The notes under the pieces were generated by a model, which did no database searches, was not told the DNA's origin, and saw only the letters and a list, made by a program, of their open reading frames with translations. Made by a program: the position numbers and the translations under genes. A stretch of 64,000 nucleotides of DNA from Rugosibacter sp. (GTDB lineage: Bacteria > Pseudomonadota > Gammaproteobacteria > Burkholderiales > Rhodocyclaceae). Shown in pieces: positions 1-64,000 of this stretch. Location of the stretch: positions 26,317 through 90,316 of the forward strand of contig JAUSMB010000047.1 of NCBI GenBank assembly GCA_030645365.1. The letters are read 5' to 3'. The stretch's first letter is position 1. Each line of letters starts with the position of its first letter.

Positions 1-521
1 TTGCGCAACAGGACGCTATAGGCACCATAGGCAATTGTGCCAATGAGCATCAATCCGTCACCGATGGCAATCCCTTGATTCATCAGATTAAAGGGCAAGC
101 CTTTGGTCACAAGAATCAGAATGCCAAACATGGATAATGCCGCGCCTACAATCAGCGAAGTTGTTGGTCGTTCTTTGAGCAAGAGCGTGCTGAACAGCAT
201 GGTGTTTAATGGCATCAAAGAGCCAATCAGCCCCATGTTGGTGGCCGACGTGCTGGCTGCTGCGTAGTAAGCCAGACTTTGAAATAGCACCATGCCTAAA
301 AATGAGAATACGATGATCTTTGGCAGATGACTGAGCACCGTCACTCTGTTTGCCCATACTTTTTGCGCCATGAAGGGTGTCATGACTAGTCCTGCCAATA
401 ACCAGCGGTCAAACGAAATAACGCCTGGATCAATGGCGCCGGCAGAAAGTTTGCTCACGATTGTATTGAACGCCCAGATCAGAATGGCGATGAGCGGAAA
501 CGATAGATATTTTATGGACAT
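1..521 (-). CDS. EamA/DMT-family transporter (3' part off window)
   Basis: Own reverse translation MSIKYLSFPLIAILIWAFNTIVSKLSAGAIDPGVISFDRWLLAGLV...; hydrophobic DMT pattern; open to the window edge. Confidence 0.8.
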   Translation of the reverse strand, partial: MSIKYLSFPLIAILIWAFNTIVSKLSAGAIDPGVISFDRWLLAGLVMTPFMAQKVWANRVTVLSHLPKIIVFSFLGMVLFQSLAYYAAASTSATNMGLIGSLMPLNTMLFSTLLLKERPTTSLIVGAALSMFGILILVTKGLPFNLMNQGIAIGDGLMLIGTIAYGAYSVLLR

Positions 522-567
522 TTTTTATGTGTGGCAGAAGCCATATGTACGTTAATCTTTTTGTTCT

Positions 568-594
568 CGCCGTCTCACCAGCGCCGACTTTTTT
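568..594 (+). repeat. Dispersed motif copy 1 (just downstream of glnD)
   Basis: CGCCGTCTCACCAGCGCCGACTTTTTT. Confidence 0.85.
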
Positions 595-3205
595 ATGAGG
601 CTGATCTGTCGTTCACCTGTAATGCGGTAAGCAGGTCTTGCTCTAGTTTAACGAGTGTGCCAGTTTGCGTTAAGGCGTGTCCGCTGATTAAAAATACATC
701 TTCAACGCGCTCGCCCAAGGTGCCGATTTTTGCCGTGTGTAATCTGACGTGGTATTCATCCAGTACTTGAGCAATGGCGTAGAGTAACCCGGGGCGATCT
801 ACTGCGCTGATGTTCATCAGATATTGCTCGCCGCGCTCGTCTGGGCGAATTTCACATGCTGGGGTGATCGGAAAATGACGAACCAGACGCGACAGCCGCC
901 CTGCGGGTATTGAAGGCAATGGTGGCCGGGTGAGCAGTTGCTGTACTAGATCATGTTCGATCAGGCCGATCATGTCACGATAGGCGACCCCAAAACCCGG
1001 GGCGAAAATAATAAAGCTGTCCAAGGCGTGGCCGTTGCGCGTGGTATGGATGCGAGCATCCAGAATGTTGTACCCAAGGCGCGCGAAAAATCCACACAAA
1101 CGGGCAAACAGTTGCGGCTGGTCGGGACAATACACCATGACCTGCAACCCCTCGCCATTGGGGTTGAGATGCGCGCGAACAACGGGCGCTTGCGTATCCA
1201 CGCAGTGGTAAAGATTGCGAGTGTGCCAGGCAATTTCTTCGGCATGCTGGCGCATGAAGTAACTGATATCGAGCTGCTCCCATAAGGCTTGTTCAACCCC
1301 GTGACGCAAGCCGTAATAACGCAGAATGCGGCGGGCATCTTCTTGGCGTTCGGCGACGCCGGCGAGCTGTGGTACTGCATCACCGGCGAGTAGCTTGGCC
1401 GTCATGCGATATAAGTCTTCCAGCAGCTTGCCTTTCCAGTTATTCCACACTTTGGGACTGGTGCCACGAACATCCGCCACGGTCACGAGGTATAGCGCGG
1501 TCAGGCGCCGCCCATTGCCTACGCGCTGGGCAAATGCTGCGATGACCTGCGGATCTGAAAGATCTTTTTTTTGCGCGACTTGCGACATGGTCAGGTGCTC
1601 TGCAACAAGAAAGGCCACTAAATCAGTGTCTTCCTGGTTAAGGCCATGGTCATGACAAAACGTGGTTGCATCAGCGACACCGAGTGTGGAATGGTCGCCG
1701 CCGCGTCCTTTGGCGATGTCATGGAACAAGGCGGCAAAATAAAGCAGCCAGTGACGGTCAAACTCAGCCATGAGTCGCGAGCAAAACGGATACTCGTGTG
1801 CAAACTCAGGCATCGTAAAACGCCGCAGATTACGGATGACTTGCAAAATATGTTGATCGACCGTGTAGACGTGAAACAAATCGTGTTGCATCTGACCAAC
1901 GATGCGGCCAAAGGCTGGCAGGTAGCGACCAAGGATGTCGTATTGATTCATCCGCCGCAGAGCATGAATAAGATGCGGTTGCTGAAAAAGGCTGAGAAAC
2001 AGTGCGCGATTTGCTGGGTCAGCGCGAAATCGGGCATTGATCCGATGACGCGACCGCCACAGGGCGCGCAAGGTGCGGGGTGTCATACCCTTGATTTCAC
2101 CACGCTGCATTTGCACTAGAAAACATTCAAGCAGAGCGCGGGGCGAACGCTCAAAGGTGTCATCTTCGCGCACATCCAGTAGTTCTCGCACCGATTGAAA
2201 GTGCGCATTGATGACGATGGGTGCCCCTGTTTGGGCTGGCAGCAGATGATCCGCCAAGGCTTGCATGGTAAGGGTGTTGAGCTGAGTGACTAGCTTGGCT
2301 GTTTTGTAATAATGTTGCATCAACACTTCAGAAGCGCGCTTGGCTTCTGTTGCTTTCATGCCCAGGGTATTGGCGAGATTTTCCTGGTAATCAAACAGTA
2401 GACGATCTTCACGGCGCCCCGTTAGTAAATGCAAATGAATGCGTAATTCACGCAGGCGGCTTTCGCTACGGGCTAACAGCCGTGCTTCAATCGCGGTAAT
2501 AATGCCAGCCTGCGCTAAAGCCTGCCATGTATCACCTAGCTGCGCAGCACGCGCAACCCAGTGAATGATTTGCAAGTCACGCAACCCGCCGGGGTTTTCT
2601 TTGCAATTGGGTTCCAGGCTATAGGGGGTGTCGTTATAACGCGCGTAGCGCTCGGCTTGTTCTAACTGCTTGGCCTTTAAAAAAGCGACAGGATTGAGTG
2701 CAGCGCGGAAACTTTTCTCAAAGGTTTCATACAGGCTGGCGTCACCAATCAGATAACGTGCCTCCAGTAGCGACGTTTGTATGGTGATGTCGCGTGCCGA
2801 CTCTGTCAGGCATTCGCTTACCGTGCGCACGCTGTGGCCAATGTCGAGCCCGATATCCCACAGCAGGCCGACCAGGGCAGCTATTTTTTCTTCGTGTGCC
2901 GCCGCTTCGTCCACAGGGGGTGCCAGGGTGGCATCGCCAGTCGGTTGGGGTTGCAAAATCAGAAAATCCACGTCAGACGCTGGGTAAAGTGCACCACGGC
3001 CATAACCACCGACAGCGACCAGCGCCATGTCTGTTGGTAAATCAAGCGCTATCCAAAGTTCGCGCAGAATGCCATCTACCAGAGCTGCGCGGTTGGCGAG
3101 CAGTTCGCGGCTATGCTGGTTTTGGCGCCAGATGCTCGCTAACTGGGCCTGTGCTGCTGCCAGCTGCTGCCGTGTTGCCGCAGCAAGTGCGCGCATGTCT
3201 TCCAT
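593..3205 (-). CDS. glnD: [protein-PII] uridylyltransferase GlnD
   Basis: 870 aa; nucleotidyltransferase GGYGRGALYPASDVD, HD domain LFHDIAKGRGGDHS, C-terminal ACT repeats. Confidence 0.97.
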   Translation of the reverse strand: MEDMRALAAATRQQLAAAQAQLASIWRQNQHSRELLANRAALVDGILRELWIALDLPTDMALVAVGGYGRGALYPASDVDFLILQPQPTGDATLAPPVDEAAAHEEKIAALVGLLWDIGLDIGHSVRTVSECLTESARDITIQTSLLEARYLIGDASLYETFEKSFRAALNPVAFLKAKQLEQAERYARYNDTPYSLEPNCKENPGGLRDLQIIHWVARAAQLGDTWQALAQAGIITAIEARLLARSESRLRELRIHLHLLTGRREDRLLFDYQENLANTLGMKATEAKRASEVLMQHYYKTAKLVTQLNTLTMQALADHLLPAQTGAPIVINAHFQSVRELLDVREDDTFERSPRALLECFLVQMQRGEIKGMTPRTLRALWRSRHRINARFRADPANRALFLSLFQQPHLIHALRRMNQYDILGRYLPAFGRIVGQMQHDLFHVYTVDQHILQVIRNLRRFTMPEFAHEYPFCSRLMAEFDRHWLLYFAALFHDIAKGRGGDHSTLGVADATTFCHDHGLNQEDTDLVAFLVAEHLTMSQVAQKKDLSDPQVIAAFAQRVGNGRRLTALYLVTVADVRGTSPKVWNNWKGKLLEDLYRMTAKLLAGDAVPQLAGVAERQEDARRILRYYGLRHGVEQALWEQLDISYFMRQHAEEIAWHTRNLYHCVDTQAPVVRAHLNPNGEGLQVMVYCPDQPQLFARLCGFFARLGYNILDARIHTTRNGHALDSFIIFAPGFGVAYRDMIGLIEHDLVQQLLTRPPLPSIPAGRLSRLVRHFPITPACEIRPDERGEQYLMNISAVDRPGLLYAIAQVLDEYHVRLHTAKIGTLGERVEDVFLISGHALTQTGTLVKLEQDLLTALQVNDRSAS

Positions 3206-3206
3206 G

Positions 3207-4016
3207 TCAGGCGAGAATTTTGATGTGTTCAGGGCACGGCGGCGTGCCCGCAGAAAGGGTTAATACCTCGACGCCTGTTTCAGTCACTGTCAGGGTATGC
3301 TCGAATTGAGCAGAAAGGCTGCGGTCTTTGGTGACAATCGACCAGCCATCGGGGAGTTCAGAAATAGCCGCTTTGCCGGCATTGATCATGGGCTCAATGG
3401 TAAAGACCATGCCTGGTTCCATGATCGGCCCGCTGTTGGCGTTGCCATAGTGCAATACCTGGGGTTCCTCATGAAACTTGCGCCCTGTGCCATGGCCGCA
3501 AAATTCGCGCACGACAGAAAAGCCAGCGGCTTCCGCGTATTTTTGAATAGCTGCACCAATCGCACCTAGTCGCACACCGGGTTTAACTTGTGCAATTCCG
3601 ATCCACATGCATTCAAAAGTCACTTTGACTAGCCGCTTGGCCAGAATCGATGCGTCACCCACAATAAACGTGCGGCTGGTGTCTCCATGCCAACCATTTT
3701 TTATGTTCGTGATATCCAGATTGACAATATCCCCGTTTTTCAAGGGCCGATCATTTGGCACACCATGACATACCTGATGATTGATCGAAGCGCAGATGGA
3801 TTTCGGGAAAGGCGTATGTCCTGATGGGGCATAGTTGAGTGGTGCGGGAATGCAGTTTTGTACATTCACGGTGTAGTCATGGCACAGTCGATCCAACTCG
3901 GCTGTGGTTACGCCGGGTTTAACGAAGGGTTCAATGTAATCCAAGACCTCGGCGGCAAGACGGCAAACCTCGCGCATCTGAGCGATGTCGTCGGGTGTTT
4001 TAATGGAAATGGACAT
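3207..4016 (-). CDS. map: Type I methionine aminopeptidase
   Basis: MSISIKTPDDIAQMREVCRLAAEVLDYIEPFVKPGVTT...; GHGTGRKFHEEPQVLHYG. Confidence 0.97.
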   Translation of the reverse strand: MSISIKTPDDIAQMREVCRLAAEVLDYIEPFVKPGVTTAELDRLCHDYTVNVQNCIPAPLNYAPSGHTPFPKSICASINHQVCHGVPNDRPLKNGDIVNLDITNIKNGWHGDTSRTFIVGDASILAKRLVKVTFECMWIGIAQVKPGVRLGAIGAAIQKYAEAAGFSVVREFCGHGTGRKFHEEPQVLHYGNANSGPIMEPGMVFTIEPMINAGKAAISELPDGWSIVTKDRSLSAQFEHTLTVTETGVEVLTLSAGTPPCPEHIKILA

Positions 4017-4347
4017 GAGAGGCCAGCGCGGATGATAAAGCGAATCATTTTAACCGCTCAAGACTATATTCGCACGCCACGCTGTCTGCGAGGCGGGCTT
4101 TCCAAGACAGTTCTGTACTCCATAACTACGCTGACGGGCAGAGCCGTTCGCAAGCTGCACTCCCTAGAAACCTGCCGGAACTTGACTAATCCTCCGGACC
4201 ATCGCACATCAGTCATTTGTACGAAGCAACTTTCTCTGCGGGCAAGCCACCGGCGCAGCTACTTTTGTGGAGAAATCTCTCGATGGCATCCAGCAACACT
4301 ACCAAGCGTCCGCCAATAACCGTACCGAGCTCACGGTTTCAGTTGCG

Positions 4348-4373
4348 CGGCGTATCGCCAGCGCCGACTTTTC
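4348..4373 (+). repeat. Dispersed motif copy 2 (map-rpsB spacer)
   Basis: CGGCGTATCGCCAGCGCCGACTTTTC. Confidence 0.85.
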
Positions 4374-4579
4374 GGCTGTGAGCGCCATGCCAAGGGGAAA
4401 GTGGTTGCCATCGGATACGCTTGCATCCCATGGGGCAGGGCGGCTAGAATAGCGACCCTGTCCGGGATGTTCCTGGACGGAAATCCACACGCCTGGCGCC
4501 GATAGGGTGGCGTTTGCAAGAGTAAACCCTTGCAGAGCAGCACGGCCGGGCGGCGGTTCAACCCAATCGGAGATACTTG

Positions 4580-5338
4580 ATGAGCACTACTATGCGCCAA
4601 ATGTTGGAGGCCGGCGTTCACTTCGGCCACCAAACACGTTTCTGGAATCCCAAGATGGCCCCCTATATCTTTGGCCATCGCAACAAAATCCATATTGTTA
4701 ACCTTGAAAAGACCTTCGTTAAATACAACGAAGCGATTGCTTTCATCCGCAAGCTGGCCGCTAAAAAAGGCACGATTCTTTTCGTCAGTACCAAACGTCA
4801 GGCGCGCGAGATTATCGCTGAAGAGGCTACGCGTTGCGGTATGCCTTACGTCGATGATCGTTGGCTCGGTGGCATGATGACTAACTTCAAAACCTTGAAG
4901 CTGTCTGTCAAGCGCCTGCATGAGTTAGAGCAGCTGGAAACAGACGGTGGCTTGGCCAAATTGTCTAAAAAAGAAGGCCTTACTTTGCAACGTGAGATGG
5001 ACAAGCTCAGAAAGTCCATCGGCGGTATTAAAAACATGGCCGGTTTGCCTGATGCGATTTTTGTCATCGATGTGGGTTATCACAAAATTGCCATCACTGA
5101 AGCCGGTAAGCTCGGTATTCCTTTGATTGGTGTGGTGGATACCAACCACTCGCCTGAAGGTGTGACTTACGTTATTCCTGGCAATGACGACTCTACACGC
5201 GCTATTCGTTTGTATGCGCGTGGTATTGCTGACGCTATTCTGGAAGGCCAAAATCAAGCCATGGGCGATCTCGTCCAAGAGTTGGCCGGTGACGAAGAGT
5301 TTATTGAAGTTGATGGCGAGGGTGCGTCTGCAGATTAA
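4580..5338 (+). CDS. rpsB: 30S ribosomal protein S2
   Basis: [35 protein letters not shown] at 4580. Confidence 0.98.
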
Positions 5339-5441
5339 TTTGCAAGCGTGGCTTAATGGCGGGGAGGGCATTTAGAATTTAGTCACTCCCCGTTTTTTGA
5401 TGCCGCTTTTTTGTGTAATGTTTCTGAAATTGGAGTCAAGC

Positions 5442-6341
5442 ATGGCGGAAATCACCGCAGGTATGGTCAAAGAATTGCGCGAAAAGACCGATGCGCCCAT
5501 GATGGAGTGCAAAAAAGCGCTAACAGAAGCTGCTGGCGACATGGATAAAGCTGAAGAAATTCTGCGCGTCAAGCTCGGTAGCAAGGCATCCAAGGCTGCA
5601 AGTCGTGTGGCGGCCGAAGGTGTGGTTGCCCTGCATATCAGCGCTGATGGCAAATTAGGCAGCATTCTGGAAATTAATTCGGAAACTGATTTTGTTGCCA
5701 AGAATGATGATTTTCTCAAGCTGGCTGCCGATTGCGCCGCTTTGGTCGCCACAAAAAATCCGGCTGATATTGCTGCATTATCCGCGTTGGAATTAGGCGG
5801 TAGCACTGTTGAATCCTTGCGCACAGGGCTGATCGGCAAGATTGGCGAAAACATGAGCTTGCGCCGGTTTGTGCGTTTTGAAGCAAAAGGGCGGCTGGCT
5901 TCGTATATTCACGGCGGCTCTAAAATTGGGGTCATGGTGGATGTGGTGGGTGGCGATGAGTCCCTAGCTAAAGATATTGCGATGCATATTGCAGCATCTA
6001 AACCGAAGTCACTGGATGCCTCCGGAGTTTCTTCTGAATTGCTGGAAACAGAGCGTCGTATTGCCATAGAAAAAGCGCGCGAATCAGGCAAGCCTGAGGC
6101 AATGCTGGAAAAAATTGCTGAAGGAACCGTGCAAAAGTATTTGCGCGATGTCACTTTGTTGGGCCAGATGTTCGTCAAAGCCGCAGATGGCAAACAAACC
6201 ATTGAGCAGCTTTTGAATTCCAAGGCCGCTTCAGTTGCCAGCTTTACCCTGTACGTGGTGGGTGAAGGCATCGAGAAAAAAGTGACAGACTTTGCTGCCG
6301 AAGTCGCTGCTCAAGCCGCTGCTGCTGCAGAAAACAAATAG
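5442..6341 (+). CDS. tsf: Elongation factor Ts
   Basis: [33 protein letters not shown] at 5442. Confidence 0.98.
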
Positions 6342-6344
6342 GAC

Positions 6345-7061
6345 ATGGCCGCGCCAAAATTTCGCCGTATTTTGCTCAAGCTCTCGGGCGAGGCACTGAT
6401 GGGGGATGATGCTTATGGCATTAATACCCCGATGCTCAATAGTATTGTGGCTGAAATTAAAGGCGTGGTTGATCTAGGGGTTGAAGTTGGTGTGGTCATT
6501 GGCGGTGGAAACATTTTCCGTGGCATGTCGGGTGTGGCTACAGGCATGGATCGGGCCACAGCTGATTACATGGGCATGTTGGCGACAGTGATGAACGGGA
6601 TGGCTTTGTCAGACGCCATGCGTCAGGCAGGACTTGGCGCCCGAGTGCAGTCTGCACTCAATGTAGAGCAGGTTGTTGAGCCCTATATTCGCGGCAAGGC
6701 CATTCGGTATCTTGAAGAAGGTAAGGTGGTTATTTTTTCTGCAGGTACGGGGAACCCCTTCTTCACAACAGATACTGCAGCAGCCTTGCGAGGTGCGGAA
6801 ATAGCTGCTGAAATCGTATTGAAGGCGACAAAGGTTGATGGCATCTATACCGCTGATCCTAAAAAAGACGCTACGGCAACGCGTTTTGCGCGCATCAGTT
6901 TTGATGAGGTGATTCAACGCAATCTCGCCGTTATGGATGCCACTGCGTTTGCCTTGTGTCGAGACCAAAAATTACCGATCAATGTGTTTTCAATTTTTAA
7001 ATCAGGCGCGCTCTTGCGTGTGGTGATGGGCGAAGACGAAGGAACACTGGTTCACGTTTAA
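6345..7061 (+). CDS. pyrH: UMP kinase
   Basis: [21 protein letters not shown]...[13 protein letters not shown]. Confidence 0.98.
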
Positions 7062-7115
7062 GCTTGTTAGGCCATGTGCAGGCGTGCTGCAGGCGTTTAA
7101 TTCAGGAGTCTTTTG

Positions 7116-7673
7116 ATGATCCCCGAGCTGAAAAAAATCACCGAACAAAAGATGCAAAAGAGTTTGGAGTCGCTGCAAGCTGATCTGGCGAAAGTGCGCA
7201 CTGGCCGAGCGCATACGGGCATACTGGATCATGTTCAAGTTGATTATTATGGTTCGCCAATGCCGATCAACCAAGTAGCGAATATCACTCTGCTTGATGC
7301 GCGAACCATTGGTGTACAGCCATGGGAAAAACCCATGGTACCCAAAGTTGAAAAAGCCATTCGGGATGCTGATCTCGGGTTAAACCCTGCGACGCAAGGC
7401 GATATAATTCGTGTGCCGATGCCGGCTTTGACCGAAGAGCGTCGCCGTGACTTGATCAAAGTTGTGAAGCATGAAGGTGAAAATGCCAAGATCGCGATAC
7501 GTAATCTGCGTCGCGATGGCAATACACACATCAAAGAGGCGCTAAAAAATAAAGAGATTTCCGAAGATGATGAGCGCCGCGTACAAGACGACATCCAGAA
7601 GTTGACTGATCGTTATGTACTTGAGGTGGACAAGCTGCTAGCCGATAAAGAAAAAGATTTGATGGCGGTTTGA
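7116..7673 (+). CDS. frr: Ribosome recycling factor
   Basis: [39 protein letters not shown]. Confidence 0.98.
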
Positions 7674-7719
7674 CCCGCATCACCGTGACTGTCTTGCACC
7701 GAACTGCGAAGAAATTCTA

Positions 7720-8520
7720 ATGGCAAAATTCACGAGTTCAACCCAGACGATACCGAATGTCAGTGATATTCCACGACATGTCGCCATGATCATGGATGGA
7801 AATGGGCGTTGGGCGAAAAAACGGTTCTTGCCACGCGTAGCCGGCCATAAGCGAGGGGTTGATACGGTTCGTTCGATGGTAAAGGCTTGCATTTCTCAAG
7901 GCATTGAATACCTTACCCTGTTTGCTTTTTCTTCGGAAAACTGGCGTCGCCCCGCCGATGAAGTTTCGTTTTTGATGAATCTTTTTTTCACCGCACTACA
8001 GAGTGAAATTAGTAAACTCAATGCGAATGGCGTTTGTTTGCATGTGGTGGGTGACTTGCAATCCTTTGAGCCAAAATTGTTAGCATTGATTCACGAAGGT
8101 GAGGCACTGACTGCCAACAATACGCGTCTGACGCTGACGATTGCTGCTAACTATGGTGGTCGCTGGGATATTTTGCAGGCGGCCAATCAGTTAGCGCTGG
8201 CTCAGCCAGAAAAAATCGGACATTACACCGAGGCTGATCTGATTCCTCATTTGATGATGGCATATGCGCCCGAGCCCGATTTGTTCATTCGCACGGGGGG
8301 TGAGCAGCGCATCAGCAATTTTTTGCTGTGGCAGTTGGCCTATAGTGAATTTTATTTTACTGATACGTTGTGGCCTGACTTCACTGAGTCTGCATTAAGT
8401 GAGGCGATTCAGTCTTACCAGCAGCGCGAGCGCCGTTTTGGGCGAACTGGTGATCAGGTAAGCGACCAGAAAAATGATCAGACAAGCTCGGTCGCCGTAT
8501 TATCAGCGCCGACTTTATAG
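7720..8520 (+). CDS. uppS: Isoprenyl (undecaprenyl) diphosphate synthase
   Basis: [30 protein letters not shown]-terminal tail VAVLSAPTL encoded by a copy of the dispersed motif. Confidence 0.96.
8493..8516 (+). repeat. Dispersed motif copy 3 (last codons of uppS)
   Basis: CGCCGTATTATCAGCGCCGACTTT. Confidence 0.85.
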
Positions 8521-8577
8521 CACTCATGCGTTTGCCATCGGCAAAGACTTTGTCATTGATGGGCGCATGCCAGCAGG

Positions 8578-9378
8578 ATGTCCAATCCTAATCAACGCGT
8601 AATTACCGCACTATGCCTGGTAGTTGGGTTGGGTGCGGTGCTATTTACGTTTTCCGCTAGTGTCGCCGCGTTCGCTTTTGCGCTGATTGCTGCCTGCGCC
8701 GCTTGGGAATGGGGCGGCTTGATGCGGCAAGATCAACCAGCACGCATCATGTATGCCTTTGTTTTATTGCTGTTCTGCTGGCAAGTGCATATTCTTTCCG
8801 CAACATTGACCCCCATTTTGTTGACTATTTCTGTGGTGTTCTGGCTAACGATTGTGCCCTTTTGGCTATGGCGAAAATGGACACTTGGCGGGAATGACTT
8901 TTTTGGCTATCTCATGGGTGTTCTGGTAATTCTGCCTACATGGGCTGCCATGGTGTTTTTATACACTGCCGGTCCGTGGGTGTTACTGGCAACGATGGCA
9001 ATTGTTTGGGTGGCTGATATCGGGGCTTATTTCACAGGCCGTGCGTTTGGCCGACATAAATTGGCTCCCACCATAAGTCCGGGTAAAACCTGGGAAGGCG
9101 TTGCCGGGGCGGTGTTGGGGGTAGCGGTCTATAGTGTATTTTTGCTGGTTTATTTCCCTGCAACGAACACCTTGCACTGGGGTCTGTGGGCGTTGATTTT
9201 ACTGCTGCTGACAGCAGTCAGTGTGGTGGGTGACTTATTCGAGTCATTATTAAAACGCCAAGTGGGGATAAAGGATAGCAGTAGGTTGCTGCCTGGCCAT
9301 GGAGGCATATTGGATCGCATCGACAGCTTGACGTCCACCTTGCCGCTGGCTGCATTCGTGCTCTATTTTTTCGTATGA
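8578..9378 (+). CDS. cdsA: Phosphatidate cytidylyltransferase
   Basis: Polytopic; C-terminal [34 protein letters not shown]. Confidence 0.96.
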
Positions 9379-10556
9379 TGAATCTGACTATTCTCGGTGC
9401 AACCGGCTCTATTGGCGTAAGCACGCTGGATGTTGTCGCGCGTCATCCAGATCGATATAAGGTCGTTGCACTTAGCGGCCATACCCGCATTGAACTGCTT
9501 GCCGAGCAGTGCCGTCAATTCAAACCTGCTTATGCAGTGACTGGCAGTGCGACAGCTGCACAACAGCTGACACATCTGCTTTCAGCCGGTGACTCTAACA
9601 CCCAGGTTTTGTATGGCGCTGACGCGCTGACGCATATTGCCAGCTTGTCTGAAGTGGATGCGGTCATGGCGGCTATTGTCGGTGCAGCAGGTCTTATGCC
9701 GACGCTGGCTGCGGTGAGCGCGGGCAAACGTGTTTTGCTGGCCAATAAAGAAGCATTGGTCATGGCGGGTGATATTTTCATGGCGGAAGTGCGTCAATCT
9801 GGCGCGTGCTTGTTGCCAATCGACAGTGAACACAATGCAATATTTCAATCCATGCCCGCAGGCTATGCAGGAGATTTCTCTCCTGCTGGAATCAGCCGTA
9901 TTTTGCTCACCGCCTCAGGAGGACCATTTCGAGATATCAAGATAGAAGCACTATCGAGTGTGACTCCGGAGCAAGCGGTAGCCCATCCCAAATGGGTCAT
10001 GGGAAGAAAAATTTCCGTTGATTCAGCAACCATGATGAACAAGGGGCTTGAAGTCATCGAGGCGCATTGGTTGTTTAACGCACCAGCTGATCATATTGAA
10101 GTAGTGATTCACCCACAAAGCGTTATTCATTCGCTGGTTGAATATGCCGATGGCTCTGTGCTCGCTCAACTGGGTAATCCGGATATGCGAACTCCGATTG
10201 CACATGCCCTGGCTTGGCCGCAACGCATTGATTCTGGTGTACAAAAACTCGATTTGTTTGCCATAGGGCAGCTGACGTTCGAGCGTCCGGATCTGGCGCG
10301 TTTTCCTTGCCTTGGCTTGGCATATCAGGCTTTGCGGGTGGGCGGGAATGCGCCAGCTGTGTTGAATGCAGCAAATGAAGTCGCGGTGAGCGAATTTTTG
10401 GCGGGACATTTACCTTTTCTTAAAATTGCCTCAGTGATTGCAGAAGCGCTAGAAGCTGTACCGCTCAGCGTCGTGACGTCGATAGATATGGTTATGGCGG
10501 CTGATCACCAGGGGCGAGTTGCAGCTAAACGTGCTTTGCCTGCTTACCTACAATGA
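9375..10556 (+). CDS. dxr: 1-deoxy-D-xylulose 5-phosphate reductoisomerase
   Basis: [27 protein letters not shown]; overlaps cdsA stop. Confidence 0.97.
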
Positions 10557-10566
10557 GGAGTAGCTA

Positions 10567-11940
10567 GTGAATTTTCAAATGATCGCACTCTATGCAGGCG
10601 CTTTTCTCTTGGCACTAGGCCTGTTGGTCTTGATTCATGAGTTGGGCCATTATTTTGCGGCACGTCGATGCGGTGTCAAGGTCTTACGGTTTGCGATCGG
10701 CTTTGGGCCGATCATGTGGTCACGTCGTTTCGGTAGCGATCAAACGGAATGGGCTATTGGGCTGTTGCCCTTGGGTGGCTATGTCAAGATGCTCGATGAG
10801 CGTGAGGGTGATGTCGCTGCTAGCGAGCTGTCACGCGCTTTTAACCAGCAAACGGTTGGTCGCCGTGCTTTTATTGTTGTTGCCGGACCTGTAGCCAATT
10901 TGCTGTTGGCCATTTTTCTTTACTGGCTCGTGTTCATGGCGGGCATGATCGAATTGAAGCCGCGTCTGGGTGTTCCCCCACAGGGAAGCCCTGCAGCAGT
11001 TGCCGGAATTGAAGCGGGCTTTACCGTGCGTGCCGTGAATGAAAAATCCATAGCCAGCTGGCAGGATTTACGCTGGGAAGTGATGCGTCAGACGATGAAT
11101 GTGGCGGCGCTGAAGCTGGATGGTACGACAAGCGAGGGGTTCTCAGCGAGTTATCACCTTGATAATCTGCGGTTTTCAATGGCCGAGATTGAAAAAGATC
11201 CATTGACCCCGCTGGGTTTATTGCTCTACAGGCCGCCTTTGCCTGCGATTGTCGGACAGATTATGCCAGCCTCTGCCGCTGCCATTGCTGGCTTTCGCGC
11301 GGATGATCGAGTATTGGAAATTGATGGCACAAAAATTTCCGAGTGGGCTGACATTGGCGCTATCACACGCAATGCTGCTGGGCGTCCGTTAGTTTTTACT
11401 ATTGAGCGGACCGGGCAGCAGATGAATCTGACGGCAACCCCTCAGCTGAACAGTGCGGGTGAAGCGCGTGTTGGCAGACTAGGGATAGCTGTCAAGGAAG
11501 ATGTGTCATTGATGACTGAAATGACCACGCTGGTTCGTTATAACCCCTGGGAAGCCGCGACTCGCGCGGTGGTTAAAACATGGGATACCGCGATTATCAG
11601 TTTGCGCATGATGGGGCGCATGATCACGGGAGAGTTGTCCTGGAAAAATCTTTCCGGTCCCGTCACCATTGCTGATTACGCAGGCCAAACAGCGCGTCTT
11701 GGACTGAGCTATTACCTTAGCTTTATTGCGTTGATCAGTATCAGCCTCGGTGTGCTTAATTTGCTGCCTATTCCGGTTCTGGATGGGGGTCATTTAATGT
11801 ATTATCTTGCAGAATTCATCAAGGGAAAGCCGCTTTCTGATCGAGTTTTGGCGATTGGACAACAGATAGGTTTTGCCCTGCTGGCACTGCTCATGGTATT
11901 TGCTTTTTATAACGATTTTAATCGTCTTTTTTCCAGTTGA
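10567..11940 (+). CDS. rseP: RIP metalloprotease RseP
   Basis: HELGHY zinc motif, PDZ domains, LNLLPIPVLDGGH; GTG start. Confidence 0.96.
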   Translation: MNFQMIALYAGAFLLALGLLVLIHELGHYFAARRCGVKVLRFAIGFGPIMWSRRFGSDQTEWAIGLLPLGGYVKMLDEREGDVAASELSRAFNQQTVGRRAFIVVAGPVANLLLAIFLYWLVFMAGMIELKPRLGVPPQGSPAAVAGIEAGFTVRAVNEKSIASWQDLRWEVMRQTMNVAALKLDGTTSEGFSASYHLDNLRFSMAEIEKDPLTPLGLLLYRPPLPAIVGQIMPASAAAIAGFRADDRVLEIDGTKISEWADIGAITRNAAGRPLVFTIERTGQQMNLTATPQLNSAGEARVGRLGIAVKEDVSLMTEMTTLVRYNPWEAATRAVVKTWDTAIISLRMMGRMITGELSWKNLSGPVTIADYAGQTARLGLSYYLSFIALISISLGVLNLLPIPVLDGGHLMYYLAEFIKGKPLSDRVLAIGQQIGFALLALLMVFAFYNDFNRLFSS

Positions 11941-11989
11941 TTTTTCGGCTACTTTCTAGCTAATCTGTGTTTTTATCGAACGAATAACA

Positions 11990-14269
11990 ATGAATAAAAA
12001 ATTACTTGCTGGTTTAGTTTCGGCTTTGCTGGCGCGTGCGGTTTTTGCGTTTGAGCCATTCCAAATCAAAGATATTCGCGTTGAAGGCATTCAACGCACA
12101 GAGGCAGGTACTGTGTTCTCGTATTTGCCCGTCAAGATTGGCGACACGATTAATGATGAAAAAGCTGCCAGCGCCATCAAAGCGTTGTTCGCCACCGGAT
12201 TTTTTAAGGATGTCCGGCTTGAAATTGATGGCCAGATTCTGGTGGTCGTGCTCGAAGAACGCCCAGCCATTGCAACACTTGATTTTGTTGGGCTGAAGTC
12301 CTTCAAGGCCGAAGATCTTAAGAAAGGTTTGCGTGATATCGGGCTTGCTGAATCGCGTATTTTTGACCGTGCGATGGTGGAGCGCGCCGAGCAAGAACTC
12401 AAGCGTCAATTTCTTTCGCAAGGCCGCTATGCAGTCGATATCAAAGTGACAGTCACCCCACTCGAACGTAATCGTGTGGCAATCAAGTTTCTTGTCAATG
12501 AAGGTGAAGTTGCCAAAATCAAGCAAATCAATATCGTCGGCGCAAAAGCTTATAAAGATAGCAATCTGCTCAAGTTGATGGCCCTTAGCACGTCGGGTTG
12601 GATGACGTGGTACACGAAAAACGATCAGTACTCAAAACAAAAGCTTTCAGGTGATCTGGAAACGCTGCGCTCTTATTACATGAATCAGGGTTACCTCGAG
12701 TTCAATGTCGAATCTACCCAGGTCTCTATTTCTGCTGACAAACAAGATATTTACATTACTATCAACATCAGCGAAGGTGAAAAGTACACTATTTCAAGCG
12801 TTAAGCTGGCGGGCAATCTTCTGTTGCCTGAGACGGAGTTGCTGAAGTTGGTGAAGATGAAACCTGGTGATGTTTTTTCGCGCGAATCAATGACTGAAAC
12901 AACAAAAGCGATAAGCGATCGTTTAGGAGACGATGGTTACGCATTTGCCAATGTGAATGCAGCACCTGAGCTTGATAAAGAAAAACGTCAGGTCGCTTTT
13001 ACGTTGATGGTCGACCCCGGTCGGCGAGTCTATGTGCGGCACATTAATGTCGTGGGAAACACACGCACTCGCGATGAAGTTATTCGCCGTGAAGTTCGTC
13101 AGATGGAGTCCGCCTGGTATAACGGCGAACGTATCAAAAAATCACGCGATCGCGTAGATCGTTTGGGATATTTTGAAAATGTCACCATGGAAACTCCTGC
13201 CGTTGCTGGAGCAACAGATCAAATTGATGTGGATTTGAAAGTCAAAGAAAAGCCCACGGGTAATATTTCACTGGGTGCAGGTTTTTCCAGTTCTGAAAAA
13301 TTGACTTTATCGGGAGCCGTGCAGCAGGAAAACGTTTTTGGCAGTGGTAAGCATATTGGTGTACAAATAAGTACCAGTAAATCTAACCGCGTGTTGTCTT
13401 TGTCGCATACTGACCCTTATTACACGGTCGATGGTGTTAGCCGGGGCTTTGATATTTATACTCGCCGAACAGACACATCTTCATTGTCAGTCAGTAGTTT
13501 TACAGCAGATTCAACCGGTGGTGGTGTGCGCTATGGGGTGCCGATTGGCGAGGATAACTATCTTTTTCTTGGCTTATCTGTTGACCATACAAATTTAAAA
13601 ATAGGGACTTTTTCGGCGCAGCGGTATATTGATTACGTCAATAAATTTGGCTCGTCAAGCAATACCTTATCCGGCACTGTAGGTTGGCAGAAAGACGAAC
13701 GTGACAGCTTGCTATACCCGACTAAAGGCACGTTAAATAGCGTTAGCCTCGAAGTTGCGTTACCCGGTAGCACTGCCACTTTTATGCGTGGTACATATAA
13801 ACACCAGCGCTTCTCTCGTTTAAATGACATCTTTACCTTGGCCTTGACGGGTGAGCTCGGCGTGGCTCGGGCTTATGGCGACAAAGAAGTGCCTTTCTTT
13901 AAAAACTTCTATGCGGGTGGTATTGGCTCTGTACGCGGATTTGAATCCAACAGTTTGGGGCCGAGGGATGTACTGACGGGCGACTTTTTAGGTGGCACCA
14001 AGCGCGTGACGGGTAGTACCGAGCTATTATTTGGTCTGCCAGGGGCCAAGCAGGATCGCTCGTTCCGCTTCAGTGCTTTCTTTGATGCGGGCGGGGTGTT
14101 TGGTGAAGGTGAAAAACTTTCTACGAGTAATTTTCGGGCTAGTACCGGGCTTTCTGCTTCATGGAACTCACCTGTTGGGCCACTTAAATTTTCTTTTGCT
14201 AAACCGCTTAACAAAAAACCGGAAGACAAAGTTCAGTCTTTCCAGTTTCAGTTAGGCTCCACTTTCTAA
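11990..14269 (+). CDS. bamA: Outer membrane protein assembly factor BamA
   Basis: POTRA repeats; C-terminal barrel with GGIGSVRGFESNSLGPRD and terminal Phe. Confidence 0.97.
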   Translation: MNKKLLAGLVSALLARAVFAFEPFQIKDIRVEGIQRTEAGTVFSYLPVKIGDTINDEKAASAIKALFATGFFKDVRLEIDGQILVVVLEERPAIATLDFVGLKSFKAEDLKKGLRDIGLAESRIFDRAMVERAEQELKRQFLSQGRYAVDIKVTVTPLERNRVAIKFLVNEGEVAKIKQINIVGAKAYKDSNLLKLMALSTSGWMTWYTKNDQYSKQKLSGDLETLRSYYMNQGYLEFNVESTQVSISADKQDIYITINISEGEKYTISSVKLAGNLLLPETELLKLVKMKPGDVFSRESMTETTKAISDRLGDDGYAFANVNAAPELDKEKRQVAFTLMVDPGRRVYVRHINVVGNTRTRDEVIRREVRQMESAWYNGERIKKSRDRVDRLGYFENVTMETPAVAGATDQIDVDLKVKEKPTGNISLGAGFSSSEKLTLSGAVQQENVFGSGKHIGVQISTSKSNRVLSLSHTDPYYTVDGVSRGFDIYTRRTDTSSLSVSSFTADSTGGGVRYGVPIGEDNYLFLGLSVDHTNLKIGTFSAQRYIDYVNKFGSSSNTLSGTVGWQKDERDSLLYPTKGTLNSVSLEVALPGSTATFMRGTYKHQRFSRLNDIFTLALTGELGVARAYGDKEVPFFKNFYAGGIGSVRGFESNSLGPRDVLTGDFLGGTKRVTGSTELLFGLPGAKQDRSFRFSAFFDAGGVFGEGEKLSTSNFRASTGLSASWNSPVGPLKFSFAKPLNKKPEDKVQSFQFQLGSTF

Positions 14270-14290
14270 AAACGACTTTTCGAGACTGTC

Positions 14291-14791
14291 ATGCTAAAAA
14301 ATATTGCGATTACTAGCATTGCGTTGCTCATGTTGTGTGGTGCGGCACACGCCGAAACTAAAATTGGTTTTATAAATAATCAACGAATTTTGGCAGAGTC
14401 GCCACAGGCTGCCAAAGCGAAAAAAAGAATAGAAAAAGATTTCGAGAAGCGTGATCAAGAACTGCAGCGCATGGTGAAGCAGCTGCAGACGCTACAGGAA
14501 TCATTCGATAAAAATTCACCCACTTTGACGGAGACCGACCGGCGTGCCAAAGAACGTGAGTTGGCGGATTTGACCCGTGATCTTCAGCGTAAGCAACGTG
14601 AGTTTCGTGAAGATCTCAGCCAGCGTCAAAATGATGAAATGGCGGCCATTTTTGAGCGGATAAACAAAGTGATTAAACAGATTGCTGACGCTGAAAAATT
14701 TGACATCATTCTGCAAGAAGCTGTCTATTTCAACCAGCGCATCGACATTACCGACAAGGTGATTAAAGCGCTGGGCGATGGCACGAAGTAG
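14291..14791 (+). CDS. skp: OmpH/Skp-family periplasmic chaperone
   Basis: Signal peptide, KIGFINNQRILAESPQAAKAKKRIEKDFEKRDQELQRM; position between bamA and lpxD. Confidence 0.9.
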   Translation: MLKNIAITSIALLMLCGAAHAETKIGFINNQRILAESPQAAKAKKRIEKDFEKRDQELQRMVKQLQTLQESFDKNSPTLTETDRRAKERELADLTRDLQRKQREFREDLSQRQNDEMAAIFERINKVIKQIADAEKFDIILQEAVYFNQRIDITDKVIKALGDGTK

Positions 14792-14797
14792 ATTGGT

Positions 14798-15892
14798 TTG
14801 ACTGCGGTGTTGCGATTGGGTGAGATTGTCGCTCGTCTTGGGGGCGAAATAGTCGGTGCTGGTGATACGGCAAATTCATTCGATTTGTCCAATATATCCA
14901 TTGAGCGTGTTGCGCCGCTGGAAACCGCTGGCCCTGGCGACTTGTCTTTTTTATCGAATCCAAAATATCGTGCGCTATTGGCGCATACGCGTGCATCGGC
15001 CGTAATCATGGCGCGGCCAGCCGATGCGATAGACCCAGATTTTATAAATTCAAACGCATCTGTCACCGGATTTGCCGCCATTGTCACGCCACAACCCTAT
15101 TTGTATTACGCCCGCGTCGCCCAGTGGTTGTCACCTCCATCCAAAGTCATTCCCGGAATTCACCCTAGCGCAGTCATTGAAGGTCAGGTAGCTGCCTCTG
15201 CCTCTATCGGTCCGCATGTGACAATAGGCACCGGTGCCCAGATTGGCGAACATGTTGTAATCGGCGCGAATTGCAGCATTGGTGAACACGTTGTCATTGA
15301 ATCTGCAACGCGCTTGGCGCCACACGTGACTATTTATGCTGGATGCGAAATTGGCGCGCGATGTATTGTTCATTCGGGGGTAGTCATTGGTGCGGATGGA
15401 TTTGGTTTTGCCAGAGAACCTGAAGGTGCCTGGGTGAAAATTCCGCAAAACGGACGTGTTGTGATCGGTGACGATGTTGAAATTGGTGCGAACACCACAA
15501 TCGATCGCGGTGCCCTAGGCGATACTACCGTCGGCAATGGTGTCAAGCTGGATAACCAGATTCAGATTGGGCATAACGTGAAGATTGGTACAAACACGGC
15601 CATTGCAGGCTGTGTGGGTATTGCTGGCAGCGCCAATATTGGCGCGCGGTGTAGTATCGGCGGTGCTGCCATGATACAGGGCCATTTGACACTCGCTGAT
15701 GATGTGGTGGTGACCACGGGTACTTTGGTTACCAAATCAATCACGCGTGCCGGCACCTATAGTGGATCTTCCCCGTTTCTTGCCCACGCTGACTGGCTAA
15801 GAAATTTTTCGCATCTGCGCCATCTTGATGCAATGGCCGATAAAATTCGCGCCCTTGAACAACGGCTTCTAGCCAGGGAGGAAAAGCCATGA
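14798..15892 (+). CDS. lpxD: UDP-3-O-acylglucosamine N-acyltransferase
   Basis: Hexapeptide repeats; [44 protein letters not shown] start. Confidence 0.96.
14847..14872 (-). repeat. Dispersed motif copy, reverse (inside lpxD)
   Basis: AAATAGTCGGTGCTGGTGATACGGCA; more diverged. Confidence 0.6.
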
Positions 15893-16386
15893 ACGAAAAC
15901 AACTCGGGCGAATTAAATGATACCCAGATGGACATCCATCAAGTCCTGAATTATTTACCGCATCGCTATCCGTTTTTGCTGATTGACCGTGTGCTGGAAG
16001 TCATCCCCGGTGAGCGCATTAGCGCCCTGAAAAACGTCAGTATTAACGAGCCGTTCTTTCCAGGTCATTATCCGCATCATCCGGTCATGCCTGGTGTCTT
16101 GGTGATTGAAGCCATGGCGCAAGCTGCGGCGATTTTGTCATTCAAGACGCTTGGCCAGCTCCCTGATGACAACTCGGTTTACTATTTTGTTGGCATTGAT
16201 AATGCGCGTTTTAAAAAACCTGTTAGCCCTGGCGATCAACTGTGGATTGACGTCAAGCTGGTGCTTAACAAGCGCGGTATATGGAAATATACGGCGAGTG
16301 CACGGGTTGATGGTATTACTGTTGCCGAAGCCGATTTGATTTGCTCGGTCAAGCCCAGCGAGCTTGCTCTTCCTCCGGTCGCATGA
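15889..16386 (+). CDS. fabZ: 3-hydroxyacyl-ACP dehydratase
   Basis: [15 protein letters not shown]...[26 protein letters not shown]. Confidence 0.97.
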
Positions 16387-17159
16387 CGGCTATTCATCCG
16401 ACTGCCATTGTTCATGCTAACGCGAGGCTAGGCAAGGGCGTCACTGTCGGCCCTTATTCGATCATCGGCGAGCATGTCGAGATCGGCAGCAATACTGTCA
16501 TTGGGCCGCATGTTGTCGTCACTGGGCATACTTCGATTGGCGAAGACAACCGGATATTCCAGTTTTGCTCGATAGGCGAGGTGCCGCAAGATAAAAAATA
16601 TGCGGGCGAACCCACGCGGCTTGAAATTGGCGCCCGCAATACCATCCGCGAATGCTGCACATTCAACTGCGGTACAGCGCAGGATGTGGGCGTCACGCGC
16701 ATGGGCGATGACAATTGGATCATGGCCTATGTGCATGTGGCACATGATTGCCAGATCGGCAACCATGTAATTTTTGCCAACAGCACGCAACTTGCAGGAC
16801 ACGTGCATGTGGGAGACTGGGTCATTCTGGGGGGCTTTACCGGGGTGCATCAATTCGTGAGAATCGGCGCTCATGGCATGACATCCGTGAGCTCTGTTTT
16901 GCTGCAGGACATGCCGCCGTATGTCATGGCAGCGGGTAGCCCGGCGCAGCCACGGAGTATTAATACCGAAGGCTTGAAACGACGAGGATTTTCACCCGAC
17001 GCCATTGCAGCGATTCGTCGTGCTTTTAAAACCCTGTACAAAAAAGGCCTCTCATTTGAAGAAGCCAGCACAACGATTGCAGCAGAAGCCTTGACGGTGC
17101 CTGAGCTCGATGTACTGGCGAATTTTCTTGCCCAGCCTGGCCGAGGAATTATCCGCTGA
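16383..17159 (+). CDS. lpxA: UDP-N-acetylglucosamine acyltransferase
   Basis: [38 protein letters not shown] at 16383 overlapping the fabZ stop. Confidence 0.96.
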
Positions 17160-18316
17160 TGGCACGCATTGCGATGGTCGCTGGCGAAGCCTCCAGCGAC
17201 CAATTAGCGGCACATCTTATTGCCGCACTCAAGCCCCAATTATCGTCCGACGTGAGTTTTTATGGCATAGGCGGGCCAAAAATGCAGCGTGAGGGATTTG
17301 ATTCGCGTTGGCCAGCTGAAAAGCTTGCCGTGCGCGGTTATTTCGAGGCATTGCGAAATTATCGCGAGATTGCCCGCATGCGCCGCCAACTACTTAAAGC
17401 TTTGCTCAAGGATCGCCCGGATATTTTTATTGGCGTTGATGGTTACGACTTCAATGTGTGGCTGGAAAAAAAACTCAAGCGGGCAGGCATTCCCACCGTG
17501 CATTTTGTGAGCCCTTCGATTTGGGCCTGGCGCAAAAACCGGTTGAAAAAAATCGTTGATTCCATGTCGCATATTCTGGCGCTATATCCATTCGAGCCAG
17601 CGCTGTATGCCCAATCATCGGTTAAGTGCACTTATGTAGGCCACCCCATGGCCGATGTGATTCCGCTCCAGGCAAATCGCAATGCTATGCGTGAACGCTT
17701 GGATATTCCCCTGAATCAACCAGTGATCGCCATGCTCCCCGGGAGTCGGCAAGCGGAGCTGCACTACATGGCAGAAACCTTCATTGCCACCGCCCAAGTG
17801 CTGCATGCCCAAAACCCCAACGCACTGTTTTTAGTGCCCATGACCTCGGGCGAGACCCGAGTACAATTTGAAAACGCTCTGTGGAAACTCAAAGCAAATG
17901 AGTTGCCGTTGAAAATAATGTTTGGCCAGTCACTTGATGCGCTTGCTGCATGCAATGTGGCTTTGGTGGCCAGTGGCACAGCGACTCTGGAGGCCGCACT
18001 GGTTGGCCGTCCCATGGTGATTACTTACAAAATATCGCCGTGGTCATGGCGCATCATGCGCCATATGGGTTACCAACCATGGATTGGTTTGCCTAACATT
18101 TTGGCCGGCCGCTTTGTTGTGCCAGAATTTTTGCAGGATGATGCTACGCCAGAAAATCTGGCCCAAGCCGTGGGCAATTTGCTGGCCGACCAAAAAACGC
18201 AAATGGCGATGCAGCGTGTGTTTGCGGACATTCATATTCAACTACGACAAAACACAGCACAAAAAGCAGCCACTGCCATTCTGCCGTATCTGCAAAAAAA
18301 ACCGCAAATGGCATGA
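17159..18316 (+). CDS. lpxB: Lipid-A-disaccharide synthase
   Basis: [48 protein letters not shown]. Confidence 0.97.
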
Positions 18317-18918
18317 GCGAGAAAATCCGGACGGCTCAGCTCTCGGTGATGCAACGCATCTGTGGTGTAGATGAAGCGGGCCGCGGCCCGTTGGCAGGCC
18401 CCGTGTATGCGGCAGCTGTGATTCTCGATCCGGCGCGGCCGATTGACGGCCTGGATGATTCGAAGAAATTGAGCGAGAAAAAACGCGAGCGCCTGGCACT
18501 GGAAATTCGCGAAAAAGCACTTGCCTTTGGCATTGCTTTCGCGACAGTGGAAGAAATCGATCAGATCAACATTCTGCAAGCCACGCTGCTCGCCATGCGC
18601 CGCGCTGTTGAGGCCTTGCCGCTACAACCGACACACGCGTTGATTGACGGTAATCGCTGCCCTCAACTCGCTATACCATCGCGTGCCATCATTGGCGGCG
18701 ATGCGCTGGAACCCGCCATCTCGGCGGCATCAATACTCGCCAAAACCACGCGCGATGCGGAAATGCTGCGTATTCATGCCGAGTATCCGCACTATGCGCT
18801 TGATCGGCACAAGGGTTATGACACTGCAGCACATCGGGCGGCCCTAGAGATGTATGGCCCGGCTTATTTTCATCGGAAAAGTTTTGCGCCGGTGCGCGCT
18901 TTGCTGAATAAACCATGA
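18313..18918 (+). CDS. rnhB: Ribonuclease HII
   Basis: [23 protein letters not shown]. Confidence 0.96.
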
Positions 18919-18967
18919 ACGCGATGCGGATCGTTTTGGTGTGCCGCGCAGCAACTAAATAAAGGGC

Positions 18968-19759
18968 ATGAATACCTTGCGGCTCATTACCTCGCGCGCT
19001 AACTCCGCATTCAAAGCGCTCAGTGCGCTGGCGAGTGACCCGCGCGCACCGCGCCGCGAAGGGCGCACGCTGGCCGATGGCATTCATCTGGTGGCCGACT
19101 GCTTCGCGCATGGCATTACAGTGCAGCAATTACTGGTTAGCGAAAGCGGGCAGAAAAATCCGCAGATTGTGGCACTGCTCACTCATGCCGAAAATATTGA
19201 ATGCCTGCTGTTAAGCGATGCTCTGTTCCGTGAAATTTCCGGAGTTGCCACGCCCACCGGCATTGCCGCTGTCATTGCTATTCCCCCAACCCCGCAAGGT
19301 GCTGTCGCAGGAGATGCAGTGCTGCTGGATGCGATACAAGATGCCGGCAACGTCGGTGCCATCCTGCGCACCGCAGCGGCAGCTAGCGTGCGTGACATCG
19401 TGCTCGGCCCTGGCTGTGCAGGTGCATGGACGCCACGTGTGCTGCGTGCTGGGCAGGGCGCACATTTCAATTTGCGAATACGTGAACAGGCAGATTTGGC
19501 CGCGACACTGACTACCTGCAGCGGCATCTCTGTAGCGACCGTGGCTCGTGATGGTGCCAGTTTGTATGCACTTGATATGCGCCAACCGATTGTCTGGCTA
19601 TTCGGCAACGAAGGCGCAGGGCTGTCGGCAGAATTCATTGCCGTTGCGCAACAGCGCGCCACGATTCCGCTGGCTGCCACGAGCGAATCGCTCAATGTCG
19701 CGGCAGCGGTGGCGGTGTGCTTGTTTGAAGCGGTACGTCAGCGGCAACAACCATCGTAA
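18968..19759 (+). CDS. TrmH/SpoU-family RNA methyltransferase
   Basis: LLDAIQDAGNVGAILRTAAA...WLFGNEGAGLS...IPLAATSESLNVAAAVAVCLFEAVRQ. Confidence 0.93.
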   Translation: MNTLRLITSRANSAFKALSALASDPRAPRREGRTLADGIHLVADCFAHGITVQQLLVSESGQKNPQIVALLTHAENIECLLLSDALFREISGVATPTGIAAVIAIPPTPQGAVAGDAVLLDAIQDAGNVGAILRTAAAASVRDIVLGPGCAGAWTPRVLRAGQGAHFNLRIREQADLAATLTTCSGISVATVARDGASLYALDMRQPIVWLFGNEGAGLSAEFIAVAQQRATIPLAATSESLNVAAAVAVCLFEAVRQRQQPS

Positions 19760-19797
19760 TAATCCTTGGCCGCAGCACCCCGGAAGTATGGGCTTCG

Positions 19798-19823
19798 CGG
19801 CGTATCACCAGCGCCGACTTTTC
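19798..19823 (+). repeat. Dispersed motif copy 4 (between convergent genes)
   Basis: CGGCGTATCACCAGCGCCGACTTTTC. Confidence 0.87.
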
Positions 19824-19825
19824 AG

Positions 19826-20755
19826 CTAAAACGGCTGCCAGGCACCGTTTTGGTAGACCACATGATCGTCAAGATAAACCGTTTCGGTGATGGCAAATAC
19901 ATCCACATGATATCTCGCAGTGGCGCGGCGGATTTGAGGTTTGTTGTAAAGCCCGTGTTTGGCGCCGAGCGACAAATGGATGCCGCACATGCGTTCATAA
20001 GTGCCAATATCGCTTACCGTTTTATCCTGAGTGAGTGCACGGTTCATACCAAAGCCCAGCTCGCGTACCCAGATTTCACCCTCATCGGCACGGATATTGG
20101 CGAGCACCTGGTCGAATTCCGGTGTGGAGTCGAAAACCTCGGTAACCCGCCCCTTGGTGATCGCCAGCGTGATGGGTTTTTCTGGTTTATTGACCGCGAA
20201 TGACGTGTCGCCAAAAATAAAAATGCGCACGCGGCCATTGACGGCTTCCAAATCTTGCGATTCTGTAAATACCTCGCCAATGGGGAACTGCCCGCCCACG
20301 TTTTTCATGGCACGGTAATCGCCTATGTTGAGCTTGGCGGGTTCAAATGGTGCCGCAAAACTCAAGCGATCACCGCCACTGTCTATCATGCCCGATGTTG
20401 CACAATCAATTCGAGCTTTAAGTGCATGACCTACGTCGCGGTAATATGCAGCGTCGTAGGCGAGTGCTTCAATGTAGCGGAGAGTCTCCGTTCCCTGCAT
20501 GCGCGAGAGGTGTGGATGCTCAATGACTTTTAATGAACGATTGAACAATTCAATGCGAATGCGGTAGGCCTCCAGGCGAAAGCTGGTGGATTGAATCAAG
20601 ACCACGAGATCGCCAGGTGATAACAGATTAATTGCCGCAAAAATCGCTTCCTGAGAGGAAGTATCAAAGTTGATATATTGGGCGCTGGGAAGGCATTTCC
20701 GGTAAGCCTTCGTCAAGGCCACCGCCAGATCACATTGCGAATCAGCGACTACCAA
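19826..20755 (-). CDS. Metallopeptidase/aminopeptidase-like protein; annotated start is probably too short (see findings)
   Basis: 309 aa ORF from a TTG; frame stays open ~57 codons further upstream to the IS junction; family assignment tentative. Confidence 0.5.
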   Translation of the reverse strand: MVVADSQCDLAVALTKAYRKCLPSAQYINFDTSSQEAIFAAINLLSPGDLVVLIQSTSFRLEAYRIRIELFNRSLKVIEHPHLSRMQGTETLRYIEALAYDAAYYRDVGHALKARIDCATSGMIDSGGDRLSFAAPFEPAKLNIGDYRAMKNVGGQFPIGEVFTESQDLEAVNGRVRIFIFGDTSFAVNKPEKPITLAITKGRVTEVFDSTPEFDQVLANIRADEGEIWVRELGFGMNRALTQDKTVSDIGTYERMCGIHLSLGAKHGLYNKPQIRRATARYHVDVFAITETVYLDDHVVYQNGAWQPF

Positions 20756-20925
20756 CGCTGATTGTGGATATTTATGCTCAACAGCTAATAACAGTATGTC
20801 GGCGATATTCTTTTTAGCGAGTGCAATCGCTTCTTGGGTTATGGTCGTTGTGAGGGATTGGCTAGTATTAATTATTTTCTCCGGATACGTGCATGGGCAT
20901 CTGGAGACGAGACCTAATGCCTTAG

Positions 20926-22110
20926 GGAAACGCTTAATAAGCCTTCGCGAAGCGCGACGGCAAGATTGAATTGAGAAACCGGGACGTGAATGGAGTTTTC
21001 ATTGGATAGATCGCCTCATTCGAGGCAGGCAACGGGGGATTTCCCCAGATCCTGCTCATACCGGGCGCACCTCTTCCGCCAGCGGGCGTCCCCATTTATT
21101 GATGTTCAACATTGCCAGCATCGCAAAAGCCCGATTCGCATTCTTCGCCAGACCACGATAACGGGTCTTGGTAAATCCCCACAGACGCTTGATCGTCAGG
21201 AACGGATGTTCCACCTTGGAACGCACGGCGGATTTACGCCGGTTCGTTTCCTTGTCGGCATCGCTCAAAGGACTGTTCCGATAGGCGCGACGATTGGTGA
21301 AGTCGTGCGCTTTGGGGGCAACCTCCCTGAGCCGTTCTCGCTGCGCTTGACCCCGGTAGGCGCTGTCGCCATAAAGACGGGTTTCGTTTCCATGCAACAG
21401 GTTCGGCACTTCGTGGCTGTCATGCACATTCGCAGCGGTGACGCTGGCACTATGGATCAAGCCACTGGCGCTATCCACGCCAATGTGGAGCTTCATCCCG
21501 AAGTGCCACTGGTTGCCCTTCTTGACTTGATGCATCTCGGGGTCTCGGGCCTTGTCCTGGTTCTTGACCGAGGGCGGCTCTGCAATCAGGCTGGCATCGA
21601 CAATCGTGCCGTTGGAGAGCTTCATCCCATTGGCCTGGAGCAGATCGCCCACTTGAGCGAACAGCGCGGCACCCAGGTTGTGGGCTTCGAGCAGGTGACG
21701 GAAGTTAAGCAGTGTCCCGGCATCGGCCACCCGTTCCTCTCCCAGATCAAAGCCGCAGAACTCGCGAAACACGGCGACATCGTAGAGTGCATCCTCACAG
21801 GCTTCATCCGCGAGGTTGAACCAGTTGGCGATGCAGTACATGCGCAGCATCCGCTCCAACCCAATCGGTGGCCGACCATTCCCGGCCTTGGGGTAATGCG
21901 GTTCGATCAAAGCGCAGAACTCGGCCCACGGCATCAGCAATTCCATCCGCGCCAAAAACTCGGCCTTGCGCGTCGAACGTCCGTGCTTCTCAAATCCCGA
22001 TACCGCCAGTGTCGTTTGTTTCATCGTGGTTCCCCTTGTGTTCGGTTCTCTTCGTCTGACAGCAGCACAAAGAAATCGTTCACAGTGCGTGGGACTTATT
22101 CAGTGTTTCC
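20926..22110 (-). mobile_element. Intact IS5-family insertion sequence, 1185 bp
   Basis: Terminal inverted repeats GGAAACGCTTAATAAGCC / GGAAACACTGAATAAGTCC; TTAG duplicated at 20922-20925 and 22111-22114; transposase inside. Confidence 0.93.
21056..22024 (-). CDS. IS5-family transposase
   Basis: 322 aa MKQTTLAVSGFEKHGRSTRKAEFLARMELLMPWAEFCALIEPHYPKAGNGRPPIGLERMLRMYCIANWFNL...; DDE-type C-terminus. Confidence 0.95.
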   Translation of the reverse strand: MKQTTLAVSGFEKHGRSTRKAEFLARMELLMPWAEFCALIEPHYPKAGNGRPPIGLERMLRMYCIANWFNLADEACEDALYDVAVFREFCGFDLGEERVADAGTLLNFRHLLEAHNLGAALFAQVGDLLQANGMKLSNGTIVDASLIAEPPSVKNQDKARDPEMHQVKKGNQWHFGMKLHIGVDSASGLIHSASVTAANVHDSHEVPNLLHGNETRLYGDSAYRGQAQRERLREVAPKAHDFTNRRAYRNSPLSDADKETNRRKSAVRSKVEHPFLTIKRLWGFTKTRYRGLAKNANRAFAMLAMLNINKWGRPLAEEVRPV

Positions 22111-22252
22111 TTAGACAAACTTCGCTATATGTTTCATTTTAGACGATAAGCAAATCAATTGCCCTCTGCAATTCATCCTTTGATTTTTTAGATGATCCTA
22201 TCAGCATTATTCAAAGGAAAAATGAAAGCTATTTTTTGCAATGCAACATTCC

Positions 22253-22266
22253 TTGATTTAGATCAA
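22253..22266. promoter_or_regulatory. FNR/ANR-type binding site
   Basis: TTGATTTAGATCAA = exact TTGAT-N4-ATCAA palindrome, 97 bp upstream of the DUF1329 gene start. Confidence 0.65.
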
Positions 22267-22362
22267 ATAAACTCCCTTGAGCCTTCTTGTAATCTAGTAA
22301 CAGTCGATGGACAACGCTTGATTGAGTTAGGTGGATAGTTATCTAAAATAAGGAGAAGTTTT

Positions 22363-23667
22363 TTGAAAGTGAATAGCGTAAGCAAAGCATTCATTGCCAG
22401 TTTGGCTATGGGTTTAATGGGCGCTGCCATAGCAGCAACTGAAGCAGAAATTGATGCTTTTATGAATCCGTATGCCAAGGGTTTTCCTTCAGCATCAGGT
22501 GTTAAAGAAGGTGTTGTGATTGACAAAAACAATGCTGATCAGTTTAAATCTATATTAGCGCCAAGGATTTACGATCAGGTTAAGGCTGGAAATACCACCA
22601 TCAGTATTGGTAAACAGCTCTCAGCACCACCACCAGTAGTATTCGTTGCTGCGTCGAAAAAATCCGCAGCATCAGCCAGGGTGGAGTTTGGTAAGGGTAA
22701 AATCATGGGTTATCAAGGGGGTATGCCTTTTCCCTATGAGCCATCAGCAAGTGACCCTAATGCGGGCGAGAAGCTGGCTTGGAATGCGCGCTATGGCCTT
22801 GAAATTCCTGATGATATTTCTGTCGGTCCCTTTGTTTGGGAGTATCGCGACGGGAACACGGGCAAGATTAATCGAACTATTGATTTGGATCCCTCATTTA
22901 TCTCGAACACCGGCTTTAGAACAATGAACAAGCCTGAGCATATGTCGGGTTCTGAAGAGTTCTTCAACATGGACATGATCACGGTTAAATCCCCTCAGGA
23001 TTTGAAAGGCACGGGTTTGTTGCTCAAGCGCCGTGTGGATAGTTCGCGGGATGATGATGGACAGCTTTACCTCGGCTTTCAACGTCGAGCACGTCGCTTG
23101 TCCACTTCTGCAACAACGGATCCGTTCCTGGGTTCGAACGTGATGATCGAAGAGTTCCGTGGTTTCAATGGCAAACTAAACGATTTCACTTGGAAGTATC
23201 TCGGCACAAAAAATCTGCTGATGGCTTACTATTCGCATAAAGAGGCCAAATTGCGGGATGACTATAAAACGGCTGACTGGCGTCCGACAGCATTTAAAGG
23301 CAAAGGACAATGCTGGGCTGATGTGCCGTGGAGTTTGCGTAAGGTTTACATCGTTGAAATGACACCCAAACGTGCTGATCACCCTGTATCTAAACGCACT
23401 ATGTATCTTGATGCCGAATCATTCCACGTGGCGCTCAGTGAGGTGTATGACCGCAAGGGTGAGTTGTGGAAGCTTTGGGTGCAGGGTATCGGCCATCCTT
23501 CTGGCCAGTTGCCTGCCGTAGCGAAAAAAGGCGTATGGGTGTGGGATGCTGACTCAATGATTGACCTTCAGGCTAACCAATGTACAACCTTGAACTTCCG
23601 CATGACCTCTCTGGATGCTGTACCCGCGAGCGTCTACACGATTGAATATATTCGTTCACGCCAATAA
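22363..23667 (+). CDS. DUF1329-family outer-membrane/periplasmic protein
   Basis: 434 aa with signal peptide; YQGGMPFPYEPSASDPNAGEKLAWNARYG; TTG start behind AAGGAG. Confidence 0.75.
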   Translation: MKVNSVSKAFIASLAMGLMGAAIAATEAEIDAFMNPYAKGFPSASGVKEGVVIDKNNADQFKSILAPRIYDQVKAGNTTISIGKQLSAPPPVVFVAASKKSAASARVEFGKGKIMGYQGGMPFPYEPSASDPNAGEKLAWNARYGLEIPDDISVGPFVWEYRDGNTGKINRTIDLDPSFISNTGFRTMNKPEHMSGSEEFFNMDMITVKSPQDLKGTGLLLKRRVDSSRDDDGQLYLGFQRRARRLSTSATTDPFLGSNVMIEEFRGFNGKLNDFTWKYLGTKNLLMAYYSHKEAKLRDDYKTADWRPTAFKGKGQCWADVPWSLRKVYIVEMTPKRADHPVSKRTMYLDAESFHVALSEVYDRKGELWKLWVQGIGHPSGQLPAVAKKGVWVWDADSMIDLQANQCTTLNFRMTSLDAVPASVYTIEYIRSRQ

Positions 23668-23700
23668 GCTTTATCTCACGTATTACCTGTAGTCAAACTA

Positions 23701-23737
23701 GGCCGCTTGTGTCTTCACAAGCGGCCTGTTCTTTTTA
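23701..23737. terminator. Strong intrinsic terminator between convergent genes
   Basis: GGCCGCTTGTG-TCTT-CACAAGCGGCC followed by TGTTCTTTTT. Confidence 0.9.
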
Positions 23738-23846
23738 TATGGAATCAAAACACATTACCCCGATTTTTGCGAATGGTTATCGCCAAGGGTTTGGCAATTT
23801 CATTCGACATGAGAACAAGTCTGGATTGCCAGGATTTTGCGTTTTA

Positions 23847-23873
23847 CGCCGTATTGCCAGCACCGACTTTTTA
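23847..23873 (+). repeat. Dispersed motif copy 5 (downstream of ggt)
   Basis: CGCCGTATTGCCAGCACCGACTTTTTA. Confidence 0.85.
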
Positions 23874-23878
23874 TTGTC

Positions 23879-25642
23879 TCAATATCCTGCGGCCAGCCCT
23901 GTTGTGCGTCGCGGATCAATGGCGCCGTAATAGCGGTTGTTGCCACGTGGTTTGCCGCCGAGCGTGGGCGCGCCAATCAAGATGCCCGCCGCATGATTGG
24001 CGGGTTGGGGGCTGCCTAACTTGTGGCCCTTGTCGATCAGCAGCTTTTTTGTGTCGGGGCTGAGCGCCAAAGTTTCAACTTCGGTGACATCCGGCAGCCA
24101 TTGCTGGTGGAAACGCGGGGCATCGACGGCTTCCTGAATGTTCATGCCGTAGTCGATGACATTGATAATCGAATGCACTACCACGGTAATAATGCGGCTG
24201 CCGCCTGGTGTGCCGATTACCATGACGGGTTTGCCGTTGCGCGACACGATGGTCGGGCTCATTGAGCTTAAGGGTCGCTTGCCGGGTGCAATGGCATTTT
24301 TGCTACCTTGCACCAGGCCAAACAGGTTGGGCGTACCCGGTTTAACGGTGAAATCATCCATCTCGTTATTGAGCAAAATTCCCGTGCCTTTGGCTGTGAC
24401 GCCAGCGCCAAACCAGCCATTAAGCGTGTAGGTGACGGAGACAGCATTACCTGCGTGATCCACAATCGAATAGTGTGTGGTGTTAGTGCCTTCGGTTGGG
24501 GTGTCGTGGGGCGATGTGCCGGGCTTGATTTCCAGTGAAATTCCTGCTTTTGAGGGATTAATTGCCGCGCGGATGTTTGCTGCGTAAGCTTTGTCAAGTA
24601 ACTGTGTGACTGGATTGCTTACAAAGCTGGGGTCGCCGAGATAGTTGTTGCGGTCGGCATATGCATGGCGCATGGCTTCGATTTGATAATGTACGGCTTG
24701 CGCAGAAAGGTAGCCTAGTTCTTTTAACGGGTAGCCTTCGAGGATGTTGAGGATTTCGCAGACGACTACGCCCCCCGAACTTGGCGGTGGTGCCGAGACG
24801 ATGTGATAACCACGATAGTCGCACTCGATCGGAGCGAGTTCGCGCGCTTGGTAATTTGCAAAATCAGATTTGCTCAAAATTCCATGACCTTTCTGACTCG
24901 CAGCAATGATGGCCTCGCTGATAGGGCCGTTGTAAAACGCCTTTAATCCGTCACGACTGATGAGGCTCAGTGAGCGAGCCAAATCTTTTTGCACCAGTCG
25001 TTCGCCTACAGTCAATGGCTGGCCATGGCGCAGAAAAATAGCGGCGCTGGGTGCGTCTTGTTGCAAGCGGTCTGTCGCCTGAGTCAGCATGTCCACGTCA
25101 CCCTCATCAAGCACAAAGCCTTTTTTGGCAAGCCCAATGGCCGGGGCGACAAGTTGGTGACGCGGCAGCGTGCCGTAGCGGATGCGAGCTAATTCCAGTC
25201 CGGCGACGGTGCCGGGGACGCCTGCGGCAAGATAACCGTGGGTGCTCAGATTTTTGATGACATTGCCGTTCGCGTCGAGATACATGGAGGAGGTTGCAGC
25301 CAAAGGCGCTTTCTCGCGGAAGTCTAGAAAGGTTTTTCGCCCATCGGCGAGTTGTATGGTCATGAATCCGCCGCCGCCCAGATTTCCGGCCGCAGGGTAG
25401 ACCACGGCGAGGGCATAACCTACGGCGACAGCCGCATCAATGGCATTGCCGCCCTTTTTCAAGATATCTACGCCCACTTTAGTTGCCAGGTGTTGCGCCG
25501 TGACGACCATGCCGTTTTCTGCGGCCACAGGAAACTGCGAAGCGCCAAAGGCTTGGCAGTTCGCTGCAAAGAGCGAGAAGGCCAAGAGCAGGCGGAAGGT
25601 GTTGCGCAAACGTGTGGAGGTCACGGCAAGATCCTGGGGCAA
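23879..25642 (-). CDS. ggt: Gamma-glutamyltransferase
   Basis: GGNAIDAAVAVGYALAVVYPAAGNLGGGGFM; TTHYSIVDHAGNAVSVTYTLN. Confidence 0.95.
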   Translation of the reverse strand: MPQDLAVTSTRLRNTFRLLLAFSLFAANCQAFGASQFPVAAENGMVVTAQHLATKVGVDILKKGGNAIDAAVAVGYALAVVYPAAGNLGGGGFMTIQLADGRKTFLDFREKAPLAATSSMYLDANGNVIKNLSTHGYLAAGVPGTVAGLELARIRYGTLPRHQLVAPAIGLAKKGFVLDEGDVDMLTQATDRLQQDAPSAAIFLRHGQPLTVGERLVQKDLARSLSLISRDGLKAFYNGPISEAIIAASQKGHGILSKSDFANYQARELAPIECDYRGYHIVSAPPPSSGGVVVCEILNILEGYPLKELGYLSAQAVHYQIEAMRHAYADRNNYLGDPSFVSNPVTQLLDKAYAANIRAAINPSKAGISLEIKPGTSPHDTPTEGTNTTHYSIVDHAGNAVSVTYTLNGWFGAGVTAKGTGILLNNEMDDFTVKPGTPNLFGLVQGSKNAIAPGKRPLSSMSPTIVSRNGKPVMVIGTPGGSRIITVVVHSIINVIDYGMNIQEAVDAPRFHQQWLPDVTEVETLALSPDTKKLLIDKGHKLGSPQPANHAAGILIGAPTLGGKPRGNNRYYGAIDPRRTTGLAAGY

Positions 25643-25663
25643 GTGCTCAAAGAGGGGTGGGGC

Positions 25664-26506
25664 TTAGCATGTGCGTCGATCAATTTTCAAGGTTTGCAGC
25701 AGGGTCGCGCCAATTTCCTCAATGGATTTAGTGGTTGATTCAAGCCACTCAATTCCTTCGCGGCGCATCATCTTTTGCGCTTGGTCAATTTCCCAGCGAC
25801 AGTTTTCGAGGGATGCGTAGGTGCTCTCAGGGCGGCGTTCCTGACGGATGGCAGAGAGTCGATCAGGGTTGATGGTTAACCCAAACAGCTTGTGCCGATG
25901 TTTGGTGAGCCCATCGGGGAGTTTGTTGCGTTCAAAATCTTCCGGAATCAAAGGATAGTTGGCGACCTTGATACCAAACTGGATTGCCAGATACAGGCTG
26001 GTTGGCGTTTTGCCACTGCGCGAGACGCCGACGAGGATGACATCTGATTTATCCAGCTCAGTGCTGGATACACCGTCGTCATGGGCCAGTGTGAAATTGA
26101 TCGCATCCATACGCGCCACGTATTCTGATGAATTCACCAGGCTATGACTACGCCCAATGGTGTGGCTGGACTTCATGCCAAACTCGGCTTCCAGTGGCGA
26201 GATAAAGGCGCCGAAAAAATCGAGAATCAAGGCATTGGCCTGGAGCAGCACCGTCACGGTTTCCGGATTCACCAGAGTTGAAATCACGATGGCTCGATTG
26301 CCATCCTTCATTCCTGCGGCATTGATTCTGGCGACACAGTCCGTTGCCTTGGCAACCGAGTCAATAAAGGGCATGCGCACTTGAGCTGTTTGGATGTCTT
26401 CAAATTGAGAAAGCAAACTGTGCCCCAGCGTTTCGGCCGTAATACCTGTGCCATCGGAGACAAAAAATATGGTATGCCGGGCAGACATGGGCGTGGGAAG
26501 GGTCAT
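25664..26506 (-). CDS. ppsR: PEP synthase regulatory kinase/pyrophosphorylase (DUF299)
   Basis: [44 protein letters not shown]; divergent from ppsA. Confidence 0.95.
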
Positions 26507-26588
26507 GAATAATCTCTCAGGAAGGTAGAAGGCAGGTAAATGGCTATAAAATAGCGGCTTTCCCTCCATGTTAACAGAAGGAACTTGT

Positions 26589-28985
26589 ATGTCTTCATCT
26601 ACACCTTTCACACATCGCTACGCAATTGGGTTTGAACATTTACGCATGACGGATGTGGGAGATGTTGGCGGAAAAAATGCATCCCTGGGGGAGATGATCA
26701 GTCAACTGGCGGCATCGCAAGTGCGCGTGCCAGGTGGGTTTGCCACCACGGCATTGGCATACCGCGAGTTTCTCGCCTATCAAGGGCTGGCTGATCGCAT
26801 CAATGCCGCGCTGGATGCATTGAACGTGGATGATGTTGAAAAACTTGCAAAAGTGGGTGCGCAGATTCGTCAATGGGTTGTGGATACCCCGTTTCCGCCC
26901 AAGCTGGAAGATGAAATTAAGCAAGAATATGAGCTCCTCATTGCGTCAAGTGGTGCTGAAGCCAGCTTTGCCGTGCGTTCTTCCGCAACGGCAGAGGATT
27001 TGCCAGATGCTTCATTTGCCGGCCAGCAGGAAAGTTTTTTGAATATCCATGGCTATGACAATATTTTGCATGCCATCAAAGAGGTTTTTGCCTCGCTCTA
27101 CAACGATCGCGCGATTGCTTATCGCGTGCATAAGGGTTTTGCGCATGCCGAGGTGTCCTTGTCAGCGGGTGTGCAGCGCATGGTGCGTTCAGACACTGGC
27201 GCTTCCGGCGTGATGTTTACGATGGATACAGAATCAGGCTTCGATAAAGTCGTTTTTATCACGTCAAGTTATGGCCTGGGCGAAACCGTGGTGCAAGGGG
27301 CGGTAAACCCGGATGAGTTTTATGTCCATAAAGCCACGTTGGCGCTGGGCAAGCCTTCCATCATTCGGCGAAATATGGGCAGCAAGTTGATCAAGATGAT
27401 TTTTACCGAATCGCGGCAGGCCGGGCGCAGTACGGAAACAATCGATGTGCCGGAAAATGACCGGAATGCTTTCTCGCTAACCGATGAAGATATTCTTGAG
27501 TTGGCGCGTTATGCCATGATCATTGAAGCGCACTACCAGATGCCGATGGATATCGAATGGGGCAAGGATGGTCAGGATGGCAAGCTGTATATCTTGCAGG
27601 CGCGTCCAGAGACTGTGAAATCGCAGGATGACCATGCTTCGGTGATTGAAAAATACAAGCTCAAGCAGCATGGCAAAGTGCTTACCAGTGGCCGCGCCAT
27701 TGGGCAAAAAATCGGTTCTGGCGTTGTGCGTGTGGTCAAGGATCCTGCCCAAATGCATCTGGTACAGCCAGGGGATGTGCTGGTAGCGGATATGACTGAC
27801 CCCAACTGGGAGCCAGTCATGAAGCGTGCTTCAGCGATTGTGACCAATCGCGGCGGACGTACTTGCCATGCGGCGATTATTGCGCGCGAGCTGGGCATCC
27901 CTGCGATTGTGGGCTGTGGCAGTGCCACTACCGCCTTGACCGAAGGCGAGAGCGTGACCATATCGTGTGCCGAAGGTGATACGGGTTATGTGTATCGCGA
28001 TGCGCTTGAGTTTGAAATCACGCGGCAGGATGTGGGTAATTTGCCCAAGTTGCCAGTCAAAATCATGATGAACGTGGGCAACCCGGAACTCGCCTTTGAG
28101 TTTGCGCAGATTCCGAATGCCGGGGTTGGCTTGGCTCGGCTTGAGTTTGTTATCAATAACATGATCGGTATTCATCCCAAGGCGATTCTTGAAATTGATC
28201 AAGTGCCAGCCAGTTTGCGGGAAGAAATTCTGCGTCGTTCGCGCGGCTATTCTTCGCCTGAGACATTTTTTGTCGAGAAGTTGACTGAAGGGGTGGCCAC
28301 CATTGCGGCGGCGTTTTATCCGCAGCCGGTGATTGTTCGTTTGTCGGATTTCAAATCAAACGAATACCGCAAATTGCTCGGCGGCGAGATTTATGAGCCG
28401 GAAGAAGAAAATCCCATGCTGGGGTTCCGTGGCGCTTCACGTTACATCGCGCCGTCTTTCCGCGCTTGCTTTGAACTCGAATGCCGTGCCATGAAGCGCG
28501 TGCGCAATGACATGGGGCTCACCAATGTGCAAATCATGGTGCCCTTCGTGCGCACGGTGGACGAAGCCCGTACGGTGGTCGAATTGCTGGCAGCGCATGG
28601 TCTGCGCCGTGGCGAAAACGATCTCAAGCTGATCATGATGTGTGAAATTCCATCCAATGCCTTGCTGGCTGAGCAGTTTCTTGAGCATTTCGATGGTTAC
28701 TCAATCGGTTCCAATGATCTGACCCAGCTGACACTAGGTCTGGATCGTGATTCTGGTTTGGTAGCGCACTCGTTTGATGAGCGCGATCTGGCTGTTAAAA
28801 AATTATTGTCCATGACGATTGCCACGTGTAATCGCTTGGGCAAATATGTTGGCATTTGTGGTCAAGGCCCGTCGGATCACGCTGACTTTGCCGAGTGGCT
28901 CATGGATGAAGGTATCCAGACTATCTCGTTGAATCCGGATACCGTGATTGATACGTCGATGCGACTCGCTAACCACAAAAAATAA
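26589..28985 (+). CDS. ppsA: Phosphoenolpyruvate synthase
   Basis: ~798 aa; [42 protein letters not shown]. Confidence 0.97.
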
Positions 28986-28988
28986 ACC

Positions 28989-29438
28989 ATGCAAATTCTC
29001 TGGTGGTACTGGATGGTATTAGGCATGGGGCTGGCTTTGGCTGAGCTGGCCTTGTTCAGTTTTTTTATCATCTGGTTTGCCATAGGCGCGCTGCTTGTGG
29101 GCGTGGCCTTATTGGTGTTCCCGAACCTGAGTTTTACTGCGCAGGTGTTGCTATGGACAGTGGTCTCGATCGTGATGACGGTGTTGTGGTTCAGGTTTTT
29201 TCGCCATGCGAACAAAACACGTTCGGGCCAAGCAGATGAGGCATTAGGTGAGATTGGGGTGCTCGTGAGTGCAATTGAACCTGTGGGTTCCTCATCAGGT
29301 CGCGGTGAAGTGCGTTTTCAAAAGCCCATCATGGGGGCAGAGCGCTGGGCTTGCCTGGCTGATGAATCCATTGCGGCTGGCACGCGAGTCAAAGTACTGG
29401 CAGTGGATGGCCAGTTTTTAAAAGTGGGTAAAACTTGA
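28989..29438 (+). CDS. NfeD-family membrane protein
   Basis: Hydrophobic N-terminus plus OB-fold-like VSAIEPVGSSSGRGEVRFQ...AGTRVKVLAVDGQFLKV; adjacent to SPFH gene. Confidence 0.88.
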   Translation: MQILWWYWMVLGMGLALAELALFSFFIIWFAIGALLVGVALLVFPNLSFTAQVLLWTVVSIVMTVLWFRFFRHANKTRSGQADEALGEIGVLVSAIEPVGSSSGRGEVRFQKPIMGAERWACLADESIAAGTRVKVLAVDGQFLKVGKT

Positions 29439-29445
29439 GGAGCGC

Positions 29446-30306
29446 ATGATGGGTGAGCTTGGATTTTTTGTAATTGCACTCTTTGTTTTCGCCATAGTGA
29501 CGGTGGCCAAGGGTGTGCGCATTGTGGCGCAAGGCGAGGAATGGGTTGTCGAGCGGTTGGGTAAATACCATAAAACATTGTTGCCCGGGCTGAATGTCAT
29601 CATTCCTTATCTGGATCAGGTGCGTTACAAGCTGGTAACCAAAGACATTATTCTGGATGTGCAAGAGCAGGAGGTCATCACTAAAGACAATGCCGTGATT
29701 GTGACCAATGCGATTGCGTTCATCAAGATTACCGATCCGGTCAAGGCGGTGTATGGGGTGACAGATTTTTCTGAAGCGATACGTAACATGATCATGACCA
29801 CGTTGCGGTCAATCATTGGTGAAATGAATCTGGACGAGGCGTTGTCCAACCGCGATGCAATCAAGGCGCGTTTGCGCGAGAGCATTGCCGACGAAGCCAT
29901 TGATTGGGGGCTGACCGTCAAATCAGTCGAAATACAAGACATCAAGCCGTCTGAATCAATGCAGCGCGCGATGGAGGCGCAAGCCTCTGCCGAGCGTGAA
30001 CGCAAAGCCACAGTGACCCGCGCTGAAGGCACCAAGCAATCGACCATTCTGAATGCGGAAGCTCAACTGCAAGCGGCACGCCTGCAAGCCGAAGCACAAG
30101 TGACTTTGGCTACCGCCAGTGCGGAAGCCATCAAGCGCGTCGCCGTGGCGCTGGGGAGTGACGATGCCCCTGTGCGCTATTTGCTGGGTGAGAAATATAT
30201 CCAGACGCTAGGTAGCCTGGCAGTGTCGGAAAATGCCAAGACAGTTGTACTGCCTGCTGATTTACAAGACGCCTTGCGCGGCATGTTTGGTCGTCCGCGC
30301 GTTTAA
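29446..30306 (+). CDS. SPFH/stomatin-like protein (QmcA-like)
   Basis: GVRIVAQGEEWVVERLGKYHKTLLPGLNVIIPYLDQVRYK. Confidence 0.93.
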   Translation: MMGELGFFVIALFVFAIVTVAKGVRIVAQGEEWVVERLGKYHKTLLPGLNVIIPYLDQVRYKLVTKDIILDVQEQEVITKDNAVIVTNAIAFIKITDPVKAVYGVTDFSEAIRNMIMTTLRSIIGEMNLDEALSNRDAIKARLRESIADEAIDWGLTVKSVEIQDIKPSESMQRAMEAQASAERERKATVTRAEGTKQSTILNAEAQLQAARLQAEAQVTLATASAEAIKRVAVALGSDDAPVRYLLGEKYIQTLGSLAVSENAKTVVLPADLQDALRGMFGRPRV

Positions 30307-30331
30307 TCAGCGCTGCGTTTAATCAGCAACC

Positions 30332-31021
30332 GTGCGTTTTCTGGCATTCGAGACGGCGACACGACGCCTATCCGTTGCACTTTGGCAGGATGGTGAGCTC
30401 ACCGAACGGTTTGCTGATCACCCGAACAGTGGCTCGGAATATCTTTTACCTTGGGCGCATGAACTGCTGGCAATATCCGGCATAACGCTCAAGCAACTCG
30501 ATGGCATTGCGTTTGGCGCAGGGCCGGGCGGGTTTACCGGTTTGCGCTTGGCGTGCGGTGTGGCGCAGGGCTTGGCGTTTGGTCTGGATGTGCCTGTTGC
30601 ACCGATCTCAACCCTGGCCGCGTTAGCCCTGGCATCGGGCGAGCGCAATGTCTGGGCGTGTCTTGATGCACGCATGAATGAAATTTATGCGGCCGCATAT
30701 ACTGTCGAAGGGGATGTGGCGCATGAAGTGATGGCGCCGCATTGTGTCGCACCCGCCGTATCACCAGCGCCGACTTTTCAAAGCGCTTGGGGCGTGGGCG
30801 ATGGATTTAAAACCTATGCTGACTTATTGACTAGCCGTAAGCCAGACTTGGCAGGCACTCATCCTGATATTTTTCCTTCCGCTGCCGCCGTGGCGCGCTT
30901 GGCAGTACCCGTGTTGGCCGATGGTCGAGGGGTATCCGCAGCCGATGCCCAGCCCATTTATGTGCGCGACAAAGTGGCATTTACCACGGCCGAACGCTTG
31001 GCACGTGGCGGATTGAAATGA
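30332..31021 (+). CDS. tsaB: tRNA t6A biosynthesis protein TsaB
   Basis: MRFLAFETATRRLSVALWQDG...FGAGPGGFTGLRLACGVAQGLAFG; motif copy encodes PAVSPAPTF. Confidence 0.94.
   Translation: MRFLAFETATRRLSVALWQDGELTERFADHPNSGSEYLLPWAHELLAISGITLKQLDGIAFGAGPGGFTGLRLACGVAQGLAFGLDVPVAPISTLAALALASGERNVWACLDARMNEIYAAAYTVEGDVAHEVMAPHCVAPAVSPAPTFQSAWGVGDGFKTYADLLTSRKPDLAGTHPDIFPSAAAVARLAVPVLADGRGVSAADAQPIYVRDKVAFTTAERLARGGLK
30754..30778 (+). repeat. Dispersed motif copy 6 (inside tsaB)
   Basis: CGCCGTATCACCAGCGCCGACTTTT. Confidence 0.9.
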
Positions 31022-31476
31022 CATTTGACCAAGACCTGCGCATCACCGCGATGACCTTGGCTGACCTCGATACAGTAGTGGCCGCCGAGGCCACGTTGCA
31101 TGCTTCACCGTGGACGCGCGGCCAGTTTGCCGATTCACTTGCTGCAGGCCACGATGTTTTGCTGGCGTATGACAGCAGCAACGCCCTGGTGGGCTATGGC
31201 GTGGTGATGATGGCGGTGGGCGAGGCTGATTTGCTGAACATCAGCGTGTTACCCGCGTTTCAACGACAAGGGGTTGGCGCAGCCTTTTTGCAGCACCTGA
31301 TGGCGCGTGCCAGGATGCGGCAGGTGACGCGCATGCTGCTCGAAGTGCGTGCTACGAATCGAGCGGCGCTGGCCTTGTACACACGCCAGGGGTTCACTGA
31401 GATTGGTCGGCGACACGGCTATTATCCAGCTCATGAACAACGGGAAGATGCGATCGTGATGGCACGCGAGTTATAA
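31018..31476 (+). CDS. rimI: Ribosomal protein S18 alanine N-acetyltransferase
   Basis: GNAT fold; NISVLPAFQRQGVGAAFLQHLM; LEVRATNRAALALYTRQGF. Confidence 0.92.
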   Translation: MTFDQDLRITAMTLADLDTVVAAEATLHASPWTRGQFADSLAAGHDVLLAYDSSNALVGYGVVMMAVGEADLLNISVLPAFQRQGVGAAFLQHLMARARMRQVTRMLLEVRATNRAALALYTRQGFTEIGRRHGYYPAHEQREDAIVMAREL

Positions 31477-31483
31477 ATAACTG

Positions 31484-32236
31484 ATGAATCCTAGTCGCCA
31501 ACAAATACTGTACGAAATGGGCTTGGGCCCCGTGTGGAAACTGCGCGCGCCATCCACCGCTGCGACGGCGACTGAGCTACCGGCCGAGGCGACTCATTCG
31601 GTTGCCGAGCGAGCCCCGACAGGCGATACGGCGGTCACGCGCGTGGCGAAAATTGCCATGCCCATGGATTGGGATGAGCTGGCTGCAACCGCTGCGGCGT
31701 GTCGCCAGTGCCGACTTTGTGAAGTGCGCAAACAAGCCGTGCTAGGCGTTGGCGACCGGCAAGCCGACTGGCTTTTTGTCGGTGAAGGGCCGGGCGCGGA
31801 AGAGGATGAACGCGGCGAGCCATTTGTCGGTCAGGCGGGTCAGCTGCTGGATAATATGTTGGCTTCGATTGGTCTACAGCGCGGACGGGATGTTTATATT
31901 GCCAATGCCGTTAAGTGTCGTCCACCGGAAAATCGAACTCCCGATCACGACGAGCTTGCAGCCTGCCGACCTTATCTTGCACAACAAATTGCCTTGATCC
32001 AGCCTAAGCTCATTGTCGCCATGGGCCGCCCCGCTGCGCAGACATTGCTACAAACTGAAGTAAAAATCGGCACTGCACGGACTAAGGTGCATGATTACGA
32101 GGGTATTCCGGTGATTGTCACCTACCATCCCGCTTACCTGTTGCGCAGCCCTCTCGATAAGGCGAAAGCCTGGGAAGATCTCTGTTTTATGCGCAGGACG
32201 ATGCGCCAATTAAAGCCAATCAATAGGCGTTTGTGA
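31484..32236 (+). CDS. Type 4-like uracil-DNA glycosylase (Fe-S)
   Basis: CRQCRLCEVRKQAVLGVGDRQADWLFVGEGPGAEEDERGEPFVGQAGQLLDNML. Confidence 0.94.
   Translation: MNPSRQQILYEMGLGPVWKLRAPSTAATATELPAEATHSVAERAPTGDTAVTRVAKIAMPMDWDELAATAAACRQCRLCEVRKQAVLGVGDRQADWLFVGEGPGAEEDERGEPFVGQAGQLLDNMLASIGLQRGRDVYIANAVKCRPPENRTPDHDELAACRPYLAQQIALIQPKLIVAMGRPAAQTLLQTEVKIGTARTKVHDYEGIPVIVTYHPAYLLRSPLDKAKAWEDLCFMRRTMRQLKPINRRL
31695..31718 (+). repeat. Motif-like match inside udg Fe-S Cys motif
   Basis: CGGCGTGTCGCCAGTGCCGACTTT; may be coincidental. Confidence 0.4.
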
Positions 32237-32288
32237 TCTATTTCGATCACCACTCTCAGTGGGAACAGATTTTGCGTCACGGCTTATT

Positions 32289-33710
32289 ATGAATATCCAT
32301 TATCCAAAATCGTTCTTCAAGCTACTGTCAGCCGGCTTTTTGCTGGCGGTTTTGCCATTGATTATTGGGTTGCTGATTAATACCGTCGCCATACAGCGAC
32401 TATCGACACAAAGCCAGCGTGCTGTTTATGATGCCGCGCGAGTGACCCATGCCGCAAGAGAATTAAGCGAAACGGCCAATTCATTGGAACGCGTTGCGCA
32501 ACAGAGTGTCATCTTGAAAGATCCGACTTTATGGAAGAGCTACCTCACTTTGCATCAACGCTTTGTAAATGCCAGCGCACAATTGAGCGAGTTGCCACTT
32601 GAAGCCTCCATGCGGCTAGAGCTAACGGCCTTGCAGCAAGAAGAACAGCAACTCAATGCCTATCTCGTAAAAATTGGCATTGATGCGACGGGCGCGACGG
32701 ATGCAGCGATTCGATATGCTGATATTGCCGATACAACGCGGCAGTTATTAACACGTTCGAGCAAGGTGATCGATAAAGAGGCAGAGTCTTTGCGCGTGTT
32801 GGCAGAGCAAACGGAGATACAAGTTAAAAGGCAACTTTTCTTGTTGCTGCCTTTGTCGATCTTCATCGTTGCCGGGTTTACGCATCTTCTCGCTAAGCCG
32901 ATTGCCCAACTGGAACAGGGTATTCGTGATCTGGGCGAACGTCGGCTTGAAACCCGGATCGAAGTGAACGGTCCTGATGACTTGAAGCAGCTGGGTGATC
33001 GGCTGGATTGGTTGCGGTTACGTTTGGTTCAGCTGGGGGAACAAAAAAGCCGTTTTTTGCGCCAGATTTCGCATGAGCTAAAAACACCTTTAACGGCATT
33101 ACGCGAAGGGTCGGATTTATTATCCGAGGAAATTGCAGGGCCGTTAACAGAAAAGCAGCGTGAAATTGTCTATATCCTGCGTCAACATAGTCTTGACTTG
33201 CAACGTCTGATTGAAGATCTGTTGCGTCATGGTGAGTCGGAGTTTCAGCAAACACCGCTTAAATTGCAACCGGTAAAACCTATTGAAATCATTGCGAAGG
33301 TAATCGATAAGCAACACTTGGCGATGGCCTCACGACATATCAAGTTAGATAGGCAAGTTGATGATTTTGTTTTGCGTACAGATCCCGAGCGATTGCGTAT
33401 CGTGTTTGACAATCTGCTGTCTAATGCTATTAAGTACTCTCCTGCAAATGGCACGATTACCGTGTCGGCAAAAAAAAATGACAATCATGTTTTGCTATCC
33501 GTGATTGATGAGGGCCCAGGTGTCGCGGATGAAGAGATGGATAATTTGTTTGATCCGTTTTATCGCGGACAGGCCGTAGCTGCTGGCGTTGTCAAAGGCT
33601 CGGGGTTGGGATTGTCGATTGCCAAAGAACATGTACTCACCTTGGGAGGGGAAATAACCGTTGGCCGAGGAAAAGGACACTTCACGGTACAACTCCCTTT
33701 AAATATATGA
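32289..33710 (+). CDS. glrK: Sensor histidine kinase GlrK/QseE-like
   Basis: Two TM segments, HAMP, ISHELKTPLTALREGSDLL, HATPase; gene order with lipoprotein and sigma54 regulator. Confidence 0.88.
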   Translation: MNIHYPKSFFKLLSAGFLLAVLPLIIGLLINTVAIQRLSTQSQRAVYDAARVTHAARELSETANSLERVAQQSVILKDPTLWKSYLTLHQRFVNASAQLSELPLEASMRLELTALQQEEQQLNAYLVKIGIDATGATDAAIRYADIADTTRQLLTRSSKVIDKEAESLRVLAEQTEIQVKRQLFLLLPLSIFIVAGFTHLLAKPIAQLEQGIRDLGERRLETRIEVNGPDDLKQLGDRLDWLRLRLVQLGEQKSRFLRQISHELKTPLTALREGSDLLSEEIAGPLTEKQREIVYILRQHSLDLQRLIEDLLRHGESEFQQTPLKLQPVKPIEIIAKVIDKQHLAMASRHIKLDRQVDDFVLRTDPERLRIVFDNLLSNAIKYSPANGTITVSAKKNDNHVLLSVIDEGPGVADEEMDNLFDPFYRGQAVAAGVVKGSGLGLSIAKEHVLTLGGEITVGRGKGHFTVQLPLNI

Positions 33711-33716
33711 CCCGCC

Positions 33717-34235
33717 ATGAAAAATTTTTATAACTATTTATTCCTAGGGTTACTCCTGGCCCTGATCTCAGGCTGTGCAACCATTAAACCGGCAGAAGTT
33801 GTTGCGCCCCCCAGACAGGTGTATTGGAGTGCATCAGGTGGTGCGAGCGCATTGCTTACTTATTTTGATCAACTACGCTTGTTGTCGGCACCCGAGCTTG
33901 CCAAGGAAACCGAACGCGCACGCAAGAATTATGCGAAAGATAAATCGACTTTCTATCAACTTCAATATGCCATTGCCTTGTCTGTTCCTGGCGGAGACAT
34001 CCGCCAGGCGCAACAATTGCTTGATCCCTTGGTCAAGGAAACGAGGCGTCGTGATCTTCCACTTCGTGCTTTGGCTGTTATGGTGAGTACCAACCTGGCC
34101 GAACGCCAAAGATTGGAGGAGGCATTGCAAACCCAAATTCGCCGTGCAGATGATCTTGATGCCAAGCTTGAAGCGTTAAAGGGTATCGAGAAAAAAATGA
34201 TGCAGCGTGAGGATGTGATCAAAGGAAAACCATGA
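33717..34235 (+). CDS. QseG-like lipoprotein
   Basis: Lipobox LISGCATI; located between glrK and glrR. Confidence 0.75.
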   Translation: MKNFYNYLFLGLLLALISGCATIKPAEVVAPPRQVYWSASGGASALLTYFDQLRLLSAPELAKETERARKNYAKDKSTFYQLQYAIALSVPGGDIRQAQQLLDPLVKETRRRDLPLRALAVMVSTNLAERQRLEEALQTQIRRADDLDAKLEALKGIEKKMMQREDVIKGKP

Positions 34236-35611
34236 GCTCGCCGAATGCAAAAAATAGCGCACAAACTCGGCTACAAACGCGATCACAGATTTTATTGGTT
34301 GATGATGACCCGGATTTGCTTCGCCTGTTGACCATTCGGCTCGAGGCGGCAGGATATGGCGTCATAACGACAGACAAGGCAGAACACGCACTAGCCATGA
34401 TTGCGGTTGAACGGCCACATCTGGTGATTACCGATCTGCGTATGCCGGGTATGGATGGTTCGGCATTGTTTGAGGCGATCAACGCGACGCATCCGGCGCT
34501 ACCCGTGATCATACTCACGGCGCATGGCACCATTCCGGATGCGATTGCCGCGACAAATCGTGGCGTGTTTGGCTATCTGACCAAGCCTTATGACGCCAAG
34601 GTGCTGATTGCTCAAGTGGAGCAGGCGTTGCGCTTTTCTGTCAGTGACAATACTGAGGCTATGAGCGAGCAAACATGGCGAGCAGGTATTGTTACCCAAA
34701 GCCCCATCATGGAAGGTCTTTTGGCGCAAGCCCGATTGGTTGCTGCTAGCGACGCCAGTGTCATGCTGTATGGAGAATCAGGCACCGGAAAAGAGTTGTT
34801 GGCCCAGGCAATTCATTTTGCCAGCGCACGGTCTGAGGCGAATTTTGTCGCTGTGAATTGCGGGGCAATCCCTGAAAACCTTCTGGAATCCGAACTTTTT
34901 GGCTATGTGCGCGGGGCATTTACCGGAGCGAATAAAGACTACGCAGGGTTAGTCAGGGAGGCCGATGGTGGCACGCTTTTCCTGGATGAGATTGGTGATA
35001 TGCCTTTGCCATTACAAGTGAAATTGCTGCGCATGCTCGAGCAGCGCGAGGTGAGGCCACTAGGTGAGGCTAAATCGCATCGTGTGGATATTCGTGTCAT
35101 TAGTGCTACACACCGCGATCTGGAGGTGGAAATGGCCGAAGGACGGTTTCGTAGCGATTTGTTTTATCGCCTCAAGGTGGTGGCGCTGGCGATTCCATCA
35201 TTGGCTGAACGGCGTGACGATATTCCTCTGCTGGCCAGGTATTTCCTACACAAGATCTCGGAAAGCTACCGAAAGGAAGTTAATGGATTTGCGCCGGAGG
35301 CAATGGAGATTTTAGTTCGTGCCAGTTGGCCCGGTAACGTGCGTCAACTGCTCAATGTCGTAGAGCAGGCAGTTGCCTTGTCTACCGGATCCATCGTACC
35401 ACTTGCACTGGTACAAAATGCCATTCGGGAGCTGGAAGACATTATCCCCTTCGATGAAGCACGGCGTCGCTTTGAAGCCGATTACCTGGCGCGGCTGCTC
35501 AAAATGACGGGGGGTAACGTTGCGAGTGCTGCCACTTTGGCGCAGCGAAATCGCACGGATTTTTACAAACTCCTGCAGCGCCATTCTATGGATCCGTCGT
35601 TGTTCAAGTAA
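34232..35611 (+). CDS. glrR: Sigma54-dependent response regulator GlrR/QseF-like
   Basis: REC domain, GESGTGKELLAQAIH, GAFTGA, C-terminal HTH. Confidence 0.93.
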   Translation: MSSPNAKNSAQTRLQTRSQILLVDDDPDLLRLLTIRLEAAGYGVITTDKAEHALAMIAVERPHLVITDLRMPGMDGSALFEAINATHPALPVIILTAHGTIPDAIAATNRGVFGYLTKPYDAKVLIAQVEQALRFSVSDNTEAMSEQTWRAGIVTQSPIMEGLLAQARLVAASDASVMLYGESGTGKELLAQAIHFASARSEANFVAVNCGAIPENLLESELFGYVRGAFTGANKDYAGLVREADGGTLFLDEIGDMPLPLQVKLLRMLEQREVRPLGEAKSHRVDIRVISATHRDLEVEMAEGRFRSDLFYRLKVVALAIPSLAERRDDIPLLARYFLHKISESYRKEVNGFAPEAMEILVRASWPGNVRQLLNVVEQAVALSTGSIVPLALVQNAIRELEDIIPFDEARRRFEADYLARLLKMTGGNVASAATLAQRNRTDFYKLLQRHSMDPSLFK

Positions 35612-35612
35612 C

Positions 35613-35630
35613 TGTCGCCACAGTGCGACA
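35613..35630. promoter_or_regulatory. Predicted GlrR binding site 1
   Basis: TGTC-GCCACAGTGC-GACA matches the enterobacterial GlrR pattern TGTC-N10-GACA. Confidence 0.7.
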
Positions 35631-35677
35631 GTAAAAATCATTAGGGTTCATCGGGTTGTAAAACCTTTGCAGCGATC

Positions 35678-35695
35678 TGTCGCCTGATGGCGACA
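35678..35695. promoter_or_regulatory. Predicted GlrR binding site 2
   Basis: TGTC-GCCTGATGGC-GACA. Confidence 0.75.
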
Positions 35696-35759
35696 GATTA
35701 TCATGCCGTGGAAATTGCTCGGCTAGCATAACCTATTGAAATTTATTATAAAAATAATC

Positions 35760-35775
35760 TGGCATGGTGATTGCT
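35760..35775 (+). promoter_or_regulatory. Sigma54 promoter
   Basis: TGGCATGGTGATTGCT vs TGGCAC-N5-TTGCW; downstream of the two GlrR sites. Confidence 0.75.
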
Positions 35776-35891
35776 TTTACCCATGGGTAGTTGAGCATTG
35801 CATCAAAGTGCCCAATTCTTTACCTATCGGAAAAAAGATTGATACCTCATGTTCACATGAGCCCCTGATCAGAAAAGAGAGAAGCGAAAAA

Positions 35892-36461
35892 ATGCAAGCT
35901 CGTCCCAAACTACTTTATCCATTAATGGTGATTGCAGCGATTGCCGTTACCGTGTTTAGCTTGCTAGGCATCGCGACTTTAACCGGAACCCTACCGCTGG
36001 CTCATTCCGAAGCGGGTACGGCATCTACGGCATCATCTATTGCGAAAGCTACACAGGAACTACTGCCAGAGTCTGGTACGAGTTCAGCTAGGCGCGACCG
36101 CACAGTAACTTCTGCCTGCCGTTACTGCGGCGTCGTGGAATCAGTGAGCCTGGTCGAAATGAAAGGTCAGGGCAGTGGCGTGGGGGCAATTGCCGGAGGA
36201 GTTGCCGGCGCCCTGGTAGGCAATAGCATCGGTCAAGGTAATGGCCGCACTGCGATGACTCTTTTAGGTGGCGCTGGTGGTGCCTACGCGGGCAATGAGA
36301 TCGAAAAAAATACGCACAAAACTTCGTCGTATCGCATCCGAGTGCGTATGGAGAATGGCCGGCTACACACGCTCTATCAGCGTAATCCGCCGGCGGTGGC
36401 AGCTGGCGATCACGTGAAAGTTGTTGGTAGTGTGATTGCACAGCAATCATCGAGTAGTTAA
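35892..36461 (+). CDS. Glycine-zipper 2TM-domain envelope protein
   Basis: GVGAIAGGVAGALVGNSIGQGNGRTAMTLLGGAGGAYAGNEIEKN; ATG at 35892. Confidence 0.88.
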   Translation: MQARPKLLYPLMVIAAIAVTVFSLLGIATLTGTLPLAHSEAGTASTASSIAKATQELLPESGTSSARRDRTVTSACRYCGVVESVSLVEMKGQGSGVGAIAGGVAGALVGNSIGQGNGRTAMTLLGGAGGAYAGNEIEKNTHKTSSYRIRVRMENGRLHTLYQRNPPAVAAGDHVKVVGSVIAQQSSSS

Positions 36462-36659
36462 GCGTTCTGAACTTGATTCGTTTTTCCGGCCGAGATGGTC
36501 CTCGGCAATCATTAGAGAAGGAGATGCAGTATGAAAAAGCGCCGCATAAAACAACGGTTAGCCCTGAGTACTATTTTTATTTAGTAGCACAAGGTTTAGT
36601 AGCACAAGGGCCGGATGATCGTCCGGTTGTTCTGTAGTCATTTCTGAAAAGGAAAATTC

Positions 36660-37247
36660 ATGTTTAAAACTCAAGAGTTAACTGGCAAGTCCGATGGATC
36701 GAATAGTGCGCGTGGTCTGTTTGGCCGACCATCGACTCCCATGCCGGCACCGGTAACCAAACCCTTTGCAGCTCAACCGCTACCCATGGCAGACGCTAGA
36801 AACCCGGTCCCTTCTGATACTTCATCTGCCTCTGACTCTGCCACACAATTGAAAGCCGAGAAAAGTGTTGGCAACCGGCTGCTCGTAGGCCCCGATGTCA
36901 AGCTCAAGGGCGCAGAAATTCTTGATTGCGATACGCTGGTTGTGGAGGGCAGGGTCGAAGCGACCATGGATAGCCATATCATCCGCATTGCCGAACAGGG
37001 CATATTCTGTGGCACCGTGAGTATCGATACGGCAGAAATACACGGTGTCTTTGAGGGTGAACTCACTGCCCGAAGCCAGTTGATCATTCATGCGACTGGT
37101 CGCGTTACTGGCAAGATCCGTTATGGAAAAATTCTGATTGAAGAAGGCGGGCAGATATGTGGCGACATTCAGTCAACGGCCCAGAATCATCCGGAAGTCA
37201 AGGCGGAAGTCAGGACTATCGGAGCCGCTATCCGGCGTGACGGATAA
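36660..37247 (+). CDS. Bactofilin-family polymer-forming protein
   Basis: DTLVVEGRVEATMDSHIIRIAEQGIFCGTVSIDTAEIHGVFEGELTARSQLIIHATGRVTGKI. Confidence 0.88.
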   Translation: MFKTQELTGKSDGSNSARGLFGRPSTPMPAPVTKPFAAQPLPMADARNPVPSDTSSASDSATQLKAEKSVGNRLLVGPDVKLKGAEILDCDTLVVEGRVEATMDSHIIRIAEQGIFCGTVSIDTAEIHGVFEGELTARSQLIIHATGRVTGKIRYGKILIEEGGQICGDIQSTAQNHPEVKAEVRTIGAAIRRDG

Positions 37248-37376
37248 TCATCCTGGGCGCTTTCTAAATTAAAAGCCGGCACCACCAGTTGCGGTTTTTT
37301 TTCTGAACGCGTAAGAAGATTGAGCTTACGGGGAGGACTGAGCCTACGGGGAAATATTGTATCTTTGCCAGTAGCC

Positions 37377-40300
37377 ATGAATACATCCAATCTCCCCGAG
37401 CCCGATCAGGATGCTATCCAGCGGGTGGTCAAGGTTCGCCGCGATTACAACTCCTGGGTTGCAACTGAAACCATTGAGGATTACGCCCTGCGTTTTACTC
37501 CCCGTGGCTTTCGTCGTTGGTCGGAAATGCGCGTGGCAAATACAGCTTTTGGCACCGCTTCCTTTTTGGTGCTTGAGGCGATAGGCGCAACCTTATTGGT
37601 GAACTACGGTTTCGCTAATGCGGTATGGGCAATTCTGAGCACCGGGCTGATCATTTTTGCGGCCAGCCTACCCATCTGTTTTTACTCCGCGCGTTACGGG
37701 GTGGATATGGACTTGCTGACTCGTGGGGCAGGTTTTGGCTACATTGGTTCCACTATTACTTCGCTGATCTACGCAACGTTTACCTTTATTTTTTTTGCTC
37801 TGGAAGCCGCGATCATGGCCTATGCGCTGGATCTGGCTTTCCATATTCCTCCTAGCATTGGTTATTTCATCAGTGCTTTAGCGGTGATACCCCTCGTGAC
37901 TCATGGGGTCACAACGATTAGCCGTTTCCAGACATGGACCCAACCGGTCTGGATTGCACTGCTGGTACTGCCTTATTTTTATGTCCTGAAGGCCAATCCC
38001 GGCATTCTGGAAGAGATACGCCATTTCAGCGGCGCGGGTAGCGCAGATTTTGATTTCCACCTGTTTGGCGCCGCACTGACGGTGGGGATTGCCCTGATCA
38101 CCCAGACGGGTGAACAGGCGGATTATCTGCGCTTCATGCCCGAACGTACGGCCAAAAACAAGTGGCGCTGGACGCTTGCTCTGTTGATTGGCGGTCCGGG
38201 GTGGATTGTGCCGGGGATAGCCAAGATGCTGGGTGGTGTGTTACTAGCGTATCTGGCGATACGTGGTGGGATATTCTTAGAGAAGGCGGTGGATCCCAAT
38301 CAAATGTACCTGCTGGCCTATGGCTATATGCTACCTTCCCCTGGCTTGGCAGTCGCCATGACTGTACTGTTTGTTGTGATCTCGCAACTCAAGATCAATG
38401 TTACTAATGCTTATGCAGGCTCTCTGGCCTGGTCCAACTTTTTTTCCCGGCTCACGCATAGCCATCCGGGGCGCATTGTTTGGGTGGTATTCAATGCATT
38501 GATTGCGTTGATGTTGATGGAGATGAATGTATTCCAGGCACTCAAGGATGTGCTTGGGCTGTATTCCAATATCGCCATCGCCTGGATGACTACCGTGTTA
38601 GCTGATTTGATCATCAATAAACCGTTGGGACTTTCTCCTGCGGGGATCGAATTTAAACGAGCAAATCTGTATGACATCAATCCGGTAGGGGTGGGGGCGA
38701 TGAGCATCGCTTCGGTACTTTCGGTAGTCGCCTATGCCGGCATCTTTGGCCCGGGGGCTGAAGCATTTTCTGCAATCATTGCCCTGGTGGCCGCTTTAAT
38801 GACATCGCCGCTGATTGCCTGGGCAACCAAGGGGCGCTATTACTTGGTGCGCATGCCCAAGGCAGCACCGGCTTCTGGCACATTGCAACGTTGTTGTATT
38901 TGTGAACGCGAGTATGAGGTGGAGGACATGGCGCGTTGTCCGGCCTATCAGGACACCATTTGTTCTTTGTGCTGCTCGCTGGATGCTCGTTGCAATGACC
39001 TGTGCAGGCCGGATGCCCGCCTGACGGCGCAATGGACTGCCTTGATTCGCCGGCTGTTGCCGCGAGTGGTATCACCTTACCTGGAAAGGGGGCTGGCGCA
39101 TTATCTGCTGCTCATGGCGGCTATCGCGCCTTTACTGGCTTTGGTGCTGGGGCTGCTTTACCACTACGAATTGCGTCGCTTGGCTGGGGCTGAATCCGCG
39201 ATTGCTATCCTGTTGGGCCAATCCTTTGTACGGACGTATGCAGTGTTGTTGTTTGTGTCAGGGATTGCAGCCTGGTGGCTGGTGCTGACACAGAAGAGCC
39301 GTCAAGTTGCCCAGGAAGAATCCAATCGCCAGACACACTTGCTGATACGGGAGATTGCGTCCCACCGACATACCGACGAGCAATTGCAGAAGGCTAGGGA
39401 AATTGCGGAGCAGGCCAACCAGGCAAAGAGTCGTTACATCACGTCTATCAGCCACGAACTGCGTACACCGCTGAACAGCATCCTGGGCTATGCACAAATT
39501 CTGGATGGCGATCCTGGCGTTCCCCCCAATCGTCGTCAGGCAGTCAATGTCATCCGGCGAAGTGGCGATCATTTGCTTTCTCTGATTGAAGGCACGCTGG
39601 ATATTGCCCGCATTGAGAGCGGCAAGTTCACTCTGGATGTGCGGCCACTGGATTTTCAAGACTTCATCCAACATCTTGTCGGCATGGTGGAGCAACAGGC
39701 AAGGCAGAAAGGACTGGATTTTTTCTACGATGCCTCTGCGGGATCCCTGCCGCTTGTTGTTCGTACGGATGAAAAGCGTTTACGACAGATATTGCTGAAT
39801 GTGCTAGGCAACGCGGTCAAGTTTACAGTGCGTGGCCGGGTAACTTTAAGGCTGCGTTACCAGCGCGAGATGGCATTTTTTTCAATCGAGGATACGGGGC
39901 CAGGAATCGCCGAGTCTGAGCTATCAGCGGTTTTTGAGCCTTTCTCACGTGGGAGTGCTACTTATATCGGTGCTACTGGCGGTGCGGGAATTGGGCTGAC
40001 CATTGCGCGCATGCTGACAGATATGATGGGCGGCGAAATCACCCTAGATAGTGAATTGGGCAAGGGGAGCTGTTTTTCCTTGCGGTTTTATCTGCCAAGT
40101 GTGCATGGAGAGCAAGCGTCCAAAGTAGAGCCTCTGGAGCGGATTGGGTACCTAGGCGAACGGCGGCGTATCCTTGTTGTGGATAACGAGCAGGTCGACC
40201 GGCAACTGCTGGCGAATATGCTGGAACCCCGTGGTTTTCAAGTTGACCAGGCGGAGAACGGACAAGCTTGTCTGGAGAGGACTGATGGGTTTAAGCCGCA

Positions 40301-40790
40301 CGTGATTTTTATGGATTTGGCCATGCCAGGCATGGATGGATGGGAAACCATACGCCGCATTCGTGAAGCAGGATTGAGCGATGCCAGAATATGCGTACTC
40401 TCCGCCAATGCATTCGAGAAGAATGTGGATAATTTGTTTGGTATCTCTGGCGCGAATTTCATTGTCAAGCCATTCCGGGTGAGCGATGTATTGGACTGGA
40501 TCGGCACGCAACTGGAACTGGAATGGGTGTATTCCGCAATGCCGGCCGCTAGCGTGGTTTCTGATGTGTTGCCACCGGCCATTGTGCCGCCGGGGCCGGA
40601 GCATCTGGCAACATTGCGGGAAATGATCGGCTTGGGTTACATGCGCGGCATACTCGAAAAAATCGATATGATTGAGCAACTTGATTCCGTACATGGCGAG
40701 TTTGTCCATGTGATGCGGACTTTGGCTGAGCGGTTCCAGTTTGAGCCCATGAAGGAGATTTTGCGCAAATATGAGCATGACGCCCATTGA
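37377..40790 (+). CDS. NCS1/cytosine-permease-like transporter fused to histidine kinase and receiver domain
   Basis: N-terminal ~12 TM permease; Cys-rich linker CCICEREYEVEDMARCPAYQDTICSLCCSLDARCNDLCRPDA; SHELRTPLNSILGYAQIL; REC VIFMDLAMPGMDGWETIRRIR; ATG at 37377. Confidence 0.88.
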   Translation: MNTSNLPEPDQDAIQRVVKVRRDYNSWVATETIEDYALRFTPRGFRRWSEMRVANTAFGTASFLVLEAIGATLLVNYGFANAVWAILSTGLIIFAASLPICFYSARYGVDMDLLTRGAGFGYIGSTITSLIYATFTFIFFALEAAIMAYALDLAFHIPPSIGYFISALAVIPLVTHGVTTISRFQTWTQPVWIALLVLPYFYVLKANPGILEEIRHFSGAGSADFDFHLFGAALTVGIALITQTGEQADYLRFMPERTAKNKWRWTLALLIGGPGWIVPGIAKMLGGVLLAYLAIRGGIFLEKAVDPNQMYLLAYGYMLPSPGLAVAMTVLFVVISQLKINVTNAYAGSLAWSNFFSRLTHSHPGRIVWVVFNALIALMLMEMNVFQALKDVLGLYSNIAIAWMTTVLADLIINKPLGLSPAGIEFKRANLYDINPVGVGAMSIASVLSVVAYAGIFGPGAEAFSAIIALVAALMTSPLIAWATKGRYYLVRMPKAAPASGTLQRCCICEREYEVEDMARCPAYQDTICSLCCSLDARCNDLCRPDARLTAQWTALIRRLLPRVVSPYLERGLAHYLLLMAAIAPLLALVLGLLYHYELRRLAGAESAIAILLGQSFVRTYAVLLFVSGIAAWWLVLTQKSRQVAQEESNRQTHLLIREIASHRHTDEQLQKAREIAEQANQAKSRYITSISHELRTPLNSILGYAQILDGDPGVPPNRRQAVNVIRRSGDHLLSLIEGTLDIARIESGKFTLDVRPLDFQDFIQHLVGMVEQQARQKGLDFFYDASAGSLPLVVRTDEKRLRQILLNVLGNAVKFTVRGRVTLRLRYQREMAFFSIEDTGPGIAESELSAVFEPFSRGSATYIGATGGAGIGLTIARMLTDMMGGEITLDSELGKGSCFSLRFYLPSVHGEQASKVEPLERIGYLGERRRILVVDNEQVDRQLLANMLEPRGFQVDQAENGQACLERTDGFKPHVIFMDLAMPGMDGWETIRRIREAGLSDARICVLSANAFEKNVDNLFGISGANFIVKPFRVSDVLDWIGTQLELEWVYSAMPAASVVSDVLPPAIVPPGPEHLATLREMIGLGYMRGILEKIDMIEQLDSVHGEFVHVMRTLAERFQFEPMKEILRKYEHDAH

Positions 40791-41718
40791 TAGAAACAGC
40801 CAGGACGTCGTCCTGATTGTGGATGACGTGCCAGAAAACCTATCCTTGTTGTATGACGCGCTGGATGAAGCGGGCTATGCGGTGTTGGTGGCGACGAATG
40901 GGGAAAGTGCCTTGCAGCGCGCACGCCAGAGTTTGCCTGATGTCATTTTGCTGGATGCCTTGATGCCCGGCATGGATGGATTCGAGGTGGCCAGAAATTT
41001 GAAGGCCGAGGCCGAGACGCAGCGTATCCCCATCATCTTCATGACCGGATTGACGGAAACAGAGCACGTGGTCGCGGCCTTCGCTGCTGGCAGTGTTGAC
41101 TATGTCACCAAACCCATCCGGCCATCCGAAGTGCTGGCCCGCATTGCGGCCCATGTACGGAGCGCCCGGCAGACTCAGCAGGCACGCAGCGTGCTGGATG
41201 CTTATGGCCAGGCCTGCATGTCCATGCGGCCAACGGATGGCGTGATGCTATGGCAAACCCCGCTGGCGCGTACCCTATTGCTGAAATACGGCGGACAGGA
41301 TGAGCGCCAGTTTGTCTCACGCATACACAAATGGTTGCAAGTTGCCTTAACTAAGCCCCCCCCACCTGTACCTTTGGAAACTACTGGTGATGAAGGACGA
41401 ATGATATGCACCCTGCATGGACATACCGATGAAGGGGAGTGCCTGCTGGTGCTGCGTGAGGAAAGTGATGCAGCCATGACTAGGGCATTGGTGGATTCTT
41501 TCGGGCTCACGGTGCGCGAAGCGGAAGTACTGTACTGGGTGATCTATGGCAAGACCAATCGGGACATTGGGGACATTCTGGGAATTAGCCACCGGACGAT
41601 CAACAAGCACACGGAAAATCTATTTGAAAAACTCGGTGTGGAAACCCGCACTTCCGCAGCGGCGGTAGCTATGCGTCGCTTGCAACTACCTAAGCAAACT
41701 ACACCCCCCAAATCCTGA
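40771..41718 (+). CDS. LuxR-type response regulator
   Basis: REC LLDALMPGMDGFEVARNLK; HTH LTVREAEVLYWVIYGKTNRDIGDILGISHRTINKHTENLFEKLGV; overlaps the kinase gene. Confidence 0.92.
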   Translation: MSMTPIDRNSQDVVLIVDDVPENLSLLYDALDEAGYAVLVATNGESALQRARQSLPDVILLDALMPGMDGFEVARNLKAEAETQRIPIIFMTGLTETEHVVAAFAAGSVDYVTKPIRPSEVLARIAAHVRSARQTQQARSVLDAYGQACMSMRPTDGVMLWQTPLARTLLLKYGGQDERQFVSRIHKWLQVALTKPPPPVPLETTGDEGRMICTLHGHTDEGECLLVLREESDAAMTRALVDSFGLTVREAEVLYWVIYGKTNRDIGDILGISHRTINKHTENLFEKLGVETRTSAAAVAMRRLQLPKQTTPPKS

Positions 41719-41775
41719 GAACCCTCCCTAGAACCTTAGGGACAGGAGAGGGGGAACCGGTAGGGACGTGCGGCT

Positions 41776-42372
41776 TTATTTTTCGCGCAGGCCGCTCCAG
41801 CCTTTTTCTTTCATGCACAGCAACAAGCCGCGGGTGGCCAATTTGGTTTGGGTGTTCGGTCGGTGTGCCTCGCCTAATCTGGTCACACAGGCGTCCGTGT
41901 CAGCTTTTAAGCTGTCAGCGCCACTACCTGTTTTCCACCACGAGCCGACTCTGAACATGTCCAGCATGTCGGGGGCTTTTTTCACGGGGGCAGGTGTTTC
42001 CGCCTTGTCGGATAAGGCAGACCACTCAGCAGGGTGTTTCTGGGCCGAAGCGCCGGGTGCATTTTCAATTCTTTGGTCACTGGGTATGATAGTTGCCTCT
42101 ATCACCGGGTCTGCATCTATCGGTTCCATCTTGTTCAGGTTTTGAACCGTCCATCCTTCATCCTGCATACATTTCTCTATGGCTGCGGGGGCTGGGTCTT
42201 TTGCTTTACAGCCCTTCTTGGCGATTTCCAGATCGCTAAAGCTTGCGCCACGTTTATAGGCAAACTCACCGCAGCTACTGATTGAAAACATAAAAAATAT
42301 CATCATCCAGCAGTGACGACAGGTTTTGGTTTGGGCGGAAATCATCATGGGTGTGGGCTCTTCTACAGTCAT
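41776..42372 (-). CDS. Putative lipoprotein, unknown function
   Basis: Lipobox-like FSISSCGEF; two Cys-containing segments ending CMQDEGW and CMKEKGW. Confidence 0.6.
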   Translation of the reverse strand: MTVEEPTPMMISAQTKTCRHCWMMIFFMFSISSCGEFAYKRGASFSDLEIAKKGCKAKDPAPAAIEKCMQDEGWTVQNLNKMEPIDADPVIEATIIPSDQRIENAPGASAQKHPAEWSALSDKAETPAPVKKAPDMLDMFRVGSWWKTGSGADSLKADTDACVTRLGEAHRPNTQTKLATRGLLLCMKEKGWSGLREK

Positions 42373-42579
42373 GGTTTGACATGGCTAAAGTTAGCATTAT
42401 TTCAGTAATCAGCCATTGGGCATATCTACGTAAGATGACTTATTTCATTCTCCCCAGGCTCTCGTTAACCTGAATCAGGCTTTGAAAGCTTGAATGGGTT
42501 TCGGGTGGTTCTGTGCGGTTAATTATGTGTAGTCAACCATCCCGATTTCGCCGGTATTTTTAACCAATGGAGAATTGAA

Positions 42580-43707
42580 ATGACACTTAAATTCAACAGA
42601 AGCCAACTGGCTACTGTATTTGCGGCTTCCATCATGCTACCCGCGATTAACGCTCATGCAGGCGGTACGATCGTCTTTGGTGAAGATAAATCGGTGAGTG
42701 TCGGTTTTGGCATGCGCACCAGTTTTAGCAGTGTGGAAAATGGGGCGCCCAATGGCACTTCGCGCTCGCAGGATTTTACCTTGGATAGTGCGCGTATCTA
42801 TCTGTCCGGTTCGTTGAGCAAGAATATCAAAGGCATGCTCAACACAGAAAAGGACATCGCCGGTGAAGGATTTCAGGCCATTGATGCCAATGTCCAAATT
42901 CAAATCATGCCGGAACTGACTATCTGGGCAGGACGCTTTTTGTCGCCCAGTGATCGTGCCAACATGGCCGGTCCTTACTATTCCCTAGGGGGTGGCTATT
43001 GGTCCGGCATCGCTTCGCGCTACGGTTACAACGGCGGATACATCGGGCGTGACGATGGTGTCGCGGCTGTGGGTAGCTTGATGGGTGGCAAGCTGGCTTA
43101 TTCTTTTGGCGCTTTTGAGGGCAATACGGCCTTCAAAATTGCCCCTGTGGCCCCTGCGTTTACGGGGCGCACTGGCTCGGATGGCCTGATGTATGCCGGG
43201 CGGCTTCAGTATAACTTTTGGGATGCTGAGCCCGGTTACTATGGCACGGGAAACTATCTGGGTGGCAAAGATATTCTGGCGATCGGCATTGCCGGTAGAA
43301 CACAAAGTAACGGTGCTTACTCGGCTGTTAAGACGGGTGACTATAAGTCCTATAGTGTCGATTTTCTCCTGGAGAAGAAGGGTGTCGGACCAGGCGCCTT
43401 GTCCATTGAGGCGGCCGGTTATGACTATGACACCGATGATGTATTTCTGAGTGAACAAGGCAAGGCTTACTCAGCCGGATTGGGCTACATATTTAGCCAG
43501 AAAGTGGGTTGGGGTCAGTTCCAGCCCTTTGTCCGCTACCAAAAGTTTAATCCCGACGACGATATTGACACAAAAAAATACGATGTCGGCGTTAATTACA
43601 TTATTGATGGTTATAACGCGCAAGTGAGTGCTGTTTACTCAGACACAAAAGTGACTGGTGCAAGCAACATCAATGCATTTATGGTCACGGGTCAATTCCA
43701 ATTTTGA
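42580..43707 (+). CDS. Outer membrane porin, upstream of urea ABC transporter
   Basis: Signal peptide, beta-barrel pattern, C-terminal VTGQFQF. Confidence 0.85.
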   Translation: MTLKFNRSQLATVFAASIMLPAINAHAGGTIVFGEDKSVSVGFGMRTSFSSVENGAPNGTSRSQDFTLDSARIYLSGSLSKNIKGMLNTEKDIAGEGFQAIDANVQIQIMPELTIWAGRFLSPSDRANMAGPYYSLGGGYWSGIASRYGYNGGYIGRDDGVAAVGSLMGGKLAYSFGAFEGNTAFKIAPVAPAFTGRTGSDGLMYAGRLQYNFWDAEPGYYGTGNYLGGKDILAIGIAGRTQSNGAYSAVKTGDYKSYSVDFLLEKKGVGPGALSIEAAGYDYDTDDVFLSEQGKAYSAGLGYIFSQKVGWGQFQPFVRYQKFNPDDDIDTKKYDVGVNYIIDGYNAQVSAVYSDTKVTGASNINAFMVTGQFQF

Positions 43708-43783
43708 TTGGATGAAGTTAGTGCCACATCCAGCACATTGACATTCCGTTTTTTCATTCACTATTTGTTCATAGGAGTTCACC

Positions 43784-45052
43784 ATGAAAACCCGCCGTAA
43801 TTTTCTGAAATTGACCGCACTTTCGAGTCTGATGACGTTGTCAGGTCTAGTCAGTTTATCCGCCTTCGCCGCCGATACCATCAAGGTCGGCATCCTGCAT
43901 TCACTCTCCGGCACGATGGCGATTTCGGAAACCGCGCTGAAAGAAACCGCGCTGATGACCATTGATGAAATCAACAAGTCTGGTGGCGTCATGGGCAAGA
44001 AACTGGAGGCGGTGGTAGTTGATCCTGCATCCAACTGGCCACTGTTTGCTGAAAAATCGCGTCAGTTGCTGACTCAGGATAAAGTCTCCGTCGTGTTCGG
44101 TTGCTGGACGTCGGTATCCCGTAAATCAGTCAATCCGGTATTCAAGGAACTCAATGGGCTACTGTTTTATCCGGTGCAGTATGAGGGTGAAGAGCTGGAA
44201 AAAAATGTGTTTTACACCGGCGCCGCGCCTAACCAGCAGGCGATTCCCGCCGTTGAATACCTGATGAGCAAGGATGGCGGTTCAGCCAAGCGCTTTGTTC
44301 TGTTGGGTACCGACTATGTTTACCCGCGTACCACCAACAAGATACTTCGTGCCTTCCTGAAATCCAAGGGCGTCGCCGATGCCGACATCATGGAGGACTA
44401 CACGCCTTTCGGCCATTCTGACTATCAGACCATCATTGCCAAGATCAAGAAGTTCGCTGCTGAAGGCAAGAAGACAGCCGTGGTATCGACCATCAATGGC
44501 GATTCGAATGTGCCGTTCTACAAGGAACTGGGTAATGCCGGCCTGAAGGCAACCGACGTACCTGTCGTGGCTTTCTCGGTGGGTGAGGAAGAGCTGCGTG
44601 GTGTGGATGCTAAACCGCTGGTTGGCCATCTGGCGGCGTGGAACTATTTCATGTCGATCAAGAACCCGACGAATGCCAAGTTCATCAAGATGTATCAGGG
44701 CTGGGCGAAAAAGCAAAAACTGCCCAATGCGGATACCGTGGTGACAAATGATCCGATGGAAGCAACCTATATTGGCATTCATATGTGGAAGCAGGCCGTG
44801 GAAAAAGCCAAGAGCACCGACGTGGACAAGGTGATCGCGGCGATGGGTGGCCAGAAGTTCAAGGCACCTTCCGGCTTCGAGATTGAGATGGATGCCAAGA
44901 ACCACCACTTGCACAAGCCAGTCCTGATCGGCGAGATCAAGGCAGATGGGCAATTCAATGTGGTTTGGAAAACCAAAGGTCCGATCAAGGCACAACCATG
45001 GTCACCATACATTACAGGCAACGACAAGAAGAAGGATGAGCCTCAAATGTAA
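43784..45052 (+). CDS. urtA: Urea ABC transporter substrate-binding protein
   Basis: IKVGILHSLSGTMAISETALKETALMTIDEINKSGGVMGKKLE; followed by urtBCDE. Confidence 0.96.
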   Translation: MKTRRNFLKLTALSSLMTLSGLVSLSAFAADTIKVGILHSLSGTMAISETALKETALMTIDEINKSGGVMGKKLEAVVVDPASNWPLFAEKSRQLLTQDKVSVVFGCWTSVSRKSVNPVFKELNGLLFYPVQYEGEELEKNVFYTGAAPNQQAIPAVEYLMSKDGGSAKRFVLLGTDYVYPRTTNKILRAFLKSKGVADADIMEDYTPFGHSDYQTIIAKIKKFAAEGKKTAVVSTINGDSNVPFYKELGNAGLKATDVPVVAFSVGEEELRGVDAKPLVGHLAAWNYFMSIKNPTNAKFIKMYQGWAKKQKLPNADTVVTNDPMEATYIGIHMWKQAVEKAKSTDVDKVIAAMGGQKFKAPSGFEIEMDAKNHHLHKPVLIGEIKADGQFNVVWKTKGPIKAQPWSPYITGNDKKKDEPQM

Positions 45053-45065
45053 GCGCAATACATCC

Positions 45066-45109
45066 GGTACAGCGGCGGTCTGGGTCCGCTGCTGTACCTT
45101 TCCTTTTTC
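45066..45109 (+). terminator. Terminator/attenuator hairpin between urtA and urtB
   Basis: GGTACAGCGGCGG-loop-CCGCTGCTGTACC followed by TTTCCTTTTT. Confidence 0.8.
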
Positions 45110-45129
45110 TAGGGTAGCGGGGAATATGG

Positions 45130-45155
45130 CACCGTATTACCAGCGCCGACTTTTT
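45130..45155 (+). repeat. Dispersed motif copy 7 (urtA-urtB spacer)
   Basis: CACCGTATTACCAGCGCCGACTTTTT. Confidence 0.87.
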
Positions 45156-45163
45156 GAAAACTT

Positions 45164-46756
45164 ATGCGACATTTTCTCTACAAACTTTTCAGTTGCATGA
45201 TTCTGATGTACGCCGGTGTTATTAATGCGGCACTTGATGCAAGCGTGGTAAGCCGGCTCGCTGCGGAAGAGTCTGAAGACAAGATTACCGCCATCAAACA
45301 ACTTGGCCAGACAGCAGACCCTGCGGCGCTGGCGGTGCTGAAGGCATTGAATGATGATGTTTTGTATGTAGCTGGTGGGCGCGTGCTGGTGATCATTGAC
45401 GACAAGGCGACCGATGCGGCGACAGGTGCAGTGCTGGCCGCTGTTCCCGATGACGCTGAGGGCATTTCAATCAATAACCGTATCCGCGCTACGCTGGCTA
45501 ATGTCATCGCCGGGTTGCGGCTTTTTGATGCCGACCGCACAGTGCGTCTCGCTGCCGCAGTCGAATTACAGGGGAATGCCGATCCCGATGCAGCGCCCTT
45601 GTTGTCGCGTGCGCTTGAAAAAGAATCCGATCCTGGCGTCAAGGCCGTGTTGAGCCTGGCTTATGCCCAGGCAACTCTGGGCGCCAATGATCCCGCTGTG
45701 CGTCTTGCGGCGGTCAAGATGCTGGCCGAAAGTTCGGATCCCCGCCATCGCAGTTTGTTGCTGTCCCTGACCGATGCCGCAAATGAACCGGATGGCAAGG
45801 TGCGTGCCCAGGCCGAACTCTCCTTGCGTGCAATCAATTCGCGGTTGCAGCTCAGCAATATGGTCGGGCAGGTATTCACCGGGCTGAGCCTGGGCAGCAT
45901 CCTGTTGCTTGCTGCGCTGGGACTGGCCATCACTTATGGCGTGATGGGCGTGATCAATATGGCGCATGGCGAGCTGCTGATGGTCGGCGCGTATGCCACT
46001 TATGGCATGCAATCGATATTCCGCAGCAAGTTTCCTGAATTGATCGATTGGTATGTGGTCGCCGCGATCCCGGTGGCTTTCTGTGCTGCGGCGCTTGTGG
46101 GCATGATCATGGAGCGCACGGTAATCCGCTGGCTGTATGGCCGCGTTCTGGAGACTTTGCTCGCCACCTGGGGTTTATCGCTCATCCTGATTCAAGCGGC
46201 GCGGGTGTTGTTTGGTGCGCAGAATGTGGAAGTGTCGAATCCAACATGGATGTCTGGCGGATTTGAGTTGATGGCCAACGTTCAGTTACCATTAAATCGC
46301 GTGGTGATCATCGGTTTTTCGTTTTTCGTGCTGGCGCTGGTGTGGGTATTGATGAATAAGACGCGGCTGGGCATGTTCGTCCGCGCAGTGACGCAGAACC
46401 GCACGATGGCCGGTTGTGTGGGTGTGCCGACGACGAGGATTGATACGCTGGCCTTTGGTCTCGGCGCGGGAATCGCCGGCCTGGGTGGCGTGGCGTTGTC
46501 GCAGATTTCCAATGTCGGTCCGGACATGGGGCAGGGCTATATCGTCGACTCCTTCATGGTTGTGGTGCTCGGCGGTGTTGGGCAGCTGGCCGGTGCAGTA
46601 TGGGCTGCGCTGGGGCTGGGCATTGCGATCAAGTTCATCGAAGGCTGGGCTGGTGCGGTGATCGCAAAAATACTGGTGCTGGTTTTTATCATCATCTTCA
46701 TCCAGAAGCGTCCACAGGGCTTGTTTGCCTTGAAAGGCCGCTTCGTCGATAACTGA
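45164..46756 (+). CDS. urtB: Urea ABC transporter permease UrtB
   Basis: N-terminal periplasmic helical-repeat extension then LivH-like GLAITYGVMGVINMAHGELLMVGAYATY. Confidence 0.95.
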   Translation: MRHFLYKLFSCMILMYAGVINAALDASVVSRLAAEESEDKITAIKQLGQTADPAALAVLKALNDDVLYVAGGRVLVIIDDKATDAATGAVLAAVPDDAEGISINNRIRATLANVIAGLRLFDADRTVRLAAAVELQGNADPDAAPLLSRALEKESDPGVKAVLSLAYAQATLGANDPAVRLAAVKMLAESSDPRHRSLLLSLTDAANEPDGKVRAQAELSLRAINSRLQLSNMVGQVFTGLSLGSILLLAALGLAITYGVMGVINMAHGELLMVGAYATYGMQSIFRSKFPELIDWYVVAAIPVAFCAAALVGMIMERTVIRWLYGRVLETLLATWGLSLILIQAARVLFGAQNVEVSNPTWMSGGFELMANVQLPLNRVVIIGFSFFVLALVWVLMNKTRLGMFVRAVTQNRTMAGCVGVPTTRIDTLAFGLGAGIAGLGGVALSQISNVGPDMGQGYIVDSFMVVVLGGVGQLAGAVWAALGLGIAIKFIEGWAGAVIAKILVLVFIIIFIQKRPQGLFALKGRFVDN

Positions 46757-46761
46757 GGCTA

Positions 46762-47877
46762 ATGATGATCCGGACACCTTTCATCGTGCGATTTTTTTCC
46801 GCCACCAGTCGGCGCGGCTGGATTGGCCTGGGATTTTTTTCCCTGATCACCCTGGTGCTGATGCCCTTGTTGCACCTTGCCCTGCCGGAAGGCAGCACAT
46901 TCCATGTATCGGGTTACGTCATCACACTGATCGGCAAGATACTCTGTTATGCCATTGTGGCCGTGGCGATGGATTTGATTTGGGGATATGCCGGCATACT
47001 CTCTCTCGGGCATGGGGTTTTCTTTGCGCTCGGCGGTTACGCTTTCGGCATGTACCTGATGCGGCAGATCGGGCGTGACGGCAGCTATAAATCCGATTTG
47101 CCTGACTTCATGGTGTTCCTCGATTGGAAAGAACTACCCTGGTACTGGGCGGGGAGCGATAGCATGTTCTGGTCAATTGTCCTGGTACTCGTCGTGCCGG
47201 CTTTACTGGCTTTTATTTTCGGGTTCTTCGCTTTTCGTTCGCGGATCAAGGGCGTGTATTTTTCCATCATCACGCAGGCCATGACGTATGCCTTCATGCT
47301 GCTGTTCTTCCGCAATGAAACAGGTTTTGGCGGCAACAACGGGTTCACCGACTTCAAGCGCATTCTCGGCTACGGCATCACCACGCCGGAAATGCGCGTC
47401 ACCTTGTTTGCGCTGTCGGCGCTGACGCTGATGGCGGTGCTGGTGCTTGGCCGTTATCTGGTCACATCCAAGTTTGGCCGCGTGCTTACCGCCATCCGGG
47501 ACGCCGAGACGCGGGTCATGTTCATCGGTTACAACCCGCTGTGGTACAAATTGTTCATCTGGACCTTATCTGCCATGCTGTGCGCTATTGCCGGGGTGCT
47601 GTATGTGCCGCAGGTCGGCATCATCAACCCGTCGGAAATGAGCCCAGCCAATTCGATCGAGATCGCCATCTGGGTAGCTGTCGGTGGCCGTGGAACGCTG
47701 ATAGGGCCGGTGCTGGGTGCTTTCATTGTGAATCTGGCGAAGAGTTACTTTACGGTGGCTTTTCCTGAATACTGGCTGTTCTTTCTTGGCGCCTTGTTTA
47801 TTGGCGTAACGCTATGGCTGCCAAGAGGCGTTGTTGGTTTGTGGCGCACGATGACGGAAAAGAGGATAGCGCGATGA
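46762..47877 (+). CDS. urtC: Urea ABC transporter permease UrtC
   Basis: LivM-like; AVAMDLIWGYAGILSLGHGVFFALGGYAFGMYL. Confidence 0.95.
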   Translation: MMIRTPFIVRFFSATSRRGWIGLGFFSLITLVLMPLLHLALPEGSTFHVSGYVITLIGKILCYAIVAVAMDLIWGYAGILSLGHGVFFALGGYAFGMYLMRQIGRDGSYKSDLPDFMVFLDWKELPWYWAGSDSMFWSIVLVLVVPALLAFIFGFFAFRSRIKGVYFSIITQAMTYAFMLLFFRNETGFGGNNGFTDFKRILGYGITTPEMRVTLFALSALTLMAVLVLGRYLVTSKFGRVLTAIRDAETRVMFIGYNPLWYKLFIWTLSAMLCAIAGVLYVPQVGIINPSEMSPANSIEIAIWVAVGGRGTLIGPVLGAFIVNLAKSYFTVAFPEYWLFFLGALFIGVTLWLPRGVVGLWRTMTEKRIAR

Positions 47878-48722
47878 GTACAACAAGCACGGCACTTGAC
47901 GCGCTCAATCCATTGAAGAAAAAAGAAAGTGCTGGCGATGGCGCCGGTAGCCATATTCTGGTACCTGGCAAGCTGGATATCTCGCATAAAGTTATTCTCT
48001 ATCTGGACAGCATCACCGTCAGTTTCGATGGTTTCAAAGCCCTGAACAATCTAAGCATGGAAATTGATGCGGGCGAGCTACGCTGCATCATCGGCCCTAA
48101 TGGCGCGGGCAAGACCACGATGATGGATGTGATCACCGGCAAGACCCGGCCGGATGAAGGGCGCTGTTTTTTCGGCCAGACCATCGATTTGACACGCATG
48201 ACAGAGCCTGAAATTGCCCATGCCGGCATCGGGCGAAAATTTCAGAAACCCACCATCTTTGAAGCACATACGGTTTTCGATAATCTTGAGTTGGCGTTAA
48301 AAACCGATAAAAGTGCCTGGCACAGTCTATTTGCCACGGTGAATGATGAGGTGCGTGATCGTGTCAGCGACACCTTGCGTACCATTCGGCTGGATACAGA
48401 GGCTGGCCGGCCGGCGGGTCTGCTCTCGCATGGCCAGAAGCAGTGGCTGGAAATCGGCATGTTGCTGATTCAGGAACCCAAACTGTTGTTGCTGGATGAG
48501 CCGGTGGCTGGCATGACGGATGACGAAACCGCACGTACTGGCGAGCTGTTCAAGTCGCTTGCCGGAAAACATTCACTGGTGGTGGTGGAGCATGACATGG
48601 CGTTCATTGAACAGCTTGGCGGCAAGGTGACGGTATTGCACGAAGGTTCAGTGCTCGCGGAAGGCGATCTGGCGACGGTGCAGAATGACGAACGCGTGAT
48701 TGAAGTTTATTTGGGCAGATAA
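47874..48722 (+). CDS. urtD: Urea ABC transporter ATPase UrtD
   Basis: GPNGAGKTTMMDVITGKTRPDEG; LSHGQKQWLEIGMLL; ATG overlaps urtC stop. Confidence 0.95.
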   Translation: MSTTSTALDALNPLKKKESAGDGAGSHILVPGKLDISHKVILYLDSITVSFDGFKALNNLSMEIDAGELRCIIGPNGAGKTTMMDVITGKTRPDEGRCFFGQTIDLTRMTEPEIAHAGIGRKFQKPTIFEAHTVFDNLELALKTDKSAWHSLFATVNDEVRDRVSDTLRTIRLDTEAGRPAGLLSHGQKQWLEIGMLLIQEPKLLLLDEPVAGMTDDETARTGELFKSLAGKHSLVVVEHDMAFIEQLGGKVTVLHEGSVLAEGDLATVQNDERVIEVYLGR

Positions 48723-48724
48723 AA

Positions 48725-49495
48725 ATGTTGATCGTAGACCAACTCAATCAGTATTACGGTGGCAGCCATATTCTGCGCAATGTCGGCTTTGATGCGCCGC
48801 CGGGCAAGGTCACCACGCTGCTTGGCCGTAACGGCGTGGGCAAGACCACGCTGCTCAAGTGTCTGATGGGCCTGGTGCCGGCCAAATCAGGCACGATGCG
48901 GTTTGAAGAGAGAGAGATCACGACCATGCCGTCGTACGCGCGGGCGCGCGCCGGTATTGGCTATGTGCCGCAAGGGCGCGAAATCTTTGCGCGGCTGACG
49001 GTGGAAGAAAACCTGCTGATGGGCATGGCGGGTTTGTCGGGCAAAAGCAAGTTGCCGGAACGTATCTTTGAACTTTTCCCCGTGTTGAAAAACATGCTCA
49101 AGCGGCGCGGGGGCGATCTCTCCGGCGGGCAGCAACAACAGTTGGCGATTGGCCGCGCGCTGGCGATGAATCCACGGCTATTGATTCTGGATGAGCCGAC
49201 CGAAGGCATTCAGCCGTCGATCATCAAGGACATTGAAAAAGCCATCCGCGTCGTCGCCAACAGCCGGGCAAAACTCAAGACCGCCGAACAGACAAGGGAT
49301 CAGGAAGAAATTCAGGACGCGATCCGCAAGGTGGCGGCAACCGGCGAAGTGGCTATTCTGCTGGTCGAGCAATACTATGACTTCGCGCGGGCGCTGGCCG
49401 ATTTCTACCTGGTGATGGAGCGTGGCGAAATTATCAAGCGCGGTGTCGGGGCGGACATGGAGAAGGACCGTGTGCGCGAAGCCCTGGCCGTCTGA
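48725..49495 (+). CDS. urtE: Urea ABC transporter ATPase UrtE
   Basis: GRNGVGKTTLLKCLMGLVPAKSG; LSGGQQQQLAIGRAL. Confidence 0.95.
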   Translation: MLIVDQLNQYYGGSHILRNVGFDAPPGKVTTLLGRNGVGKTTLLKCLMGLVPAKSGTMRFEEREITTMPSYARARAGIGYVPQGREIFARLTVEENLLMGMAGLSGKSKLPERIFELFPVLKNMLKRRGGDLSGGQQQQLAIGRALAMNPRLLILDEPTEGIQPSIIKDIEKAIRVVANSRAKLKTAEQTRDQEEIQDAIRKVAATGEVAILLVEQYYDFARALADFYLVMERGEIIKRGVGADMEKDRVREALAV

Positions 49496-49516
49496 TGTGG
49501 ACGCTATGATTCGGCA

Positions 49517-50362
49517 ATGCATCCCGCTGAACCCATTACCCCCTGCTGGCTGGCAACCCTCGATCTGGATTTCGAACGGCGGGGTGCGGCAACCATTCTG
49601 GTCAGCAGGAAGCACTATGGCCCTTTGCGTGTCCAAAAGTCGCTGTATCCCGAAGGGGAAAATATTTGCCATGCCATTGTCTTGCATCCGCCGGCGGGGA
49701 TCGCGGGTGGCGACCGCTTGCAGATCAATGCGACGGTCGGCGCAGAGGCCCATGCCTTGCTCACCACGCCCGGTGCGGGCAAATGGTATCGCTCGGGCGG
49801 CGCTTGCGCGGAGCAGGCCGTGACCATAAAAGTCGGCGCTGGCGGGACGGCGGAATGGTTGCCGCAGGAGAGCATTCTGTTCAATGGTGCCGAGGCGAAT
49901 ATGCATACCACGGTGGAACTGGCCGCAGGCGCGCGCTTCATCGGTATCGAGACGCTATGTTTTGGCCGCCGTGCGAGTGGCGAAACATTTGATAAGGGTA
50001 GCGCCCGGCTGGGTACGGATATTTTCATCGAAGGCATACCGCTGTGGCGGGAACGCGGAATCATTGAAGGTGGTTCGGCGCTCATGCATTCCCCTGTCGG
50101 TCTGGGAGGGCATAGCGTTTGCAGCACCGTGCTGGCAGCGGGTGTGGATGTTTCGCCTGAAACGCTGGCGGCTTGCCGCCAGGTGACTGTGGTCGAGGAT
50201 GCGGCAACGTATGGTCTTTCTGCGCTGCCGAATCTGTTCGTCGGGCGCTATCTGGGCCATTCGCCCGAGGCGGCTCGGCATTGGTTTATTGCCCTGTGGC
50301 AACATTTGCGTCCGGCAATCATGTCGCGTGAGATGGTGATGCCGCGCATCTGGCAGACATGA
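49517..50362 (+). CDS. ureD: Urease accessory protein UreD
   Basis: HPPAGIAGGDRLQINATVGAEAHALLTTPGAGKWYRS; WLPQESILFNGA. Confidence 0.95.
   Translation: MHPAEPITPCWLATLDLDFERRGAATILVSRKHYGPLRVQKSLYPEGENICHAIVLHPPAGIAGGDRLQINATVGAEAHALLTTPGAGKWYRSGGACAEQAVTIKVGAGGTAEWLPQESILFNGAEANMHTTVELAAGARFIGIETLCFGRRASGETFDKGSARLGTDIFIEGIPLWRERGIIEGGSALMHSPVGLGGHSVCSTVLAAGVDVSPETLAACRQVTVVEDAATYGLSALPNLFVGRYLGHSPEAARHWFIALWQHLRPAIMSREMVMPRIWQT
49828..49852 (-). repeat. Dispersed motif copy, reverse (inside ureD)
   Basis: AAAAGTCGGCGCTGGCGGGACGGCG. Confidence 0.55.
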
Positions 50363-50383
50363 AAAGAACTTGAGAGAAAACCG

Positions 50384-50686
50384 ATGGAGCTGACCCCGAG
50401 AGAAAAAGACAAGCTGCTGATTTTTACCGCTGCGCTGCTGGCTGAACGCCGTAAGGCGCGCGGCCTCAAGCTCAACTATCCGGAGGCGGTCGCCTTCATC
50501 TCGGCGGGTATCCTTGAAGGCGCCCGCGATGGCAAGAGCGTCGCCGAACTGATGAGCTACGGTGCCACCCTGTTGAGCCGCGATGACGTGATGGAAGGTA
50601 TCCCCGAGATGATTCCGGATATTCAGGTAGAGGCGACTTTCCCGGATGGCACCAAGCTGGTGACCGTGCATAACCCCATTATCTAA
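50384..50686 (+). CDS. ureA: Urease subunit gamma
   Basis: [41 protein letters not shown]. Confidence 0.97.
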
Positions 50687-50693
50687 GGAGACT

Positions 50694-50960
50694 GTGATGA
50701 AAAAAATGACCTTGCTGCTTGCTGCTCTGTTGCCCTGTTTCGCCCAGGCGCATACCGGTACCGATGGTGGTGTGCACCATCATTCCCTATGGCAATTGGG
50801 TCTTCATCATCCATTGATTGGCATGGCTTATCTGGCTGCGATGCTGCTGTTGGGGGTATGGAGTGTGCAACGCTTCCGCCATCGGCGTGTGGCACGGTTT
50901 GCGGGTGTCACCGTTGCTGTGCTTGGCAGCTTCGTGGGCGTTGCACTTTTTGTTGCATGA
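50694..50960 (+). CDS. Miniature HupE/UreJ-like membrane protein
   Basis: 88 aa; signal peptide, [41 protein letters not shown]; stop overlaps ureB start (ATGA). Confidence 0.75.
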
Positions 50961-51277
50961 CCCGACGCATGATTCCCGGGCAAATGGATGTCGCCCCAGG
51001 CGATATCGAAATCAATGTCGGCCGCCGTACCTGCGTGCTGCAGGTTTCCAACACCGGCGACAGGCCGATTCAGGTCGGCTCCCATTACCATTTTTTTGAA
51101 ACCAACGAGGCATTGGCCTTCGATCGAGCCCAGGCGCGTGGCATGCGGCTGAACATCGCGGCGGGCACTGCCGTGCGTTTTGAGCCGGGACAGATGCGCA
51201 CGGTCAGTCTGGTGGACTACGCAGGCGAACGCACGGTGTATGGCTTCCAGGGCAAGGTGCAAGGGGCGCTGGAATGA
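50957..51277 (+). CDS. ureB: Urease subunit beta
   Basis: [19 protein letters not shown]...[24 protein letters not shown] at 50957. Confidence 0.96.
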
Positions 51278-52974
51278 AGATCGCCAGACAAGCCTATGCC
51301 GAAATGTTCGGCCCCACGGTGGGCGATCGTGTACGGCTGGCGGACACCGAGCTGTGGATCGAGGTGGAAAAGGATTACACGGTTTATGGTGACGAAGTAA
51401 AGTTTGGTGGTGGCAAGGTCATCCGCGACGGCATGGGGCAGGGGCAAAAGCTGGCCAAGGATGTCGCCGATACGGTAATCACCAATGTGCTCATCGTCGA
51501 TGCGGTGCAGGGCATCGTCAAGGCCGATATCGGGTTGAAGTACGGCATGATTTCGGCCATCGGCAAGGCGGGTAATCCGGATGTACAACCCGGGGTAACA
51601 ATCGCCATCGGCGCGGGCACGGAGATTATCGCCGGTGAAGGCATGATCATCACGGCGGGCGGATTGGACGTGCACATCCATTTCATTTGCCCGCAGCAGA
51701 TAGAAGAAGCGTTGATGTCCGGTGTCACCACGATGCTCGGCGGCGGCACGGGGCCAGCCACAGGGACTTTCGCCACAACCTGCACGCCGGGGCCATGGCA
51801 TATCCATTCCATGCTCTCGGCCGCCGAGGCTTTTCCGATGAACCTGGGATTTCTGGGCAAGGGCAATGCTTCGCTGCCCGGCCCTTTGCGGGAACAAGTG
51901 GAAGCCGGCGTGATTGGCCTGAAACTCCACGAAGACTGGGGCACCACCCCGGCCGCGATTGATAACTGCCTCACCGTGGCCGACGAGATGGATGTACAGG
52001 TTGCGATTCATACCGACACGCTGAATGAATCCGGTTTTGTGGAATCGACACTGGCTGCCTTCAAGGGGCGCACCATCCACACCTATCACACCGAAGGTGC
52101 TGGTGGCGGGCATGCGCCGGACATCATCAGGGCGGCCTCCCTGCCCAATGTGTTGCCCAGTTCGACCAACCCGACGCGGCCTTACACGGTGAACACCATT
52201 GACGAGCATCTCGACATGCTGATGGTCTGCCATCACCTTGATCCGGCGATTGCGGAAGATGTGGCGTTTGCCGAATCACGCATCCGCCGCGAAACGATTG
52301 CCGCCGAGGACATCCTGCACGATCTGGGCGTTTTTTCGATGATCTCCTCGGATTCCCAGGCCATGGGGCGCGTCGGTGAAGTGATATTGCGCACCTGGCA
52401 GACCGCGCACAAAATGAAAATACAGCGCGGTACATTGAAGGAAGATGTGGCGCGCAACGATAACTACCGTGTCAAGCGCTACATCGCCAAATACACCATC
52501 AACCCGGCCATCACTCATGGCATAGCGCATATTGTCGGCTCGATCGAACCCGGCAAGCTGGCCGATCTGGTGTTGTGGAAGCCTGCCTTCTTCGGCGTCA
52601 AGCCCAGCCTGATACTCAAAGGCGGCATGATCGCCGCGGCCGCGATGGGCGACCCGAATGCCTCGATTCCGACACCGCAACCGGTGCACTACCGGCCCAT
52701 GTTTGGCAGTTTTGGCGGCGGGCTGAAAACTTCGCTGACCTTTGTTTCGCAAGCGTCATTAAGAAATCCGGATGTGCAATCCCTCGGCTTGAAAAAATGT
52801 CTGGAGCCGGTCAAAAACTGCCGCACGATCAGCAAAGCCGACATGGTGCACAACAGTGCCACGCCAGTGATAGAAGTGGATGCGGAAACCTATGCCGTGC
52901 GTGCCGATGGCGAGTTGCTGGTCTGTGAGCCGGTAAGCGTCTTGCCGATGGCCCAACGATATTTTCTATTCTGA
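51274..52974 (+). CDS. ureC: Urease subunit alpha
   Basis: [22 protein letters not shown]; active-site Lys in [17 protein letters not shown]. Confidence 0.98.
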
Positions 52975-52975
52975 A

Positions 52976-53485
52976 ATGATTGTTATCGAAAAATTGGCGG
53001 CAGCGGACGCGCCAGCAACCGAAAAACTGGAACTTCCTTTTGAACTGCGCAGCAAGAGCCGCTTGCGTACCCATCTGGTGAACAATGAGGAGTGCGGGCT
53101 GTTCCTTGACCGGGGTACTGTCTTGCGCGGGGGCGACAAGCTGGTTGGCAACGATGGCCGCATCGTTGAAGTCGTTGCCGCAGGCGAAAAAGTCATGGAG
53201 GCACGCAGCGCTGATCCCTTATTGCTGGTGCGTGCTGCTTACCACTTGGGCAACCGTCATGTGCCGGTGCAAGTGGGCAGTGGTTTTTTGCGCTTTGGTT
53301 ACGACCACGTGCTGGGTGAGATGGTGCGTGGGTTGGGTTTGACGCTGCTTGAAACCGAAGCACCCTTCGAGCCGGAAAGCGGTGCTTATGGACAGCATGG
53401 CGGCCACGCGCATCCGCAGGGTCACAGCGCCGATGGTGAAGGCAAGGGGCCGCGCATCCATGACATGGCGCGCTACGCCAAATGA
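52976..53485 (+). CDS. ureE: Urease accessory protein UreE
   Basis: GNRHVPVQ; His-rich C-terminus GQHGGHAHPQGHSADGEG. Confidence 0.95.
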   Translation: MIVIEKLAAADAPATEKLELPFELRSKSRLRTHLVNNEECGLFLDRGTVLRGGDKLVGNDGRIVEVVAAGEKVMEARSADPLLLVRAAYHLGNRHVPVQVGSGFLRFGYDHVLGEMVRGLGLTLLETEAPFEPESGAYGQHGGHAHPQGHSADGEGKGPRIHDMARYAK

Positions 53486-54150
53486 ATACGGCGTTGATTC
53501 GTCTGCTGCAACTGGTCAGCCCAACGTTGCCGATTGGCGCTTACAGCTATTCGCAAGGGCTGGAATGGGCGGTTGAAAGCGGGGCGGTCAACAATGAAGA
53601 CGACGCCCGCCAATGGATAGGCGATTGCCTGACATTTGGTGTGGCAAGATTCGAGGCCATTTATCTTACGCATATGATCGCTGCCTGGGAAGCCTCTGAT
53701 ACCGAGCGTCTGGTCAAGCTAGATGCGGAATTCATCGCCAGCCGTGAAACGCTGGAGTTGCGTTCCGAGACATTGCAAATGGGTTATTCGATGGCCAAGC
53801 TGTTGCATGATTTGCCGGGATTCCCGGCCGAGGTTTTGGCTGAATTTACTGCACGCAGTTTCCCGCTGGCATGGAGTTGCGCCGCCGCGCATTGGAAAAT
53901 TCCTGCCGATGAAGCGATTGCCGCCTATTTGTGGGCATGGCTAGAGAATCAAGTCATGGCGGCGATCAAGGCCGTCCCGCTTGGCCAGACGGCCGGTCAG
54001 CGTTTGCTGCTGAATTTGGGTGAACGTTTGCCCGAGCTGGCTAAAAAAGTGGCTGTTGAGCCATTGGAATCCAGCGCAAATTTTCTGCCCATGTTCGCAA
54101 TCAACAGCAGTCTCCACGAAACCCAATACAGCCGGATTTTCCGCTCATGA
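53482..54150 (+). CDS. ureF: Urease accessory protein UreF
   Basis: [27 protein letters not shown]. Confidence 0.95.
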
Positions 54151-54773
54151 ACACACTTTCCGATAAAAATTCCAGGCTGCTGCGTGTCGGCATTGGCGGC
54201 CCGGTCGGCTCTGGCAAGACGGCGCTGACGCTGGCGCTGTGCCTGGCGCTGCGTGACAAATACAACATCGCCGTAGTCACCAACGATATTTACACCGAAG
54301 AAGATGCCCAGTTTCTGGTGCGCAATGAGGCGCTGGAACCTGCACGGATTATTGGCGTGGAAACTGGCGGTTGTCCGCATACCGCGATTCGTGAAGACGC
54401 CAGCATCAATCTGGAAGCGGTTGACCGGCTCAATATTCGCTTTCCCAACCTTGATGTGGTTTTCGTGGAAAGTGGCGGTGACAATCTGGCGGCCACCTTC
54501 AGCCCGGAGCTTTCCGATTTGACCATTTACGTCATCGATGTTGCCGCAGGCGAAAAAATTCCGCGCAAAGGCGGCCCCGGCATCACCCGATCCGATTTGC
54601 TGGTAATCAACAAGATCGATCTGGCGCCCATGGTCGGCGCGTCGCTGGAGGTCATGGCGACGGATACCAAACGCATGCGTGGTGAGCGTCCGTTTGTGTT
54701 CACCAATCTCAAGACCGGGCATGGGTTGGAAACCATCGTGGCTTTTATCGAGCGCCAGGGCATGCTGATTTGA
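54147..54773 (+). CDS. ureG: Urease accessory GTPase UreG
   Basis: [49 protein letters not shown]. Confidence 0.97.
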
Positions 54774-54858
54774 TGCGGTAGTGCAGCAAACCCTTGATCT
54801 TTTCCTGTTAAGGCCGCATATTGTTCCCTGTTCCCCATGAGGGCTTCAGGAGATTCGC

Positions 54859-55497
54859 ATGAAATCACGTGTTATCGCGCTGTGTGCTTTAGCCGCCTTG
54901 CTGCTTTCGGGCTGCGGCTATAACCAGATCCAGATCAATGACGAGCAGGTAACAGCGGCCTGGTCGGAGGTGTTGAATCAGTACCAGCGGCGCGCCGACC
55001 TGGTGCCAAATTTGGTGGCTACCGTGCAGGGTTATGCCGCGCATGAAAAAGATGTGCTGACACGGGTCACCGAGGCGCGAGCCAGTGTCGCCGGTATCCA
55101 GGCGACGCCGGAGCTGATCAACGATCCGGCGGCGTTCGCCAAGTTCCAGCAGGCGCAGGGTGAGTTGAGCGGGGCGCTGTCCCGCCTGCTGGTGGTCGCC
55201 GAAAATTATCCCAACCTCAAGGCGGATGCGAGCTTCCGCGACTTGCAGGCGCAGCTTGAAGGCACCGAAAACCGTATTACGGTGGCGCGCAACCGATATA
55301 TCCAGGATGTCAAAACCTACAACGTTTCGGTACGCACCTTCCCCAACAACCTGACGGCGATGGCCATGGGCTGGAAGCCGAAAGCCAATTTCAGCGTGGA
55401 GAACGAAAAAGCGATCTCGGCCCCGCCGAAGGTTGATTTTGGCGGCGCGGCCAGCGGTGCTGCGAATAGCGCACAGCCAGCACCGGCCGGCAACTGA
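54859..55497 (+). CDS. LemA-family lipoprotein
   Basis: LLLSGCGYNQIQINDEQVTAAWSEVLNQYQRRADLVPNLVATVQGYAAHE. Confidence 0.93.
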   Translation: MKSRVIALCALAALLLSGCGYNQIQINDEQVTAAWSEVLNQYQRRADLVPNLVATVQGYAAHEKDVLTRVTEARASVAGIQATPELINDPAAFAKFQQAQGELSGALSRLLVVAENYPNLKADASFRDLQAQLEGTENRITVARNRYIQDVKTYNVSVRTFPNNLTAMAMGWKPKANFSVENEKAISAPPKVDFGGAASGAANSAQPAPAGN

Positions 55498-55520
55498 GCC
55501 CAACTGAGCCCAACTGAACC
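55491..55520. repeat. 3 x 10-bp tandem repeat spanning the lemA stop codon
   Basis: CAACTGAGCC CAACTGAGCC CAACTGAACC. Confidence 0.9.
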
Positions 55521-55536
55521 CTCAGGCGACGTTTTG

Positions 55537-56400
55537 ATGCGAGACTTTTTACAGGCGGCGCGGGCGGCGCTGGTCTTTCTGCTGCTGGGCATTTGTTCTT
55601 TGGGCACGGCGTATGCGGCCAGCGGCGATTTACTGCCTGTTCCGCTGCCTATTCCGCCATTGACTGCTCGCATCGTCGATATGACCAACACGCTGGATAC
55701 GCAACAGCGCGCAACGCTGGAGTCCCGCCTGGCGGCGCTGGAACAGGCGAAAGGCGCACAAGTCGCCGTGTTGCTAGCGCCGACTTTTCAGCCAGAAAGC
55801 ATCGAGCAGTTCGGCATACGTCTGGCTGACGCCTGGAAGCTGGGGCGCAAGGGGGTCGATGATGGCGTCATTCTGCTTATTGCTAAAGATGACCGGCAAC
55901 TGCGCATCGAGGTGGGCTATGGGTTGGAAGGCGCACTCAATGATGCTACCGCCAAGCGAATTATCAGCGAAGTGATTACGCCGCATTTTCGCGAGGGCGA
56001 TTACTTCGGCGGCATTGATGCCGGAGTCACGGCAATTCAAACCGTTATCGAGGGTGAGCCGCTGCCTGCGCCAAGCGCCGGTTCAGCCGCCAACAGGGCG
56101 GGGCAAATTGAAGGCGGGTTGCTGCCGTTACTGGCGGGTGCTGCGTTTTTTGCGCCGCTGCTGAATCGCTTGCTGGGTCTGGGCGGATCCTTGCTTGCCG
56201 CAGGCATCGGCGTGTTGATCGGTGGCTGGCTGCTGGGCTCGTGGCTTATTGGTTTGGTGTTTGGCATTTTTGTTCTTTTCTTTTCTTTTATGCGCGGCGG
56301 GCTGGGTGGCGGGATGGGCGGCCGCTCTGGGGGATTCGGCGGCGGCTTTGGCGGCGGCGGCGGTGGATTTGGCGGCGGTGGTGCCTCGGGGAGATGGTGA
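55537..56400 (+). CDS. TPM-domain (TLP18.3/Psb32/MOLO-1) membrane protein, Gly-rich tail
   Basis: ARIVDMTNTLDTQQRATLESRLAALEQAKGAQVAVLLAPTFQPESIEQFGIRLADAWKLGRKGVDDGVILLIAKDDRQLRIEVGYGLEG. Confidence 0.92.
   Translation: MRDFLQAARAALVFLLLGICSLGTAYAASGDLLPVPLPIPPLTARIVDMTNTLDTQQRATLESRLAALEQAKGAQVAVLLAPTFQPESIEQFGIRLADAWKLGRKGVDDGVILLIAKDDRQLRIEVGYGLEGALNDATAKRIISEVITPHFREGDYFGGIDAGVTAIQTVIEGEPLPAPSAGSAANRAGQIEGGLLPLLAGAAFFAPLLNRLLGLGGSLLAAGIGVLIGGWLLGSWLIGLVFGIFVLFFSFMRGGLGGGMGGRSGGFGGGFGGGGGGFGGGGASGRW
55764..55788 (+). repeat. Dispersed motif copy 8 (inside TPM gene)
   Basis: CGCCGTGTTGCTAGCGCCGACTTTT. Confidence 0.8.
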
Positions 56401-56402
56401 AA

Positions 56403-56900
56403 ATGAATCTGCAACGCATCATCACGCATTTGCTTACCCCGGATTGGTTCGCGCAGCGCGTCTTTCGTCCGGCAGATTTAACGGCGATTGAATCTGCTGT
56501 AGCAGCTTCTGAAAAAACCCATCGTGGCGAATTACGGTTTGTGTTTGAAGGGCAATTACCCATGCTTGCCCTGTGGCGTGATTTGCCTGTGCGGCATCGG
56601 GCAACGCAATTATTTGCGCAGTTGGGCGTGTGGGACACAGAAGAAAACAGCGGCATATTGATCTATGTGCAGCTCATTGATCATCGGGTAGAGATTCTTG
56701 CGGATCGAGGCATTGCACAGCGTGTGCCGCAAGCACAGTGGGATGCCTTGTGTCGTGGCCTGGAAGCAGCGTTTAGACAAAAAAACTATCGTGGTGGTGC
56801 GCTGGAAGCGATCACAAAAGCCAGCGAGTTGTTGGTGCAGCATTTTCCGGCAGGTATAAAAAACCCGAACGAATTACCCAACAGGCCTGTCCGTCTATAA
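56403..56900 (+). CDS. TPM-domain protein
   Basis: AIESAVAASEKTHRGELRFVFEGQLP...RATQLFAQLGVWDTEENSGILIYVQLIDHRVEILADRGI; ATG at 56403. Confidence 0.88.
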   Translation: MNLQRIITHLLTPDWFAQRVFRPADLTAIESAVAASEKTHRGELRFVFEGQLPMLALWRDLPVRHRATQLFAQLGVWDTEENSGILIYVQLIDHRVEILADRGIAQRVPQAQWDALCRGLEAAFRQKNYRGGALEAITKASELLVQHFPAGIKNPNELPNRPVRL

Positions 56901-56915
56901 CTCCGGCGCTCTTAC

Positions 56916-58178
56916 TTATAGTGCGCCGTCATCCAGGTGCACGACATCATCATGTTCACGCTGGTTTGCCTGATGATGACGCATCACCAGCCACATGCTG
57001 CTGATGACAAAAAATGCAAAGAGCGCAATGATCCAGTAGATCGAAAGCTGGATTCCCAGCAGAGCGGAATACAGTGACGTCATGACCAAAATGGACAGAT
57101 TTTCATTGAAGTTTTGCACCGCAATCGAGTGTCCTGCACCCATCAGGATATGCCCTCGATGTTGCAGCAAGGCATTCATCGGAACGACAAAAAATCCGGA
57201 AAGAATGCCAATAAAAACCAGCAGTATCGACGCCACGACGGTGTTGTTCACAAAGATCATGCCCATCACAACGACACCCATCGCGATGCCCATGGGCAGC
57301 ACGCGCACTGATTTACGCAAGGTAATCATGCGTGCAGCAAGTACCGCACCAATGGCTACACCCACAGCCACAACGCCTTGCAGCAAAGTGGCCTGCGAGA
57401 GATCAATGTTAAGTGCAATTTTGGCCCAATCCAGCACCAGAAACTGCAAGGTGGCGCCTGCACCCCAAAACAGGGTGGTGACGGCCAGAGAAATTCTACC
57501 GAGCTTGTCTTTCCATAACAATTTAAAGCAGTGCGTGAATTCTTGTACCAGATAAACAGGATTGTTCTTGATGGCCTTGTGGTCAACGCCGGTGTCGGGC
57601 ACATACAGATTAAAAATGGCTGCCAGAATATATAAAGCGCCTGTCACGACCAAACCCACTTCGCCCGCGGTGTTGATACCAGTATCCATCAATGGAAAAT
57701 CAAACGCCAGCAAGGACTGCGCAATATCCGGCCTGATCAGCAGGCCGCCGAGTGCCACGCCCAGGATAATGGCCAACACGGTGAGCCCTTCGATCCAGCC
57801 ATTGGCAACCACTAACAGGCGGTGCGGCAGATATTCCGTCACGATGCCGTATTTGGCGGGCGAATAAGCGGCGGCACCCAGCCCGACGACGGCATAGGCA
57901 AGCAGTGGATGCACGTCAAAAAACATCAAGCTGCAACCAAAAATCTTGATGCCATTGCTGATGAACATGACTCGCCATTTGGGCATGGAGTCGGCAAAAG
58001 CACCGACAAAGGCTGCCAGTAGCACATACGACAATGTGAATGAGGTTTTAAGTAGCGGTGTGTATTCCACCGGGGCTTGCATGGCGTACAACATGCCAAT
58101 GGCAGCAATCAACAGAACATTGTCGGCCAGCGCAGAAAAAAACTGCGCGGCCATGATGATATAAAAACCTAACTTCAT
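56916..58178 (-). CDS. lplT: Lysophospholipid transporter LplT (MFS)
   Basis: MKLGFYIIMAAQFFSALADNVLLIAAIGMLYAMQAPVEYTPLLKTSF. Confidence 0.92.
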   Translation of the reverse strand: MKLGFYIIMAAQFFSALADNVLLIAAIGMLYAMQAPVEYTPLLKTSFTLSYVLLAAFVGAFADSMPKWRVMFISNGIKIFGCSLMFFDVHPLLAYAVVGLGAAAYSPAKYGIVTEYLPHRLLVVANGWIEGLTVLAIILGVALGGLLIRPDIAQSLLAFDFPLMDTGINTAGEVGLVVTGALYILAAIFNLYVPDTGVDHKAIKNNPVYLVQEFTHCFKLLWKDKLGRISLAVTTLFWGAGATLQFLVLDWAKIALNIDLSQATLLQGVVAVGVAIGAVLAARMITLRKSVRVLPMGIAMGVVVMGMIFVNNTVVASILLVFIGILSGFFVVPMNALLQHRGHILMGAGHSIAVQNFNENLSILVMTSLYSALLGIQLSIYWIIALFAFFVISSMWLVMRHHQANQREHDDVVHLDDGAL

Positions 58179-58407
58179 GTAGGGGGTGCGAGGTGCGCGT
58201 AAGGAACAGTGTGCAGGAAAACGGCAGGCACCATATCAGACAAGCGACCATGGTTAAAAGTTGCGGTTTTATAGCACGAAAGCAGTAACAAGGATATGAC
58301 GCTCTCGCATGAACGCTGGTGAGTTGCTCAAGGCGAGTGATTTTGTGATTGAATTGCAACCTTGACCCCGCTGTGTAATCCAGCACCACTCACCCTTTAT
58401 TGATCAC

Positions 58408-59499
58408 ATGTCCCGACCGATTCATGCGCGCCTTGATTGGGCCGCATTACGCCACAACCATGCCAGGGTTCGCCAGGTGGCGAATCGTTCGAACATCTGG
58501 AGCGTGATCAAGGCCAATGCCTACGGGCATGGCATGCTGCCCGCAGCGCGTGCTTTAGAAGATGTGGCCAACGGTTTTGCGCTGATCGAACTCGAAGGCG
58601 CCATCGCCTTGCGCAAAGCCGGCATCCGCCAGCCGATCCTGATGCTCGAAGGCTTCTATCAGGCGGACGAATTGCCGCTGTTCGCCGAATGGGGGCTGAC
58701 GCCCGTACTGCATGCGCCATGGCAGGTGGAGGCGCTGATTGCCGCGCGCCTGCCGGTGCGCTTGCCGGTGTATCTGAAACTGGATACTGGCATGCATCGA
58801 CTGGGTTTGACTGCCGACGAGTTTGCCCAAGCGCTGGCCAGGCTGAAAACCGCTGATTGCACGGCATCAATCACCGTGATGACGCATTTTGCGGATGCTG
58901 ATGAAGAGCACGGCATCGCCGAACAAATGAGACATCTGCACACGACGACCAATGGACTCGCTCTGCCGAAGTCGCTGGCCAATTCCGCCGCGCTGCTGCG
59001 CTTTCCCGAAAGCCATGCCGATTGGGTGCGGCCGGGCATCATGCTGTATGGCGCATCGCCTTTTCCGGCACGGCAGAGCGCAGAAGCGTTGAACCTCAAA
59101 CCCGTGATGACGCTGACCAGCGAGCTGATCGGTGTGCGCGATCTCAAGGCAGGCGACCGCGTGGGTTATGGCGGAACTTTTGTTGCCCAACGGTCGATGC
59201 GCATCGGCATCGTTGCCTGCGGCTATGCCGATGGCTACCCGCGCCACGCGCCGACCGGAACGCCGGTGCTGGTGGCGGGGCAGCGCACGCGCACGCTGGG
59301 GCGCGTGTCGATGGACAAGTTGTGCGTTGATTTGACGGCGCTGAAAACGCATGGCGTAAAAGTCGGCGTTGGTGATACGGTGGTCCTGTGGGGCGAAGGC
59401 CTGCCTGCGGACGACGTGGCCACCGCCGCAGGCACGGTGGCGTATGAATTGTTTTGCGCCATCACGCCGCGCGTGCCGCTCATCGAAGTCAATCAATGA
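58408..59499 (+). CDS. alr: Alanine racemase
   Basis: ARLDWAALRHNHARVRQVANRSNIWSVIKANAYGHG; reverse motif copy encodes KVGVGDTV. Confidence 0.96.
   Translation: MSRPIHARLDWAALRHNHARVRQVANRSNIWSVIKANAYGHGMLPAARALEDVANGFALIELEGAIALRKAGIRQPILMLEGFYQADELPLFAEWGLTPVLHAPWQVEALIAARLPVRLPVYLKLDTGMHRLGLTADEFAQALARLKTADCTASITVMTHFADADEEHGIAEQMRHLHTTTNGLALPKSLANSAALLRFPESHADWVRPGIMLYGASPFPARQSAEALNLKPVMTLTSELIGVRDLKAGDRVGYGGTFVAQRSMRIGIVACGYADGYPRHAPTGTPVLVAGQRTRTLGRVSMDKLCVDLTALKTHGVKVGVGDTVVLWGEGLPADDVATAAGTVAYELFCAITPRVPLIEVNQ
59358..59382 (-). repeat. Dispersed motif copy, reverse (inside alr)
   Basis: AAAAGTCGGCGTTGGTGATACGGTG. Confidence 0.7.
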
Positions 59500-59524
59500 A
59501 TTGAACATCACAAAAATACAAAAA

Positions 59525-60886
59525 ATGGCCAAACCCAAATCCGTCTATTCCTGCACCGAATGCGGCGCGACCGCCCCCAAATGGCAAGGCCAGTGCCCCG
59601 GCTGCGGGCAATGGAACACGCTGGTCGAAGCAGTCATGGAAACTGCCACCCCCGCCGGGCGCAGCTTTGCCTCGCTGGCCGGCGTGAGCAGTTTGCAAAC
59701 ATTAGGCAAGATTCAGCCGCGTGAAGAACCCCGCCAGCCCACCGGCATCGAAGAATTCGACCGCGTGCTCGGTGGTGGCCTGGTCGCGGGCGGTGTAGTG
59801 CTGATCGGCGGCGACCCGGGCATCGGTAAATCCACCTTGCTTTTGCAAGCCCTGGCGCGCCTCGCGCAGACCAATGAGAACGTGTTGTATGTCTCGGGTG
59901 AAGAATCCGGCGAGCAGGTGGCCTTGCGCTCGCAGCGCTTGCAGCTTGATGTCGGCAACATGCAAATCCTTACCGAGATCAATCTGGAAAAAATCCTCGC
60001 CACGCTGATAGCCTCGCGTCCGGCAGTCGCGGTCATCGACTCGATTCAAACCCTGTGGTCGGACGCGCTGCAATCCGCCCCCGGCTCGGTGGCGCAAGTG
60101 CGCGAATGCTCGGCCCAGCTCACGCGATTCGCCAAGCAAAGCGGCACCTGCATCATCCTGGTCGGCCACGTCACCAAGGATGGCTCGCTGGCCGGGCCGC
60201 GCGTGCTGGAGCACATCGTCGACACCGTGCTGTATTTCGAAGGCGACACGCATTCGAGCTTCCGCCTCGTGCGCGCGTTCAAGAATCGCTTCGGCGCGGT
60301 GAATGAGCTCGGCGTGTTCGCCATGACAGAAAAAGGCCTGCGCGGTGTATCCAACCCCTCGGCCCTGTTTTTGTCGCAACATTCGCTGGATGTCGCCGGT
60401 TCCTGCGTGCTCATCACGCAAGAAGGCACGCGCCCGCTGCTGGTCGAAATCCAGGCGCTGGTCGATACCGCGTTTGGCAATCCACGCCGCCTGACCGTGG
60501 GGCTGGAGCAAAACCGCCTGGCCATGCTGTTAGCGGTTTTGCACCGTCACGCGGGCGTCGTGTGTTCCGATCAAGACGTGTTCGTGAACGCCGTCGGCGG
60601 CGTGAAAATCACCGAACCCGCAGCGGATTTGGCGGTGCTCTTGGCGATCGTCTCGTCCCTGCGTAACAAACCCTTGCCCGGAAAATTCGCCGTCTTCGGC
60701 GAAATCGGCCTGGCCGGCGAAATCCGCCCCGCCCCGCGCGGGCAGGAGCGGCTAAAAGAAGCCGCCAAGCTCGGCTTCACCCACGCCATCGTGCCCAAGG
60801 CCAACGCGCCCAAGCAGCCGATCAAAGGCATCGAAGTGATTGCGGTGGATCGGGTGGAAGAGGCGATAGAGAAAATGCGTGGCTGA
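59525..60886 (+). CDS. radA: DNA repair protein RadA
   Basis: MAKPKSVYSCTECGATAPKWQGQCPGCGQWNTLVE; GGDPGIGKSTLLLQ; KNRFG motif. Confidence 0.97.
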   Translation: MAKPKSVYSCTECGATAPKWQGQCPGCGQWNTLVEAVMETATPAGRSFASLAGVSSLQTLGKIQPREEPRQPTGIEEFDRVLGGGLVAGGVVLIGGDPGIGKSTLLLQALARLAQTNENVLYVSGEESGEQVALRSQRLQLDVGNMQILTEINLEKILATLIASRPAVAVIDSIQTLWSDALQSAPGSVAQVRECSAQLTRFAKQSGTCIILVGHVTKDGSLAGPRVLEHIVDTVLYFEGDTHSSFRLVRAFKNRFGAVNELGVFAMTEKGLRGVSNPSALFLSQHSLDVAGSCVLITQEGTRPLLVEIQALVDTAFGNPRRLTVGLEQNRLAMLLAVLHRHAGVVCSDQDVFVNAVGGVKITEPAADLAVLLAIVSSLRNKPLPGKFAVFGEIGLAGEIRPAPRGQERLKEAAKLGFTHAIVPKANAPKQPIKGIEVIAVDRVEEAIEKMRG

Positions 60887-60991
60887 GCGGGCAACTCAAA
60901 ACCCACAACAAGATGGCAGTAATCGCTTGCCACTCGACTTAAAATCGACCACAATAAAGCACCTATTTCGGTTTGATTTGGAAGGCGTCCC

Positions 60992-61312
60992 ATGGAACAA
61001 GTTCTCGCTTCGTGCTCGGTCAGCATTACTGAACTAAAACGCAGTCCCAGCGCCGTGCTGGAACAGGCTGGCGCCGAACCTGTTGCGGTGCTCAACCATA
61101 ACCGTCCGGCAGCCTACCTCCTGTCACCTAAAGTTTATGAGGCCATGCTGGAACGGCTGAGCGCTGACCTGCGGCAGACGATTCAGGAAGGCATCGACAG
61201 CGGCCCGGCCATTCCGGCGGATCAGGTATTCGCCGAACTCAATGCGCGTTACGCCGAACCCAGGCAGGTTAGCAAACAGAAAAACAAACAAGCGGACAAG
61301 CGCACGGCTTGA
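60992..61312 (+). CDS. Phd/YefM-like antitoxin
   Basis: SVSITELKRSPSAVLEQAGAEPVAVLNHNRPAAYLLSPKVYEAMLERL. Confidence 0.85.
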   Translation: MEQVLASCSVSITELKRSPSAVLEQAGAEPVAVLNHNRPAAYLLSPKVYEAMLERLSADLRQTIQEGIDSGPAIPADQVFAELNARYAEPRQVSKQKNKQADKRTA

Positions 61313-61629
61313 TGATTTCCGTCAGTTTTTCGCCGAAGTCCCGGCAAGACCTGGTGGAGATTGGTGACTTCATCGCCAAGGACAGCCGCGCCAACGCCCG
61401 GCGTTTTGTCGCCAAACTGATGGCGCAATGCCAGCGCATCGGCAATGCGCCGATGGGTTATCCCAGCCGGGAAGACTTGGCCGCCGGCCTGCGTATGGCC
61501 CCCATGGGGCACTATGCGGTTTTCTTCCGCGTGCTGGATGACGTGATTCGTATCGAACGCGTGCTTCACGGCGGGCGTGATATGCCAGCCATCTTCAGGC
61601 AAGGCGTACAGCGCACAGCAGCCGAATGA
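61312..61629 (+). CDS. ParE/RelE-like toxin
   Basis: FSPKSRQDLVEIGDFIAKDSRANARRFVAKL...YAVFFRVLDDVIRIERVLHGGRDM; overlaps the antitoxin stop (TGATG). Confidence 0.88.
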   Translation: MISVSFSPKSRQDLVEIGDFIAKDSRANARRFVAKLMAQCQRIGNAPMGYPSREDLAAGLRMAPMGHYAVFFRVLDDVIRIERVLHGGRDMPAIFRQGVQRTAAE

Positions 61630-61644
61630 TAGGATCGCCGTAAC

Positions 61645-64000
61645 CATGCCCCTCTCCTGGAACGAAATCCGCTCGCGCGCTTTAACCTTTTCCAAACACT
61701 GGGCGGATGCGGCCAATGAGGACGCACAGGCCAAGCCTTTCCTGATTGCATTCTTCGAAGTCTTCGGCATTACCGACAAGCGTTTTGCCAGTTTTGAGCA
61801 TGCGGCGCAAAAATACGATGGCAGCCGGGGTTATGTGGACGCCTTCTGGCCGGGCATCTTGCTGGTCGAGATGAAATCGCGCGGCAAGAATCTTGAGCGC
61901 GCCTACAGTCAGGCGATGGATTATTTCCCCGGCATCAAGGAGCGCGATTTGCCGCGCTACGTGCTGGTCTGCGACTTTGGCCGTTTCCGCCTGCACGACT
62001 TGAAAGAGGGAAGCACCAGCGAATTCGCGCTCGCCGACTTCTACAAAAACGTGCGCCTGTTCGGCTTCATCGCCGGCTATCAGACGCAGGTCATCCAGCC
62101 GCAAGACCCGATCAACATCCGCGCTGCCGAGCACATGGGGCGGCTGCACGACAAAATGAAAGCCGTCGGCTATGTTGGCCGACCGCTGGAAATCTATCTC
62201 GTGCGCCTGCTGTTCTGCCTGTTCGCCGAGGACACCGGCATTTGCGAGAAGCGCCAGTTTCAGGATTATCTGGAACAGCGCACAGCGGAAGACGGATCTG
62301 ATCTGGCCGACCGCATCGCCACGCTGTTCCACATCCTCAACACGCCGAATGACAAGCGCCTCTCCAACCTCGATGAGCAGCTCGCCGCTTTTCCCTACAT
62401 CAACGGCAAGCTGTTCGAGGAAACGCTGCCGCCCGCCGGGTTTGACGCCGCCATGCGCGAAGCGTTGCTCGATCTTTGCGGGCTGGACTGGAGCCTGATC
62501 TCGCCTGCCATTTTCGGCAGCCTGTTCCAGAGCATCATGGATGACACCGCGCGGCGCAATCTCGGCGCGCACTACACCTCCGAAGAAAACATCCAGAAGC
62601 TCATCAAGCCGCTGTTCCTCGATGAACTGCGCGCCGAATTCGAGAAAATCAAAAAGAACCGCAACAAGCTATTCGATTTCCACAAAAAACTGCGCACGCT
62701 GCGCTTTTTTGACCCGGCCTGCGGCTGCGGAAATTTCCTCGCCATCACCTACCGCGAGCTGCGCCTATTGGAACTCGACGTGCTGCGCGCCGCGCACATC
62801 GACGGCCAGCAGATGCTCGACATCCATCAGCTCGTCGCCGTCGACGTTGATCAGTTCTACGGCATCGAGATCGAAGAATTCCCCGCGCAGATCGCGCAAG
62901 TCGCGCTGTGGCTGGTCGACCATCAGATGAACATCAAGGTCAGCGAAGAATTCGGCAGCTATTTTGTGCGCATCCCGTTGAAGCACGCCGCCACCATCGT
63001 GCATGGCAACGCGCTGCAACTCGACTGGAACGCCGTGTTGCCAGCGCCGACTTGTGCGTATGTGCTGGGCAATCCGCCGTTCGTCGGCAAGTCTTACCAG
63101 AACGCTGAACAGAAAGCCGATATGGCGGCGGTGATGCATGACGTCAATGGCGCTGGCGTGCTGGATTTTGTCGCTGCATGGTACGTCAAGGCCGCGCGCT
63201 ACATGGCTGCACAGTCGGCGATTCGCGCCGCGTTTGTGTCCACCAACAGCATCACCCAGGGCGAGCAAGTCGGCGTGCTGTGGGGTTGGCTGCTGGCGCA
63301 TGGTGTGAAAATCCATTTCGCCCACCGTACGTTTTCATGGAGTAACGAAGCGCGTGGCAAGGCCGCTGTGCACTGCGTGATCATCGGCTTTGGTTTGCAG
63401 GATGTCGCCGAGAAAACGATTTTTGAATATGAGGACATCCGGGGCGAAGCGCATGCTATCAAGGCGGCGAACATCAATCCGTACCTGGTAGACGCGCCAG
63501 ACGTGGTGCTGCCTGGGCGAACCAATCCAGTCTGCGCGATACCGATGGTAGTTTTCGGTAGCAAACCAACCGATGGTGGCAATTTGATTCTTACCGAGGA
63601 GGAAAAACGCCAGCTACTAAACAACGAGCCAATGGCAGAAAAATTTGTGCGCACTTACCTGAGCGCCGATGAATTTCTCAACGGAAACGTGCGTTATTGC
63701 CTCTGGTTAAAAGATTGTCAGCCCAACGAATTGCAGAAATTTCCTCACGTTCTACAGCACATCGAACGGGTCCGGCAATTTCGTCTAGCCAGCACCAAAA
63801 CGGCGACGCGTGATAACGCGCTGATGCCGATGCTGTTTGCGGAGGATAGACAGCCAATAAGCAGATATTTGGCTATTCCCAAAACATCATCGGAGCGACG
63901 GCACTGGATTCCAATTGCTTTTTTGGAAGCCGAAGTTATCGTCGCCAGTGAATTATTTACAGTTCAAGGTGCTGGGCTTTTTCACTTCGGCATCCTCACC
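61645..64000 (+). CDS. MmeI-like (Type IIL/IIG) restriction-methyltransferase, 3' end off window
   Basis: Own translation: nuclease motif DAFWPGILLVEMKSRGKN, SAM motif FDPACGCGNFL, catalytic NPPFVGKS; open to the window end, hence absent from the ORF track. Confidence 0.88.
63031..63053 (+). repeat. Dispersed motif copy 9 (inside MmeI-like gene)
   Basis: CGCCGTGTTGCCAGCGCCGACTT. Confidence 0.8.

Follow-up and report, generated by a model that had tools for sequence, protein, structure and literature searches.

A recurrent sigma54 control region behind glrR as the probable output promoter of a QseEGF envelope-stress system in Rugosibacter

The DNA that directly follows glrR in a Rugosibacter genome very probably serves the GlrK-QseG-GlrR (QseEGF) envelope-stress system as its output promoter. 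To our knowledge, almost all that is known of GlrK-GlrR comes from enteric bacteria, in which the system has been connected with GlmY, rpoE, virulence and host hormones. The stretch analyzed here (the window; 64,000 nucleotides) belongs to a 2.36-Mb draft genome that is 91.9% complete, and a match at 93% identity comes from another member of the genus (G722, a sister Rugosibacter). Comparative genomics supports the proposal of the initial annotation that a GlrR/sigma54 control region lies directly 3' of glrR; what had been described as a single case proves instead to be a recurrent arrangement, found behind glrR in many relatives.

The regulatory genes of the cluster all lie on the plus strand. 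The sensor kinase gene glrK (qseE; 32259-33710) encodes HAMP, HisKA and HATPase domains (Pfam), and its product shares 33% identity with E. coli GlrK over 420 amino acids, periplasmic part included. The best PDB match to the kinase, chain 9m08_C (E 1e-60), covers residues 15-468, nearly the full length, and the 9m08 entry contains QseG besides the kinase; a QseE-type kinase with full-length similarity, placed directly upstream in the cluster, is what marks a QseEGF three-component system. The sigma54 activator/response regulator gene glrR (qseF; 34232-35611) encodes receiver, sigma54 AAA+ and HTH domains. Its product and E. coli GlrR share 55% identity over 443 amino acids, and its best NCBIfam model is GlrR, at 585 bits, which is below that model's cut-off of 763. 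The recognition helix, RNRTDFYKLL, is nearly identical to the RNRTEFYKLL of the E. coli protein. The same genome carries rpoN and seven further full-length sigma54 activators besides GlrR, eight in total.

Between glrK and glrR lies a qseG-like gene for an outer-membrane lipoprotein (33717-34235; lipobox LISGC). A BLAST comparison of E. coli QseG with this lipoprotein gave no match, nor did the single window sequence match any PDB entry. A profile of the lipoprotein family, searched against 177,635 PDB entries, returned the QseG structures 9m06 and 9m08 at the top but with a marginal E value of 0.03, and hhalign assigned the pairing of the lipoprotein with QseG a weak probability of 17%. Position and lipobox fit QseG, and the marginal sequence link agrees with the divergence of QseG sequences described in PMC12691602.

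Inspection of the region 3' of glrR, whose stop codon (TAA) occupies 35609-35611, reveals two predicted GlrR operators at exactly the coordinates first given for them. UAS1 (TGTCGCCACAGTGCGACA; 35613-35630) scores 20.9 bits and UAS2 (TGTCGCCTGATGGCGACA; 35678-35695), 65 bp from UAS1, scores 24.4 bits with the same matrix; both are perfect palindromes over TGTCGC-N6-GCGACA, and the matrix finds no other site of at least 14 bits in the rest of the 64-kb window. The bare eight-base pattern TGTC-N10-GACA is weak on its own, since its two occurrences per 64 kb compare with 0.55 expected and two are reached in 11 of 100 shuffles. The position of the sigma54 promoter was likewise confirmed: TGGCATGGTGATTGCT (-24/-12; 35760-35775, plus strand) scores 21.9 bits, the best sigma54 matrix score on either strand of the window, in which one other site exceeds 16 bits. 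The operator and sigma54 matrices were trained on sites of other genomes, with the window excluded. Both operators lie upstream of the -24/-12 element, and between UAS2 and the promoter is an IHF-like site (TTTCAATAGGTTA; 35729-35741, minus strand), of predicted occupancy, with one mismatch to WATCAANNNNTTR. From this layout we infer that transcription would depend on GlrR and RpoN; no sigma70-type promoter was found across 35600-36700.

The same arrangement accompanies glrR across related bacteria. Exact site pairs are present in 61 of the 300 genomes searched in the order (Burkholderiales), against 3 for a reversed control pattern. GlrR, scored with its 63-amino-acid tail as query (the scores show a clear gap), is present in 127 of the 300, and pairs spanning 80-87 bp occur in 42 of these 127 genomes as opposed to 3 of the 173 that are GlrR-negative (Fisher p 9e-15); 29 of 70 pairs sit within 700 bp of glrR. 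A site together with a sigma54 promoter lies no more than 500 bp downstream of glrR at 80 of 103 loci (0.05 in shuffles), with at least two sites downstream at 63 of 103 (0 in shuffles), in a set that was found partly through the site pair itself and that overlaps in part with the training loci of the matrices. At 53 glrR loci chosen mainly for having no exact adjacent pair, the module is present in 35 and at least two sites in 21, and a second genome collection (named organisms, partly overlapping the first) has it at 44 of 77 glrR loci. At the thresholds used, the module is absent from 23 of the 103 loci and from 33 of the 77. Within a phylum-wide sample the pair is confined to the GTDB class (beta plus gamma), save for one genome with a different core. 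Two GlrR-negative genomes, G024 and G243 (loci L029 and L065), have paired palindromes of another kind, such as TGTCAAAAGTATCGGACA; these are probably sites of another regulator.

Across 74 modules, the two operators are spaced 65-67 bp apart in 65, and the distances from UAS2 to the promoter cluster near 70, 82, 93, 102 and 112 bp. These distances show helical phasing with a 10.5-bp period (Rayleigh R = 0.75), and IHF-like sites are enriched both between the two operators (41 versus 5 in shuffles) and between operator and promoter (50 of 74 modules versus 8 in shuffles), although the p values for phasing and IHF are optimistic because the 74 modules pool related genomes. Phasing and IHF-like sites together fit an activator that would occupy a single face of looped and bent DNA.

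In the mechanism that we propose, phosphorylated GlrR would bind both palindromes on one DNA face, and an IHF-assisted bend would bring it to RNA polymerase-sigma54 at 35760-35775, where ATP hydrolysis would open the promoter. Transcription starting at about 35786 would then yield an mRNA for a glycine-zipper protein and probably also for a bactofilin, and the same GlrR would drive a second module, on contig C61, that precedes an OlsB-like acyltransferase gene. GlrR binding, phosphorylation, activation, the start site and bactofilin co-transcription are all predictions from sequence.

The genes that these promoters would drive are mostly envelope genes across relatives, which bears out the earlier suggestion that the output is directed to the envelope rather than to glmY. 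In the window, the first gene of the operon (35892-36461, plus strand) encodes a glycine-zipper (2TM) envelope protein (Pfam PF05433). A glycine-zipper homologue is also the most common output elsewhere, following 35 of 80 glrR-linked promoters, or 25 of 69 when the window and the loci found via that gene are excluded. Other outputs, as defined by clustering the genes after the promoter, are BON/EF-hand-BON proteins, OpgG/OpgH, CsbD-like proteins and small lipoproteins; OpgH and OpgG serve periplasmic glucan synthesis. Named examples include opgGH in Hydrogenophaga flava, a BON protein in Chitiniphilus shinanonensis and a glycine-zipper protein in Methylobacillus arboreus. One class of targets was unexpected: at three loci (L030-L032; G227:C4, G162:C21 and G082:C48) the pair and a sigma54 promoter precede a cyanophycin-synthetase-like gene, an output that is not obviously envelope-directed, and all three genomes have glrR elsewhere.

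Downstream of the glycine-zipper gene, the remnant of a gene for an exported glycine-rich protein (36515-36640, plus strand), decayed here and 273 amino acids long in the sister genome, stands before a bactofilin gene (36660-37247, plus strand; Pfam PF04519), the probable distal member of the operon. In two genomes of the same family (L043 and L045), bactofilin has its own GlrR-type pair and sigma54 promoter beside a divergent glrK, which argues for the bactofilin of the window as an operon member, probably co-transcribed with the glycine-zipper gene. The operon is undergoing trimming in this lineage, with the promoter and the glycine-zipper gene retained. Just past the bactofilin gene, the stretch 37320-41718 contains a 1156-amino-acid frame whose permease-like N-terminal part is apparently fused to a hybrid histidine kinase, and after it a response-regulator/LuxR-type gene, both as judged from the translations.

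Between the expected start near 35786 and the ATG at 35892 lies a leader of about 106 nt (35786-35891, plus strand), for which an unannotated sRNA had been suggested. On such a reading a leader sRNA made from the promoter would take the functional place of GlmY, with read-through as the only route to the glycine-zipper gene. The enterobacterial target glmY is indeed an sRNA with the same operators, and the leader contains a 6-bp hairpin, CTCATG-TTCA-CATGAG. Alignment with the sister genome (G722/L149), however, places about 241 extra nucleotides at the junction 35817/35818, and these contain a decayed gene for a small glycine-zipper lipoprotein that is intact directly after the promoter in G769 and other relatives. 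The leader thus consists of two formerly non-coding pieces joined by deletion, and the junction is the scar of the lost gene. Nor is its fold unusual (z = -0.79); no plus-strand terminator was found in it, an Rfam search returned no match at the leader, and in many other genomes a reading frame belonging to a recurrent family follows closely 3' of the promoter. We therefore consider a leader sRNA very unlikely and keep to an mRNA leader for the glycine-zipper gene. Elsewhere in the window, Rfam matches 5_ureB_sRNA at 51420-51709 on the minus strand (75 bits; gathering 40), possibly mere similarity to a urease coding region.

More improbable still is an assignment of the sites to a different sigma54 activator encoded in this genome, such as the PEP-CTERM regulator PrsR. 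A clear PrsR (738 bits) is among the eight full-length activators, and the PrsK-PrsR regulon resembles the present system in that its sigma54 activator is of the two-component type, its upstream sites recur, and its targets, behind sigma54 promoters, are exported, envelope or EPS-linked (PMC1569441). The activator, however, is a different one, and the box described for PrsR has TTTACA at its end, whereas the operators here read TGTCGC..GCGACA, adjoin glrR and track the presence of GlrR across genomes; on box sequence and linkage to glrR, PrsR was rejected in favor of GlrR. The PEP-CTERM cluster of PrsK, PrsR and a TPR lipoprotein in the same genome lies on contig C70 (L092, 2867-9259). That palindromes and promoter arose by chance, with the glycine-zipper gene on an ordinary promoter, is hardly credible, for although some shuffles (11 of 100) match the two hits of the bare pattern, the full-motif scores, spacing, phasing and glrR-linked recurrence are far above shuffles, and the region shows no sigma70-type promoter.

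Comparison with known GlrR targets places the locus beside a familiar design. In enterobacteria, GlrR recognizes the consensus TGTC-N10-GACA and targets glmY (PMC8745638, PMC6075780). Upstream of E. coli glmY, the same operators are found with 63-bp spacing, so that the spacing is about 63-65 bp there and in the window alike; all three E. coli sites are recovered by the matrix derived from the relatives. The E. coli QseE-QseG-QseF/glmY system also shares the kinase-lipoprotein-activator trio, IHF, and a sigma54 promoter beside the system genes. The two differ in that glmY, an sRNA gene, lies upstream of glrK in E. coli, whereas the promoter of the window lies downstream of glrR and serves envelope proteins. 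A protein output of GlrR directed to the envelope through sigma54 has a counterpart in the E. coli rpoE P2 promoter, which is reported to be activated by QseF (PMC6075780), but the target there is a sigma factor gene and here structural envelope genes; our matrix finds no site upstream of rpoE, which had been taken as a positive control.

A GlmY covariance model, positive on the E. coli control, found no match in 120 genomes of the order, this one included. Given the identities of the targets and the absence of GlmY matches among the genomes covered, the betaproteobacterial system thus appears to act via envelope and osmotic-stress proteins and not via GlmY. The QseEGF cluster is reported from Betaproteobacteria, including Chitiniphilus shinanonensis (PMC12691602, 2025), in a paper whose portion considered here covers the QseG-QseE interaction, with the glmY promoter as reporter, and does not describe betaproteobacterial outputs. 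A literature search at the level of titles, covering few subscription journals, did not link QseF/GlrR to glycine-zipper, BON, bactofilin or periplasmic-glucan genes as regulon members.

These conserved targets hint at the purpose of GlrK-GlrR and predict the class of signal that it would sense, namely outer-membrane or osmotic stress; they also suggest candidate functions for glycine-zipper and BON/EF-hand proteins, about which little is known, and the module promoters offer ready reporters in harmless, culturable species. We give even odds to a broader reading, in which GlrKGR was ancestrally an envelope/osmotic-stress regulator with an output promoter behind glrR and exchangeable genes (glycine-zipper, BON, OpgGH, OlsB-like, bactofilin), and GlmY control was a later enterobacterial replacement.

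A check of the genome for other pairs beside sigma54 promoters, as the initial annotation had advised, identified the second GlrR-type module on contig C61 (L001:7422-8516), which, like the IHF-like site and the leader scar, was absent from that annotation. Single TGTC-N10-GACA sites are mostly uninformative at this scale, the 23 in the genome equaling the count for the reversed control; adding a promoter-like sequence at 45-75 bp reduces the set to C61, C80 and a lone site on C66. A site on C41 (L002) was set aside, as it falls within the first part of a long reading frame. The count of regulon members within this genome is a minimum. The C61 module pairs two palindromes, likewise spaced by 65 bp, with a promoter, TGGCTCGCTATTTGCT, downstream of which lies a gene for a GNAT acyltransferase whose best NCBIfam models are OlsB, at scores below cut-off, and which we accordingly call OlsB-like. 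At one gammaproteobacterial locus (L109), glrR is followed downstream by an acyltransferase that shares its Acetyltransf_5 domain with the C61 enzyme, and a second such locus (L116) has a protein similar to that enzyme at 30% identity; these relatives behind glrR tie the acyltransferase to GlrR independently of the C61 module.
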